Part shown: positions 1-60,929 of the stretch, piece by piece
How the letters are laid out: each line of letters starts with the position of its first letter
How positions within the stretch are numbered: the first letter of the stretch is position 1
NCBI GenBank assembly: GCA_026989455.1
Contig: JALSJH010000079.1
Coordinates: forward strand, 1 to 60,929
Direction of reading: 5' to 3'
DNA from: Chromatiales bacterium
GTDB lineage: Bacteria > Pseudomonadota > Gammaproteobacteria > RBG-16-57-12
Length of the DNA stretch: 60,929 nt
The notes under the pieces: model-generated
Told to the model about the DNA's origin: nothing
The model's database searches: none
Seen by the model: only the letters and a program-made list of their open reading frames with translations
Program-made: the position numbers and the translations under genes

Positions 1-180
1 ACTGAGACTGAGACTGAGACTGAGACTGAGACTGAGACTGAGACTGAGACTGAGACTGAGACTGAGACTGAGACTGAGACTGAGACTGAGACTGAGACTG
101 AGACTGAGACTGAGACTGAGACTGAGACTGAAACAGAAACAGAAACAGAAACAGAAACAGAAACAGAAACAGAAACAGAA
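1..180 (+). repeat. In-frame hexanucleotide tandem repeat encoding (Thr-Glu)30
   Basis: Thirty 6-bp units: 21 copies of ACTGAG, one ACTGAA, then eight ACAGAA, all read as Thr-Glu in the chpA frame. The array is cut by the window edge, so its full length is unknown. Unit length is a multiple of three, so copy-number change would lengthen or shorten an acidic interdomain linker without a frameshift. The left 21 units are identical, whereas the right units use synonymous codons. Confidence 0.95.
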
Positions 181-2991
181 CAGCCTGATTCAGAAAGCCA
201 AGCAGATGCTAGCAGTGATGACTCAGATAATGAAATTATCGAAATTTTCATCGAAGAGGCCAACGAACAGCTCAAGGTTATCTCTCAACAACTCCCTCTC
301 TACGCCAACAACAGCAACAACCCAGCTGCCCTTGAAGAGATTCGCCGTGCTTTCCATACTCTAAAAGGGAGTGGGCGCATGGTCGATGCCATGGATATTG
401 GTGACTTTGCTTGGAGTATTGAAAAAATACTCAATGAAAAACTTGAGGGAGAGGTTGGAGATAGCGAAGCGTTAGTTACACTAATTAGCGGTGCTGAAAA
501 GCTTATTCCATCACTCATCACAGCATTTAGTAAAGGGGAGTCCCGCGCCACTGAAGTCGCCGCCTTTATCGAACAAGCACAAAAAACGCTATCAGAAGAG
601 CCCACAGCCACTGAGCCAGAAGCCCGCGAAGTCGCCATTGATATAGAAGTAGATGAACCCATCGCCACCCCACCTGAGTTTGATGAGGTGACGGAGATAT
701 TTCTCGAGGAGGCGGTTGAGCTGCTAGGGCGCATTGATGCAACCCTGCATGAAAACCGGAACAATCGTGAAAGTGGTGACTGGATAGCTGAACTCCATCG
801 AGACCTACACACCCTAAAAGGGAGTGCGCGCATGGCCAATGTCAGCTCAGTGGGCGACCTCGGCCATGAGCTGGAGTCTCTGCTTGAGCTGTTGCATGAG
901 CAACAGAAAGGAGTTCCCAAGCCTCTAATGCTTTTCTTGCAGCAGGGGCATGACCAGCTGTTATCGATGATTGAAACTGTGCAGCAACATCGCACACCCG
1001 TTGCGGCAGACACCCTATTAGCACAGATTGAAGAGTGGATCGCCAATCCCGAGCTGTTATATCAGCGTGATGGCGATAAAACCGAAACCACGGATGACCA
1101 TAATCACACCACGCATGAGCCCGTTTGGGTAGAGGCAAAACAGTCCGCTGGCGAACTTGTTCGGCTCCGTTCAGAGCTGCTCGACACCCTGGTTAACGAC
1201 TCTGCAGAGCTGGGTGTCTTTCGGTCCCGCATTAGCCAAAAACTGAACTCTGCCAGCTCCAACCTAAATGAACTGCATCAGACCATCGCCCGTGTAAATC
1301 ACCAGGTTCGCAGCTTGGAGATCGAAGCTGAAACCCACATGCAACACCGGAGTGTCGAGCTCAATACTAGCCAATATGATGATTTTGATTCGCTGGAACT
1401 GGATCGGTTTTCTAACATTCACCAGCTGGCTCGTAGCCTGACAGAGGGGATGAGCGACCTTGAAAGCCTGCACAAACTACTGCAAAACCAGGTGCGTGAT
1501 ACTGAAATCCTCTTTGAGCAACAACAGCGTCGTCATAGTGAATTACATGACAATTTGATGCACACAAGATTGGTGCCCTTTTCCAGCATCACACCCCGAC
1601 TGCGCCGTATTATTCGCCAAACCTCAGAAGCACTGGGCAAACAGGTTTCACTACAGATTATCAATGAACACATCGAGCTCGACCGCGCCATACTCAATCG
1701 CCTACTACCGGTATTTGAGCATCTGTTGCGGAATGCTGTTGATCATGGCATCGAGCCACCTAAACAGCGCCAAAAAAGTAAAAAGCCGAGAAAAGGCACC
1801 ATTACCATCACCCTAGAGCAGATGGCAAATCAGATTGGTGTCCAATTAAGTGATGATGGCGCTGGCTTGATTCGTGACAAAATCATTCACAAAGCCGTCG
1901 CACTGGGGATGCTTAACCTACAAGATAGTCAGCAGCTCAGTGATGTTGATGTTTACCAGTATATTTTGGAACCGGGCTTTACAACTGCCAGCGAAGTGAC
2001 GCAGATTTCCGGTCGTGGCGTGGGGCTGGATGTGGTCAACACCGAGATCAAACAGCTGGGCGGTTCACTGCAGTTACGCTCTACCCCCCAGCAGGGCATC
2101 ACCTTCTCCATGGTGCTGCCACTCACGCTGGCGATACAACATGTCTTAATGGCCAAAGTTGCCGACTGCACCTATGGCTTACCACTGAATGGCTTTCTTG
2201 GTCTTGCCCGCATGAGTGGTGATCAATACCTTGCACAGCTAGAGACCGAACAGCCCACCCTGCATCACGACGGGGTGGACTACCAGCTGCTCTGCCTAGA
2301 AGAGGTAATGGGGCATAAGCGTGCTGAGAAGCTGCGCGCCAAGCAAGCCTATCTGCTGCTATACCGCCTTAATGACCACAACTTGGCACTGCATGCCGAT
2401 CAGCTGCAAGGGCACCATGAAATCGTCATGAAGCCCCTAGGCCCACAAGCCAGCTCACTACCCTCTGTCGCAGGTGGCACCATCATGGCCGATGGCAACG
2501 TAGTGCTGATAATCGACCTGGCCGCCGCCTTGCGCACACACCTGACACACCACGGGAAAAAACTGACACTACGGCCACTTACTGAGCAAAACAAGGAGAT
2601 GAAGTCAAAACTCTCTGTGATGATTGTTGATGATTCACTCACGGTAAGAAAGGTAAGTTCACGTTTTATTGAGCGAAATGGCATGCTTGCCAGCACCGCA
2701 AACGATGGTTTTGATGCGCTAGAGAAAGTTCAGGAGATACGTCCTGATATTATCCTGCTGGATGTTGAGATGCCACGGATGGATGGTTTTGAATTTGCCA
2801 CACACCTGCGTAGTGATGAAAAGCTGAAAGAGACTCCGATTATTATGATCACCTCCAGAACCGGCGAAAAACACCGGGAACGTGCGGCACGCATCGGGGT
2901 CAATCGCTATCTGGGTAAACCCTACAACGAGCAGGAGCTGCTTGATAGCATCACCGAATTAACCGGCTGGGAGATAGGTAGTCATGAGTAA
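1..2991 (+). CDS. chpA: ChpA/PilL-type hybrid chemotaxis histidine kinase, 5' end missing
   Basis: The reading frame is open from base 1, so the start lies left of the window and 996 residues are visible. In order: a Thr-Glu repeat (residues 1-60), an Hpt domain with HTLKGSGR (phospho-accepting His119), a second Hpt with HTLKGSAR (His270), a coiled dimerisation region, a CheA-type ATPase (N-box NAVDHG, then GRGVGLDVV), a CheW-like domain, and a C-terminal receiver domain with IVDDS and LLDVEMPRMDG (Asp921). Multiple Hpt domains plus CheA core plus receiver is the architecture of ChpA/PilL, which controls type IV pilus twitching and surface sensing. The start overlaps the CheW-like gene downstream by 8 bases. 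A flagellar CheA is unlikely because of the several Hpt domains and the fused receiver. The number of further Hpt domains upstream is unknown. Confidence 0.9.
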   Translation, partial: TETETETETETETETETETETETETETETETETETETETETETETETETETETETETETEQPDSESQADASSDDSDNEIIEIFIEEANEQLKVISQQLPLYANNSNNPAALEEIRRAFHTLKGSGRMVDAMDIGDFAWSIEKILNEKLEGEVGDSEALVTLISGAEKLIPSLITAFSKGESRATEVAAFIEQAQKTLSEEPTATEPEAREVAIDIEVDEPIATPPEFDEVTEIFLEEAVELLGRIDATLHENRNNRESGDWIAELHRDLHTLKGSARMANVSSVGDLGHELESLLELLHEQQKGVPKPLMLFLQQGHDQLLSMIETVQQHRTPVAADTLLAQIEEWIANPELLYQRDGDKTETTDDHNHTTHEPVWVEAKQSAGELVRLRSELLDTLVNDSAELGVFRSRISQKLNSASSNLNELHQTIARVNHQVRSLEIEAETHMQHRSVELNTSQYDDFDSLELDRFSNIHQLARSLTEGMSDLESLHKLLQNQVRDTEILFEQQQRRHSELHDNLMHTRLVPFSSITPRLRRIIRQTSEALGKQVSLQIINEHIELDRAILNRLLPVFEHLLRNAVDHGIEPPKQRQKSKKPRKGTITITLEQMANQIGVQLSDDGAGLIRDKIIHKAVALGMLNLQDSQQLSDVDVYQYILEPGFTTASEVTQISGRGVGLDVVNTEIKQLGGSLQLRSTPQQGITFSMVLPLTLAIQHVLMAKVADCTYGLPLNGFLGLARMSGDQYLAQLETEQPTLHHDGVDYQLLCLEEVMGHKRAEKLRAKQAYLLLYRLNDHNLALHADQLQGHHEIVMKPLGPQASSLPSVAGGTIMADGNVVLIIDLAAALRTHLTHHGKKLTLRPLTEQNKEMKSKLSVMIVDDSLTVRKVSSRFIERNGMLASTANDGFDALEKVQEIRPDIILLDVEMPRMDGFEFATHLRSDEKLKETPIIMITSRTGEKHRERAARIGVNRYLGKPYNEQELLDSITELTGWEIGSHE

Positions 2992-3454
2992 TCAGCATAT
3001 ATTGCGTGCACAGCTCATCTATCTGAACCGATCAACCCTACTGCTGCCCAATATGGCGGTCGCAGAGGTGACTCGTTTTGATGGTCTCGAGCCACTCTCC
3101 TCTGCTCCTTTATGGGTACATGGACTGATTCAATGGCGCGGCCTCAGCCTGCCATTGATTGATATTGACGCACTCATAACCGGTGATAACGCAGTGCTCA
3201 ATAAAAACCCGCGCATTGTGGTGCTCAACAGCATCAGCGATAATCGCGAAATATCTTTCATTGCAATTGCCGCCGCGGGCAACCCCCACCTGATGAAACT
3301 ACTCGAGAGTGTTATCGATAATGAGCTCGCTGAAGAGCACAGCAGCCGCTACATACATGCCCAGTATCCTCTGGGTAAAAAAAATGTTTGGGTGCCCAAC
3401 CTGCATGCCATTGAAGAGGTATTGGTTGGAGAAGTCTCTAATTTGATGGCTTGA
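2984..3454 (+). CDS. CheW-like coupling protein of the pilus chemotaxis cluster (ChpC-like)
   Basis: A 156-residue single CheW-type beta-barrel domain (for example GLIQWRGLSLPLIDIDAL). CheW proteins couple chemoreceptors to the kinase. Translation is probably coupled to chpA because the ATG lies 8 bases inside its end. In Pseudomonas the pil/chp cluster ends with chpC, a CheW-like gene, so ChpC is the likely equivalent; the family assignment is firmer than the exact orthology. The 3' end overlaps the convergent coaBC by 17 bases. Confidence 0.75.
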   Translation: MSNQHILRAQLIYLNRSTLLLPNMAVAEVTRFDGLEPLSSAPLWVHGLIQWRGLSLPLIDIDALITGDNAVLNKNPRIVVLNSISDNREISFIAIAAAGNPHLMKLLESVIDNELAEEHSSRYIHAQYPLGKKNVWVPNLHAIEEVLVGEVSNLMA

Positions 3455-4655
3455 TTTTATACTGATAACGGCGCATCACCGCGACTAATAGCTGTTCTGC
3501 TAGCAACGTTTTTTTACCCATGGGCAGCGCCTCTCCCCCACCTTGCCAGTAGAGATCCAGTGCGTTTTTATCACTTTCAAAGCCACCTTCTGTGCCGCCG
3601 ACCCGGTTAGCACAGATCATATCCAGCTTTTTATCCACCAACTTACTGCGCGCATATTGCTCCACAGCTTGCGTCTCAGCCGCAAAGCCCACCGTAAAGG
3701 GGCCATCTACCTGGTCGGCTACGGTGCGTAAAATATCCGGATTAGCGGTGAGCGTTAACAGCTGCTCAGATTCACCTTTTTTTATCTTTTGCTCAGAGAA
3801 GGTTGTGGGTCTGAAATCAGCAACCGCAGCGGCGGCAATAAAAATATCAACATCAGCAATATGAGAGAGCACGCAACGCTGCATATCACGGGCTGAGCGT
3901 ACTTTTTTGCACTGTACCCCTGGCGGTGGAGCAAGTGCTACCGGACCGCTCACCAGTGTCACATCGGCCCCTAAATGCGCCGCAGCAGCGGCAACTGCGT
4001 AACCCATTTTTCCGGAACTGCGATTACCAATGTAACGCACCGGGTCAATATCTTCATAGGTCGGGCCTGCGGTCACCATCAGTTTGATACCCTTCATCGC
4101 AGATGCCGCTGTCAGCAGTCGCGACAAGCCATCAACCAACTCAGCAGGCTCCAACATTCGCCCCGCCCCCACCTCACCACACGCCTGTTCGCCACTCGCG
4201 GGGCCAAGGCAGTTGTAACCACGCCGTTGCAGCCGTGCAACATTGCTTTGAGTCGCCTCGTTTTGCCACATCAAACGATTCATCGCAGGCGCAATGGCAA
4301 GTGGCGCTGAGGTTGCCAAGCAGAGCGTCGTCAAGAGATCATCCGCCATGCCGGCCGCCAAACGCGCCAGTGTGTTCGCACTCGCCGGTGCGATCAAGAT
4401 AGTATCTGCCCAGCGGGCCAATTCAATATGCCCCATGGATGCTTCAGCGGAAGAATCAAGTAGGTCAATATGCACCGGGTTACCGGTGAGTGCCTGAAAA
4501 GTCATCGGGGTAATAAACTCACAAGCCCCACGGGTCATCACCACCCTAACCTCTGCGCCAAGAGTGCCCAGCTGACGAACCAGATCGGCAGATTTATAGG
4601 CAGCGATACTGCCCGTCACCGCCACAATAATATGTTTTTTGTCGAGTACACTCAT
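3438..4655 (-). CDS. coaBC: Bifunctional phosphopantothenoylcysteine decarboxylase / phosphopantothenate-cysteine ligase
   Basis: Makes 4'-phosphopantetheine for coenzyme A in two steps. The N-terminal CoaC flavoprotein half shows GSIAAYK, the PAMNRLMW substrate motif and a Cys in GEQACGEVGAGRM. The C-terminal CoaB half shows VTAGPTYEDIDPVRYIGNRSSGKMG and the NPDIL region. I chose the ATG giving MSVLDKKHII (405 aa), which aligns with known CoaBC starts; an ATG 15 bases further upstream (4670) gives a 410-residue form and cannot be excluded because neither has a strong ribosome-binding site. Divergent from radC. Confidence 0.93.
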   Translation of the reverse strand: MSVLDKKHIIVAVTGSIAAYKSADLVRQLGTLGAEVRVVMTRGACEFITPMTFQALTGNPVHIDLLDSSAEASMGHIELARWADTILIAPASANTLARLAAGMADDLLTTLCLATSAPLAIAPAMNRLMWQNEATQSNVARLQRRGYNCLGPASGEQACGEVGAGRMLEPAELVDGLSRLLTAASAMKGIKLMVTAGPTYEDIDPVRYIGNRSSGKMGYAVAAAAAHLGADVTLVSGPVALAPPPGVQCKKVRSARDMQRCVLSHIADVDIFIAAAAVADFRPTTFSEQKIKKGESEQLLTLTANPDILRTVADQVDGPFTVGFAAETQAVEQYARSKLVDKKLDMICANRVGGTEGGFESDKNALDLYWQGGGEALPMGKKTLLAEQLLVAVMRRYQYKIKPSN

Positions 4656-4812
4656 CAATATCATTAACAATTCAGGTTGTTTGCGTTATTTTATACAGGA
4701 TTAGCCCAGATATTTCATGAATTGTTCAGGCTGTAAGCCTTTGCACATGAAGGGTCACTATGAGCTACAATTTATAGCTGAATTGAGCACCACCATAATA
4801 CAGGGAGTGATT

Positions 4813-5487
4813 ATGGCAATTACCGACTGGCCGAAGGAAGAGCGGCCCCGCGAAAAACTGCTGGCGCGAGGTGCCGATGCACTCTCCGATGCAGAACTTC
4901 TCGCGATTTTCTTGCGTACCGGCATCCGTGGAAAGACAGCGGTCGATCTAGCTCGCGAGCTGCTCAACGAATTTGGCTCACTCAACGCCCTGCTTCGCGC
5001 TGATCAGCAGCAGTTTTGCCAGGGTGCCGGGCTGGGTGAGGCAAAATATAGCCAGCTACAAGCGGTATTGGCAATGGGCCGCCGTTATCTTTTCGAGTCG
5101 CTACAACGGGGGGATGCCATTGCCAGCCCCGAGGCTACCCGGCAATTTTTGAGTGCCCGGCTACGTCACTATCGACATGAGGTTTTTGCCTGCCTGTTTT
5201 TAGACACCCGCCATCAAGTCATCCAGTTTGAAGAGCTTTTTAATGGCACCATTGATGGCGCGGCGGTCTACCCTCGAATTATCGTGCAAAAAGCACTTCA
5301 ATATAATGCCGCCGCCGTGATATTGAGCCACAACCACCCTTCAGGTATAAAAGAGCCCAGCCTGGCAGACAAACAGATTACCCAGCAGATTTGCAACGCC
5401 TTAAAATTGGTTGATATCCGGGTATTGGATCACTTTATTGTGGGGGATGGTGAGGCGCTCTCTTTTGCCGAAAAAGGGTTACTGTAG
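4813..5487 (+). CDS. radC: RadC family JAB/MPN-domain protein
   Basis: 224 residues, the usual RadC length. An N-terminal helix-hairpin-helix-like region begins [17 protein letters not shown] and the C-terminal JAB/MPN metalloprotease-like domain carries SHNHPSG followed by S-x-x-D, the HxH-x7-S-x2-D zinc motif. The biological role of RadC is not settled despite its name. The start is set by GGGAG seven bases upstream; an upstream in-frame ATG at 4717 lacks such a site and would add a non-RadC extension. Next to coaBC as in many proteobacteria. Confidence 0.92.
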
Positions 5488-5510
5488 GAGGGTGGGGGGA
5501 ATCAAAGCAC

Positions 5511-6482
5511 TCATTTTAACTCTTTTTTGTACTCATCAAAAATCGCCTTTAACGCATCAACCGCATCACTCACATCATCTTTTGATTTTGCTGGGTTCTG
5601 ATCCGTTGTTGGGCTCTTATCCTCTGCTGGGGGTGAAGCCTTGCCCGTTGTTGGACTCTTCTCTGTTACCGGCACTCTGAGCACTGTGGGGTTTTTCACA
5701 CTCACTGCCGCCTGTTTTTTCAAGGCGGGTAGTATTTTCTGGCTGGCACTCAACCAACGCATCAATATCATCGTAATATTATCAGCGCGGGGTGCTGATT
5801 GTTTTTCTGCCTCAGAGGCGAGTTTGCTGGCCATATCATCGACATAATAGCCATTGACCAGTGCCTCAATTTTCTGGTCACCCATCGCACTCCACAGCCC
5901 ATCGCTACAGAGCAATACCATATCCCCCATTTTTAGCGGTACTGCCTTGCTAACACTAATCGATTTTATTGCCTCTAAACCACCCAGACAGCGGGTTACC
6001 CGGTGACGCTCAGGGTGGGTCAACGCTTGTTGAGCAGTCAACGAACCCTCTTGCATCAGCTCTTCTATCCGAGAGTGGTCGCGGGTTCGAAACATCAACT
6101 CACCCTGGCGAAAAAGGTAGAGGCGGCTATCGCCCACATGCGCCCACCAAGCCATACCCGCCTGAACCAGGCAGATAACCGCGGTCGTTCTGGGTTGGAT
6201 CGGTGGCCGCTGGCGGAGACCCACACGGTTAATTTCAGCGTGGGAGTCCAGCACCAGCTTTTGTAAAAACGCGACCGGATTTTTTATTAGCCCCTGCTCT
6301 TTTTCAAATGAGGAGGCGACACAACGAATAACCGTTTGAGAGGCCAACAGCCCCCCAAGATGACCGCCCATGCCATCGGCAACCACCATTACCAGCGCCT
6401 CATCGTTAGAGAAGCTGCCATAGCTATCCTGGTTCTCTTTACGATTGCCAATACGAGTGACGGTACCAAGCTGATATTTCAT
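5511..6482 (-). CDS. PP2C-type (PPM) serine/threonine protein phosphatase
   Basis: 323 residues. The PPM metal-binding motifs are present: VVADGMGGH, WAHVGDSRLYLF, LLCSDGLWSAMGD and ADNITMILM. Residues from about 255 on form a low-complexity Ser/Pro/Thr/Lys/Asp tail with no recognisable domain. The ATG at 6482 follows AAGGA by five bases and starts one base after the stop of the upstream kinase, so the two form an operon and probably a reversible phosphorylation pair. An in-frame ATG 54 bases upstream lies inside the kinase gene and is less likely. Confidence 0.88.
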   Translation of the reverse strand: MKYQLGTVTRIGNRKENQDSYGSFSNDEALVMVVADGMGGHLGGLLASQTVIRCVASSFEKEQGLIKNPVAFLQKLVLDSHAEINRVGLRQRPPIQPRTTAVICLVQAGMAWWAHVGDSRLYLFRQGELMFRTRDHSRIEELMQEGSLTAQQALTHPERHRVTRCLGGLEAIKSISVSKAVPLKMGDMVLLCSDGLWSAMGDQKIEALVNGYYVDDMASKLASEAEKQSAPRADNITMILMRWLSASQKILPALKKQAAVSVKNPTVLRVPVTEKSPTTGKASPPAEDKSPTTDQNPAKSKDDVSDAVDALKAIFDEYKKELK

Positions 6483-6483
6483 C

Positions 6484-7467
6484 CTAGTCCTTATTAAAAT
6501 TCGACAGTGCGGTGCGAATTTTGGTGAGGTTGTCACTCACCCACTCCATAAAGGCATCTTGTGAATCATCCACCGGGATATCATTTTCGCCATATCCATC
6601 ATTCAACGCATTAAGAAACTCGTCAACACTCTGCGCCCGTAACAGCGGATCCGGCTCCATTGCCCAATCGATTGCTGTCAACAAGCTCTCTGAGTAGCGC
6701 TTTCGGTAAAGGGATAACATCGGCTTGAGCTTATCGTGCTCCATGCGCTGATTAGCTGGAATAGGGGACTCTCCTTCAATACAGGCGCGCATGGTGGTTC
6801 CAATCGCATAAATATCTGACCATGGGCCCATATAGCCGCCGGGCTGACACTGCTCATAAGGAGAGTAACCCGGTGATACCACTTGCCCCGGCTTATTTTG
6901 ACGGCTGATATGTTGCTGGTGTACCGCACCAAAATCGAGAAGAACCGGCACCCCACCCCGACAGATATGAATATTGCTCGGCTTAATATCGAGATGGAGG
7001 ATACCCATCGAGTGGATATGCTTGAGCCCCTCAAGCAGTCGGCTAAAGATGGTACGAATAAAGCGCTCGCTCATACCCCCTTTATGGTCGCGAATATAAG
7101 CGCGCAGATTCACCCCTTCGGTATAACCCATGACCATATAGACCGTCTCGTGGGCACTGAAAAAGTTATTCACATCAACAATGTTTTCATGTTTGATATT
7201 GGCTAAGGTGCGCGCCTCGTGAAGAAACAGGCTACGCCCTTGGTTAAACAAGGCAATATCCGCCTCGCTTTTCGGCACAACATTGCCACTCTCCTCACGC
7301 ATCGCCAGCCGTCTGGGCATGTACTCTTTTATCACAACTTTTTGATTGCTATTTTCCAGCTCAGCCGCACTGTAGACCACGCTGAACCCACCCGTCCCTA
7401 TCACCTCCTGAATCTGGTAATTATCGACGATGGTGCCCGCGTTGAGAGTTTTAACTTTTTGGCTCAT
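6484..7467 (-). CDS. Hanks-type serine/threonine protein kinase
   Basis: 327 residues, a kinase domain with little else. Visible are the glycine loop (GTGGFS, residues 24-29), the catalytic Lys47 (VVIKEYM), the catalytic loop HLDIKPSN and DFGAVH at the metal site. The HRD arginine is replaced by Leu (HLD), so this is a non-RD kinase that may not need activation-loop phosphorylation. No transmembrane segment, PASTA or FHA domain is seen, so it looks cytosolic. Cotranscribed with the PP2C phosphatase. No type VI secretion genes lie nearby, and the substrate is unknown. Confidence 0.88.
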   Translation of the reverse strand: MSQKVKTLNAGTIVDNYQIQEVIGTGGFSVVYSAAELENSNQKVVIKEYMPRRLAMREESGNVVPKSEADIALFNQGRSLFLHEARTLANIKHENIVDVNNFFSAHETVYMVMGYTEGVNLRAYIRDHKGGMSERFIRTIFSRLLEGLKHIHSMGILHLDIKPSNIHICRGGVPVLLDFGAVHQQHISRQNKPGQVVSPGYSPYEQCQPGGYMGPWSDIYAIGTTMRACIEGESPIPANQRMEHDKLKPMLSLYRKRYSESLLTAIDWAMEPDPLLRAQSVDEFLNALNDGYGENDIPVDDSQDAFMEWVSDNLTKIRTALSNFNKD

Positions 7468-7500
7468 AAAAAACTATCGGTTAAAGTAGGGTTTTCTTTG

Positions 7501-7534
7501 CATGCTAATTTGAATATTTTACTTCCTTAGCATG
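7501..7534. promoter_or_regulatory. Inverted repeat between divergent kinase and yicC genes
   Basis: A perfect 8-bp inverted repeat, CATGCTAA ... TTAGCATG, with an 18-bp spacer, lies in the 144-bp divergent intergenic region. A TATAAT hexamer at 7582-7587 could be the yicC -10 box, but no good -35 is seen. Position and symmetry suggest a regulator site; the regulator is unknown. Confidence 0.35.
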
Positions 7535-7611
7535 AAAAGGTGCGACGGGAAGTATAAATCGTGCAGCGCTCTCGGTATAGCTATAATAAGGTCTTTGCAA
7601 GAGGAAAACCC

Positions 7612-8478
7612 ATGATCAGCAGCATGACCGCCTTTGCGCGCAGTGAAGCTCACACACCCCAGGGAGAGCTCATCTGGGAAATAAGGTCGGTTAACCAACG
7701 TCACCTTGATTGCCAACTCCGCCTTGCTGATGAATTTCGTCTCTTTGAACCCAAAATACGAGCACGCATCAACCGCCTTCTGAAGCGAGGGAAAATAGAG
7801 TGTCAGCTGCGTTTCCAGGCCAGCACCCCGGAGGAGGGTGGGTTTTCAATTAATGAGCCCCTGGCTCGACAACTGGCACACGCCAGCCGCACCGTGGATG
7901 GCTTTCTATATAGCCCGTCCCCTGTCAGCTCTCTTGAAGTAATGAAGTGGCCGGGGGTGCTGCAAGTTACACCGCTCGACCTTGAGCCACTTGAAGCCAC
8001 CGCAATAGCACTACTAGATCAAGCGCTGCAACAACTGGTTGAAAATCGTCAGCGGGAGGGGAGCAGCCTGCAACAACTGATTGAGCAGCGCGCTGATGGC
8101 ATTCAACAGCAGCTCGACTTGATTCGTCAGCGGATGCCGCAAGTCCGCAGTGCCATCAAAGACCGCCTACAACAAAAGCTAGCTGAACTGAGTGAGGTGT
8201 TTGATAATAACCGCCTCGAGCAGGAGGTGCTGTTACTGGTACAGAAGAGTGATATTGATGAGGAGTTGGACCGTCTTGAGGCGCATCTTAAGGAGGTTGC
8301 TCATATTTTCGCCAAAGGCGGTCTCTGTGGTCGCCGACTCGATTTCCTGATGCAGGAGTTCAACCGCGAAGCCAATACCATTGCCTCAAAGTCAGTGGAT
8401 ACAGAGATCACCCGCGCCGCACTCGAGCTTAAAGTGCTGATTGAACAAGCTCGCGAGCAGATACAAAATATAGAGTAA
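7612..8478 (+). CDS. yicC: YicC family endoribonuclease
   Basis: 288 residues, matching the YicC/YloC family length. The start MISSMTAFARSE and the region WEIRSVNQRHLD are family hallmarks, as is the C-terminal segment GRRLDFLMQEFNREANTIASK. YicC-like proteins are described as endoribonucleases or RNase adaptors. The ATG at 7612 is chosen because GAGG lies close upstream and it matches the family; a GTG at 7561 would add 17 unrelated residues. Divergent from the kinase-phosphatase operon. Confidence 0.92.
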   Translation: MISSMTAFARSEAHTPQGELIWEIRSVNQRHLDCQLRLADEFRLFEPKIRARINRLLKRGKIECQLRFQASTPEEGGFSINEPLARQLAHASRTVDGFLYSPSPVSSLEVMKWPGVLQVTPLDLEPLEATAIALLDQALQQLVENRQREGSSLQQLIEQRADGIQQQLDLIRQRMPQVRSAIKDRLQQKLAELSEVFDNNRLEQEVLLLVQKSDIDEELDRLEAHLKEVAHIFAKGGLCGRRLDFLMQEFNREANTIASKSVDTEITRAALELKVLIEQAREQIQNIE

Positions 8479-8494
8479 AAAAGCGCCCTAATAA

Positions 8495-8530
8495 AAAACC
8501 CCCGCCAAAAGTAATATTTGACGGGGGTTT
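8495..8530 (-). terminator. Intrinsic terminator of the 42-residue peptide gene (probably bidirectional)
   Basis: The arms AAACCCCCG and CGGGGGTTT, extended by CAAA/TTTG after one mismatch, close a short loop. On the minus strand the stem is followed by TTTTTT, a good intrinsic terminator 18 bases after the peptide stop codon. It could also end yicC transcripts from the other side, where only three Ts follow. Confidence 0.8.
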
Positions 8531-8547
8531 AAACGGAAACAACCCGC

Positions 8548-8676
8548 TTAGTGATTATTTATCAGCTCACTCTCAGTACTGACGGTTTTGGTAATCAGTC
8601 CCATTATTATAATAACCAGCGGCAGTATGGTGAAAAAAGCTACAATCCCATAAAAGGGTATAGTCAGGTGTTCCAT
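8548..8676 (-). CDS. Small single-pass membrane protein, 42 residues, unknown function
   Basis: An ORF of 42 codons on the minus strand starts MEHLTIPFYGIV and continues through a hydrophobic stretch (about residues 6-28, FFTILPLVIIIMGLI) to a polar tail TVSTESELINNH. AGAGAGGA lies about eight bases upstream of the ATG, a promoter-like pair (TTGGGC, 17-bp spacer, TATATA) lies at 8699-8727, and a T-tailed terminator follows the stop. Complete transcription and translation signals make it a credible gene although short. I do not recognise the family. It resembles in size the small membrane subunits that accompany oxidases or transporters, but no partner gene is adjacent. Confidence 0.65.
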   Translation of the reverse strand: MEHLTIPFYGIVAFFTILPLVIIIMGLITKTVSTESELINNH

Positions 8677-8698
8677 GGCAACGATCCTCTCTCTAGTA

Positions 8699-8727
8699 TA
8701 TATAGTTATAATGAGAGCTTTGCCCAA
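8699..8727 (-). promoter_or_regulatory. Probable sigma-70 promoter of the 42-residue peptide gene
   Basis: On the minus strand, -35 TTGGGC (8722-8727), a 17-bp spacer and -10 TATATA (8699-8704), 22 bases before the ATG. The -35 matches consensus at three of six positions and the -10 at five of six. Confidence 0.5.
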
Positions 8728-9062
8728 TTCATATTTCCCGCTCCAGCGGCGTTAAAAAGAGCCCCAAAATCCTCATTTACTCCAGTAAACTCCGGTTTTT
8801 CGACCATTTTTTCCTTGCTGGAACGAAAACTATTTCTCGTGCAAAGCCCTCATAATATTATACCGGTCGCCAATGACAGGATCCCCATAACCCTTTTTTG
8901 CCACTCGCGTTCAGACCGGATGAATCGAATCTAGTCGCTTTCTTGAGTGGTGTCCATACATTTCAACCCCCAATTTGCAATATTGATAAAAATAGTCAAT
9001 CTTTATCTATCTCATTGTCTTTTAAGACAAAAGATACCAGTGTCTATAGAGTTTAAGATGCC
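8728..9062. other. Intergenic stretch without a recognisable gene
   Basis: About 335 bases between the small membrane peptide promoter and the end of bioA. An open frame on the plus strand across 8551-8934 has no ribosome-binding site and no protein-like pattern. A short AT-rich palindrome, TTGTC-N6-GACAA near 9016-9031, lies beyond bioA and could be a weak transcript end. Nothing else is supported. Confidence 0.5.
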
Positions 9063-10409
9063 TTATTCACAGGCAAGCTGAATACCTTGCCACGCCACCT
9101 CAGCAAGGTGATCAATTTCATCGGTAGAGATCACATAAGGGGGCATGAAGTAGATCACATTACCCAGCGGGCGTAACAGCGCCTGGTGCTTAAGCGCATG
9201 TCGATAGACAGTCAATCCACGTCGCTCTTGCCACGGGAATGGCTCGCGACTCTTTTTATCTTTTACCATCTCAATCGCCAACACCATACCCGTTTGGCGT
9301 ACTTCGGCGACATTTGGGTGCTCCGCAAAGTGCGTGGTCGCCTGCTGCATGTGACGCGCAAGGTGGCGATTACTCTCAATCACATTATCCTGCTCAAAAA
9401 TATCAAGTGTCGCCAACGCTGCACGACAAGCCAGAGCATTGCCGGTGTAGCTGTGAGAGTGCAAAAAGGCTTTCAAGGTGTTGTAGTCGTCATAAAAGGC
9501 GTCATATATTTTATCGGTAGTCATGGTCACTGAGAGGGGAAGATAGCCGCCGGTAAGCCCTTTAGAGAGGCACATAAAGTCCGGCGTAATATCAGCCTGT
9601 TCACAGGCGAACAAGGTGCCGGTACGGCCAAAGCCCACCGCGACTTCATCGGCAATCAGGTGCACATTGTGACGATCACAGGCCTCACGCAACAACTCAA
9701 GGTAGACGGGGTGATACATACGCATATTGCCCGCACACTGGATCAGAGGCTCAATAATAACCGCACACACCTCATCGGCGTGCTGCTCTAGTGTCTGCTC
9801 CATCTGTACAAACATGCGGCGGCTATAAGCCTCTTCACTCTCACCCTCATCACGATAGAAACAGTCGGGAGAGGCAACGGTAATCGGCTCTAGTAGCAAC
9901 TCAGCATAGATCTCTTTATAAAGCGCCACATCGCCCATCGCCAGCGCGCCCAAGGTCTCGCCATGGTAGCTGTTGGAGAGATTGATAAAGCGCTTCTTTT
10001 TATTCTGCCCAGTGTTGTACCAGTAGTGGAAGCTCATTTTAAGTGCCACTTCAACCGCCGAGGAGCCATTATCCGCATAAAAGCAGCGATTGAGTCCTTC
10101 AGGTGTCAGCTTAATGAGGCGCTCAGCCAGCTCAATGGCAGAGTAGTGGGTAAAACCGGAGAGAATCACATGTTCCAGATCTTCCATCTGCTGACGCAGC
10201 GCGGCATTAATGCGTGGGTTGGCATGGCCGAAAATATTAACCCACCACGAGCTAATGGCATCGATATAACGATTACCATCAAAATCCTCCAGCCAGACCC
10301 CTTCGCCCCGTTTAATCGGTGTCATGGGTAACCACTCATGGTCTTTCATCTGGCTACAGGGGTGCCAGATGGCCGCAAGGTCACGTTGAATCAGATCAGC
10401 GTTATTCAT
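9063..10409 (-). CDS. bioA: Adenosylmethionine-8-amino-7-oxononanoate aminotransferase
   Basis: 448 residues of a class III PLP aminotransferase. It converts 7-keto-8-aminopelargonate to 7,8-diaminopelargonate in biotin synthesis, using S-adenosylmethionine as amino donor. The N-terminus IWHPCSQMKDHE and the segment DAISSWWVNIFGHANPRIN are BioA-specific. The PLP-binding Lys is in FMCLSKGLTGGYLPLS, preceded by LIADEVAVGFGRTG. It stands alone here; bioD is 35 kb away and bioB/F/H are not in the window. Divergent from mnmC. Confidence 0.95.
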   Translation of the reverse strand: MNNADLIQRDLAAIWHPCSQMKDHEWLPMTPIKRGEGVWLEDFDGNRYIDAISSWWVNIFGHANPRINAALRQQMEDLEHVILSGFTHYSAIELAERLIKLTPEGLNRCFYADNGSSAVEVALKMSFHYWYNTGQNKKKRFINLSNSYHGETLGALAMGDVALYKEIYAELLLEPITVASPDCFYRDEGESEEAYSRRMFVQMEQTLEQHADEVCAVIIEPLIQCAGNMRMYHPVYLELLREACDRHNVHLIADEVAVGFGRTGTLFACEQADITPDFMCLSKGLTGGYLPLSVTMTTDKIYDAFYDDYNTLKAFLHSHSYTGNALACRAALATLDIFEQDNVIESNRHLARHMQQATTHFAEHPNVAEVRQTGMVLAIEMVKDKKSREPFPWQERRGLTVYRHALKHQALLRPLGNVIYFMPPYVISTDEIDHLAEVAWQGIQLACE

Positions 10410-10533
10410 AACAGTTCCTATTTATCGGTGAGGGTAGCTCGGACTCAATAGCGGCTTACGCCCTAGTCTCCAGATAGAAATAGGGTTACATATTGCGAGT
10501 GAAGCTATCTGTTAAAACCGCTATAGTGGTGTG

Positions 10534-12510
10534 ATGTCTGAATCATTCTACATCCCCCCCGCCAAACTTCAATGGCAAGAGCAGACACCTCGCGCAGCCG
10601 ACTATGATGACATCTACTTCTCCCAGGGTTTAGGGCCAGAGGAGAGTCATTACGTCTTTTTAGAGCAGAACCGCCTGCCACAGCGCTGGAGAGAGGGTAG
10701 TCACTTTACCATTGCCGAGACCGGCTTTGGCACCGCACTTAACTTTTTACTGACCTGGCAGTTGTGGCGTGAAAATAGCCAACCTAATCAACGGCTACAC
10801 TTTATATCGGTAGAGGGCCACCCACTCACCCGCGACGATTTATGCCGTGCAACCACGGCATGGCCATCACTGCAACCGCTGGTAAAACAGTTATTGGCGG
10901 CGTATCCCGCGCTGGTGACAGGCACCCATCGCTTACAACTTGAGGATGGCGTAAGCTTAACCCTGTTATTTGGCGATGTCAGTGAGGTATTGCCCAGCCT
11001 ACATGCTCGGGTTGATGCTTGGTTTTTGGATGGATTTGATCCAGCAAAAAACCCCGCAATGTGGCGTGATGAGCTCTACCAGCAGATGGCTAGACTCACT
11101 GCACCTCAAGGTACTTTTGCAACCTTTACCGCCGCTGGAAAAGTACGACGGGGTCTACAAGCGGTGGGCTTTGAGGTGCAAAAGGTTAAGGGTTTTGGCC
11201 GCAAGCGAGAGATGCTTCGGGGCTTACTACCGCGCCCCACTAAATCCACCCCTAAAGCCCCCTGGTTCGAGTTGCCCAAGCCTGCACTCAAAGCAAATTC
11301 AACACCACGCGCCGTGGTCATTGGTGCCGGTATTGCCGGGGCCGCCTGCGCATACCAGCTCGCACGCCACGGCTGGCAGGTCTCTGTAGTAGATAAACAC
11401 CCCGCTCCGGCGCAGGGTGCCTCCGGTAATCCAGCAGGCGCTTTCTATCCACCATTAAATCGTGATTCAAGCCCTTACTCGCGCTTCTATTTAAGTGCTT
11501 TTCTCTACACCACACGCTGCTTCTCGCAGTGGCAAACGGCAGGTAAATCATTTGGCCTACTGGGTAAAGGGCTACTGCAACTGGCTTATAATGATTTACT
11601 GCAACAGCGCCAGCAGCACATTATCAAGCGGCTAGGAGAGAGTGCCATTGCACTGCCCGTTAATAGCGAGCAGGCCAGCGAATACAGCGGTATTCCACAA
11701 CATGCTGGTGGGCTTTTCTTCCCCCAAGGTGGTTGGTTAGACCCTCGCAAATTGTGTGAATTTTTATTACAGGAATCACAGGCAGAGCAGCACTACAACA
11801 CGACAGTTGAGCATTTGACTCGACACAAAGAGGGTTGGCGACTACAGGGTGATCAGCCTGATTTGGCCGCTGATATTGTAGTGATTGCTGCGGGCGATGG
11901 CATTCAACAGCTCCAACAGAGCCAACCCCTACCTATCACCATTGCCCGTGGTCAAATCAGCCTGTTAACCGCCTCCGAGCAGAGTAAGCGACTAAAGTGT
12001 GCCGTCTGCCACCAGGGCTATCTGCTACCCGCCGTCGATAATCAACATGTAGTGGGTGCCAGCTATGGGGTGAATGACCACGATACCCGCATTCGTAAAG
12101 AGGATCGCCAACATAATCTAATGCAGCTAAAAGCTCGACAAAGCGACTTTTTCGAATCCATCAACACCAACCAACATGGCAAGGAGCGGGTAGGGCTGCG
12201 AGCAACCACCCAAGATCGTTTGCCACTGGTGGGGGCGATACCGGATCATCACGCTTATATAAAAGATTATGCCAAACTCTGTCACGGGCAACGCCCAACC
12301 AGCTACCCCGCCCCGCGTCACTTGGATGGCTTGTATGTTCTGGGTGGCTTAAGCTCACGGGGAATAACCAGCGCACTGCTCAGTGCCGAACTACTGGCCT
12401 GCCAGGTTAACGGCGAGCCACTGCCACTGCCACAAGCGCTGGTAAATGCACTGAATCCAGCACGTTTTCTAGTACGGGATTTGAAACGAGGGAAACAGCG
12501 GGCCAGTTAG
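10534..12510 (+). CDS. mnmC: Bifunctional tRNA mnm5s2U34 biosynthesis protein
   Basis: 658 residues in two parts. The N-terminal methyltransferase (about 1-245) includes FTIAETGFGTALNFLL and VDAWFLDGFDPAKNPAMW. The C-terminal FAD-dependent oxidoreductase has the dinucleotide motif VVIGAGIAGAACAYQLA. MnmC removes the carboxymethyl group from cmnm5(s2)U34 and then methylates nm5(s2)U34 in tRNAs, acting after MnmE/MnmG; mnmE is also in this window. A GTG one codon upstream is an alternative start. No strong ribosome-binding site is seen. Confidence 0.93.
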   Translation: MSESFYIPPAKLQWQEQTPRAADYDDIYFSQGLGPEESHYVFLEQNRLPQRWREGSHFTIAETGFGTALNFLLTWQLWRENSQPNQRLHFISVEGHPLTRDDLCRATTAWPSLQPLVKQLLAAYPALVTGTHRLQLEDGVSLTLLFGDVSEVLPSLHARVDAWFLDGFDPAKNPAMWRDELYQQMARLTAPQGTFATFTAAGKVRRGLQAVGFEVQKVKGFGRKREMLRGLLPRPTKSTPKAPWFELPKPALKANSTPRAVVIGAGIAGAACAYQLARHGWQVSVVDKHPAPAQGASGNPAGAFYPPLNRDSSPYSRFYLSAFLYTTRCFSQWQTAGKSFGLLGKGLLQLAYNDLLQQRQQHIIKRLGESAIALPVNSEQASEYSGIPQHAGGLFFPQGGWLDPRKLCEFLLQESQAEQHYNTTVEHLTRHKEGWRLQGDQPDLAADIVVIAAGDGIQQLQQSQPLPITIARGQISLLTASEQSKRLKCAVCHQGYLLPAVDNQHVVGASYGVNDHDTRIRKEDRQHNLMQLKARQSDFFESINTNQHGKERVGLRATTQDRLPLVGAIPDHHAYIKDYAKLCHGQRPTSYPAPRHLDGLYVLGGLSSRGITSALLSAELLACQVNGEPLPLPQALVNALNPARFLVRDLKRGKQRAS

Positions 12511-12542
12511 TTACTGTACCCGGGTAAGGGAGGCCATGAAAA

Positions 12543-13166
12543 ATGAGCACAACAATAACCGATTCTGACGGTGAACGGCGTTGCCACTGGTGCAGCGCCA
12601 CAGCAACATATATTGACTACCATGATAGCGAGTGGGGGTTTCCGGTCAGCGATGATCGTCGCTTATTTGAAAAATTGAGCCTGGAGAGTTTTCAGTCCGG
12701 TCTGAGCTGGCGCACTATTTTGGATAAACGCGAGAATTTCCGACATGCACTCCATAACTTTGATTTTAACAAAATAGCCACCTTCACTCAGCACGATGTG
12801 GAACGCCTGCTCCAAGATAAAGGTATTGTCCGCCACCGGGGTAAAATAGAGGCGGTTATTAACAACGCCCAACAGATGCCGGCGCTGATCGAACAAGAGG
12901 GATCATTTGCGGCCTTTATTTGGCGCTATGAAGCCCCCAAGCAGCCACTTAAAGAACCCCCAGTATCCAGCACTGCGGAGTCAGTAGCACTATCGAAGGC
13001 GCTTAAGAAACGCGGCTGGAAGTTTATTGGCCCGACCACAGTTTATGCTTTTATGCAGGCGATGGGGCTAGTGAATGACCATGCTGAGGGCTGTGTAACC
13101 AAAGCCCACGTTGAACTCGCCCGAAAGCGATTTACCCCGCCGAGGAGCCTGTCGGACTTAGGATAA
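12543..13166 (+). CDS. tag: DNA-3-methyladenine glycosylase I
   Basis: 207 residues, slightly longer than the E. coli protein. It excises 3-methyladenine from alkylated DNA as the first step of base excision repair. The zinc-binding residues characteristic of Tag are present: Cys in RRCHWC, His in DYHDSEWG, and His/Cys in NDHAEGC near the C-terminus. The core LESFQSGLSWRTIL and KKRGWKFIGPTTVYAFMQAMGLVNDH fit the family. It starts 32 bases after mnmC, probably cotranscribed. Confidence 0.93.
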   Translation: MSTTITDSDGERRCHWCSATATYIDYHDSEWGFPVSDDRRLFEKLSLESFQSGLSWRTILDKRENFRHALHNFDFNKIATFTQHDVERLLQDKGIVRHRGKIEAVINNAQQMPALIEQEGSFAAFIWRYEAPKQPLKEPPVSSTAESVALSKALKKRGWKFIGPTTVYAFMQAMGLVNDHAEGCVTKAHVELARKRFTPPRSLSDLG

Positions 13167-13239
13167 ATCGACTGCGAAAAATCCATTTTGGCCCAGCGGC
13201 AGAGTTTCAATCTCTCAATAGAGAGGGTAAGCTACATTC

Positions 13240-14070
13240 ATGAATTTACACTTTACGAAAATGCAGGGTCTGGGTAACGATTTCGTGGTGATTGATGCCA
13301 TTAACCAGACGGTTGAACTGACATCGGAGCAAGCCCGGCTTATTGCTGACCGCCACTTTGGTATCGGCTGTGATCAGCTGTTGCTGGTGGAAAAAACAGC
13401 GCAGCCAGGGGTGGATTTTCGCTACCGAATTTTGAATGCCGACGGTAGTGAAGTGGAGCAGTGTGGTAACGGTGCCCGCTGTTTTGCACGCTTTGTTCAA
13501 CATAAGGGGCTGACCAATAAAAGTGTTATTGTGGTCGAAACTTACGCCGGCAACATGACGCTCCACTTGCTGGAGAATGAGCAGGTGCGGGTGGATATGG
13601 GGATACCGCAATTGCAGCCCGCCGAGATCCCCTTCGATGCGCCACAGCAGGCGAAAAGTTACCCAATTGATGCCGCCGGTAAAATATGGCAGGTAGGTGT
13701 CGTCTCGATGGGCAACCCCCATGTGGTGATACCGGTTGATGATATCCAACAGGCACCCGTCGCATCACTGGGGCCACTGCTGGAGTCACACCCACGCTTT
13801 CCGAATCGGGTGAATGTGGGCTTTATGCAGTGCCTTAATCGCCAACATATCAAACTTCGAGTCTATGAACGGGGTGCGGCCGAAACCCTCGCTTGTGGCA
13901 GTGGTGCATGCGCGGCGGTGGTTTCTGGTAGAATACGCGGCTGGCTGGATGAGTGCGTTACGGTCTCTCTCCCCGGAGGGGATTTAGTGATCCGATGGCC
14001 TGGTGAGGGCCAATCGGTCGAGATGAGTGGTCCGGCAGTGATCGTTTTTGAAGGTAATATGGTGTTATGA
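13240..14070 (+). CDS. dapF: Diaminopimelate epimerase
   Basis: 276 residues, the normal length. Interconverts LL- and meso-diaminopimelate for lysine and peptidoglycan synthesis. The two catalytic cysteines are in [11 protein letters not shown] and [14 protein letters not shown]. It begins [19 protein letters not shown] as expected. It overlaps the next gene by four bases (ATGA), giving the conserved gammaproteobacterial run dapF-DUF484-xerC. Confidence 0.97.
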
Positions 14071-14711
14071 GTTCACAACAAAAAAATGAAGCGATGGCAG
14101 AGCAAGAGAAACAGACCATCGAATATTTGCGTAACCACCCACGGTTTTTTCACGATAACCTGGCACTGCTGGCGGAGCTAGAGGTGCCTCACCTGCAATC
14201 TGGCAATCGAATCTCATTGATTGAGCGTCAGGTCAAAATATTGCGCGAGCAGAAGGGTGAGCTCAAGAGGCATCTGCAAGAGCTGATTGCCATCGCCCGA
14301 GATAACGACAGCCTGAATAAGCGCCTCAACAGCCTCACGCTCGCGCTGTTGCTTGAAAAAGATAAAGAGGCTTTCATCGCGCAACTAAAAAAACGGCTGC
14401 ACGATGACTTTGCCGCTGACATCGTCACCCTGCACCTGCGTGAAGGGGATATTGAGCCTGACTGGCAAGACCTCTACCAAGCGGTTAAACAGCACGGTGT
14501 GACGTGTGGTAGCCCCGCAGAGAGCAACAAACAGCAACTGTTTGGTGAAATGGCCGATGGGATCGATTCCGTCGCACTCATTTCACTGGGTGAGATTGGC
14601 TTGTTAGCCATCGGCAGTCACGACAGTGAACACTTCCATAAAGAGATTGCCACCGACTATCTCAAGCAGCTTGCCGCTGTGGTCAAAACAATTTTGGCGC
14701 GCTTTGACTAA
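14067..14711 (+). CDS. DUF484 family protein
   Basis: 214 residues. An N-terminal segment ([23 protein letters not shown]) is typical of DUF484, followed by a coiled-coil stretch and a GAF-like C-terminal half. Function is unknown. Its conserved place between dapF and xerC, with ATGA overlap to dapF and a three-base gap to xerC, shows translational coupling. An association with the Xer recombinase is only inferred from the neighbourhood. Confidence 0.88.
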
Positions 14712-14714
14712 TCA

Positions 14715-15632
14715 GTGGATACCTCTCAATTAAACTGGCTCAGTGATTTTCTCGACCACCTAAACAATGAGCGTCAGCTCTCGCCCCACACTCGTAACAG
14801 CTATCAGCGTGACCTCAAACAGCTACAACACTACTGTAATAAACAAAAAATTGACCAGTGGCAGCAACTCGATAGCGCCACCATTCGCCACTATGTGGCG
14901 TGGCGGCACCGTAATGGCTTAGGGGGCAGCAGCCTACAACGTGAGCTCTCGGCAATACGTGCCTTCTTCAACTACCTAATTCGAGAAAACCAGCTACAGA
15001 GCAACGCTGCACAAGGGATAAGCGCACCCAAGACGGGGCGAAAGCTTCCCAAAACCCTCGATGTGGATGAAATTAGCCAACTGCTGGATGGCCCCGCCAT
15101 CGACCCCGAAGACCCGCTGCAACTGCGTGACTTCACCATGATCGAGCTGATGTACTCCTGTGGTTTGCGGCTCGCTGAGCTGGTAACGCTGGATGTGAGT
15201 GGCCTCGACCTTAACAGCGCCATGGTACGCGTGCTGGGGAAGGGTAACAAAACCCGTGAAGTACCCGTGGGCCGCAAAGCGGTGGCCGCGCTGAACGATT
15301 GGCTCAAAATTCGCCCCACTCTGGCCAACACCGAAGAAACTGCACTCTTTGTCGGCAAACAGGGCAAACGCCTCACCCCCCGTGCGGTACAAAAGCGTAT
15401 CAAAGAGCAAGGATTAAAGCAGGGACTTATGGCCAACGTGCACCCCCACCGCCTTCGCCACTCCTTCGCTAGCCACCTACTCGAATCCAGTGGCGACCTG
15501 CGTGCGGTACAAGAGCTGCTTGGCCATGCCGACATCTCAACCACTCAAATCTACACCCACCTAGACTTCCAACACCTGGCCGAGGTGTATGATAAAACAC
15601 ACCCAAAGGCCAAAAAAAAACCATTACCATGA
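14715..15632 (+). CDS. xerC: Tyrosine recombinase XerC
   Basis: 305 residues with the N-terminal SAM-like core-binding domain (SPHTRNSYQRDL) and the C-terminal catalytic domain. Catalytic residues are visible: Arg in SCGLRLAEL, Lys in GKGNKTREVPVG, the HRLRH box, His in LLGHADISTTQ and the nucleophile Tyr in IYTHLDF. With XerD it resolves chromosome dimers at dif near the terminus. The start is a GTG three bases after the DUF484 stop. XerC rather than XerD is inferred from the dapF-DUF484 context and sequence. Confidence 0.94.
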   Translation: MDTSQLNWLSDFLDHLNNERQLSPHTRNSYQRDLKQLQHYCNKQKIDQWQQLDSATIRHYVAWRHRNGLGGSSLQRELSAIRAFFNYLIRENQLQSNAAQGISAPKTGRKLPKTLDVDEISQLLDGPAIDPEDPLQLRDFTMIELMYSCGLRLAELVTLDVSGLDLNSAMVRVLGKGNKTREVPVGRKAVAALNDWLKIRPTLANTEETALFVGKQGKRLTPRAVQKRIKEQGLKQGLMANVHPHRLRHSFASHLLESSGDLRAVQELLGHADISTTQIYTHLDFQHLAEVYDKTHPKAKKKPLP

Positions 15633-15686
15633 GTAGCAAAAAAACAGCGCCAGGCACCCCTTTATTTAATTGAGTGGTTTGATCAA

Positions 15687-15703
15687 GAACATGAAACATG
15701 TTC
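15687..15703. promoter_or_regulatory. 17-bp palindrome upstream of the c-di-GMP protein gene
   Basis: A perfect palindrome, GAACATG-AAA-CATGTTC, 63 bases upstream of the PilZ/GGDEF/EAL gene. Size and symmetry are those of a dimeric repressor or activator site. A second small symmetric sequence, TTTTGT-A-ACAAAA, follows at about 15711-15723. Confidence 0.4.
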
Positions 15704-15765
15704 CGATTTATTTTGTAACAAAAGTTATCTCGCCAACAGAGTATCGGTGCAAGGAAGAACATTAA

Positions 15766-18700
15766 ATGACAGTAGTACAGTCAACAGAAGATAACAAACG
15801 AGCTCACACCCGTTACACCTTAAAGCTGCCTGCGACCATTACTCGCGCCCTACCATCCTGCCAAGCGGTTGAAATTTATGACTTCTGTATCGGCGGCATG
15901 TATCTGGTAACCGACCATATGAGTGCCGCTTCAACACCGGTTGACCATCACGAAGTCATTGATATCAACTTCACCTTGCCAGACAACCCTAGCCACTCCC
16001 ACCACTTGCAGGCGCGGGTGATGCGTGTGACCAGTAATAGTCTGGGGGTTGCCTTTCTCAACCCCAACAAAATCACCCTACAGAGCATTTTAAACTATGC
16101 CGTTGCGCAACAGCCCGCAGCCGCACCACCGGTAACGACACTCCCCAATAAGAAAACCGATGACAGCTACTCTGAAATCATCACGCTGCTCATGAAAAAT
16201 ATGCAGGGGGTGACTGATAGCTACCTACTGAAACAGGAGAAAACGTTGGTGAGTCTGGCCAAACATGCCCGCACTCACATTCAACAAAACGGCTACTTTA
16301 GTGCCATTGAGCAGTTTAAAGGGTCCGCTAGAGAGCGCTTTAAAAGCGGCTTTTTGGCAGCCTTGCAGCAGACATTGATCAACCGCCCCACACAACTATC
16401 TACCCAAGCACAATCTACCGAAAGCCTAGAGCAGATAAAAGACCTTTCACTGGTCGAAAATGATGAATTGAACGACTGGATTGCCCGCTCAGATATTGCC
16501 AGCAAAATAGAGTCACGCTATCACGAAGAGTTGGTCGGTATCGAGCAGTGTCTGAGCCAACTGCTGGGCTATGCCATCTCTTCCAGCAATAACCCAATGG
16601 GGCCAGAATCGATCTCCAATGCCTATCAAGATGCGCTCAAAAGCCTCAACCTGAACCCAGACCTCTACTTGGTCTGTTGCAGAATATTTCGCGACACGCT
16701 AGCTGACTGTATGGGTTCGGTTTATCGACAGATAAGTCAGCGAATGATTGCGCTTGGCTTACAACCTAAAATCAGCTATTCAATTAAAAAAACAACGGAG
16801 CCAACGCCCAGTAAGCAAAAAAAGAGCACTCGTGAAGCCTCCACTGAAAATAGAGAAAATAACCCACAAACAGAAGAGTCTGAAGAGCTCTACAACCTGA
16901 TATCAACACTACAATTTCTCCATCAAACAACGCAAAAAGAGCAGGCATATCAACATCAAGAGGGCCAACACCACTACTCGCCACAAGAGCTGATTGAAAC
17001 ACTGGGAAAACTCAATTTAAATCAACACGCAGCACCTCAAGATGCGTCCACTGAATCGATTCAGAACTCCATCGCGCTACAGCTATTACAAGAAATTGAG
17101 AGCCGCCATGACGGAAAAACCCTCTCACCTGAAGAGATGCGGGTTATGGAGACCACCGGTACACTCTACGAAGAGATGTATCGAGATAGCCAAATCACCC
17201 ACGGGGTAAAACAGTGGTTGGGTAAACTTGAACTGCCGATGCTGGATGAAGCACTCCAGGATGACACCATCCTTTACGATCCAGAGCATCTGGCACGCCG
17301 TTTTATCAACAAGCTGACTCAGCTGGAGTATTACAACGATCAGGAGTTGGACAACCTCAAAGGTAGCTTGCGGAAAAACATTGAGAGCATGTTGCAGCAA
17401 CTCTCACAACAGCGAAGCATGGAGCCGGTGCTGGTAACACAGCTACTGGAGAAGGTAGAGTCTCTGCTGTATGTGCAGGATAAGGCTTATCAACACAACC
17501 TTAATGATGCTCTACATGCCTGCAGTGACCACGCCACACTTCCCTCGCTACAGATCAACAGTTTATCCATACAGAGCCCCGAGAGCGATGAAGAGCAGTT
17601 GAAAGAGTGGCGAAGACGTATTCGTCGCCTAAAAAAAGGGGATTGGCTTCTGTTTGATGCGGGCGATAGCGATGCCAAGCGCCTCTGCCTGATTTGGGTT
17701 TCAGATGATTTTGCCGATTACGCTTTTGTTAACCTGAAAGGGCAAATGCAAGGCACCATCAAGGTCGATATATTGGCACTACAATTATACAGCGGTGCCG
17801 CAGTGGTGCTCGATAATGCCGATGACACTGCGTTTGATCGGGCGCAATATAAGATGCTGCAAAAACTCAATGAAAAGCTCCTGCACGAAACCACCCACGA
17901 TGCCCTTACCGGGCTGGTCAACCGGCGAGAATTTGAGAAGAACCTGAAACAACTACACCCGACACTATCGGATAACCACGACATTATCTGCTACTACGAT
18001 ATTGATTATTTTGATGTTATTAACAACTCTTTTGGCTACGAAGCGGGGGATAAGCTACTGATAGAGGTGGCAAATATATTTAAAGAGATATTAGCAGAGC
18101 GAGGGCTTTTAGCCCGGGTTGGCGGTAATGAGTTTGCCCTGTTACTAAAAGACCTCTCAGTGAATGATGCGCTGACGATAACAGCGCAGTTCAAAGATGC
18201 ATTTAAAGCGTATCAATTTATCTATGAAGAGAGCAAAAGTGCGGTATCGTTCTGTAGTGGTGTTGTCCCCATCAACCTAGAGCAACACGAGGCCACTCGA
18301 CTGTTACAGACCGCTGAAGCCGCCTGCCGGCTAGCCAAGGGAAAGGGTGTTAATCAGCTGCATCTCATTCAAGCTGATGACCATGAGCTGAAAAAAAGTA
18401 ACCTGGTCATCTACTGGGCATCCAAAATAGATGACAAACTCAACAGCAACAGTTTGATGCTGCGTTATCAGCCCATCGTTCCGGTCTCTGATAAAACGCT
18501 GCGGCCACATGCCGAGATTCTACTGGGCATCACCGACCAAACCGGCAGCCTGGTCTCTCCCGAGCACTTCATACTGGCCGCAGAGCGATACCGCCGCATG
18601 CCGGAGATTGACCGCTGGGTAATCAGCAACGTACTGAAATTCTTTAAAAATCACCCCTCGCACCTAGAGAGACTAGGCGGTATCGCCATCAACCTCTCCG

Positions 18701-19176
18701 GGCTATCGGTAAATGATGAGAATATTATCCCCTTTATTATGGATCAGCTAAAAGCATCACAACTCCCCGCCTCGCGTATCTGTTTCGAAATAACCGAAAC
18801 CGCCGGTATCGAAAGCCTCTCCGGTGCGGCTGAATTTATCAATGAGATCAAACAGTGTGGTGTCAGTTTTTCACTGGATGACTTCGGCACCGGTATGTCA
18901 TCTTACGCCTATCTGAAAAACCTGCCGGTCGATTACATCAAAATCGATGGCTCCTTCGTGCGCGACATTACTAACAATAGGAGTGATCACGCCATGGTAA
19001 AATCCGTCACTGAAATTGGCCACTTTATGGGTAAGAAAATTATCGCTGAGTGTGTGGAGAGCAACGCTTCGCTGGAAATTCTACGACAAATTGGTGTTGA
19101 TTATGCACAAGGGTACGCCATACAGCGCCCCCAGCTTATAGATAGCCTGCATACCAAGATTGTCAGTGGAAATTAA
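15766..19176 (+). CDS. PilZ-DUF1631-GGDEF-EAL cyclic-di-GMP protein
   Basis: 1136 residues. An N-terminal PilZ domain has the RxxxR motif (Arg12, Arg16), but the second motif reads D39-F-C41-I-G-G44, with Cys for the usual Ser. Residues of about 150-690 resemble DUF1631 (for example WRRRIRRLKKGDWLL). The GGDEF domain has GGNEF at 786-790, so cyclase activity is doubtful. The EAL domain has E917-I-L rather than EAL but keeps DDFG (1038-1041), IKIDGSF, and Glu and Gln near the end (AECVE, AQGYAIQRP), so phosphodiesterase activity is possible. It likely senses or degrades c-di-GMP, perhaps tied to pilus or surface behaviour. Monocistronic, with a palindrome upstream. Confidence 0.9.
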   Translation: MTVVQSTEDNKRAHTRYTLKLPATITRALPSCQAVEIYDFCIGGMYLVTDHMSAASTPVDHHEVIDINFTLPDNPSHSHHLQARVMRVTSNSLGVAFLNPNKITLQSILNYAVAQQPAAAPPVTTLPNKKTDDSYSEIITLLMKNMQGVTDSYLLKQEKTLVSLAKHARTHIQQNGYFSAIEQFKGSARERFKSGFLAALQQTLINRPTQLSTQAQSTESLEQIKDLSLVENDELNDWIARSDIASKIESRYHEELVGIEQCLSQLLGYAISSSNNPMGPESISNAYQDALKSLNLNPDLYLVCCRIFRDTLADCMGSVYRQISQRMIALGLQPKISYSIKKTTEPTPSKQKKSTREASTENRENNPQTEESEELYNLISTLQFLHQTTQKEQAYQHQEGQHHYSPQELIETLGKLNLNQHAAPQDASTESIQNSIALQLLQEIESRHDGKTLSPEEMRVMETTGTLYEEMYRDSQITHGVKQWLGKLELPMLDEALQDDTILYDPEHLARRFINKLTQLEYYNDQELDNLKGSLRKNIESMLQQLSQQRSMEPVLVTQLLEKVESLLYVQDKAYQHNLNDALHACSDHATLPSLQINSLSIQSPESDEEQLKEWRRRIRRLKKGDWLLFDAGDSDAKRLCLIWVSDDFADYAFVNLKGQMQGTIKVDILALQLYSGAAVVLDNADDTAFDRAQYKMLQKLNEKLLHETTHDALTGLVNRREFEKNLKQLHPTLSDNHDIICYYDIDYFDVINNSFGYEAGDKLLIEVANIFKEILAERGLLARVGGNEFALLLKDLSVNDALTITAQFKDAFKAYQFIYEESKSAVSFCSGVVPINLEQHEATRLLQTAEAACRLAKGKGVNQLHLIQADDHELKKSNLVIYWASKIDDKLNSNSLMLRYQPIVPVSDKTLRPHAEILLGITDQTGSLVSPEHFILAAERYRRMPEIDRWVISNVLKFFKNHPSHLERLGGIAINLSGLSVNDENIIPFIMDQLKASQLPASRICFEITETAGIESLSGAAEFINEIKQCGVSFSLDDFGTGMSSYAYLKNLPVDYIKIDGSFVRDITNNRSDHAMVKSVTEIGHFMGKKIIAECVESNASLEILRQIGVDYAQGYAIQRPQLIDSLHTKIVSGN

Positions 19177-19181
19177 CGACT

Positions 19182-19218
19182 CCTCTCAGCCTAAATGTAC
19201 ACAGACTTAATCAGAGCC
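19182..19218 (-). repeat. Partial copy of the 149-bp repeat family (R2), outer end only
   Basis: Read on the minus strand it begins GGCTCTGATTAAGTCTG and ends ATTTAGGCTGAGAGG, matching the left end of the full copies at 51550-51698 and 60573-60721. It lies six bases after the stop of the PilZ/GGDEF/EAL gene, again at a gene 3' end. The remainder of the intergenic region to moaB holds nothing recognisable. Confidence 0.7.
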
Positions 19219-19356
19219 TCCCTAACCAACAACCCGCGATACTCCAAAAAAACACCACTTCTCCCTGCATGCCTCTTCACATCGACCACTCAACTGGTTA
19301 AATTAAGTACAATGATGCATAGTAAACATGAAAATCGAACTGAGTAGGAGAGCCGA

Positions 19357-19887
19357 GTGGCACACACGCCTGAAAATGCTGAATTTAAAGCGATTAATAT
19401 TGCGATATTAACCGTTTCAGATACCCGTACTGAAGAGACCGACAGCTCCGGAAAGTTACTTGTCGAGCGCCTCACCCAACATGGCCACGCACTGGCTGAA
19501 AAAGTGATTCTAATGGATGATCGTTACCAGTTACGCGCCCAGGTTTCGCAGTGGATTGCCGATGATGAGATACAAGCGGTCATCATTACCGGTGGAACGG
19601 GTATGACCGGGCGAGATATCACGCCTGAAGCTATGATGCCGCTATTTGATAAAAACATTGATGGCTTTGGTGAGATATTCCGCTATCTTTCACTGGATGA
19701 TATTGGCACCTCAACCGTCCAGTCACGGGCAGTGGCTGGTGTGGCCAATGGTACCCTCATCTTCTGTATTCCCGGCTCCAGCGGTGCCTGTAAACTGGCT
19801 TGGGATGGTATTCTTCAACAGCAACTGGATAGCCGCACTACCCCCTGCAATTTCATCAACTTGATTCCTCGTCTCAAAGAGCGCTAA
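19357..19887 (+). CDS. moaB: Molybdenum cofactor biosynthesis protein B
   Basis: 176 residues of the MogA/MoaB fold, which adenylylates molybdopterin. Motifs: AILTVSDTR at the start, TGGTGMTGRDITPEA, and IFCIPGSSGACKLAWDGIL. Overall similarity favours MoaB over Mog. The start is a GTG supported by GGAG eight bases upstream. It opens a moaB-moeA-mobA operon with a six-base gap to moeA. Confidence 0.93.
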   Translation: MAHTPENAEFKAINIAILTVSDTRTEETDSSGKLLVERLTQHGHALAEKVILMDDRYQLRAQVSQWIADDEIQAVIITGGTGMTGRDITPEAMMPLFDKNIDGFGEIFRYLSLDDIGTSTVQSRAVAGVANGTLIFCIPGSSGACKLAWDGILQQQLDSRTTPCNFINLIPRLKER

Positions 19888-19893
19888 ACGGTT

Positions 19894-21132
19894 ATGAATA
19901 CCTCTAAAAAAAACATGGATATCTGTGAAGAGCATGCCCGAAAACTACTGCGGGTTGAGGAGGCGCTATCACTCTTTCTCAACACTGCACCGCTGATTAC
20001 ACAGCACGAATCGATACCCACGCAAAAAGCGCTGGGCAGAGTGCTCACCGAAAATATCTATGCCCCTTTTGATATCCCCAGTGCCGACAATAGCGCCATG
20101 GATGGTTATGCCATTCATCTTAATGACCTCAACAACAGCCACCAGCGGCGGCTTAAAGTAGTACAGACGATTGCTGCTGGTGCCGCAGTACAACCCTTTA
20201 AGCAAGGGAGTTGTGCGCGCATCTTCACCGGTGCACCCTTGCCAACCGGTGCTGATACTGTGATCCCTCAAGAGGCGTGCCGCATTGAAGATGAGTGGGT
20301 TATTTTTCCCGCTCAGATAGAGGAGGGAGCCAATATTCGTCGTCAAGGCGAGGAGGTTTCCGGCGGTGACAAGCTACTATCCAAAGGACAAAAAATTAGA
20401 GCACAAGAGCTTGGCATGATCGCCACCCTGGGTTTGGCTCGTGTCACCGTCACACGTCCGCTCAAGGTCGCGATATTCTCAACCGGAGACGAACTCACAC
20501 CACTGGGAGAGCTGCGTGCAAGTGGCCATATATATGACAGTAACCGCTATGTTCTCAACGCTCTTCTACAAAGTCAGGGGCATGAGGTTATTGATCTGGG
20601 GGTAGTGCCTGATCGCCTGCCAGCGATCCACGATACACTGCGTGAAGCGGCCAAGGCAGACCTCATCATCACCAGTGGCGGCGTTTCGGTGGGGGATGAA
20701 GATCACGTCAAAGATGCCGTGGCACAACTGGGGAGCATTGAGTGCTGGCGCATCGCCATTAAGCCCGGCAAACCCCTCGCCTATGGCCGTGTAAAGGAGA
20801 CTCCTTTTTTTGGATTGCCGGGCAATCCGGTGGCGACATTCATCACCTTCTGCCTGTTTGCCCGCCCCTATCTACAAAAAATGCAGGGCATCCAGCAGCA
20901 TGCACCCCTCTCAATAACACTCCCCGCTGGCTTCAGCCGTAAACCAAGCCGCCGCCGTGAATATCTGCGAGCCAATATCGAGCAGGGTAGGGTAGTACCA
21001 CTGGCGCAACAAGGTTCTGCCATGATGAGTTCTCTCACTCAAAGTGAAGGGTTGGTGGTTATCCCTGAGGAGCGGGAAATTTCAGAGGGTGAGCCACTGG
21101 AGTTCACCCCCTACAGCGCATATTTCAGCTAA
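19894..21132 (+). CDS. moeA: Molybdopterin molybdotransferase
   Basis: 412 residues, normal for MoeA, which inserts molybdate into adenylylated molybdopterin. Signatures: SADNSAMDGYAIH, GAPLPTGADTVIPQE, STGDEL and TSGGVSVGDEDHVKDA, and the C-terminal LPGNPVATFITF. An ATG seven codons later is an alternative start. The stop overlaps the start of mobA (TAATG). Confidence 0.95.
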   Translation: MNTSKKNMDICEEHARKLLRVEEALSLFLNTAPLITQHESIPTQKALGRVLTENIYAPFDIPSADNSAMDGYAIHLNDLNNSHQRRLKVVQTIAAGAAVQPFKQGSCARIFTGAPLPTGADTVIPQEACRIEDEWVIFPAQIEEGANIRRQGEEVSGGDKLLSKGQKIRAQELGMIATLGLARVTVTRPLKVAIFSTGDELTPLGELRASGHIYDSNRYVLNALLQSQGHEVIDLGVVPDRLPAIHDTLREAAKADLIITSGGVSVGDEDHVKDAVAQLGSIECWRIAIKPGKPLAYGRVKETPFFGLPGNPVATFITFCLFARPYLQKMQGIQQHAPLSITLPAGFSRKPSRRREYLRANIEQGRVVPLAQQGSAMMSSLTQSEGLVVIPEEREISEGEPLEFTPYSAYFS

Positions 21133-21722
21133 TGAAGGCTGAAATCGGCAACCTGTGCGGTGTCATTCTGGCAGGTGGGCGCGGTACACGTCTGGGTGGC
21201 CGTGATAAAGGGTTACAGGAGTACCAGGGTCGCCCTTTAGTTGAACATCTGTTAACTCGCCTGCAACCCCAGTTGAAACAGCTGATGATCAACATCAACC
21301 GCAATCAACAACAATACCGTAACTACAATTTAACACTCTGCCAGGATCGCTGGCCCGATTACCGAGGGCCATTAGCCGGTATGGCCAGCGCCTTTGACGC
21401 GACAGAGGCCCCTTACCTGCTGTTTTGTCCTTGTGATACCCCACTGATCCCCAATGACCTAGTCACTCGCTTAATCGAGAGCCAAAACCAACAACAGCGT
21501 GCCCTCACCGTGGTCGAATCGCCCCGAGGAGTGCAGCCACTCTGCTGCCTAATGCACCGCTCACTACACCCCTCACTACTCGACTACCTTGATCGGGGTG
21601 AGCGGCGTGTTCAAGAGTGGATGCGACAGCAACAGCCGGCGATCACCCACTACCAAAGTGATCACCCCTTCAAAAACATCAATACAGTGGCGCAGATCCA
21701 AATCGAAAGCCGGGGTGCGTAA
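21132..21722 (+). CDS. mobA: Molybdenum cofactor guanylyltransferase
   Basis: 196 residues. It transfers GMP from GTP to Mo-molybdopterin, giving the MGD cofactor of DMSO-reductase family enzymes. The nucleotide-binding motif GVILAGGRGTRLGGRDKGL is at the N-terminus, with LAGMASAF and PCDTPLIP further on. The start overlaps the moeA stop by one base, so the two are translationally coupled. No molybdoenzyme gene is in the window. Confidence 0.94.
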   Translation: MKAEIGNLCGVILAGGRGTRLGGRDKGLQEYQGRPLVEHLLTRLQPQLKQLMININRNQQQYRNYNLTLCQDRWPDYRGPLAGMASAFDATEAPYLLFCPCDTPLIPNDLVTRLIESQNQQQRALTVVESPRGVQPLCCLMHRSLHPSLLDYLDRGERRVQEWMRQQQPAITHYQSDHPFKNINTVAQIQIESRGA

Positions 21723-21812
21723 AGAGTTAGAGTGGCGCGGCAGCGTGTTTCTATCGGGGGATTAGGGTATATTAGCCGAATTGATTTAAACTCCCTAAGG
21801 TAACGAAACAGC

Positions 21813-24731
21813 ATGAGCTCAAACCAGGCCTCTCCAAGTTTTGAATGGATCCGCAGCGAAAGCATCGCCTCACTCAATATAGAGATTCAGGAATATCGTC
21901 ACAAAAAGAGCGGTGCACAGCACTTTCATATCGCAGCTGATGACAGCAATAACGTCTTCCTAGTGGCCTTTCGTACCGTACCTCATGACTCTAAAGGTGT
22001 TGCGCACATTCTAGAGCACACCACACTCTGCGGCAGTCAACGCTATCCTGTTCGTGACCCTTTTTTCATGATGACCCGTCGCTCACTCAACACCTTTATG
22101 AACGCCTTCACCTCCAGCGACTGGACCGCCTACCCCTTTGCCAGCCAGAATCAGAAAGATTTCACTAACCTGTTACAGGTCTACCTGGATGCGGTATTTT
22201 TTCCGACTCTGAATGAGTTGGATTTTGCCCAGGAAGGGCACCGTGTGGAGTTTGCCGAAGAGGGCAACCCGGACTCCGAGCTGGTCTATAAAGGGGTGGT
22301 TTTCAATGAGATGAAAGGGGCGATGGGTTCGCCATCACGCTCACTGTGGCAAGCGCTAACCAGTCAACTGTTTCCCACCGTCACCTACCACTATAACAGC
22401 GGTGGTGAGCCAACTGAGATCCCCAAACTCAGCTATGAGGAGCTAAAGGCGTTCCACCACGACCACTACCACCCCTCAAATGCCATTTTCATGACCTATG
22501 GCAATAACAGCGCCGCCGAGCTGCAACTGCAATTTGAAGAGCATGCACTCCAGCGCTTCGACAAACTGGATATCAACATACAAGTCGCCAACGAGCAGCG
22601 CTACAGTGAGCCTCAACAGGTCACTAAACATTATGCGCTGGAAGATGAGGAGGAGAGTGATAACAAAACCTTCATCAATCTCGGCTGGTTACTGGGTGAG
22701 AGTACCGATCTGGAGGCCAACCTGACCGCTAATCTCCTCTCCGATCTGCTACTGGATAACAGCGCCTCGCCACTGCGCAATGCGCTGGAGACCACCGAAC
22801 TGGCTAATGCACCTTCGCCATTGTGTGGCTTGGAAGATACCAACAAGGAGATGGTCTTTGTCTGCGGAGTTGAGGGATCTGAGGCGAAAAATGCCGAGGC
22901 AGTCGAGGCGCTTATTCTCGAAGTGCTGCGCCGAGTCGCCGAAGAGGGTGTAGAGCAAGAGCAGCTGGAGTCAGTACTGCATCAGCTGGAGCTAAGCCAG
23001 CGTGAAGTGGGGGGAGATAGCTTCCCCTATGGCCTAACACTCATTCTCAACGGCCTCTCCAGCGCCATTCACGGGGGTGATATGGTGGCACAACTCAATG
23101 TCGATAAAAGCCTCGCAGCGCTGCGTAAAAAGGCGACTCAACCCGGTTTTGTACAGCAGCAGATCAAAACTTTGCTACTCAATAATCCACACCGGGTTCG
23201 CATCACCTATCAGCCCGACAGCGAACTGAATAAGCGTTCAGCGCAACAAGAAGCGGCGCAACTGGCCGAACTTAAAGCCCAGTTGAGTCAACAACAGAAG
23301 CAGGTGATTATCGAACAAGCGGCGCAACTCAAAGCACGTCAAGCCCAGCAGGATGATCCCGAGGTGCTACCAAAAGTCGGGCTGAATGATGTACCCGCTG
23401 ATCTGCTCATTCCTGACAGCACTCAGCAAACATCTAATGGCATAGCCACCACACTCTATGCACAAGGCACCAACGGTCTGGTCTATCAACAGTTAATTGT
23501 CGATTTACCCGATATGGATGAAAGCCTTAAACAGCTTCTCCCTCTCTATTGTGACTGCCTCAGTGAAGTGGGTAGTGCCGGTCGTGACTACCTGGAGACC
23601 CAAGCCTTCCAAGCCGCTGTCAGTGGTGGTATCAGCGCTAATATCGCCTACCGTGGTGACCCCGATGATGTCAACAAAACCAACAGTTTCTTGGTTATCA
23701 GCAGCAAAGCACTGGTGGCTAACCAGGACAAACTCACCACCCTAATGCAGCAAACCTTTGAGCAGCCCCGCTTTGATGAGTTAGCACGCCTCAAGGAGCT
23801 GATCACTCAAATACGCTTTCATTGTGAACAAGGGGTTACCGACCAGGGACATGGTCTTGCTATGGTGGCAGCCAGCAGCCGCCTCGCGCCCACGGCCTCA
23901 CTCTCTCACCAGTGGGAAGGGTTATGTAGCATCCAGCAGATAAAAGCGCTGGATAGATCATTTAGTGATGAGGCTGAGCTACAGCGTTTTGCAGAGAAGC
24001 TACAGCAGATCCATGAAATTATGCAGCACGCACCGCGCCAACTTTTGATGGTTGGAGAACAAGAGCACCATCAACAGTTTTTGAACAACCTCGGCCAGTG
24101 GCAGCACCCGGCCAGTGACCAAGAGACACCCTTCGCCATTACCTACACAGCCGGTATAACCGCTGAAGCGTGGACCACCAGTACCCAAGTTAACTTTACC
24201 GCCAAAGCTTATGCCGGTGTTGCCGCCAACCATATCGATGCGCCCGCATTGATGATTTTGGCTCCTTATTTACGAAATGGTTTCCTACACCGAGCCATTC
24301 GCGAGCAGGGCGGAGCTTATGGAGGGGGGGCGAGTTTTGATGCTAGTTCAGGTAGCTTCCGCTTCTACTCTTATCGCGACCCGCGCTTATCAGAGACCTT
24401 GGCCGATTTTGATAATTCGGTACAGTGGCTGCTCAATGAGCAACAACCCAAACATATGTTGGAAGAGGCGATCCTCGGAGTTGTTTCACGGCTTGATCAA
24501 CCCGCCTCTCCCGCAGGTGAAGCCAAGCGAGCCTTCCACAACCAGTTGCATGGCCGCACCCCAGAACAACGCCGCACCTTCCGCTCACGGGTGCTGCAAG
24601 TCACCACCAGCGACCTACAACGGGTGGCAGAACACTATTTGATTAACGGCCAGGCCAATACCGCCGTCATCTGTAATGAAGAGAGCCTCAGCAAGGCATC
24701 CGCCCTTAACCTGACACAGATTAAGCTATAA
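21813..24731 (+). CDS. M16 family zinc metallopeptidase (PreP/M16C type)
   Basis: 972 residues, the two-halved insulinase-like architecture of presequence-protease (M16C) enzymes. The inverted zinc motif HILEH is at residues 65-69, with the distal Glu in VVFNEMKGAMGSPSR. The C-terminal half carries the Arg/Tyr pocket region (REQGGAYGGGASFD). No signal peptide is seen, so it is probably cytosolic and degrades peptides. It has its own ribosome-binding region (AAGG before ATG) and is followed ten bases later by a thioesterase. Confidence 0.9.
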   Translation: MSSNQASPSFEWIRSESIASLNIEIQEYRHKKSGAQHFHIAADDSNNVFLVAFRTVPHDSKGVAHILEHTTLCGSQRYPVRDPFFMMTRRSLNTFMNAFTSSDWTAYPFASQNQKDFTNLLQVYLDAVFFPTLNELDFAQEGHRVEFAEEGNPDSELVYKGVVFNEMKGAMGSPSRSLWQALTSQLFPTVTYHYNSGGEPTEIPKLSYEELKAFHHDHYHPSNAIFMTYGNNSAAELQLQFEEHALQRFDKLDINIQVANEQRYSEPQQVTKHYALEDEEESDNKTFINLGWLLGESTDLEANLTANLLSDLLLDNSASPLRNALETTELANAPSPLCGLEDTNKEMVFVCGVEGSEAKNAEAVEALILEVLRRVAEEGVEQEQLESVLHQLELSQREVGGDSFPYGLTLILNGLSSAIHGGDMVAQLNVDKSLAALRKKATQPGFVQQQIKTLLLNNPHRVRITYQPDSELNKRSAQQEAAQLAELKAQLSQQQKQVIIEQAAQLKARQAQQDDPEVLPKVGLNDVPADLLIPDSTQQTSNGIATTLYAQGTNGLVYQQLIVDLPDMDESLKQLLPLYCDCLSEVGSAGRDYLETQAFQAAVSGGISANIAYRGDPDDVNKTNSFLVISSKALVANQDKLTTLMQQTFEQPRFDELARLKELITQIRFHCEQGVTDQGHGLAMVAASSRLAPTASLSHQWEGLCSIQQIKALDRSFSDEAELQRFAEKLQQIHEIMQHAPRQLLMVGEQEHHQQFLNNLGQWQHPASDQETPFAITYTAGITAEAWTTSTQVNFTAKAYAGVAANHIDAPALMILAPYLRNGFLHRAIREQGGAYGGGASFDASSGSFRFYSYRDPRLSETLADFDNSVQWLLNEQQPKHMLEEAILGVVSRLDQPASPAGEAKRAFHNQLHGRTPEQRRTFRSRVLQVTTSDLQRVAEHYLINGQANTAVICNEESLSKASALNLTQIKL

Positions 24732-24741
24732 AGGGAAAATC

Positions 24742-25158
24742 ATGGCGCATGATTACAAACTGACACTTAAGGTGCGCGACTACGAGTGCGATATTCAAGG
24801 TATTGTTAATAATAGTGTCTACATGAACTACCTGGAACATGCACGCCATGAATTCTTGCTAGAGAAGGGTATTAATTTTGCCGAACTGGCAAAAAATAAC
24901 ATCAACCTGGTGGTGGTTCGCGCTGAGCTGGATTATAAATTGCCACTGGCTAGTGGCGATCAGTTCTGGGTTGGGATCAAGCTGGTACAATCATCAAGGG
25001 TGCGCTTTGATTTTCTGCAAGAGATCTACCGCAACATTGATAACAAATTGATTTTAAAAGCTAAAATAACCGGAACCTCAGTCAATGACCGAGGCAGACC
25101 CTACCTGCCGGATGAGATTAAAGCGCTGTTTTTATCCAGCAGTGCAGAGTCTAGTTAA
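24742..25158 (+). CDS. Hotdog-fold acyl-CoA thioesterase (4HBT/YbgC-like)
   Basis: 138 residues of the 4-hydroxybenzoyl-CoA thioesterase family. The active-site pattern is present as DIQGIVNNSVYMNYLEHARHEF, with the Asp expected in the D-x-x-G-x-V-x-N motif. The ribosome-binding site AAGGGAAA precedes the ATG. It probably hydrolyses a short or medium acyl-CoA; the substrate cannot be read from sequence. Its 3' end faces gyrB. Confidence 0.85.
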   Translation: MAHDYKLTLKVRDYECDIQGIVNNSVYMNYLEHARHEFLLEKGINFAELAKNNINLVVVRAELDYKLPLASGDQFWVGIKLVQSSRVRFDFLQEIYRNIDNKLILKAKITGTSVNDRGRPYLPDEIKALFLSSSAESS

Positions 25159-25190
25159 TACATCCAATCCTTGCCGCCGATGCAATATTT

Positions 25191-27605
<2,415 letters not shown>

Positions 27606-27631
27606 TTAAAAAACTCCCACAAGAAGAATAA

Positions 27632-28720
27632 CTATTGTACCACTTCTACCACCTGACCATGTTCCACGTGAAACACTTTTTTATCTTTATCATTTGCAAG
27701 CTCAGAGCAATCAATCAACCGACGTTCTGTGGTGGTTACAAACAGCTGAGCGTTAGATTCTAATAGTGTATTTAAAACCCTACTTCTATTTTCAACATCA
27801 AGTTCTGCGGGCAGGTCATCCATCAGGATAATACAACATTTTGAACGCGTCGACTGAAGCAGCTGAACCTGTGCAAGTTTAAATGCGATAACCAATAATT
27901 TTAATTGGCCACGAGAGAGTTGATCAGCCGCAGCGCAACCTAAATATTTAAATATTAGGTCAGCACGATGCGGACCATAACCGGTAAATCCCTTCTTAAT
28001 ATCAGATGATAATGTTCTCTGTAGAACCTCAGCAAATGATCTCTCTTCTGACCAACCCTGGTGAAATGAACAACTGATATTGGTTAGTGAAAACATTTCA
28101 CCCAATAATTTATCCACGTAGGGGAGAAGAGCTTGAACATACTCTTCTCGATAGTTATTCAACCTATTTCCGGCTTTTACCAGCTCACTATCCCAACATG
28201 TGATGGTTTGATGCTGTTTTCGCTGCCTGAGTGCCGAATTACGTTGCTTTAGAAGTTTTTTATAAGAGAGCCAACAGTGATAAAAAGAGTGTTCCACGTG
28301 AAACACACCCCAATCCAACAGCGTACGCCGCTCCTTTGGGCCAGCTTCGATGGATTTTTGCAAATCAGGGCCAATAAATTGTAAAGGGAGTAGTGATGCC
28401 AGCTCTGCCAATGAGGCGGCATTTTTTCCAGCGATGCGGGTTCGACTAAGACCAACACCACGTTCGATACCGATGGGTACTTTGATGTAATTTAGAATTA
28501 ACTCTGAGAAAACAACAAGATGCTTCTTATCGCGGGAGACAATATTGCGGATGTTATTACTTCTGAATGAGCGACCATGGGCAAGTAGATAGATAGCCTC
28601 TAAGAGACTACTTTTTCCAGATCCATTTAGACCGAAGATGATATTAAGATCAGCAGATGGGGATATATCAACCCAACCAAGATTTCTCAGTTGGGTTATT
28701 TGAAGCTTTTCGATAGACAT
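27632..28720 (-). CDS. recF: DNA replication and repair protein RecF
   Basis: 362 residues with Walker A GLNGSGKSSLLEA at the N-terminus, the ABC-type signature LSRGQLKLLVIA and Walker B IILMDDLPAELD. RecF loads RecA at gaps with RecO and RecR. It sits in the standard place between dnaN and gyrB, 26 bases before gyrB. No strong ribosome-binding site is seen, consistent with translation from the operon mRNA. Confidence 0.96.
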   Translation of the reverse strand: MSIEKLQITQLRNLGWVDISPSADLNIIFGLNGSGKSSLLEAIYLLAHGRSFRSNNIRNIVSRDKKHLVVFSELILNYIKVPIGIERGVGLSRTRIAGKNAASLAELASLLPLQFIGPDLQKSIEAGPKERRTLLDWGVFHVEHSFYHCWLSYKKLLKQRNSALRQRKQHQTITCWDSELVKAGNRLNNYREEYVQALLPYVDKLLGEMFSLTNISCSFHQGWSEERSFAEVLQRTLSSDIKKGFTGYGPHRADLIFKYLGCAAADQLSRGQLKLLVIAFKLAQVQLLQSTRSKCCIILMDDLPAELDVENRSRVLNTLLESNAQLFVTTTERRLIDCSELANDKDKKVFHVEHGQVVEVVQ

Positions 28721-28761
28721 GGTCGTTTAGAGGGGAGTGGGTGAGCGTATGCAGATTTTAA

Positions 28762-29865
28762 TCAGAGCCGCATTGGCATAACCACATACTTGCAGTTATT
28801 ACCCTCTACGTTGCCAGTCACTAAGCAACTACTGTTTGAATCACTAAAATGAAGAACAACGGTACTATCAGTCAGGGCATTGAGTGCGTCTAGTACATAG
28901 CTGACATTAAAACCAATTTCCAGTGGTGGCCCACTGTATTCAACTTCAAACTCCTCCTGCGCCTCTTCAAGATCCGGGTTATTTGCATTTACTTTAACCA
29001 AACCCTCTTGAAGTTGCAGTCGAATACCTCGATATTTTTCATTTGAGAGAATAGAAGCACGGGTGAGTGATTGTCTAATAACAGCACGGTCAACGGTAGC
29101 TAACTTGTCACAATTTTGTGGAACAACACGTTTATAGTCAGGAAAGAGACCATCGACCAATTTAGAAGTGAAGGTAAAGTCTCCAACAGTGACCCTAATC
29201 TGTTTCTTGCCAATGCGAACAGAAACAGCACGCTCACTCTCATCAAGCAGACGTGATAACTCTGTAACACCTTTACGTGGGATGATTATTTGTCTTGGTT
29301 CATCAATAGCGATCTCACAGGGTATTTCGCAGAGGGCAAGACGATGACCATCAGTTGCAACACTGAGTAAGTGGTCACTATTTATCTCTATCATCAGGCC
29401 ATTTAAATAATAACGAACATCCTGCTGAGCCATTGAAAACTGTGTCTTTTCAATGAGTTCCTTAAGCTGAAACTGGGGAATGGTGAATTCAATTAAACCC
29501 TCTATAGATTCCATGTTGGGGTATTCACTTGCCGGTAAGGTGGCTAATGTAAAGCGACTTCTCCCTGAACGAATTATTGCTTTATTTTCATCAATGCTGA
29601 CTTCAATCATTGCGCTATCAGGTAGTGCTTTACAAATATCAAGGAACTTGCGAGAGGGGAGTGTGATATCACCGCAGTCAGGTGAATCAACCGCAACCAC
29701 AACTTTTAATTCAACCTCCAGGTTAGTACCACTTAACTCCATTGTTCCATTGTCAATACTGAGTAATACGTTAGAGAGCACAGGCATGGTCTGACGACGC
29801 TCGACAACACCGCTGATCGCTTGTAATGGTTTTAGGATCTCTTCACGTTGAATAATGAATTTCAT
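28762..29865 (-). CDS. dnaN: DNA polymerase III subunit beta (sliding clamp)
   Basis: 367 residues, the standard clamp length. It begins MKFIIQREEILKPLQAISGVVERRQTMP and ends with YVVMPMRL, the canonical clamp C-terminus that contributes to the partner-binding groove. AAGGGT lies about eight bases upstream of the ATG. It is separated from dnaA by an AT-rich 446-bp gap holding the presumed replication origin. Confidence 0.98.
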   Translation of the reverse strand: MKFIIQREEILKPLQAISGVVERRQTMPVLSNVLLSIDNGTMELSGTNLEVELKVVVAVDSPDCGDITLPSRKFLDICKALPDSAMIEVSIDENKAIIRSGRSRFTLATLPASEYPNMESIEGLIEFTIPQFQLKELIEKTQFSMAQQDVRYYLNGLMIEINSDHLLSVATDGHRLALCEIPCEIAIDEPRQIIIPRKGVTELSRLLDESERAVSVRIGKKQIRVTVGDFTFTSKLVDGLFPDYKRVVPQNCDKLATVDRAVIRQSLTRASILSNEKYRGIRLQLQEGLVKVNANNPDLEEAQEEFEVEYSGPPLEIGFNVSYVLDALNALTDSTVVLHFSDSNSSCLVTGNVEGNNCKYVVMPMRL

Positions 29866-30347
29866 TGCACGTTACCCTTAAATGGTAATTTTTAGCCTTT
29901 TATATCACTGCATACACTGGTGTAAAGGTTGCTAAAATATTAAACAGGTAGATATATCTAATATAGATGTAAATATGTAACTGAATATCACAGATCTTAA
30001 CAGATATATAAGAGTTATTTGTAACTATTCAGTCTGTTTTATTTTTACTCAGACGAGAGATTTTCGCATGTACTTATACTTTTGCTCAACGACTTTATTA
30101 ATATTAAATATATAGAATATAAAGAACTATTATTATTACTATTAGCAAGAGTTGATTATTGTATAACTCGTAATTATTTAATTTATTCAGATAGTTATAT
30201 TAATGATAAGGCTCTGTTTAAGTGGCAGAAAAGCTATCTAAAAGTTGTGCATAAAATGTGGATAACAGCTGATTTGGTGATCGACTCAATTTTATACACA
30301 AGTTATACACACTATGTTGATAGTATCTTCAGTAGGTTATCCACATC
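29866..30347. other. Probable chromosomal replication origin (oriC) between dnaN and dnaA
   Basis: Five 9-mers matching TTWTNCACA cluster within 100 bases: 30246-30254 (TTATGCACA, minus), 30257-30265 (TTATCCACA, minus), 30292-30300 and 30303-30311 (TTATACACA, plus) and 30337-30345 (TTATCCACA, plus, inside the dnaA 3' end). The adjacent 29880-30230 is very AT-rich and could serve as the unwinding element. dnaA-dnaN spacers are one of the two usual oriC sites. The stretch holds no credible gene. Confidence 0.75.
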
Positions 30348-31652
30348 GCCGTTAATACGACTATCTTCATCCATTAGTGATTTCACCTTTCGACAAGCAT
30401 GCAACACAGTGGTGTGGTCACGGCCACCGAAGGCATCGCCTATTTCAGGAAGGCTGTGGTTGGTAAGCTCCTTGGAAAGATACATCGCAACTTGTCGTGG
30501 ACGTGCGATTGAGCGACTACGTTTTTTAGAAAGTAGCTCAGCGACACGCAGTTTGTAGAACTCAGCGACTGTTTTTTGAATATTATTAATAGAGACCAGC
30601 TTCTCCTGTAGTGATAGCAGATCTTTAAGTGCATCTTTTGCGAAATCGAGGGTGATCGGTTTGCCAGTGAAATTTGAGTTAGCGGTTACACGACGAAGTG
30701 CACCCTCAAGCTCCCGGACATTTGAGCGGATCCGTTTAGCGATAAAAAATGCAACATCATTGGGTAGTTCGATATCGATCTGTTCTGCTTTTTTTAACAA
30801 GATAGCCACACGGGTTTCAGTATCGGGTGGCTCAATGAGTGCACTAAGACCCCAGCCAAATCGGGATTTAAGGCGATCCTCCAGTTGATCGACCTCTTTA
30901 GGGTAGCGGTCACAGGTGAGTACAACTTGCCTCTGTCCTTCAAGGAGAACATTGAAAGTATGAAAAAACTCCTCCTGAGAGCGCTCTTTTCCAGCAAAAA
31001 ACTGAATATCATCGACCAGCAAACAGTCGAGACCACGGTAGAAATTTTTGAAGTTGTCGATAGAGTTGAGTTGCAGGGCTTTGACCATATCTTGAACAAA
31101 ACGCTCTGAGTGTAGATAGAGCACCTTCGCTGCAGGATTTTGCTGTTTTATCTGGTTACCAATGGCATGCATAATGTGGGTTTTACCCAGACCCACGCCG
31201 CCATAGATGAAAAATGGGTTGTAGGCAGTACCGGGGTTAGAGGCAATTTGTTGTGCAGCGGCATAACAGAGCTGACTATTTTTCCCAGGAACAAAGCTGT
31301 CAAAGGTAAAGCTGGGGTTAAGATTGCTACTAGTGTGTACGGGTAAGTTGGGTGAGTTGCGGTTTTGGTTTGCTTGTACCCCACTGTTATCTTGTACCAT
31401 CTTGGGTGCTTCACCCCCGACAAGAAATTGAAGCTCGGGTGCTGCCCCTTTGGTTATCAGATTCAAGTGACTATTAATTTGTGCGTGAAAATTATTCTCA
31501 ACCCAGTTCATAACATATTCGTTCGGTGCCAATAGCTGAATGGATTGAGCACTCTCTATGACATGCAGTGGACGAATCCAAGTATTGAACTCTTGGGTAC
31601 TTAACTCATCTTCTAGGTGAGTTAAGCACTGTTTCCAAAGTGAATCGGGCAT
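30312..31652 (-). CDS. dnaA: Chromosomal replication initiator protein DnaA
   Basis: 446 residues. Domain I at the N-terminus ([25 protein letters not shown]), a short linker, an AAA+ domain with Walker [10 protein letters not shown] and Walker [10 protein letters not shown], and the C-terminal DNA-binding domain with the DnaA signature [14 protein letters not shown]. It opens oriC when bound to ATP. A consensus DnaA box lies 66 bases upstream of its start, suggesting autorepression as known in E. coli. Confidence 0.98.
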
Positions 31653-31717
31653 CGGTTGGTAACCTGCGGAAGATAATGGGTCGGTTTTGAGGTGGATTTT
31701 ACGCAGTTAGTACAAAG

Positions 31718-31726
31718 TTATCCACA
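31718..31726 (+). promoter_or_regulatory. DnaA box in the dnaA-rpmH intergenic region
   Basis: An exact TTATCCACA, followed by a weaker site CTTTCCACA at 31729-31737. It lies between divergent dnaA and rpmH, a common place for dnaA autoregulation. A role as part of a second origin module cannot be excluded. Confidence 0.7.
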
Positions 31727-31766
31727 ACCTTTCCACAATATATAAAGGATTAGCTGATTTAATTAC

Positions 31767-31795
31767 TTGACATAAGGCAAGGAGAAAAGTATCTT
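31767..31795 (+). promoter_or_regulatory. Strong sigma-70 promoter of rpmH
   Basis: Perfect -35 TTGACA (31767-31772), a 17-bp spacer and -10 TATCTT (31790-31795), 41 bases before the rpmH ATG. Confidence 0.8.
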
Positions 31796-31836
31796 TGGCG
31801 GCTCGTTAAGATCGATACAACTGTAGGGCTTCCACG

Positions 31837-31971
31837 ATGAAAAGAACATTCCAGCCAAGCGTCATTAAACGCAAGCGCACACACGGTTTTCGTGCACGTA
31901 TGGCCACCAAGGGTGGTCGAGCAATCATTCGAGCTCGTCGTGCTAAAGGCCGCATTCGTCTCTCTGCATAA
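31837..31971 (+). CDS. rpmH: 50S ribosomal protein L34
   Basis: 44 residues, [20 protein letters not shown] at the start and KGRIRLSA at the end, the highly conserved and very basic L34 sequence. It is followed by a strong terminator before rnpA, which probably sets the ratio of L34 to RNase P protein. Standard first gene of rpmH-rnpA-yidD-yidC. Confidence 0.98.
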
Positions 31972-31999
31972 TAGAGGCGGGTAGGTAGTAGAGAAAAAG

Positions 32000-32035
32000 A
32001 TCGGTAGCAGGCACTATGTCTGCTACCGATTTTTG
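32000..32035 (+). terminator. Intrinsic terminator after rpmH
   Basis: A perfect 11-bp stem, ATCGGTAGCAG / CTGCTACCGAT, with a nine-base loop, followed by TTTTGTT. It lies 28 bases after rpmH and before rnpA, so read-through or a downstream promoter must supply rnpA. Confidence 0.88.
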
Positions 32036-32064
32036 TTATTAGTATGCAGTAATTTGAGAGTAGT

Positions 32065-32421
32065 GTGGCTGGCTTTAGTAAAAAAATGCGACTTTTGAGT
32101 GCTGCAGATTTTAAGCGGGTGTTCGATGCACCTGATCAACGCTCTGTTGATAATATGTTTACTCTGCTTGCCAGAAAAAATGAGCTGGGGTACTCCCGCT
32201 TAGGTATGGCAATCACCAAAAAACGTTTGAAAAGGGCAGTTGACCGTAACTATGCCAAACGTATTATCCGTGAGACATTTCGTGCTCAGCAAGATGAGAT
32301 AGTGGGTGTGGATGTTGTGGTCATAAACCGAAACGGAGTGGCGGGTGCTGAAAAAAAAGCGCTGCGTAACTCATTGAAAAAACACTGGCCTCGCTTGGCA
32401 AAACGATGCGCAAAGTCTTAA
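32065..32421 (+). CDS. rnpA: Ribonuclease P protein component
   Basis: 118 residues, the basic protein subunit that helps the RNase P RNA cleave tRNA 5' leaders. The RNR-type motif appears as [14 protein letters not shown], with Tyr where Arg is common. The start is a GTG. It overlaps yidD by 16 bases. Confidence 0.93.
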
Positions 32422-32630
32422 TTCTGTTTATTAGGGGTTATCAGCTTCTTATTAGCCCGCTATTAGGCAATAATTGTCGCTTCTACCCTAGCTGTTCACA
32501 CTATGCCCAAGAGGCGATTGAAGTGCATGGTGGTGTGAAAGGGCTTTGGTTGACGATTCGGCGTCTGTTACGCTGCCATCCTTTTAATCCTGGTGGGTTT
32601 GACCCCGTTCCTGGTAATAAAAAAGAGTAA
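32406..32630 (+). CDS. yidD: Membrane protein insertion efficiency factor YidD
   Basis: 74 residues with the family core [21 protein letters not shown] and [17 protein letters not shown]. YidD is a small amphipathic inner-membrane-associated protein that assists YidC-dependent insertion. It overlaps rnpA by 16 bases and ends two bases before yidC, as in most bacteria. Confidence 0.95.
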
Positions 32631-32632
32631 TT

Positions 32633-34285
32633 ATGGAAACTCAAAGATTAATATTGATAATTGCGCTGATGATTACAACTCTTCTGCTTTGGCAGAGCTG
32701 GGAGATACGTCATGGCCAACCAATTCAAAACATAAGCTATGTAGAGGGTGCACAACCACTGCAGCCTGCTGATGAATCAGTACCCGAAATGCCGCCGGAA
32801 ATCGCCTCAGCCAAGGGGTTGAGCATTGAAACCCAGCAGCAGTTAACACCCTCAGCAGAAGCTAAAACAATTCGTATTGTGACTGACCTGTTGGATATTG
32901 AAATCAGCAGTGCCGGGGGCGATATACGCAAAGCAAGCTTGTTAAAGTATCCCATTGAGTTAGAAGAGCCTGACAAGGTTATTCAGCTGATGAATGACAC
33001 CATGCCGCGTCTATTTGTTGGGCAGAGTGGCTTGATCTCGCGCAATGCTAAATTACCCGATCACCATACGGTCTATCAGGTCGAAAAGAGCGAGTATCGA
33101 CTGGCAGATGGTGAAGATGAGCTAAAGGTCAATCTACTCTGGCAGAATGAAGAGGGGATAAGAGTCGTTAAGCAGCTCACCTTCAAACGTGACAGTTATG
33201 AGATCGATATCGATTACCTGGTTGAAAATAGAACAGGTGAACCTCTCTCACTGGCGATGTATCGTCAACTACAGCGTGGTGACTACTCAATTCAAGGTGA
33301 GAACAGCTTTATCTACACCTTTACCGGCGCGGTTGTCTCTAACAACATTAATAAATACGAAAAGATTCAGTTTGATGATATGGAAGATTGGCAGCCAGAG
33401 CATGACTATGCACAGGGTGGCTACATCGCCATGCTACAGCACTATTTTACCAGTGCCTGGTTAGCAAATGATGATGAAGATAACCGCTTCTACACTAAAG
33501 CACTTAGCGATGGTCGATATGTTATCGGTCTCAGTACTGCCGAGAAAACACTACCCGCCGGTGAGAGTGAAACGCTGCACACCCGTATGTTTATTGGCCC
33601 TAAAGATCAAGAGCGCATGGAGCTAGTCTCCCCCGACCTTCGCCTGACGGTTGATTATGGTATTTTGAGTGTATTGGCCGAGCCTCTGTTTTGGTTGCTG
33701 CGCTTTATCCACGATATTTTAGGTAACTGGGGCTGGTCGATTATTGTACTCACCATTATTATCAAGCTCTGCTTCTACCCTCTCACAGACAAACAGTACC
33801 GTTCGATGGCTAACTTGCGTAAGTTGCAGCCTAAAATGGAAGCGATAAAAGCGCGCTATGATGGTGACCGGCAGAAAATGGGTCAGGCGATGATGGAGAT
33901 GTATAAGAAGGAGAAGGTGAATCCGCTCGCGGGTTGTCTGCCGATCCTGGTACAGATCCCGGTCTTTATCGCACTCTATTGGGTATTGGTAGAGAGTGTC
34001 GAGATTCGCCAAGCTGATTTCATGTGGTGGCTGAATGATCTCTCATCACCCGATCCATACTATATATTGCCACTGCTAATGGCGATAAGTATGTTTATCA
34101 TGCAGAGGCTTAGCCCTAAGCCAAGTGATCCCATACAAGAAAAAGTGATGATGTCGTTGCCGGTTGTATTTGGTGTCTTCTTCGCATTTTTCCCCGCCGG
34201 CTTGGTGCTGTACTGGTTCTTCAATAACCTGTTATCGATTTTGCAGCAGTGGTATATCACCAAACAAGTCGAAGCCGGGGGATAG
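32633..34285 (+). CDS. yidC: Membrane protein insertase YidC
   Basis: 550 residues. An N-terminal transmembrane anchor (about residues 5-22), a large periplasmic beta domain (about 60-345), and the C-terminal insertase core with several helices ([35 protein letters not shown]). It inserts inner-membrane proteins alone or with Sec. The ATG follows AAAGAG closely. Two bases separate its stop from the proposed mnmE start. Confidence 0.97.
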
Positions 34286-34286
34286 G

Positions 34287-35642
34287 TTGCTGGGTTGTCG
34301 TGAGACAATCGCGGCAGTGGCGACTCCACCCGGTCGAGGTGGGGTAGGCATTGTCCGTGTCTCAGGCCCCCATGTTATCGCCATAGCTGAACAGGTTTTG
34401 GGGCGACAACTGATGCCCCGTCGAGCAGAGTACCTCCCTTTTAAAGATAGTGATGGCCTGGTGATTGATCAGGGCATTGCGCTATTTTTCCCCAACCCCA
34501 ACTCATTTACCGGAGAGGATGTACTTGAGCTGCAAGGTCATGGTGGCCCAGTAGTGATGGATATGCTACTTGAGCGTGTTGTGCAGTTAGGTGCCCGCAT
34601 TGCCCGCCCCGGTGAATTTTCTGAACAAGCCTTCCTGAACGATAAACTTGACCTTGCCCAAGCTGAAGCGATTGCTGATTTAATTGATAGCGCCTCGCAA
34701 CAGGCCGCACGCATGGCACTGCGCTCGCTGCAAGGTGTTTTTTCAGAGCAGATTCACCAACTGGTTGAGCGGTTTGTTAATCTACGGGTCTATGTTGAAT
34801 CTGCTATCGATTTCCCCGAAGAGGAGATCGACTTCCTCACCGAGGGGAATGTTGCCGCGCAGGTTGCCGACTTAAAACAGTCACTTCAGCAGGTGATTGA
34901 CTCTGCTCATCAAGGTCAGTTATTGCGCGAAGGGGCCACCATTGTTATTGCAGGTCAACCCAATGTGGGTAAGTCGACCCTGCTTAACTGCCTGACAGGG
35001 CGTGACTCTGCCATTGTTACCGATACGCCCGGCACTACGCGGGACCTATTGCGTGAACAGATATTGATTGATGGTTTGCCACTTCATATTATCGACACTG
35101 CTGGGTTGCGTGAAACCGGTGACCCGGTTGAAAAAATAGGTATTCAGCGTGCGCGAGATGAGATCAGCAAGGCGGATCGGCTGTTATTGATCGTGGATGC
35201 TGCTGCGGGTATTACCGCAGAGGATCAATCGATTATTGATCAACTGCCCGAGCCACGCCCGCCAATGACGCTGATACGCAACAAAATTGATAGCCACTCT
35301 CAGCACGCTGTATTTGATGAGCAGGCCGCCATTCCGACCATAAGTCTCTCAGCTAAGCGGGGTGAGGGGGTTGAGTTGTTGCGCCAGCACCTCAAAGCTT
35401 GTGTGGGGTATCAGAGTGGTGCCGAAGGTGGCTTTATAGCGCGTCATCGGCATCTGGATGCACTGAACAGAGCGATGCAGCATATCAGCCAAGGTGAAGC
35501 ACAGTTACTCGGTATGGGCGCGGGTGAACTGCTGGCTGAAGAGTTACGCCAAGCGCAGGGTGCACTGAATGAGATCACGGGAGAATTTGGCAGTGATGAG
35601 CTGCTAGGAAAAATATTTTCCAGCTTCTGCATCGGTAAATAG
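34287..35642 (+). CDS. mnmE: tRNA uridine-5-carboxymethylaminomethyl modification GTPase
   Basis: 451 residues from a TTG start. N-terminal formyl-THF-binding domain ([20 protein letters not shown]), a G domain with [24 protein letters not shown] and NKID, and the C-terminal CIGK motif. With MnmG it installs the cmnm group on U34 of several tRNAs. The TTG at 34287 is preferred because GGGGGA lies five bases upstream, it directly follows yidC, and the length then equals known MnmE; an ATG at 34164 would lie inside yidC and add unrelated residues. Confidence 0.94.
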
Positions 35643-35645
35643 ATT

Positions 35646-37793
35646 GTGAAATTTCGCCACCTCCCCCTCTCTACACTCTTTTTTAGCATCATCGTCATAA
35701 GCCATAATGTACAGGCAGAGCAGCGCTGTTTTGCGCCACTGCCGAGTGTGCCCGCGCCCGCATCAACAGGGGATGAGCAGACTATTTTTATTAGCGCTGA
35801 TGAGAGCGAATCTTGGGGAAAGGGCGACATCAGACTACGGGGTGATATTGAACTGACTCAAGGTACACGGTTTTTGCGTGCCGAACAGATGCTCTACTCC
35901 GATGAAGATCAACGCATTACTGCCGAAGGCAATATCTCCCTTATTGAAGAGGGTCTGCTGCTGAAAGGGCGGCGGATTATGCTGAACGTTCAGGATGAAG
36001 CGATGACCCTGGAGGGGGGAGAATACCAAATAGCGGGTCAGGGTGCCCGTGGTGCGGCAGAGAAAATATCGATTATCAACCGAGAACAGATTCTGCTGCA
36101 AGATGCGAGCTACACCACCTGCCCACCCGGTGATGAGAGTTGGCGCTTTCGTGCTGCCACCATCACCTTGAAGCCTGCGGAGAATATCGGCACGGCTAAA
36201 CATATGCGGCTCGAGATGATGGGGGTGCCGGTCTTCTATTTCCCCTATATTAATTTCCCGCTGGGTGAGCGAAAAAGTGGACTGCTATTACCCAGTGTGG
36301 GCTCATCAAATAGTGTTGGCCAGGAGGTAACGACTCCTTTTTATTGGAATATCGCTCCCGACCGTGATGCCACCCTCTCCATCAATCAAATGAGCAAACG
36401 TGGAACCCAGTTAACGGGTGAGTTTCGTTATTTGAATGAAAATGGAGAGGGGCAGCTTGATGTTGAATATCTTGATAATGACCAACAGAGCTCACGGGCG
36501 CGCCACTTTTTACATTACCAGCAGCAAAGTTATTGGCAGGCTTGGCAAGCATCCATAAACTTCCAGCAACTCAGTGATCGTGACTACTTTCGTGACCTGA
36601 GTCGTGAGAAAGAGCGCTACAGTAGTCGCCTGCTTGAGAGCTACGCTGCACTGAGTTATGCCGACGATGCATGGTATGGCTCACTGGCGCTGCAAAACAA
36701 TAAAATCCTAGATGAAATACCATCCGCTACCCCAGCCGTCAAGCGCCTTCCCCAGCTGCGTTTTGCCCACTACCGTGGCCTTGCCAAGGGTGTGAACTTT
36801 GCGTTGCAGAGTGAGTTTGCCTCTTTTCGACAAAGTAGTGATTTAACCGCGTTGCGTTTAGATATAAAACCCACACTCTCGGCTTACTACGGTGACAGCG
36901 CAGCCTATCTAAAACCCAGTATCGCCTGGCAAGCGACCGGCTATTGGGTCAATAATGGCTCGGCTCAAATACGACAACTACCCAAGGTAACGCTGGATAG
37001 TGGGCTGTGGTTTGAGCGGAATCTACAAATTGGTGACAAAGCGTATCGGCAATCGCTGGAGCCTCGGCTCTACCTGCTGTATGTACCTTACCGTGAGCAG
37101 CAGAGTCTACCCGCCAGCGGTGCGCTGTTTGATACCCAACTTAGCGAGTTTGATTTTGATTCGCTCTTTACTGAAAACCGTTACAGTGGCATCGACCGAA
37201 TAGGCGATGAGCAGAGAGTCACCCTGTCACTGGCGAGTCGCTGGTTTGATAATCAGGGTCGTCAACGCCTGCAAGTACGTTTTGGGCAGCTTTATCACTT
37301 AAGTGAACAGCGGGTAACGATTCCAAATGAAACCATTACAGAGAAGGGGTGGTCAAACCTTCTGGCCGCAGTTGATGGTGAGGTTAACCGCTTTGTAACC
37401 ACCAGTGGCTTGGCAGAGTGGAATACCCGCCAGGGGTGGCTTGAAAAGGCCAACTTTCAAGTGGCTTTTGAGCGGGACAAAAAACGCCGGGTTTCTCTGG
37501 GACTAAATTTTCGTCGCACACTGATCAAGCAGAGCACCTTACAAGCTCGTTGGCCACTGAGTAGTCGCTGGTCGATGATGGGTAATGTAACCTACTCGTT
37601 TTATCGCAATGGCGCGCTCAATACTCAACTAGGGTTTGAGTATGATAATTGTTGCTGGCGTGCGCGCATAGCGGCGCAAGAGTATATCAGTGATAATGAT
37701 GGCGGCCGCAACAGTGGCATCGCAGTACAATTTGAACTCAAGGGGCTAACCAGTGTTGGCTCTAAAATCAGTGGTTTTTCTGAAGATAGTTAA
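35646..37793 (+). CDS. lptD: LPS-assembly outer membrane protein LptD
   Basis: 715 residues with a signal peptide ending near VQA-E (residue 24), an OstA-type N-terminal jellyroll (about 45-180) and a long beta-barrel. LptD with LptE places lipopolysaccharide in the outer leaflet. Cysteines suited to the structural disulphides are present: one just after the signal peptide (QRC), one in YTTCPPG and the adjacent pair in DNCCWRA. The start is GTG, three bases after mnmE. The core FYFPYINFPLGERKSGLLLP is typical. Confidence 0.95.
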   Translation: MKFRHLPLSTLFFSIIVISHNVQAEQRCFAPLPSVPAPASTGDEQTIFISADESESWGKGDIRLRGDIELTQGTRFLRAEQMLYSDEDQRITAEGNISLIEEGLLLKGRRIMLNVQDEAMTLEGGEYQIAGQGARGAAEKISIINREQILLQDASYTTCPPGDESWRFRAATITLKPAENIGTAKHMRLEMMGVPVFYFPYINFPLGERKSGLLLPSVGSSNSVGQEVTTPFYWNIAPDRDATLSINQMSKRGTQLTGEFRYLNENGEGQLDVEYLDNDQQSSRARHFLHYQQQSYWQAWQASINFQQLSDRDYFRDLSREKERYSSRLLESYAALSYADDAWYGSLALQNNKILDEIPSATPAVKRLPQLRFAHYRGLAKGVNFALQSEFASFRQSSDLTALRLDIKPTLSAYYGDSAAYLKPSIAWQATGYWVNNGSAQIRQLPKVTLDSGLWFERNLQIGDKAYRQSLEPRLYLLYVPYREQQSLPASGALFDTQLSEFDFDSLFTENRYSGIDRIGDEQRVTLSLASRWFDNQGRQRLQVRFGQLYHLSEQRVTIPNETITEKGWSNLLAAVDGEVNRFVTTSGLAEWNTRQGWLEKANFQVAFERDKKRRVSLGLNFRRTLIKQSTLQARWPLSSRWSMMGNVTYSFYRNGALNTQLGFEYDNCCWRARIAAQEYISDNDGGRNSGIAVQFELKGLTSVGSKISGFSEDS

Positions 37794-37794
37794 T

Positions 37795-39084
37795 ATGAAA
37801 AAAATAGCAATTATACTAATGTTGTTGATGAGTGTAAGTACTCACCTACAGGCCGCAGACGATGTGGAATGGATTGATGGGATTGCAGCGATTGTTAATG
37901 ATGAGGTGATCACCCAAGGTGAGTTACAGAAAAGAGTCGACAGTATCACTGCTCAGTTACGTAGTGAGGGCAAATCATTACCCGCCACGTCACTGCTAAA
38001 AAACCAGGTTATCGAACGTATGGTATTAACGCGGCTGCAACTCAGCATGGCGGAGCAGACCGGTATTCGTATTGATGATGTCACTCTTGACCGCACCATT
38101 GAAAATATCGCGGAACAAAATAACTTAACGATCCGGGAGTTTCGTGATGTTTTAACCCGTGACGGCATTAACTTTGCCGATTTTCGCGAAGAGATAAGAA
38201 AAGAGCTGACACTCTCACGACTGCGCCAACGTGAGGTGGATAATCGAATTCTGGTGACCCAGCAGGATGTTGATAACTACCTATTAACCCAAAAAACCCA
38301 ACAAGGGGGTGGTCAGGAGTATCGCCTGCAACACATTTTGATAGCACTGCCAGAAGGGGTCTCTCCTGAACAACTGAAACTGAGCCAGCAGAAGGCGGCA
38401 CAACTGGTTCAGCAGTTGAGATCTGGCGCTAACTTTTCAGAGATGGCGATTGCTCACTCGGCAGGCCAAAAAGCATTGGAGGGTGGTGATTTAGGCTGGC
38501 GTAAACTCGGTGAACTCCCCAGAGCCTTTGCGGACATTGTGGCTAACCTAGAGACGGGCGGTATTAGTAACTTAATCCGCAGCCCGAGTGGCTTTCATAT
38601 TATCAAACTGGCGGAAAAGCGCAGCGCCTCGACGCAACGCAATGTCATTATTCAGCGCCAGGCGCGTCACATTTTAATTAAGCCGAAAAACCGTGCTGAT
38701 CGGGCAGAGAGTCGAGCACAGCTGGAGCGCATTCGTGAACGGATTGAAAACGGTGAAGATTTTGCTGAAATCGCCAAAAGTCACTCAGATGATCGTGGCT
38801 CCGCAGTGGAGGGTGGTTCCTTGGGTTGGGTTAATCCCGGCGTGATGGTGCCCGAATTTGAAGAGGAGATGGAAAAACTGGCCGATGGTGAAATCAGCCC
38901 AGTGTTTCAGAGCCGTTTTGGCTGGCACATTGTCCAAGTACTCGCCCATCGTGAGCATGACAATACCGAAGAGCTGCAACGGATTGCCGCACAAAAAGCG
39001 ATCAAACAGCGCTTAGTTGAAGAGGAGTATCAACTGTGGCTGCGTCGCCTGCGTGACGAAGCCTTTGTTGAGCTGAAAATTTAA
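37795..39084 (+). CDS. surA: Periplasmic peptidyl-prolyl isomerase chaperone SurA
   Basis: 429 residues from the ATG at 37795, immediately after lptD. A signal peptide is cleaved after LQA, then the SurA N-terminal chaperone domain (IAAIVNDEVITQGELQKRV), two parvulin domains (YRLQHILIALP... and RQARHILIKPK...), and a short C-terminal helix. It escorts outer-membrane proteins, including LptD. An in-frame ATG at 37753 lies inside lptD and lacks a signal-peptide start. The TAA stop touches an R1 repeat copy. Confidence 0.96.
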   Translation: MKKIAIILMLLMSVSTHLQAADDVEWIDGIAAIVNDEVITQGELQKRVDSITAQLRSEGKSLPATSLLKNQVIERMVLTRLQLSMAEQTGIRIDDVTLDRTIENIAEQNNLTIREFRDVLTRDGINFADFREEIRKELTLSRLRQREVDNRILVTQQDVDNYLLTQKTQQGGGQEYRLQHILIALPEGVSPEQLKLSQQKAAQLVQQLRSGANFSEMAIAHSAGQKALEGGDLGWRKLGELPRAFADIVANLETGGISNLIRSPSGFHIIKLAEKRSASTQRNVIIQRQARHILIKPKNRADRAESRAQLERIRERIENGEDFAEIAKSHSDDRGSAVEGGSLGWVNPGVMVPEFEEEMEKLADGEISPVFQSRFGWHIVQVLAHREHDNTEELQRIAAQKAIKQRLVEEEYQLWLRRLRDEAFVELKI

Positions 39085-39221
39085 GCTACTCAGGGTATTC
39101 ATCGTTTGCCTCAACTCTTCGTTATTTTCGTACTCAATCGGTCACCTATTCCCTATAGGCCCCTCTCTCCGTGCGAAAAATCCTCGATTTAAGGTAAAAT
39201 CTAAACACGCTGAGTAATTAC
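39083..39221. repeat. MITE-like repeat family R1, copy 1
   Basis: About 139 bp nearly identical over long stretches to the reverse complement of 53628-53769; the shared core includes TTATTTTCGTACTCAATCGG and CTCTCTCCGTGCGAAA. The right end reads ACACGCTGAGTAATTAC and the left end CTACTCAGGGTATTC, forming imperfect terminal inverted repeats. It begins at the surA stop codon and fills most of the surA-pdxA gap. No coding capacity. Confidence 0.8.
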
Positions 39222-39249
39222 AAATTTAAATATTTTAGGCTAATTGGCG

Positions 39250-40257
39250 ATGATAAAAAAAAATAAGCCACCCTACCGGTTGCTGATCACCCCCGGCGAA
39301 CCGGCAGGTATTGGCCCAGATTTGGTGATTGGCTTGGCAGAAAAACCGAGCAATGCCGAACACGTTCTAGTGGCTGATCCCGAGTTAATTGAGCAGCGGG
39401 CACGGCTGCTCGGCAAAAAAGTTACACTAAAAATTATCCAAGCCGATCAAGCACCACAACCCGATCAACCCGGTGTATTGAAGGTGATCCCGGTTAAACT
39501 GCACGCGCCGGTTGTAGCCGGTCAACTGAACAGCCATAACGGGCGCTATGTATTGGCCTGTCTGGATAAAGCGGTCGCCGCACTCAAGGCGGGTTACCCC
39601 GCCGCGCTGGTCACCGGTCCGGTACATAAAGGTATTATCAACCAGGCAGGTATCCCTTTTAGTGGCCATACTGAATACCTAACAGAGATCACCGCCGCAG
39701 AGGAGCCGGTGATGATGCTGGCCACCGAAGGGCTGAGAGTCGCGCTGTTAACCACCCACCTGCCGCTGGCAAAAGTGGCACAGCAGGTTACCCCGCAGCG
39801 GCTTGAATTGATTATACGAATCTTGCAACGCGAGCTACAGCGGCGCTTTGGCATCGTAAACCCGAAAATTGCGGTGTGTGGTCTCAACCCCCACGCCGGG
39901 GAAGATGGCCACCTTGGCCGTGAAGAGCTTGATGTGATGATACCAGTGATGGCGATGCTCAAAAAAGAAGGGGTAGCACTGCGGGGGCCGCTGCCTGCGG
40001 ATACACTGTTTATCCCTAAGCACCTTGAGTGGGCTGATGTGGTGTTGGCGATGTATCACGACCAAGGGCTGCCGGTGTTGAAATACCGGGGTTTTGGTCG
40101 AGCGGTGAATGTCACCCTTGGGCTGCCGATTATTCGCACCTCTGTGGATCACGGTACGGCGCTGGAGCTTGCCGCAAGCGGAAAAGCGGAGAGTGGTAGC
40201 TTGGATTATGCGATAGAGGTAGCATTAGAGATGGTGGAAGCAGAATATGCAGCATAA
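39250..40257 (+). CDS. pdxA: 4-hydroxythreonine-4-phosphate dehydrogenase
   Basis: 335 residues from the ATG. It performs an oxidation step of the DXP-dependent pyridoxal phosphate pathway. Motifs: ITPGEPAGIGPDL at the N-terminus, and metal-binding His in FSGHTEYL, LNPHAGEDGHLG and YHDQGLPVLKY. A TTG two codons upstream is possible. It overlaps ksgA by 11 bases, continuing the conserved surA-pdxA-ksgA order. Confidence 0.96.
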   Translation: MIKKNKPPYRLLITPGEPAGIGPDLVIGLAEKPSNAEHVLVADPELIEQRARLLGKKVTLKIIQADQAPQPDQPGVLKVIPVKLHAPVVAGQLNSHNGRYVLACLDKAVAALKAGYPAALVTGPVHKGIINQAGIPFSGHTEYLTEITAAEEPVMMLATEGLRVALLTTHLPLAKVAQQVTPQRLELIIRILQRELQRRFGIVNPKIAVCGLNPHAGEDGHLGREELDVMIPVMAMLKKEGVALRGPLPADTLFIPKHLEWADVVLAMYHDQGLPVLKYRGFGRAVNVTLGLPIIRTSVDHGTALELAASGKAESGSLDYAIEVALEMVEAEYAA

Positions 40258-41035
40258 AGCGCGTAAACGGTTTGGGCAAAATTTCCTGCATGATCAGGGA
40301 GTAATCCAGAGCATTGTTAATGCCATATACCCTACAAAAGAGGATAACCTGATTGAAATTGGCCCCGGTTTGGGGGCGCTCACCACGCAGCTGTTGCCGC
40401 TGGCAGGTGATATGCAAGTTGTTGAGCTGGATCGGGATATTATTCCTCACCTAGAGAAGATCTGCGACGGCTTAGGACGCTTGCAGATTACCCAGGCGGA
40501 TGCCCTGAAATTTGATTTTTCAAGCCTAGCTCAGCCCGATAAAAAAATGCGCATCGTCGGCAACCTGCCCTACAACATCTCCACCCCACTGCTGTTCCAC
40601 CTGATGGAGTACAGCGAGCAGATTCAAGATATGCACTTCATGCTGCAAAAAGAGGTGGTTGATCGTATGTCTGCGGTGCCGGGCAATAAACACTATGGTC
40701 GCTTGAGCATTATGTTGCAGTACTTCTGCCAAGTGGATAAATTGTTTGATGTACCGCCCGAGGCGTTTGACCCAGCACCTAAGGTCGACTCAGCGATTGT
40801 TCGCCTCACGCCCTATAGCGAGCTGCCGATAAAAGTGGATGACCTGAAAACCTACGCCATGGTGGTGACCAAGTCATTTGCCCACCGTCGTAAAACACTG
40901 CGCAACAACCTAAAAGAGCTACTCAGTTCCGATGAAATTGAGGCACTAGGGATAAACCCATCCGCACGGGCGGAGACATTAACCCAGCAAGCATTTGCCC
41001 TGCTGAGTAATCGAGTTAGCAGCATAAAAGGATAG
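40247..41035 (+). CDS. ksgA: 16S rRNA (adenine(1518)-N6/adenine(1519)-N6)-dimethyltransferase
   Basis: 262 residues. It dimethylates two adjacent adenines in helix 45 of 16S rRNA, a late ribosome assembly step. SAM motif IEIGPGLGALTTQL and catalytic NLPYNIS are present, after KRFGQNFLHD. In many relatives apaG and apaH follow; here they are absent and two less familiar genes come next. Confidence 0.97.
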   Translation: MQHKARKRFGQNFLHDQGVIQSIVNAIYPTKEDNLIEIGPGLGALTTQLLPLAGDMQVVELDRDIIPHLEKICDGLGRLQITQADALKFDFSSLAQPDKKMRIVGNLPYNISTPLLFHLMEYSEQIQDMHFMLQKEVVDRMSAVPGNKHYGRLSIMLQYFCQVDKLFDVPPEAFDPAPKVDSAIVRLTPYSELPIKVDDLKTYAMVVTKSFAHRRKTLRNNLKELLSSDEIEALGINPSARAETLTQQAFALLSNRVSSIKG

Positions 41036-41142
41036 ATTAGAGGGGGAAACTTAAGTCTTGCCATCAATGTTCGCTACAAAAGCGTATCACTCCACGCTAC
41101 AAGCGAAAATATCATGGATTGGCAAGGTCTGGACTGCTCTGA

Positions 41143-41457
41143 ATGAAATACCTCAAGCTCACAGGACTCTTTATCGTACTTTTTCTGGTGATGGCGCTGG
41201 ATGTGTCGAATGGCTTCATGGCACGGCTTGGCTTTGAAGCTAACTATCTGGCAACTGCCGCAGCGGCGTTTTTGATCGCTTGGTTGGCCATCAACCACAG
41301 CATAGTGATCATACTACTGGTGGTTATCCTGACCACTGCAGCGAGTCTCTCGGGTGAGGCAGCAGCAAGTATCGGTTATGATCGCGATATTGTGCTTGCC
41401 CTATTGATTGCAATTATTGTCGCCCCCAAGCTTCGCAAGCTGCTGGATTTGGAGTAG
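41143..41457 (+). CDS. Small membrane protein of unknown function
   Basis: 104 residues, nearly all hydrophobic, with three to four likely transmembrane helices (about 5-22, 31-49, 52-70, 83-97) and a basic C-terminus. I do not recognise a family. It ends three bases before the spermidine-synthase-like gene, so the two are probably cotranscribed and may act together. Confidence 0.7.
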   Translation: MKYLKLTGLFIVLFLVMALDVSNGFMARLGFEANYLATAAAAFLIAWLAINHSIVIILLVVILTTAASLSGEAAASIGYDRDIVLALLIAIIVAPKLRKLLDLE

Positions 41458-41460
41458 CCT

Positions 41461-42159
41461 TTGCCCGCCCCCCGGTCTGATGATCTCCTACAGCTCTACA
41501 TTGCAGGGAGTGGTGAGGGTCGCATCTCGGTGGTAGATCGCGCTGGCTTGCGTGCACTGCACTTCGCCACACCCGCTATCCAGAGCCTACTGGACCCCCA
41601 AGCACCTGAACAACTTCAACTCGATTACACCATTGCAATGGCACTGGCTACGCTAATTCATACCACACCCCAGCGGGTATTATTGATAGGCCTGGGTGGT
41701 GGATCTTTAGTGCACTTTATCCACCACTACTTCCCGGCCATCAAGATAGAGGTGATTGAAAAAAGCCCCACCGTCATTCAAGTAGCCCGTGACTACTTCT
41801 TTCTGCCAGAAGGTGAGCGCATTCAACTCCATTGTGGCGATGCACAACAGGTTATTCCCACCCTCACAGGGCAATATGACCTGATCTTTAATGATGCCTA
41901 CTCAGACCAAGGGCCCGATGCCGCGCTCTATGCCACGGGACTTCATCAACAAATAGCCCACCTTCTGGGCAAACAAGGTGTATTGGTGAGCAACCTCTGG
42001 CAACGCCGCATCGAAGATAATTTAGCGTTGCTAGGCGTGTTAAAACAACACTTGCCAGAGATGGCTTACCACAAAGATAAAACCGCGAGGAATCTGGTGC
42101 TCTTCTCCAGCAGACAAGCGTGGTCGAAACCACAATGGGTGCAGCGCAGCGCAGCGTAG
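41461..42159 (+). CDS. Spermidine-synthase-like aminopropyltransferase-fold protein
   Basis: 232 residues starting with TTG. The Rossmann methyltransferase-like core is clear: VLLIGLGGGSLVHFI, IEVIEKSPTVIQVARDYF and LIFNDAYSDQGPD, corresponding to the SAM/dcSAM and catalytic Asp regions of polyamine aminopropyltransferases. It lacks most of the N-terminal tetramerisation domain of true SpeE, and no speD is nearby, so the substrate is uncertain. The C-terminus runs into a low-complexity Arg/Ser/Ala tail. Confidence 0.75.
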   Translation: MPAPRSDDLLQLYIAGSGEGRISVVDRAGLRALHFATPAIQSLLDPQAPEQLQLDYTIAMALATLIHTTPQRVLLIGLGGGSLVHFIHHYFPAIKIEVIEKSPTVIQVARDYFFLPEGERIQLHCGDAQQVIPTLTGQYDLIFNDAYSDQGPDAALYATGLHQQIAHLLGKQGVLVSNLWQRRIEDNLALLGVLKQHLPEMAYHKDKTARNLVLFSSRQAWSKPQWVQRSAA

Positions 42160-42289
42160 CGTTACGACAGCGCAGTGGCCTCCCTTTTGATCAATACAGC
42201 CAGAAAATACACCATGGTGTAATCCCGCTGCGCTGGAAATTGCGCTTGTTGAGCTGGATGAAAGCGATAGAACGGTCATAACCCGGGAA

Positions 42290-42317
42290 GTTGACATAAT
42301 ATTATCTTTATATCGAA
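42290..42317. promoter_or_regulatory. Operator-like inverted repeat A upstream of the first fic gene
   Basis: Arms GTTGACATA and TATATCGAA separated by 10 bases, a 28-bp imperfect palindrome. The same arrangement recurs 70 bp downstream and, with a TTCGACAT half-site, upstream of the second fic gene. Confidence 0.45.
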
Positions 42318-42331
42318 AACTACCGATTAAC

Positions 42332-42360
42332 TTGACATAACCATGGCTCAGCGCTACATT
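42332..42360 (+). promoter_or_regulatory. Likely sigma-70 promoter of the first fic gene
   Basis: -35 TTGACA (42332-42337, perfect), a 17-bp spacer and -10 TACATT (42355-42360). It lies between the two operator-like repeats, 54 bases before the ATG. Confidence 0.6.
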
Positions 42361-42387
42361 TTGACATTGAGTGATCCATATATCGAA
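42360..42387. promoter_or_regulatory. Operator-like inverted repeat B over the fic transcription start
   Basis: Arms TTTGACATT and TATATCGAA with a 10-base spacer, the same 28-bp layout as repeat A. It begins at the last base of the proposed -10 box, so a bound protein would block initiation. GGTGGAGG follows as part of the leader. Confidence 0.5.
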
Positions 42388-42413
42388 AACAGGTGGAGGT
42401 TTTGATATAAGAG

Positions 42414-43550
42414 ATGAATATTAAAGAGTTTCAGGCGGGGATTCAGAAGCAACAATACCAGTATAAGAGTTTCACACCGGCGCTGATTAATCACGCCTGG
42501 GTTGTCTCTGATGGTGATATTTTGCGCTTGTTGAGTGATGCGGACAGGGTGTTGGGGGAGTTGAATGCTTTTTCGCAACTGGTGCCTGATGTCGATTTTT
42601 TTATCCGCATGCACATCACCAAGGAGGCCACACAATCCAGTCGCATCGAAGGAACGCAGACCAACATGGAAGAGGCGCTGCTGGATGCGCAGGATATTGA
42701 GCCTGATAAAGGAGATGACTGGGTTGAGGTGCAAAATTACATCTCTGCCATCAATGAAGCGATTGAGCAATTGGAGCATTTGCCGCTCTCCAATCGTCTG
42801 TTGAAAGCGACCCATCACACCTTGATGCAGGGTGCGCGCGGCGAAACAAAACAGCCGGGGGAGTTTCGTAATAGCCAGAATTGGATTGGCATGAGCCTGA
42901 AAAATGCGCTGTTTATTCCGCCCCATCAGGATGAGGTTGCAGATTTGATGAGTGACCTAGAAAAGTTTATTCATAATGATGAGGCATCGGTGCCCCATTT
43001 AATCAAGATTGCAATCGCTCACTATCAGTTTGAAACAATTCACCCCTTTCTGGATGGTAATGGACGACTGGGGCGTTTAATGATTGCTTTGTACTTTGCC
43101 AGCTTTGGCCTGCTGCATAAACCCGCGCTCTATCTCTCTGATTATTTTGAGCGGAATAAGACCGCTTATGTTGACCATTTGATGGCGGTGCGCGAAGCCA
43201 ATAAAATGGAGGCATGGTTGGCTTTTTTTCTGCACGGCGTGCGCGAGACCGCTGAAAATTCCATCCAGGTTTTTAAAAGCATATTGCTCATGAAAGAGCG
43301 TTTAGAGCGGGAAGTGTTGCCACGTTTTAGTACTCGCCGACAGGCCAATGCGCAAAAATTAATGCGTCACCTTTATCAGCTACCGTTGGTCAATATTAAA
43401 CAGGTTGCGCAGTTGTTAGCGGTCAATACCAATACCGCAGCCGCCATGGTGGGTGATTTTGAAAAGTATGGAATTCTGAAAGAGTTAACGGGTAAGCGCC
43501 GCAATAGGACATTCTGGTTTCATGAGTATGTGTTAATTTTTAGTCGTTAA
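42414..43550 (+). CDS. Fic family protein with C-terminal winged helix
   Basis: 378 residues. The Fic active site is complete at residues 210-221, HPFLDGNGRLGR, predicting AMP (or other NMP) transfer to a target hydroxyl. An N-terminal inhibitory helix motif SSRIEG (Ser75...Glu79-Gly80) fits class II Fic proteins, in which Glu blocks ATP binding. The C-terminus (about 305-375) looks like a winged helix-turn-helix (NIKQVAQLLAVNTNTAAAMVGDFEKYGIL), so the protein may bind DNA, perhaps its own upstream repeats. Convergent with an HNH nuclease gene. The target is unknown. Confidence 0.9.
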   Translation: MNIKEFQAGIQKQQYQYKSFTPALINHAWVVSDGDILRLLSDADRVLGELNAFSQLVPDVDFFIRMHITKEATQSSRIEGTQTNMEEALLDAQDIEPDKGDDWVEVQNYISAINEAIEQLEHLPLSNRLLKATHHTLMQGARGETKQPGEFRNSQNWIGMSLKNALFIPPHQDEVADLMSDLEKFIHNDEASVPHLIKIAIAHYQFETIHPFLDGNGRLGRLMIALYFASFGLLHKPALYLSDYFERNKTAYVDHLMAVREANKMEAWLAFFLHGVRETAENSIQVFKSILLMKERLEREVLPRFSTRRQANAQKLMRHLYQLPLVNIKQVAQLLAVNTNTAAAMVGDFEKYGILKELTGKRRNRTFWFHEYVLIFSR

Positions 43551-43607
43551 TATGGGCCACAATAGAATAGCCAATATTAGTTCTCCCTTTCGTATACTCG
43601 ATGGCCA

Positions 43608-44345
43608 TTATATGCCTTCTGTTTTTTCATTAAACGCCCTACGGTGCTGCTCCAAAAAGCGCTGATCTGGCAAGAATCGACTGGGCAACTTCAGCTTGCC
43701 TGTCTCTACCCGCTCCAGCTCTTGTCGCGCTCTTACGGGTAGATAGTCGGCGATTATCATTTTGTAGTTTTCGTCAAAAGTAATCAAATGTTGATCGAAT
43801 GCGCGATCGTGTAAGGCGTTCAGGCAGATACCGTTCGAAGGGTTGATGCGATTTTGGGGGTCATCTTTCCAAGCGACAATATGACTGGCATTGAGCAGGC
43901 GAGTCTCTTCAATACCGGTCAAGGCGCAGCGCTTACGATATGACGTCAGAATTATTTTACGAAAGAAGCTCTGGCCAACTCTTTGGGTTGTTTCCACTCG
44001 GCGCTCACTGGCGGCTGTGAAGTCAAACTCAACGGTGGGTTCTGCTGGTGGGGAGAGTGATTGATGTTCATATGCCTTCAGCACATTGTTTGGATTAGCC
44101 AGAAACTCTATCCATACTTGTCTGTCCATGTTGCTAGCATTGGCCATACCCTTTTGCGGAATGCTGGCATCAAGGGCGGCAAGGTTTGATAGTTTCAATG
44201 CCACTGCGCTCGGTGTTCTACCGAGTTGAGTTGCCAAATTGATAACGTCAGGATTGCGGCTATGAAAGCGGCCAAAATCGGTCACCAGATAGAGTGCCAA
44301 AGCGTAATGCACTTCCTCTTGTGACCAATTTCGACGCTTTGCCAA
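43608..44345 (-). CDS. HNH endonuclease domain protein
   Basis: 245 residues from a TTG start. The C-terminal half has an HNH fold: SHIVAWKDDPQNRINPSNGICLNALHDRAFD, with Cys/His metal-binding residues as in restriction-like HNH proteins. The N-terminal half (RNWSQEEVHYALALYL and SRNPDVINLATQLGRTPSAVALKLSN) resembles the N-terminal region common in such nucleases. The TTG is chosen because GGAAGGA lies eight bases upstream and the family begins near this residue; an ATG 48 bases further out has no such site. No modification methylase is adjacent, so a restriction role is only possible. Confidence 0.82.
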   Translation of the reverse strand: MAKRRNWSQEEVHYALALYLVTDFGRFHSRNPDVINLATQLGRTPSAVALKLSNLAALDASIPQKGMANASNMDRQVWIEFLANPNNVLKAYEHQSLSPPAEPTVEFDFTAASERRVETTQRVGQSFFRKIILTSYRKRCALTGIEETRLLNASHIVAWKDDPQNRINPSNGICLNALHDRAFDQHLITFDENYKMIIADYLPVRARQELERVETGKLKLPSRFLPDQRFLEQHRRAFNEKTEGI

Positions 44346-44531
44346 TTCAAATATCCTTCCGGTTTTTCTTACGTTACCTCTACAAAGCCCCAACTGGAAC
44401 CACCAGAAAACGCTCGCTAAAAGCTACGGTGTCTTTACCCCGTAAAAGAGAATGCCACAGGTGAAATCACTCTTTGCCGCCCCTGGTAAAATGGCTATAC
44501 CGGGCTTTATCTACGTCTGCTTCAGAACTGT

Positions 44532-45014
44532 CTAATACCGATTAAACAGTTCAAAATTTCCCTCTTTATCAAACGCAATCACAGAGAAGCTATCTTTGCG
44601 GCCGGTCTCCATGCCGGGTGAGCCGTGGGGCATCTGTGGTACGGCTAGCCCTGCAACATCTAACTTGCGGTTGATGAGGCGTTTTATATCCTGGGCGGGA
44701 ACATGCCCTTCGATAACATAGCCGTCAATAATGCCGGTGTGGCAAGATGCCATCTCACCCGGTAGGCCCAGTTTGCGCTTGATGTTGTTCATATCATCGC
44801 TCACTACATCTTCTACTTTGAAGTTGTGCTTTTCTAGGTGATCGATCCAATCTTTGCAGCAGCCGCATGAGGCGGCGCGATAGACTGTGATGTTGAGTGG
44901 TTTTTCAATCAGTGAAGGTGGGGTTTTGGGATCCCAGATACTCTCTGCATAGGCGGAAGAGTGTAATAACAGGGTGATCAGTATCGATGACAATAGGTGT
45001 AGAGGCCACTTCAT
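44532..45014 (-). CDS. DUF411 family periplasmic metal-binding protein
   Basis: 160 residues with a signal peptide ending about AYA-E (residue 24). The DUF411 core includes ASCGCCKDWIDHLEKHNF, with closely spaced cysteines, and GEMASCHTGIIDGYVIEGHVPA. The family is often described near copper resistance genes, but no such gene is adjacent here, so a copper role is inference. Upstream of it in the same direction is bioD. Confidence 0.85.
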   Translation of the reverse strand: MKWPLHLLSSILITLLLHSSAYAESIWDPKTPPSLIEKPLNITVYRAASCGCCKDWIDHLEKHNFKVEDVVSDDMNNIKRKLGLPGEMASCHTGIIDGYVIEGHVPAQDIKRLINRKLDVAGLAVPQMPHGSPGMETGRKDSFSVIAFDKEGNFELFNRY

Positions 45015-45044
45015 GACAAATTATTCCTAATAGGTTTTGGCGGA

Positions 45045-45722
45045 TTATAACAGAGTCTCAATTTTCAGATAATGGCTTCGCTCTTGCGCCGCCATTTGCG
45101 GGGAGAAGGGGAGGTCTCCTAGGCAGGGGGCGTTGATGCGCTGGGTGATGGATTGAATATTCTCCTCAATACAGGCGCAATCCGGATCAACTCGGTTGGC
45201 CACCCAGCCAGCAAGTGTTACCCCTTTTTCACGGATGGCCGCTGCCGTGAGCAGTGCGTGGTTGATACAGCCTAATTTAATTCCTACGACTAGTATTACC
45301 GGCAGTGCCAGTGTCGCGGCTAAATCGGCAATGCTGTGTTGGCTGTCTAGGGGGACCAGCCAGCCGCCTGCACCTTCAACGATGGTAATATCTGCCTGCT
45401 CAGCGATGGTGTTAAAGCACTGCTTTAGGTGGAGAAGGTCGATGGTGGTATCGGCTTGCTGTGCTGCAATGTGTGGGGCGATGGCTGGTTCAAAGGCGTA
45501 GGGGTTGATGATTTCGTAGGGAAGTGAGTGCTCACAACTGGCGATCAGTTGCAGGGCATCATCATTGCGCAGTCCTTGCTCGCTGTTATGACAACCGCTG
45601 GCGACCGGTTTCATGGCGGATACCCGTTTGCTATGGTTGGAAAAAGCGTGCAAAAGCGCACAACTTACATAGGTTTTACCGATCTCTGTATCGGTGCCGG
45701 TAACAAAATAACCATTATTCAT
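45045..45722 (-). CDS. bioD: Dethiobiotin synthetase
   Basis: 225 residues. It closes the ureido ring of dethiobiotin from diaminopelargonate, CO2 and ATP, the step after BioA. The P-loop is in GTDTEIGKTYV, followed by KPVASGC and VEGAGGWLVPL. The ATG at 45722 follows AGGAA at good distance; an ATG 30 bases upstream lacks that. The 30-base gap to DUF411 suggests cotranscription, though the two functions are unrelated. Confidence 0.93.
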   Translation of the reverse strand: MNNGYFVTGTDTEIGKTYVSCALLHAFSNHSKRVSAMKPVASGCHNSEQGLRNDDALQLIASCEHSLPYEIINPYAFEPAIAPHIAAQQADTTIDLLHLKQCFNTIAEQADITIVEGAGGWLVPLDSQHSIADLAATLALPVILVVGIKLGCINHALLTAAAIREKGVTLAGWVANRVDPDCACIEENIQSITQRINAPCLGDLPFSPQMAAQERSHYLKIETLL

Positions 45723-45794
45723 ATTGCAATTCCTGACAAAATTAGTAACCATTAGCCCACCGTTGAATTTACATAGTATATGGATGAGCAGAAA

Positions 45795-46109
45795 ATGAAA
45801 AAACAGATGTTATTAGTCGCCGCCGCTGTGGCTGTTTTAAGTGGCTGTTCCGGCTCTAAGGATTATGCACCTACGGCAGGTACTTCCGGCCAGGAGATTT
45901 TTGCCAAGGCGTGTATCGGCTGCCATGGCCCACTGAGTGACGAAGAGTTAACCACCTTCTGGGAGGTGACTCCTGAAAATATGAATGCCGCTTATGTGGC
46001 GGCTAAAATAACCCAAGGAAGCATGTCAATGCCCTCTTTCCCCAATATCAAGGGTGCAGAGCTGGAGGCTATCACGACCTTTGTACTGGAGCACAACAAA
46101 AACAAATAG
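45795..46109 (+). CDS. Class I cytochrome c lipoprotein
   Basis: 104 residues from the second ATG. The N-terminus is a lipoprotein signal with lipobox VLSGC, so the mature protein is anchored by a lipidated Cys. One haem c site (CIGCH) and a Met axial ligand in SMPSFP define a monohaem class I cytochrome. It is probably a periplasmic electron carrier on a membrane surface. An ATG 15 bases upstream is possible but lacks a ribosome-binding site. Followed by a strong terminator. Confidence 0.85.
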   Translation: MKKQMLLVAAAVAVLSGCSGSKDYAPTAGTSGQEIFAKACIGCHGPLSDEELTTFWEVTPENMNAAYVAAKITQGSMSMPSFPNIKGAELEAITTFVLEHNKNK

Positions 46110-46120
46110 AGCAGTATGAA

Positions 46121-46147
46121 AGCAGGCCATACCGTGGCCTGCTTCTA
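46121..46147 (+). terminator. Intrinsic terminator after the cytochrome c gene
   Basis: A nine-base perfect stem, AGCAGGCCA / TGGCCTGCT, with a five-base loop, followed by TCTATATT. It separates the cytochrome gene from lipA. Confidence 0.7.
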
Positions 46148-46231
46148 TATTACTCCTAATTTACCTCTCCCCGTTTATCTCATCTCGTTGTAGAATACGC
46201 CTCCCTTATCGCTATTACTTTTCAGGTTGTT

Positions 46232-47158
46232 ATGAAATCACAGCGTCTACAGCATATTCCTGTGCAGGTTGAGCCGGTAAATTTACCGCCTAATCGGCAG
46301 CGTATGCCAGAGTGGATTCGTACTTCACTCAGTAGTAACCTCTCCTATGGTGATACCTCGCGGGCGATCAGCCAACAGCGCCTGAATACGGTGTGTGAAG
46401 CGGCACGTTGCCCCAACCGTGGTGAGTGTTGGAGTCGAGGCACGGCGACCTTGATGCTGCTGGGCGATACCTGTACCCGTGCTTGTGGCTTTTGCCATGT
46501 AAAGACCGGTCGCCCACCGGAGTATGATCTGGATGAACCCCGCCGCGTGGCAGAGGCGGTGGCAAAAATGGCGCTGGATTATGTGGTTCTGACCTCGGTT
46601 AATCGTGATGAATTGGTGGATGGCGGGGCGTTTATCTTTGCAGAAACCTTGCGCCGCTTGCGTGATAAGCAACCTGATATCGGCTTGGAGATTTTGACCC
46701 CCGATTTTCGTGAGTGCCAACAAAATGCCCTTGAGGTGATCTATCGTTCGGTGCAATCGGGTTTGGCTCAACATGAGACGACCCTGGTTTGGGGGCATAA
46801 TATAGAGACGGTACCGCGCATCTACTCTGTGGCACGCAAGGGTGCAAAATATCAGCGCTCTTTAGATCTGCTAAAATCAGCCTCACAGCTTGAGGGGGTG
46901 GAGAGCAAATCGGCCATTATGCTCGGCCTGGGTGAGCACGAGCATGAGGTTTTGCAGACCTTGGCGGATCTGCGTAGCCGTCAGGTATCCCGTATTGCTA
47001 TCGGGCAATATCTACGCCCTAGCCGCCATCATCTACCGGTGGTGGAGTATATTCACCCCGATAAATTCTCCTGGTATGGTGAACAAGCCAGCGCGATGGG
47101 TTTTAGCTGGGTCAAGTCTGCACCGATGGTACGCTCCTCGTACCATGCAGAGACGTAA
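46232..47158 (+). CDS. lipA: Lipoyl synthase
   Basis: 308 residues, radical SAM enzyme that adds two sulphurs to protein-bound octanoate. The auxiliary cluster cysteines are in CEAARCPNRGEC and the radical SAM cluster in TCTRACGFC. The C-terminal ends SAPMVRSSYHAE. It starts a run with the glycine cleavage genes (20-base gap to gcvT), so the maker of lipoate is expressed with its acceptor GcvH. lipB is not in the window. Confidence 0.95.
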   Translation: MKSQRLQHIPVQVEPVNLPPNRQRMPEWIRTSLSSNLSYGDTSRAISQQRLNTVCEAARCPNRGECWSRGTATLMLLGDTCTRACGFCHVKTGRPPEYDLDEPRRVAEAVAKMALDYVVLTSVNRDELVDGGAFIFAETLRRLRDKQPDIGLEILTPDFRECQQNALEVIYRSVQSGLAQHETTLVWGHNIETVPRIYSVARKGAKYQRSLDLLKSASQLEGVESKSAIMLGLGEHEHEVLQTLADLRSRQVSRIAIGQYLRPSRHHLPVVEYIHPDKFSWYGEQASAMGFSWVKSAPMVRSSYHAET

Positions 47159-47178
47159 TTTTAAACAGAGGCAATGGT

Positions 47179-48297
47179 ATGGCGAATCGAACTCCACTCT
47201 ATGATCAGCATCTGGCAATGAACGCCAAAATAGTGGACTTTTCCGGCTGGGAGATGCCGATTCACTATGGCTCACAACTTAACGAACATAAAGCGGTGCG
47301 TAGTGATGCGGGGATGTTTGATGTTTCACACATGAACGTGTTGGACCTGCGGGGGCGCGAGGCAAAGGTGTTTCTGCAAAAGCTGGTGGCGAATGATGTT
47401 GCTCGATTAAAAAGTGAAGGCAAAGCACTCTATACTTGCATGCTTAATGAGCAGGCTGGGGTGATTGATGATCTGATTATCTATTTTATTCGTGAGGGTG
47501 ACTACCGTATCGTACTGAATGCCGCGACCCGCGAAAAAGATCTGGCCTGGATTACAGAGCAGTCAGCCGGTTTTGAGGTTGTGCTGGATAGCCCCGCTGA
47601 TTTGGCGATGATTGCGGTACAAGGCCCCAATGCATGCGCTAAAACAGAGCAAGTGTTGGGTGAGGCAGTGGGCAATAAAATAGCCAAACTGAAACCGTTC
47701 AATGCCTGCTTTTGTGATGCGCTGTTTGTGGCACGTACCGGTTATACGGGCGAAAAGGGTTATGAAATTATTTTGCCTGCTGGTGATGTGGTGGCATTAT
47801 GGCAGCAGTTACACCAGGTGGGTGTGGTGCCGATTGGCCTCGGTGCGCGGGATACCCTGCGCTTGGAGGCGGCAATGAGCCTGTATGGTGCCGAAATGGA
47901 TGAGACGATCTCCCCGCTGGCATGTGGCCTTGACTGGACAGTTGCCTGGCAGCCTGCGGGGCGCAACTTTATTGGCCGTCGCGCACTACAAGCGCAGCGT
48001 GATGCTGGTGTGAGCACTAAATTGGTTGGCCTGCTTCTCGAAGGCCGTGGTGTGTTGCGTGGCCACCAGAAAGTGATCAGTGAAAGCGGCGAGGGTGAAA
48101 TCACCAGTGGAACTTTTTCACCCTCATTGGGTAAATCTATCGCCTTGGCGCGTGTACCCGTTGCCATGGGTAATCGTTGTCAGGTAGAGATTCGCGGCAA
48201 ACGGTTGAATGCCCGCGTGGTCAAGCCACCCTTTGTTCGCAATGGTGAAGCCTGTTATAAAGAACTGGTTGAGCAAAGCTCAACCCATAACTCATAA
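47179..48297 (+). CDS. gcvT: Aminomethyltransferase (glycine cleavage T protein)
   Basis: 372 residues. Transfers the methylene of aminomethyl-lipoyl GcvH to tetrahydrofolate and releases ammonia. N-terminal region VDFSGWEMPIHYGSQLNEH and the segment ARTGYTGEKGYEI with LGARDTLRLEA are characteristic. GAGG lies upstream of the ATG. Ends 11 bases before gcvH. Confidence 0.96.
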   Translation: MANRTPLYDQHLAMNAKIVDFSGWEMPIHYGSQLNEHKAVRSDAGMFDVSHMNVLDLRGREAKVFLQKLVANDVARLKSEGKALYTCMLNEQAGVIDDLIIYFIREGDYRIVLNAATREKDLAWITEQSAGFEVVLDSPADLAMIAVQGPNACAKTEQVLGEAVGNKIAKLKPFNACFCDALFVARTGYTGEKGYEIILPAGDVVALWQQLHQVGVVPIGLGARDTLRLEAAMSLYGAEMDETISPLACGLDWTVAWQPAGRNFIGRRALQAQRDAGVSTKLVGLLLEGRGVLRGHQKVISESGEGEITSGTFSPSLGKSIALARVPVAMGNRCQVEIRGKRLNARVVKPPFVRNGEACYKELVEQSSTHNS

Positions 48298-48308
48298 GGA
48301 TTGCCCCG

Positions 48309-48704
48309 ATGAGCAATACACCCAATGAACTGTTCTACACTAAAAGCCACGAGTGGGTGCGCATTGAAGATGATGGTACTTTCACCATCGGTATTTCAGA
48401 TCATGCCCAAGCGCTGCTTGGTGACATTGTTTATATTGAGCTGCCCGAGGTGGATAGCGAGCTTGATGCTGAGCAGGATTGTGCCGTTATTGAGTCGGTT
48501 AAGGCGGCATCGGATTTATATACACCGGTTGCCGGTACGGTGATCGCAGTCAATGAAGAGCTGGAAGATGCGCCGGAGACAATTAACGGCGATGCCTATG
48601 GTGAAGGGTGGATTTTCAAGCTACAGCCCACAAGCCTAGATAGTGTAAAAGGGCTGATGCAGGCAGAAGAGTACAGTGCTCTAGTTGCTGAAGATGACGA
48701 ATAA
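48309..48704 (+). CDS. gcvH: Glycine cleavage system H protein
   Basis: 131 residues, the lipoyl carrier shuttling the aminomethyl group among P, T and L proteins. The lipoylated Lys is Lys65 in IESVKAASD. AAGGA precedes the ATG. The C-terminal end (MQAEEYSALVAEDDE) is usual. Confidence 0.97.
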   Translation: MSNTPNELFYTKSHEWVRIEDDGTFTIGISDHAQALLGDIVYIELPEVDSELDAEQDCAVIESVKAASDLYTPVAGTVIAVNEELEDAPETINGDAYGEGWIFKLQPTSLDSVKGLMQAEEYSALVAEDDE

Positions 48705-48729
48705 CTTCAATTAGCCGATAGCGATTTTT

Positions 48730-50088
48730 ATGCCATTTATCCCACATACCGAACACGATACCCAGCAGATGCTTGATGCCATTGGGGCGAAAAACATTGA
48801 ACAGTTGTTTGATGAAATTCCAGAGGCGTTGCGTAGCCGAGGGTTGGATAATATTCCGCCCGGACTGAATGAGCTTGAGGTGACACGGCTGATTAAGCAG
48901 CGGGCAGCGCGGGACCAACCGTTAATCTGCTTTGCCGGTGCCGGTGCTTATGAGCATCATATTCCGGCTGCGGTTTGGGAGTTGACCACCCGTGGCGAAT
49001 TCTACACCGCCTATACACCTTATCAGGCGGAAGCGAGCCAAGGCACTCTGCAACTGCTCTACGAATATCAAACCATGATGAGCAGCTTGATGGGCATGGA
49101 TCTCTCTAATGCTTCGTTATATGACGGAGCCTCGGCACTGGCAGAAGCGGTGCTAATGGCGATTAGGGCGAATCGGAAATCAAAAAGCAGGCGTGTTTTG
49201 ATACCCACTACGGTACATCCCGATTATCGTCGCGTGGTTAAAAACATTGTAAATAATCAAGGGATTGAGCTGGTTGAGCTGGATTATTGTACCGAATGTG
49301 GCCAGGTTATGGTCGATTCGCTGGCTCAATATGAGCAGTCCGACTATGCGGCACTGGTGATTCCACAGCCCAACTTTTTTGGCAATCTGGAGCAGGTGGA
49401 TCAGCTGACGGATTGGGCACATGATCATAAAATGCTGGTGATTGGGGTGGTTAATCCGATGGCCATGGCGGTTATCGCTCCGCCGGGTGAGTGGGGAGAG
49501 CAGGGTGCCGATATCGCCTGTGGTGAAGGGCAGCCGCTGGGTATTCCACTCTCATGGGGTGGGCCGTTTTATGGTTTTATTGCCTGTAAGCAGAAGCAAG
49601 TACGCCAAATGCCGGGGCGCATTATCGGGCGTACCGTAGATCGTGATGGCAATCGTGGGTTTGTACTCACACTGCAAGCGCGAGAGCAGCACATTCGTCG
49701 CTCTAAGGCGACCTCCAACATCTGCACCAATCAAGGGTTAATGGTGACCGCATCAACCATCTACATGAGCTTGATGGGCGCGGAAGGCGTTGAACGCACG
49801 GCGATGCACTCCCACACCAATACCAAAGCACTGCTTGAGCAACTCACCGCAATTGAAGGGGTGAAGAGACGGTTTAGTGCCGCCTATTTCCACGAGGTGG
49901 TTATTCAGCTAAACCAACCTGCGGCACCGGTATTGGAAAAACTCGCCAAGGCGGGCTATCTGGGCGGTTTTTCGTTGGCGACTGATTATGCTGAGCTGGG
50001 AGATGCGCTGGTGGTTTGTGTCACTGAAACCAAGAGTGATGAAGAGATAAACCAATTTGCTCACGCCTTTGCCCAAGCGTTGCGCTAG
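48730..50088 (+). CDS. gcvPA: Glycine dehydrogenase (decarboxylating) subunit 1
   Basis: 452 residues, the N-terminal half of the P protein as a separate subunit. It begins [15 protein letters not shown] and has the PLP-fold region [18 protein letters not shown] and [19 protein letters not shown]. With GcvPB it decarboxylates glycine. Split P protein is standard in many bacteria outside the enterics. Twelve bases before gcvPB. Confidence 0.96.
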
Positions 50089-50099
50089 GAGATGCCAAG

Positions 50100-51569
50100 A
50101 TGTTGATTTTTGAACAATCTCAAGCTGATCGTTTCAATAAAGCGCAACAGCCTGGAGAGGCGATTGCGTTGAGTGATATTCCCAGCGAATTTCGTCGGCA
50201 ACAACGTGTGGCACTTCCTGGGGTCTCAGAGTTACAGAGCGTGCGTCACTATACCCGGCTTTCACAGAAAAACTTCTCCATCGATACCCACTTCTATCCG
50301 CTGGGTTCGTGCACCATGAAATACAATCCACGGGCGTGTAACACCTTGGCGATGCACAGCAATTTTCTGGGCCAACACCCTCTTACGCCTGCCAGCAATG
50401 GCCAAGGTTTTCTGCAGTGCATCTATGAACTGCAGGAGATACTCAAAGAGGCAACCGGTATGAGGAGTGTCTCAATGCAGCCAATGGCGGGTGCGCAAGG
50501 GGAGTTTGCCGGTGTGGCGATGATCCGCGCCTATCACGATGCCCGTGGTGATACTGCACGCAGCGAAATTCTCTGCCCGGATGCCGCCCACGGCACCAAC
50601 CCCGCCACGGCTACCATGTGTGGTTATAAGGTGCGGGAGATTCCCACGGGTGATGATGGCGACGTGGATCTTGAGGCGCTGAGGGCCGTTGTTGGCCCGC
50701 AGACAGCGGGCATTATGCTGACCAACCCCTCAACGCTGGGTGTCTTTGATCGCAACATTAAAGAGATTGCAGATTTAGTACACCAGGCCGGTGGCCTGCT
50801 CTATTATGATGGTGCCAATTTGAACGCTATTCTGGGCAAGGTAAAGCCGGGGGATATGGGGTTTGATGTGATCCATATTAATCTGCATAAAACCTTCTCT
50901 ACCCCCCATGGTGGCGGAGGCCCCGGCTCTGGCCCGGTGGGCGTAAGCGAGCGCTTACTTCCCTTTATTCCAGTGCCCATGGCAGCCAAAACAGATGATG
51001 AATATCATTGGCTGACTGAAAAAGAGTGCCCACAATCCATAGGCCGACTCTCTGCCAACATGGGTAACAGTGGCATTATGCTGCGTGCCTATATCTATGC
51101 GCGCATGCTGGGCCGAGAAGGGTTAGAGCGGGTGGCCGATTATGCAACCCTGAATGCCAACTACCTGATGGTTAAGCTGATGGAGGCGGGTTTCGAGGTG
51201 GCACTGCCCGGTCGGCGGGCGACTCATGAGTTTATTGTTACCCTGAAAAAACTGACCCGCGAAACCGGTGTGACCGCAATGGATGTTGCCAAGCGGCTCT
51301 TGGATTATGGTTACCATGCGCCGACCACCTATTTCCCGCTGATCGTACCCGAGTGCTTATTGATAGAGCCTACAGAGACCGAATCGAAAGAGGAGATAGA
51401 TGGCTTTATCGCAGCACTCTGTGCAGTGAAGCAAGAGGCTTATGATGACCCCGAAAAAGTAAAAAGTGCACCCCACACTTTACCGGTTAAACGGTTAGAT
51501 GATGTGCGTGCGGCCCGCGAGCTTGATCTACGCTGGACGGGTGAGGAGTCTCTGATTAAGTCTGGATGA
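50100..51569 (+). CDS. gcvPB: Glycine dehydrogenase (decarboxylating) subunit 2
   Basis: 489 residues. The PLP-binding Lys is in [21 protein letters not shown]-terminal segment [19 protein letters not shown] and [14 protein letters not shown]-like region are typical. AGGAG precedes the ATG. The last codons (SLIKSG and the stop TGA) fall within the left end of an R2 repeat copy, so the C-terminal tail and stop were probably supplied by that insertion. Confidence 0.95.
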
Positions 51570-51698
51570 ATTTAGGCTGAGAGGGTATTGTTCTCATCTG
51601 TTCCGAAATGCGCAGTTATCGTTGTTTTATAGGTGTAATTTTCGGGGGTAAATGAGGCGATTTCAGCCAGCATAAAACATTTATGACTTGATTAGAGC
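51550..51698 (+). repeat. MITE-like repeat family R2, full copy 1 (149 bp)
   Basis: 149 bp matching the reverse complement of 60573-60721 over its full length. Left end CTCTGATTAAGTCTG and right end GACTTGATTAGAGC form terminal inverted repeats (GCTCTGATYAAGTC in the best-preserved ends). Internal shared blocks include TTTAGGCTGAGAGG, TTCCGAAATGC and TTTCAGCCAGCATAAAACAT. No coding capacity. It overlaps the last 20 bases of gcvPB. The rest of the gap to the PfkB gene holds nothing else recognisable. Confidence 0.85.
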
Positions 51699-51756
51699 TT
51701 TCTCGAGTGGTCGCCTACCCCCACTATTATCTGAACCAACAAAATAAGGAAACCGC

Positions 51757-52692
51757 ATGACTGCTCTGATTTGTGGCTCTTACGCTTATGATAATATTAT
51801 GGTTTTTCATGACCACTTTAAAAATCATATCCTACCAGACAAGGTTCATATGCTGAATGTCTCCTTCCTGGTGCCCGAAATGCGGCGTGAATTTGGTGGT
51901 TGTGCCGGCAACATCGCCTACAACCTTAATCTGCTTGCTCCCGGCACAGCATTGCCGATGGCGACCGTTGGTGGTGATTTTTTACCCTACGCTGAGTGGA
52001 TGGCTGAGTGCGAAATTAGCCAACAGCAGATCAAAGTAGTGGCTGAGAGCTATACAGGGCAAGCCTTTATCACCACTGATCTAGGTGACAACCAGATTAC
52101 CGCTTTTCACCCCGGTGCCATGAGTTTCTCCCACCAAAATCAAGTTGCGGCGGCTGATGATATTAGCATTGGAATTGTCTCACCGGATGGACGTGATGGC
52201 ATGATTCAACACGCCGAGCAGTTTGCCGAAGCGGGTATTCCCTTTATTTTTGACCCAGGTCAGGGGCTGCCGATGTTTGGTTGCCAAGAGTTGATGCGCT
52301 TTATCGAGCTGGCTGACTATGCGATTTTTAATGATTATGAGATGCAGTTGATGCAAGACCGCACCGGCAAAACTCCCCACGATCTGACTGCACAGCTAAA
52401 CGCATTGGTTGTTACCCGGGGCAGTGAGGGCTCGCTCATTTATACCCAGCAGCACCGCATCGAAATACCCGCCGCGAACTCCACAGCAGTTAATGACCCG
52501 ACCGGCTGTGGTGATGCATATCGTGGAGGCCTATTATATGGCTTGATGAATGATCTAGAGTGGAAAACCACCGGGCGTATCGCCTCGCTGATGGGGGCGA
52601 TCTGTGTTGCTGATCATGGTACACAGAATCATACCTTCAAAATGGGTGAGTTTAAAAAATTATTCCAAGACAATTTTGGCTATTCTCTGTAA
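51757..52692 (+). CDS. PfkB family carbohydrate/nucleoside kinase
   Basis: 311 residues of the ribokinase fold. N-terminal GSYAYDNIM, substrate-binding GGCAGNIAYNLN, and the second PfkB signature NDPTGCGDAYRGGLLYG with the catalytic-base Asp. The pattern is close to bacterial adenosine-kinase-like or ribokinase-like members; the substrate cannot be read. AAGG lies before the ATG. Followed after 49 bases by an MBL-fold gene. Confidence 0.85.
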   Translation: MTALICGSYAYDNIMVFHDHFKNHILPDKVHMLNVSFLVPEMRREFGGCAGNIAYNLNLLAPGTALPMATVGGDFLPYAEWMAECEISQQQIKVVAESYTGQAFITTDLGDNQITAFHPGAMSFSHQNQVAAADDISIGIVSPDGRDGMIQHAEQFAEAGIPFIFDPGQGLPMFGCQELMRFIELADYAIFNDYEMQLMQDRTGKTPHDLTAQLNALVVTRGSEGSLIYTQQHRIEIPAANSTAVNDPTGCGDAYRGGLLYGLMNDLEWKTTGRIASLMGAICVADHGTQNHTFKMGEFKKLFQDNFGYSL

Positions 52693-52741
52693 ACTGTACG
52701 GATAAAAAGCAATAATCAGAACATTAAATTAAGGGGCTCAG

Positions 52742-53524
52742 ATGGCAATTGAACTTTTCAACGATGGTAATCATCGCTGTCTGGCGTTTGAAAATTTAGT
52801 CAGTGGTGATGGCATTCAAGCGAATCAGTTTTTAGTGATTCATGACCGCCATACCGCTTTGATCGATCCAGGTGGTGATCTTACTTACACGCCACTGTTC
52901 ATGGAGGTTATCAAACACGTCACCATCAAAGAGCTGGATTATGTTATCGCCTCTCATCAAGATCCGGATATTATCGCCTCTCTGGATAAGTGGATGACCT
53001 ACACCAACTGCCAGATCGCCTGTTCCGAGCTGTGGTCACGTTTCCTACCGCACCTGATTCCTAGGCACCTAGAGCAGGTCAGCAAACGCAGCATGGATCA
53101 GAGCCGTTATACCGCTATACCGGACGGGGGGATGGATCTACCGCTGGGTGATACGGTATTGAAGGCGATTCCGGCACACTTTTTACACTCGGTTGGTAAT
53201 TTTAACTTCTACGACCCTATCAGCAAAATATTGTTCTCAGGCGATTTGGGTGCCTCAATGGTTGAGGAGAAGCTGGATCAACCCGTGGTAGATTTTGAGG
53301 CGCATATTCCCGCAATGGCAAGCTTTCACCGACGCTACATGGCTAGCAATAAAGCGTGTCGTCTGTGGGCTAATATGGCGAGACAACTGGATATTGAGAT
53401 GATTGTGCCGCAGCATGGCCGCTCTTTTAAGGGCAAAGAGGTGATCAATGAATTCATTAACTGGGTCGAGAAGTTGGAGTGTGGCCTGGATTTAATGGAT
53501 CAAAGCAACTACACGATTCCATAG
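52742..53524 (+). CDS. MBL-fold diiron protein (ODP/flavodiiron-like)
   Basis: 260 residues. Metallo-beta-lactamase fold with SHQDPD in place of the H-x-H-x-D-H zinc motif, plus HFLHSVGN, FSGDLGAS and VPQHGR. The HxDxD pattern with these other ligands is that of flavodiiron proteins and oxygen-binding diiron sensors, not of hydrolases. There is no flavodoxin or chemoreceptor domain, so it is a stand-alone domain. Role in oxygen or NO handling is inferred. AAGGGG precedes the ATG. Confidence 0.75.
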   Translation: MAIELFNDGNHRCLAFENLVSGDGIQANQFLVIHDRHTALIDPGGDLTYTPLFMEVIKHVTIKELDYVIASHQDPDIIASLDKWMTYTNCQIACSELWSRFLPHLIPRHLEQVSKRSMDQSRYTAIPDGGMDLPLGDTVLKAIPAHFLHSVGNFNFYDPISKILFSGDLGASMVEEKLDQPVVDFEAHIPAMASFHRRYMASNKACRLWANMARQLDIEMIVPQHGRSFKGKEVINEFINWVEKLECGLDLMDQSNYTIP

Positions 53525-53548
53525 CCATCACATAGCTTAACCACTATC

Positions 53549-53572
53549 AAACGCCCCTTTGCTGGGGCGTTT
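53549..53572 (+). terminator. Intrinsic terminator after the MBL-fold gene
   Basis: Perfect stem AAACGCCCC / GGGGCGTTT with a six-base loop, 25 bases after the stop codon. A short T-containing tail (GTCGTTTA) follows. Confidence 0.75.
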
Positions 53573-53580
53573 GTCGTTTA

Positions 53581-53616
53581 ACCCTCATCCTCGCGTTTCT
53601 ATCCGCGGATGAGGGT
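53581..53616. repeat. Second hairpin directly after the terminator
   Basis: Arms ACCCTCATCC and GGATGAGGGT, extended towards the loop by CGCG/CGCG with a small bulge. It is longer than needed for termination and is followed by ATAATTATTT. Function unknown; it may stabilise the transcript 3' end. Confidence 0.5.
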
Positions 53617-53627
53617 ATAATTATTTG

Positions 53628-53769
53628 GTAACTATTCAGCGTGTTTAGATTTTTCTTCAAATCGAGGCACTTTCGCACGGAGAGAGGGAGCATATAGGGA
53701 ATATGTGACCGATTGAGTACGAAAATAACCAAGAGTTGAAGCAAAAAATGAATACGCTGAGTAAGTTAC
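53628..53769. repeat. MITE-like repeat family R1, copy 2 (142 bp)
   Basis: The inverse-orientation relative of 39083-39221. Ends GTAACTATTCAGCGTG and (reverse complement) GTAACTTACTCAGCGT form terminal inverted repeats of about 15 bp. It ends 28 bases before rlmI, whose ribosome-binding region follows. No protein-like reading frame. Confidence 0.85.
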
Positions 53770-53796
53770 ATTATTCGATTCACCTGAGAGCAGATT

Positions 53797-54990
53797 ATGT
53801 CACGGGCACCCTTAAAGCTTAAAAAAAATGAAGAGCGTCGCATTTTGGGCGGCCATGTTTGGGTCTACAGCAATGAGGTAGAGACCAAAGAGACTCCGCT
53901 GACGGAATTTTCAGCCGGGCAACTGGTTGACATTATTTCCCATAATGGGAAAGTGCTCGGCAATGGCTATGTCAACGCTCACTCACTGATTTGTGCGCGC
54001 ATTGTCAGCCGTGACCACCGCTATCAACTGGATCAATCGCTTATTACCCACCGCCTCAAAATAGCTCTCTCCATCCGTGAGCGACTGTTTGAGCAACCCT
54101 GCTATCGCTTGGTACACGGTGAGAGCGATATGTTGCCGGGGTTAGTGGTTGATCGTTACTTTGATCTGCTGGTGGTGCAGCTGGGTACTGCGGGGATGGA
54201 GGTGCTCAAAGAGCAGGTGATTGCGGCGTTGGATAAAGTGATAAAACCGAAGGCTATTCTGCTGCGTAATGACGGTGCCATCCGTAAAATGGAGGGGCTG
54301 GAGAGCTACATCGAAGATGCACTAGGTGAGGTGCCAGAACAGGCAGAGCTGGTCGAAAATGGTGTGAAGTTTTCAGCCCCGATTAAAAGTGGCCAAAAGA
54401 CCGGCTGGTTTTATGATCACCGAATCAACCGTGCACGGATGCAACACTATGTGCAGGGCAAGCGGGTTTTGGATGTTTTTAGCTACATTGGTGGCTGGGG
54501 GGTGCAGGCTGCCACGGCAGGCGCGGATGAGGTGATGTGTATTGACTCCTCATCAAAAGCACTCGATTGGGTACATCATAATGGAGAGTTGAATGGGGTG
54601 GCAGATAAAATAGCTTGCCTAGAGGGCGATGCCTTTGCTGCAATGAAAGCCCTGCGCGAAGAGCGCGAACGCTTCGATGTCATCATTTTAGACCCGCCCG
54701 CCTTTATCAAGCGCAAAAAAGATATAAAAGAGGGCAGCAACGCCTACCGCCGTGCTAACCAAATGGCGATGCAGCTATTGAGCAAAGATGGTATTTTGAT
54801 CTCAGGCTCTTGCTCACATCACATGAGTCGCAGCTCATTGCAAAATGTGATGCAGCAATCCGCGCGTCACCTTGACCGTAATATGCAGATTTTGGAGCAG
54901 GGACACCAGGGGCCGGATCACCCGGTACATCCGGTAATCCCGGAAACAGACTATCTTAAAGCTATTTTTTCGCGGGTTCTGCACCGATAA
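53797..54990 (+). CDS. rlmI: 23S rRNA cytosine-5 methyltransferase RlmI-like
   Basis: 397 residues. N-terminal PUA domain (LKKNEERRILGGHVWVYSNEV), central linker, and a C-terminal SAM methyltransferase with KRVLDVFSYIGGWGVQA, IILDPPAFIKRKKD and the SGSCSHHMS motif seen in RlmI-type enzymes. RlmI makes m5C1962 in 23S rRNA. GAGAG is near the ATG. Confidence 0.9.
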   Translation: MSRAPLKLKKNEERRILGGHVWVYSNEVETKETPLTEFSAGQLVDIISHNGKVLGNGYVNAHSLICARIVSRDHRYQLDQSLITHRLKIALSIRERLFEQPCYRLVHGESDMLPGLVVDRYFDLLVVQLGTAGMEVLKEQVIAALDKVIKPKAILLRNDGAIRKMEGLESYIEDALGEVPEQAELVENGVKFSAPIKSGQKTGWFYDHRINRARMQHYVQGKRVLDVFSYIGGWGVQAATAGADEVMCIDSSSKALDWVHHNGELNGVADKIACLEGDAFAAMKALREERERFDVIILDPPAFIKRKKDIKEGSNAYRRANQMAMQLLSKDGILISGSCSHHMSRSSLQNVMQQSARHLDRNMQILEQGHQGPDHPVHPVIPETDYLKAIFSRVLHR

Positions 54991-55024
54991 ACTACCTATA
55001 TTTAGAGAGTAAGCGGCTACCATT

Positions 55025-55858
55025 ATGAAACAGTATCTGGACCTCATGCGCCACGTTTATGAAAATGGAACCCAGAAGGGGGATCGCACCGGCACCGGTA
55101 CCCAGAGTGTCTTTGGCTATCAAATGCGCTTTGATCTCAGCGAAGGCTTTCCCTTAGTGACCACAAAAAAATGTCACCTGCGCTCCATTATTCATGAACT
55201 GCTGTGGTTTCTTAAAGGGGAGACCAATACCCAATACCTGAAAGATAATGGTGTCTCAATTTGGGATGAGTGGGCAACTGAATCGGGTGACTTAGGGCCG
55301 GTCTATGGCCACCAATGGCGCAACTGGCCACAGCCCGATGGTAGTACCATTGATCAGGTGAGCCAGTTGATTGAACAGATCAAAAAAACACCCAATAGCC
55401 GCCGCTTAATTATCTCGGCCTGGAATGTAGCCGACCTTCCCGATGAGACGGTCTCACCACAGCAAAACGTCAAAAACAGCAAGATGGCGCTTGCCCCATG
55501 CCACGCTTTTTTCCAGTTTTATGTGGCAGATGGCAAGCTCTCTTGCCAGCTCTACCAGCGCAGCGCCGATATTTTTATCGGCGTGCCCTTTAACATTGCA
55601 TCCTATGCGCTGATGACGATGATGATTGCCCAGGTGTGTGAATTAGCGGTGGGTGACTTTATTCATACCCTAGGTGATGCGCACCTCTACTCTAACCATA
55701 TGCAACAGGCTCAACAACAGCTGGAGCGTGAGCCGTTGCCGCTGCCTACAATGAAAATTAATCCGGCGGTAAAGGATATTTTCAACTTCACCTTTGATGA
55801 TTTTGAACTGGTTGGCTATGAATCCCATCCACATATTAAAGCCCCCATCGCTATCTAA
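55025..55858 (+). CDS. thyA: Thymidylate synthase
   Basis: 277 residues. It makes dTMP from dUMP using methylene-THF. The nucleophile Cys is in [12 protein letters not shown], dUMP-binding in [20 protein letters not shown]. It is about 13 residues longer than E. coli ThyA because of an insertion before the active-site Cys ([12 protein letters not shown]). Twelve bases before folA. Confidence 0.97.
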
Positions 55859-55870
55859 CGGAGAGATTAG

Positions 55871-56356
55871 ATGATCATTTCAATCATTGCCGCAATGGGG
55901 AATGAGCGGGTTATTGGTATTGAAAACAGGCTTCCTTGGCGCTTGCCAGCGGATATGCAGTGGTTTCGCAAATGCACCTTAGGCAAGCCTATTATCATGG
56001 GACGTACCACCTTTGAGTCGATTGGCAAACCGCTGCCGGGGCGCAAAAATATAGTGGTTACCCGAAACCAACAATACCGAGCGCAAGGGGTGGTCATAGT
56101 GCACAGCCTAGAGGCCGCCATTGAAGCTGCAAGGGGTGCAGAAGAGGTGATGATTATCGGCGGTGCTAACCTCTATAGCCAGGCACTTACGCTGGCCGAT
56201 CGACTCTATATCACCCATATTCATGCCGACTTTGCAGGCGATAGCTGGTTTCCTAACTACAATACTGATCAGTGGCGAGAGCTCTCACGGGAGAAGCACG
56301 CTGTTGATGAAAAAAACAGCTATGCGTATGATTTTGTGGTGTTAAAGCGGAAGTAA
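55871..56356 (+). CDS. folA: Dihydrofolate reductase
   Basis: 161 residues. It begins MIISIIAAMGNERVIG and has the LPWRLPADMQWF active site, MGRTTFESIGKPLPGR and EEVMIIGGANLY for NADPH binding. It regenerates THF used by ThyA, and the two genes form an operon. GGAGA precedes the ATG. Confidence 0.97.
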   Translation: MIISIIAAMGNERVIGIENRLPWRLPADMQWFRKCTLGKPIIMGRTTFESIGKPLPGRKNIVVTRNQQYRAQGVVIVHSLEAAIEAARGAEEVMIIGGANLYSQALTLADRLYITHIHADFAGDSWFPNYNTDQWRELSREKHAVDEKNSYAYDFVVLKRK

Positions 56357-56361
56357 ACTCT

Positions 56362-56398
56362 TTAGCCAACATAAAACATTCATGACTTGATCAGAGGC
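56362..56398 (+). repeat. Partial R2 copy, right end only
   Basis: TTAGCCAACATAAAACATTC followed by ATGACTTGATCAGAGGC matches the right end of full R2 copies. It fills the space between the ends of folA and the TonB receptor gene. Confidence 0.7.
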
Positions 56399-56405
56399 AG
56401 CTGGG

Positions 56406-58556
56406 TTAAAAATGATAGCTCGCCTGAACCCAGCCATTGCGCCCAGGCTGCGGATAGTCACCCACATAGCTGACAACGCTCCGAACGGGGTCTCCAATAA
56501 AAGCCGGTGTGTTATCTGTGGTCATGCTTGCCGGGTAGCGAACCTCTCGGTCAAGCAGGTTTTTGATCCCCGCCCGCAGCGTTAACTGACTATTCGGGAC
56601 GGTATAGGTAATGGTGGTACTTACGGTGTGATAGCTAGCAAGGTCGCTGCGCGGGTCGTTGGCTTCACGTGCTCTACTGCCCACATAGTGAAGGTCTACT
56701 GAAAAAGTCATACTGTTATGGTTCATCATCACCCCGAGTGTTCCCAGCCACTTGGCGGCACCGGCCACCGATTCGCTGGTGGCACTGTCTGTGGCGTTAC
56801 TGTAGGAGAGGTTGACGTTAAGCTTGGCCCAATCAGATAGGTACCGCTCTGTCTCGGCCTCAATACCATTGATCTCCGCAGCACGCAAATTTTCAAAATT
56901 GATGAGATTTCCAGAAGAGACGATCAGATTACGCATCTTCGAATGGAATAAAATAATCCGATCCACCCGATTCCAAAGCCGGTGGATATACGCCAGCTCC
57001 AGGGTACGGATTGTTTCTGGTTTGATGGCCATGGCACTGCTGTTCCACAGCTCATAGAAGCTGGGGGGGCGGAAGGCGTGGGCATATTGAGCCTTAAAAA
57101 TATGCTCGTTGGAGTAACGAAAGACCCCCGCTAGGCGGGGAGAAACATTGTCACCGACATCGTTGTATTTATCGTAGCGCATACCCAGGGTATAGGTGGT
57201 CTGATCGCTGTAAGTATACTCATCCTGTAAAACCACACTGTGGATGGTGCGTCGTTTGCTTTCATCAACCCAATTATTAACGCCGGTAAAGCGTTGCATA
57301 GAGGGTAGTGGAAAATAGAGTGGATTTGAGAGATCAACATTGCTCTCTCGCCACGCCTCCCTCACTTCAATCCCTTTCACGGAAACTGTGGCCAGCAGGT
57401 TATGGCCTTGCCAGCCACTCCAATGCAGCTCTACACCACCATTCAGCTGACGCTCGCGGTAAAACCCTTTAGCAAGGAACCCATCCGGGTAGGGACCGTA
57501 ACCGACGGGCAGCATGGTAATATTAAAGCTGTTTTCATAGCGTTGCCAACCAAGGCTTGGCTGAATAAGAAGGTGCGGGTTGGGGGTGAAAAGGTGTGAT
57601 AGCGTCAGGTTCTGGTGTTGGTTTTGGTAGGCGACCCCCTTATTGGGGCTAGGTAGCGCATCAAGAGTGCCGAAATAATCACCCCGCTTATTGTCTAATA
57701 ATTGGGCTTTTAATGTGAAATCACCATAACCAAAGTTCAACAGTGCTGACTTATACTCCACTTCATCGTTGATAGGCCCTGGCGCATTACTGACGGCTGC
57801 CTGTGAAAAAAGGGTGTTATATAGTACATCCTCACCCGCAGAGGTGTTGGTATCGCCCCGTTGCCAGCGGGCTAAACTCACGCTGAGTTTGCTTTCAGAG
57901 AGAGGGTCTTCCGCGCTAAATGTGCCGCCAATAGAGCGCTTGTTAAAGCTCCCCCCACCTGCAAATGAGAGTGATTTATCTTTTTGAGTCACCACGTTAA
58001 TCACCCCCGCATAAGCATATTCACCATACAGAGCAGAACCTGGCCCTCGGATAACCTCAATCCGCTCCACCTGCTCGATAGGCATCAACAATACCGGGTC
58101 GGCCAGAGCAGAGAGGGCCGAGTTAATAGAGACACCATCCACTAAAATTTTCATATTGCCTGATGCAAAGCTGCCGCCCACCCCGCGCACCAACGCAACC
58201 TGGTTGCCGATACGGTCGTGGGATTTTTCGATACCGGGTACAAAAGCCAGTGCCTCGGCAACCGTTGTTGCTCCTCGAGCATACAACGCATCACCGCGTA
58301 AGATGGTAATCATTCCCGGCACATAGTCGGCGTTCAGCTTGCTGCGGGTAGCAATGGTTGTCTCTTCTTCCATAATGCCAAATAAAAACTCCTCATCCCC
58401 CTCCATATCACCCAGCAACTGCTCTAAATCGTCCAGCCCAGTGGCATAACTCACAGAGAGTGTCGCAAGAGAGCTCAGCAAAACCAGCAATAGCGTGCAC
58501 AGCCACCAGCTAGGCCTCCTATTCGCTACTTGTATAAATTTAGCTAAAAAAATCAT
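56406..58556 (-). CDS. TonB-dependent outer membrane receptor
   Basis: 716 residues. A signal/anchor segment (about 17-38), an acidic stretch (LDDLEQLLGDMEGDEEFL), a TonB-box-like ETTIATR near residue 64, the plug domain (GATTVAEALAFVPGIEKSH ... IRGPGSALYGEYAYAGVINVV) and a 22-strand-type barrel ending in aromatic F. It imports a siderophore, vitamin or other compound, but no substrate genes are adjacent. No TonB or ABC transporter is in the window. Confidence 0.92.
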   Translation of the reverse strand: MIFLAKFIQVANRRPSWWLCTLLLVLLSSLATLSVSYATGLDDLEQLLGDMEGDEEFLFGIMEEETTIATRSKLNADYVPGMITILRGDALYARGATTVAEALAFVPGIEKSHDRIGNQVALVRGVGGSFASGNMKILVDGVSINSALSALADPVLLMPIEQVERIEVIRGPGSALYGEYAYAGVINVVTQKDKSLSFAGGGSFNKRSIGGTFSAEDPLSESKLSVSLARWQRGDTNTSAGEDVLYNTLFSQAAVSNAPGPINDEVEYKSALLNFGYGDFTLKAQLLDNKRGDYFGTLDALPSPNKGVAYQNQHQNLTLSHLFTPNPHLLIQPSLGWQRYENSFNITMLPVGYGPYPDGFLAKGFYRERQLNGGVELHWSGWQGHNLLATVSVKGIEVREAWRESNVDLSNPLYFPLPSMQRFTGVNNWVDESKRRTIHSVVLQDEYTYSDQTTYTLGMRYDKYNDVGDNVSPRLAGVFRYSNEHIFKAQYAHAFRPPSFYELWNSSAMAIKPETIRTLELAYIHRLWNRVDRIILFHSKMRNLIVSSGNLINFENLRAAEINGIEAETERYLSDWAKLNVNLSYSNATDSATSESVAGAAKWLGTLGVMMNHNSMTFSVDLHYVGSRAREANDPRSDLASYHTVSTTITYTVPNSQLTLRAGIKNLLDREVRYPASMTTDNTPAFIGDPVRSVVSYVGDYPQPGRNGWVQASYHF

Positions 58557-58943
58557 CTCGATATCTTTGAGCGTAATCGATGGTTATGGGGCAATTTCAT
58601 GGGGAGCTTAGAGAGGATTTTAGTTATTTTCATCGGTCACATGTCTATTGGGTTTTCAGGAAATATTTCATCTGTCGTTCGTAATCACTACTACGGCGTT
58701 TTTTCGGAAATTTCCTTGTGAAACCAAACTCCTGCGCGATCTTCTTGCAAGTTCATGACTATTTGGGCGGGTCACACACCGACCTATACCTTCGGCCATT
58801 TTATGTAAAAACTTAGTAATTTCTGGGTTGGCAGGCAAAATAGCTCACTTTTAAGCTTGGCTAGACACGCCTGACACAGCAAAAACTATCGTCAAAATAA
58901 GGTGCTGGCGTTGGCCGTTAAAAATAGTACAATAGCCCACCAA
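58557..58943. other. Intergenic stretch upstream of the TonB receptor and tRNA
   Basis: 387 bases. A TACAAT hexamer at 58928-58933, 11 bases before the tRNA, may be the tRNA -10 box, with only a weak -35. No cobalamin riboswitch core, Fur-like 19-bp palindrome or coding pattern was seen. Confidence 0.5.
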
Positions 58944-59020
58944 GCGCCCGTAGCTCAGCTGGATAGAGCGCCGCCCTCCGGAGGCGGAGGTCAGAGGTTC
59001 GAATCCTCTCGGGCGCACCA
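58944..59020 (+). tRNA. tRNA-Arg, anticodon CCG
   Basis: 77 bases including the encoded CCA. Acceptor arms GCGCCCG / CGGGCGC pair perfectly, the D-arm GCTC/GAGC, anticodon stem CCGCC/GGCGG and T-arm AGAGG/CCTCT are all intact, and TTCGAAT is in the T loop. The anticodon loop CTCCGGA places CCG at 58978-58980, reading CGG (Arg). Confidence 0.97.
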
Positions 59021-59076
59021 TCTTCACTCTCCTCTCCGCCCTATCGGGGCAATATCGGGACACTTCTTAAGAAAGC

Positions 59077-59119
59077 GCTGAACAAGTCATGAATGTTTTA
59101 TGCTGGCTGAAACTGCCCT
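59077..59119 (+). repeat. Partial R2 copy, forming a direct repeat left of the second fic gene
   Basis: 34 bases (59086-59119) from GTCATGAATG to CTGCCCT are identical to 60584-60617 in the full R2 copy on the other side of the fic gene, in the same orientation. The outer bases are degenerate (GCTGAACAA against GCTCTGATCAG). Confidence 0.85.
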
Positions 59120-59245
59120 TGTCATTAAGCCGTTAATTAATCCCAACATAGAGTACTGGTGAACACCAAGGATCGTTTGCCACAACAGGGGCATTCATTA
59201 TTATCTGATCCGAGGCTGAGTACAATTCAGGAAGCTGGGGTAGCT

Positions 59246-59278
59246 AGATGTCGATAAAAGAAGAAAAAGACGACATCT
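59246..59278. promoter_or_regulatory. Inverted repeat with TGTCG half-sites, upstream of the second fic gene
   Basis: Perfect 8-bp arms AGATGTCG and CGACATCT separated by 17 bases. The arms contain the ATGTCG/CGACAT core of the two palindromes further downstream, but arranged in the opposite direction. Confidence 0.4.
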
Positions 59279-59298
59279 CACGCTGATATGTTGTCCTG

Positions 59299-59325
59299 TT
59301 CGACATATAGGCACAATATATCGAA
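59299..59325. promoter_or_regulatory. Operator-like palindrome 1 of the second fic gene
   Basis: Arms TTCGACATA and TATATCGAA (one mismatch) span 27 bp. Its centre is 40 bp, about four helical turns, from that of palindrome 2. Confidence 0.55.
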
Positions 59326-59338
59326 ATTAATAGAGTTA

Positions 59339-59365
59339 TTCGACATAAAAAAGCATAATGTCGAA
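59339..59365. promoter_or_regulatory. Operator-like palindrome 2 of the second fic gene
   Basis: Perfect arms TTCGACAT and ATGTCGAA spanning 27 bp, the same size as palindrome 1. It contains CATAAT (59354-59359), a possible -10 box with only a weak -35 upstream, so binding would hide the promoter. Confidence 0.55.
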
Positions 59366-59417
59366 ATGAGCGGTGTATACACTCACAGTGTTAACTAAGG
59401 ATATATGGATAGCCACC

Positions 59418-60542
59418 ATGCCGGGTTTCAACCCCACTCAGCCATACAACACTTTACCCACTCTGCCCCCAAAGCAGGAGTTGGAAACCCGTGCGATATG
59501 GAAGCTCTGCACCGATGCACGTGTCGCCTTGGCTGAGCTTAAGCAGGTGGGTGAGCTGATTCCGAATCAATCCGTACTGATCAACACCATCCCCCTGTTG
59601 GAGGCACAAGCCAGCTCCGAGATCGAAAACATCGTGACCACCAGCGACCAGCTATTTCGGTTTGCCGACCACAATGTCAATCAAACAGACCCCGCGATCA
59701 AAGAAGCATTGCGTTATCGTACCGCCCTCTATCAAGGGTTTCACACCCTGAAAAAACGGCCGCTGAATACCAATTTGGCGGTGGAACTCTGCCGTACTAT
59801 CAAAGGCAGTGATCTAGATATCCGCCGCGTGTCCGGCACAATGCCTGCCAATGACCGAACCGGCAAAGTGATTTATACGCCGCCTGCGGGAGAGGCGACC
59901 CTGCGCCAGCTACTCGCCAATTGGGAACAGTTTCTCCACAACCATGACGAGATTGACCCACTGGTTCGTATGGCCGTGGCTCACTATCAATTCGAAGCGA
60001 TTCACCCCTTTACCGACGGCAATGGCCGTACCGGCCGACTGCTTAACATTCTCTATCTGGTAGATCAGCAACTGCTCACTCTGCCCGTACTCTATCTTTC
60101 GCGGCATATCATCCAAAACAGAGCGGACTACTACCGGCTGTTGTTGGATGTCACCCAAAATAACAATTGGCAGGAGTGGATCACCTTTATGCTCACCGCC
60201 GTCAAAGAGACTGCCCACTGGACTACAGCGAAGATACATGCAGTGCGTCAGTTACAAGAGCAGGCCGTTGATTATGTACGGCAACAACAGCCTACAATCT
60301 ATAGCCGCGAGTTGGTTGATCAGATCTTCATCCAGCCCTACTGTCGTATCGGAAATCTGGTCGATGTAGGCATCGGCCATCGAGAAACCGTTTCAAAGTA
60401 CCTTAAAGCGTTATGTAATATCGGTATGTTGCAAGAGGTTAAAGCGGGCAGAGAGAAGTTGTTTGTACATACCAAGTTGTTGCAACTGCTGACGATGGAT
60501 GACAATGCATTTGTACCATATGGGCAGAAGCCAAATAAATGA
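59418..60542 (+). CDS. Fic family protein (SoFic-like) with winged helix
   Basis: 374 residues from the ATG at 59418. N-terminal segment PYNTLPTLPPKQELETRAIW and the inhibitory motif SSEIEN (Ser66...Glu70-Asn71) are those of class II Fic proteins such as the Shewanella SoFic. The active site HPFTDGNGRTGR (196-207) is complete. The C-terminus includes a winged-helix-like region (HRETVSKYLKALCNIGML). A GTG at 59373 would add 15 residues; no strong ribosome-binding site decides. Flanked by R2-derived direct repeats next to tRNA-Arg. Related to but clearly distinct from the first Fic protein. Confidence 0.9.
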   Translation: MPGFNPTQPYNTLPTLPPKQELETRAIWKLCTDARVALAELKQVGELIPNQSVLINTIPLLEAQASSEIENIVTTSDQLFRFADHNVNQTDPAIKEALRYRTALYQGFHTLKKRPLNTNLAVELCRTIKGSDLDIRRVSGTMPANDRTGKVIYTPPAGEATLRQLLANWEQFLHNHDEIDPLVRMAVAHYQFEAIHPFTDGNGRTGRLLNILYLVDQQLLTLPVLYLSRHIIQNRADYYRLLLDVTQNNNWQEWITFMLTAVKETAHWTTAKIHAVRQLQEQAVDYVRQQQPTIYSRELVDQIFIQPYCRIGNLVDVGIGHRETVSKYLKALCNIGMLQEVKAGREKLFVHTKLLQLLTMDDNAFVPYGQKPNK

Positions 60543-60572
60543 AAGCAGAACGCTATAGCCTGACTAAAGGAA

Positions 60573-60721
60573 GCTCTGATCAGGTCATGAATGTTTTATG
60601 CTGGCTGAAACTGCCCTCATTTATCCCGAAAATTGCACCCATAGAACAACTATTACTGTGCATTTCGGAACAAATGAGAACAATTTCCTCTCAGCCTAAA
60701 TCCATCCAGAGTTAATCAGAG
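60573..60721 (-). repeat. MITE-like repeat family R2, full copy 2 (149 bp)
   Basis: The inverted counterpart of 51550-51698, of identical length, with GCTCTGATCAGGTC and TTAATCAGAG ends. It starts 31 bases after the second fic gene. Confidence 0.85.
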
Positions 60722-60872
60722 ATTCCTTAACGCCCATAAACGGCCAAGTGACGATAAAATAATTCACGCAAACACGCCGATGAGATTGTGCAGCACATGC
60801 GCTTTATCTGAGGATTAGAGTGCCTACTCATGTCGCAGGGTATATTCCAGGCCTTGCGAATAGCAGGCATAA
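60722..60872. other. Intergenic stretch before the right-edge terminator
   Basis: 150 bases with no gene, repeat or regulatory pattern that I can support. Confidence 0.4.
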
Positions 60873-60899
60873 AAAAGGCCGCGAATGTCGCGGCCTTTT
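60873..60899 (-). terminator. Strong intrinsic terminator, probably for a minus-strand gene beyond the right edge
   Basis: Perfect 11-bp stem AAAAGGCCGCG / CGCGGCCTTTT with a five-base loop. On the minus strand six Ts follow the GC stem, the better orientation. It therefore suggests a gene ending just outside the window on the minus strand; it may also stop plus-strand transcripts from fic. Confidence 0.8.
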
Positions 60900-60929
60900 C
60901 AACGCAGTCTCTGCTTTGGGGTTCAGGCG

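Follow-up and report, generated by a model that had tools for sequence, protein, structure and literature searches.

A candidate small membrane protein gene between yicC and bioA, conserved in three species of one genus of Chromatiales

Organization of the locus

The window analysed here is a stretch of 60,929 nucleotides from a Chromatiales bacterium (contig JALSJH010000079.1), and the feature of interest is a short frame on its minus strand. The coding sequence (8548–8676, minus) runs from ATG to TAA, with codons at 8676–8551 and the stop at 8550–8548, and encodes the 42-residue peptide MEHLTIPFYGIVAFFTILPLVIIIMGLITKTVSTESELINNH. An earlier note, made from the sequence alone, had described a short minus-strand frame between yicC and bioA, and it was confirmed at these positions. 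The upstream neighbour is bioA (10409–9063, minus), whose product is a class III aminotransferase. On the other side yicC, on the plus strand, ends at 8478 and its product carries YicC domains. The locus was compared in the genome of the window (G000) and in both other species of the genus, G001 (a metagenome-assembled gammaproteobacterium, isolate MC-02; contig JAFLJP010000024.1) and G002. Translation probably starts at the ATG at 8676, because an extension of the frame to a TTG, which would give 59 amino acids, is interrupted by an in-frame stop in G002. The ribosome-binding site that the earlier note had reported is AGAGAGGA (8685–8692, minus), located 8 nt 5' of the ATG; AGAGAGAGGAT is kept in all three genomes.

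The frame is followed by an intrinsic terminator (8496–8530, minus) that consists of a 14-pair stem, a 7-nt loop and a T tail, and is found in all three genomes. A T-tailed terminator had been placed 18 bases after the stop; the terminator is indeed present, and the distance is 17 bases. In the three-way alignment a C-G pair of the stem is replaced by T-A in G001, and pairing is kept. In this same genome yicC is not adjacent to the peptide gene, and different, convergent genes lie there instead. Despite the changed neighbour, the ribosome-binding site, the frame and the terminator are all retained. Since the frame and the terminator are kept where yicC is not adjacent, and the stem stays paired, the terminator is assigned to the peptide gene.

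Further upstream, a promoter scan gives a conserved promoter candidate, TGGACA-N17-TAGATT (8928–8956, minus); all three genomes share its two hexamers and the 17-nt spacing without change. Next to it is a conserved 5' leader of 68 nt (8860–8927, minus), recognized from the alignment and from folding z-scores, which is able to fold as a long hairpin. Promoter and leader together show 75% identity to G001 versus 61% for the stretch just upstream, and 94% versus 80% to G002. The core of the leader is nearly invariant (AAAGGGTT.TGGGGATCCTG). The folding z-scores of the leader in the three genomes are -2.3, -1.9 and -1.0, 59 of 60 pair cells contain a standard pair, and three pairs are changed on both sides. 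This covariation is no proof of structure, because when the same ten transitions are placed at random, the main helix keeps all nine of its pairs in 60% of trials. The hairpin was accordingly rejected as a proven RNA structure, pair retention being not beyond chance given the types of substitution, and is best described as a possible fold. No match to the leader was found in Rfam, and a covariance model of the leader gave confident matches only in the three congeners. Weak matches to this model occur elsewhere, and no small membrane frame was seen after them (one locus is incomplete). The leader also holds a tiny frame (8888–8850, minus), which reads MGILSLATGIIL in the window and MGILSLAAGIIL in G002. 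In G001 this frame has a GTG start and overruns the stop, so that its length is not kept, and it was set aside as probably due to chance.

Between the leader and the ribosome-binding site lies a MITE of 139 bp (8713–8851, minus) with 11-bp inverted ends (GAGGGCTTTGC / GCAAAGCTCTC) and an ATTAT target duplication. The three-way alignment shows that this element is missing from the corresponding site in both congeners. Matches to it number about 29 in the genome of the window, 40 in G001 and 10 in G002, many of them partial, and the family's other genus gave no convincing match. Judged from the alignment, the element is an insertion in the lineage of the window that split an ancestral promoter and leader from the gene. 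Its position suggests that expression of the gene in this species may have been altered, and either the old promoter or the junction of the MITE may now drive it. The element also bears on the promoter-like pair of the earlier note, TTGGGC-N17-TATATA (8699–8727, minus), whose -35 hexamer is within the MITE and whose -10 hexamer is outside. The pair exists; as the conserved promoter of the gene it does not hold up, being weak, not listed by the promoter scan, and dependent for its -35 hexamer on a species-specific element. The conserved promoter is ~230 bases upstream of this pair, with the MITE between it and the gene. The locus offers a natural experiment: in one species, a MITE has come between the gene and its conserved promoter and leader.

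Conservation and distribution of the frame

A frame of 42 codons means little by itself, since chance alone can produce one. The peptide is single-copy in the genome of the window, and both congeners keep the frame unbroken, with an identity over the 42 residues of 93% in G002 and 83% in G001. In both, the gene lies 3' of bioA on the same strand. In G003 (86% complete), from the family's only other genus, bioA is present but the peptide was not found. Changes within the hydrophobic helix are mostly conservative (I6V, I23V, I24A and I28V, plus G10T), and the others fall at residues 39–41. The polar tail KTVSTESEL and proline 19 are invariant in all three species.

The window and G001 differ by 34 substitutions, 21 of which are at third codon positions. 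They cause 7 amino-acid changes, whereas 20.8 ± 2.1 are expected under random placement, and none of 20,000 random-placement trials matched this result with the frame intact. The closer G002 differs by 10 substitutions, which change 3 amino acids where 7.2 changes are expected (p = 0.001). When the same substitutions are placed at random, the frame is disrupted in 31–59% of trials. The bias toward sparing amino acids, which the earlier note had proposed to look for, is therefore present in both pairs of this comparison of just three species. The frame is unbroken in the relatives, and conservation is not limited to the terminator, the codons being conserved as well in a protein-coding pattern. 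Because the substitutions spare amino acids far beyond random placement, the frame is taken to be protein-coding; by this pattern it is a genuine gene, kept under selection in three related bacteria. The dN/dS ratio between the window and G002 is 0.18 by NG86 and 0.16 by YN00. Between the window and G001 it is 0.07 and 0.14, with dS near saturation for this more distant pair. The values for bioA, given for scale, are 0.014 and 0.033 for the same two pairs. Purifying constraint on the peptide is clear, but weaker than that on bioA.

Profile searches of 369 genomes of the class and 398 of the phylum gave no convincing relative, with only weak matches beyond the genus. Those out-of-genus matches that were read proved to be pieces of longer proteins or parts of different frames. 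The peptide has no match in Pfam, NCBIfam, PADLOC, PDB chains, plasmids or phages; the sole PHROG match is weak (E 0.07), and a match on a viral contig covers 16 residues of another frame. 'Genus-restricted' is used here in the sense of not detectable elsewhere, because short profiles lose power fast.

The best match outside the genus (locus L069, minus strand) falls in the last helix of a multi-helix membrane protein of 140 amino acids from one distant gammaproteobacterium. It is ungapped, with 15 of 29 residues identical (GVVAFF...GVITKAVS), and has an E-value of 6e-4 in the one genome, corresponding to about 0.2 expected over 398 genomes. Roughly one such match would be expected by chance across several surveys of this kind, and it is treated as a lead and not as a relative. 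The 140-residue protein itself has no Pfam or PHROG match, and matches NCBIfam only at chance level. From the resemblance, its last helix is a possible origin of the peptide.

The predicted protein and its possible role

The product is predicted to be a protein with one membrane-spanning helix, at about residues 6–29, and a polar C-terminal tail. There is one hydrophobic stretch, with a Kyte-Doolittle 19-residue mean of 2.79, and AlphaFold2 models a single helix over residues 5–40 (mean pLDDT 86) that is unbroken. The hydrophobic helix and polar C-terminus of the earlier note are supported by both predictions. With 42 residues and a predicted membrane helix, the peptide is within the usual definition of small membrane proteins (about 50 residues or fewer and a membrane helix), and it belongs to this known kind. 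It represents one more well-supported orphan gene under the usual size limits of gene callers, and a small membrane protein under purifying selection yet limited to one genus, as far as this can be searched. Those bacterial members that are well studied work mostly by entering larger membrane complexes (PMC11539335).

Several roles can be weighed against what is seen at the locus. That the conservation reflects an RNA constraint, with the frame accidental to a non-coding RNA, is scarcely credible: conservation and foldability of leader and terminator would fit it, but the substitutions track codons (21 of 34 at third positions, and 7 amino-acid changes versus 20.8 expected, against G001). Size, hydrophobicity and a foldable leader would also fit a small hydrophobic type I toxin, similar to TisB or Hok, which would depolarize the membrane and be controlled by an antisense RNA or by the structure of its leader. 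However, the gene is a single syntenic copy under purifying selection, and for this reason a toxin is quite improbable. There is also no match to a Pfam toxin family, the peptide is absent from plasmids and phages, and Rfam antitoxin families score only at chance level, on the terminator.

By size and topology the peptide could be a subunit, like CydX, KdpF or CcoQ, of a complex that serves respiration or conserves energy in another way, and subunits of this type are often missed and diverge quickly. Like CydX, a subunit of cytochrome bd oxidase, it has a single helix and a similar length. CydX carries a YxxWxxG motif (PMC4325964), whereas this motif is lacking in the peptide, none of the three proteins contains a tryptophan, and the gene is not in a cydAB operon. 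The potassium pump subunit KdpF is likewise a tiny hydrophobic helix, but its profile gives no match. CydA and KdpA are both absent from all four genomes of the family, which excludes the CydX and KdpF roles. With no Pfam or NCBIfam match and a gene located outside any oxidase operon, this type of subunit is unlikely. A stress-induced protein of the YohP type, which would need no specific partner and act directly on the membrane, is rather unlikely. The peptide resembles such orphan small membrane proteins in having a stand-alone gene and no evident partner, and the gene carries a promoter and a leader of its own and shows no linkage to a complex; no sequence relation to YohP was found, however, and the tail KTVSTESEL, polar and invariant, suggests that the peptide makes a specific contact. 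It is doubtful, though conceivable, that the gene is a new family of small membrane proteins that arose within the one genus, and whose synthesis is controlled by an undescribed structured RNA leader (8927–8860, minus) without an Rfam match.

The reading that we favour, with a probability of roughly 0.6, is that the gene is genuine and apparently confined to this genus, has expression signals of its own, and encodes a small membrane protein that most likely serves as an accessory or regulatory subunit for a larger protein of the inner membrane. In such a subunit, the helix would sit beside the larger protein and would change its activity or stability, by analogy with the action of AcrZ on AcrB. 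Both the binding and any regulatory role are inferred, and any protein of the inner membrane could be the partner. It counts against this reading that no partner gene is linked: the products of both neighbours, bioA and yicC, are enzymes that belong to other pathways, and in G001 yicC is not adjacent.

AcrZ of Escherichia coli (PF10766), the accessory helix of the RND pump AcrB, is similar to the peptide in length, in its one membrane helix and in its internal proline. A bend at P16 is needed for AcrZ to bind AcrB (PMC7267776), whereas the modelled helix of the peptide is continuous, and there is no sequence relation past hydrophobicity. Membership of the AcrZ family was rejected, since the PF10766 profile has no match over its cut-off in the genus. 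Each genome of the genus has five or more RND pump genes, and because such pumps are common their presence is uninformative about AcrZ membership. An AcrZ-like role on an RND pump is possible by analogy, the invariant proline 19 being the parallel.
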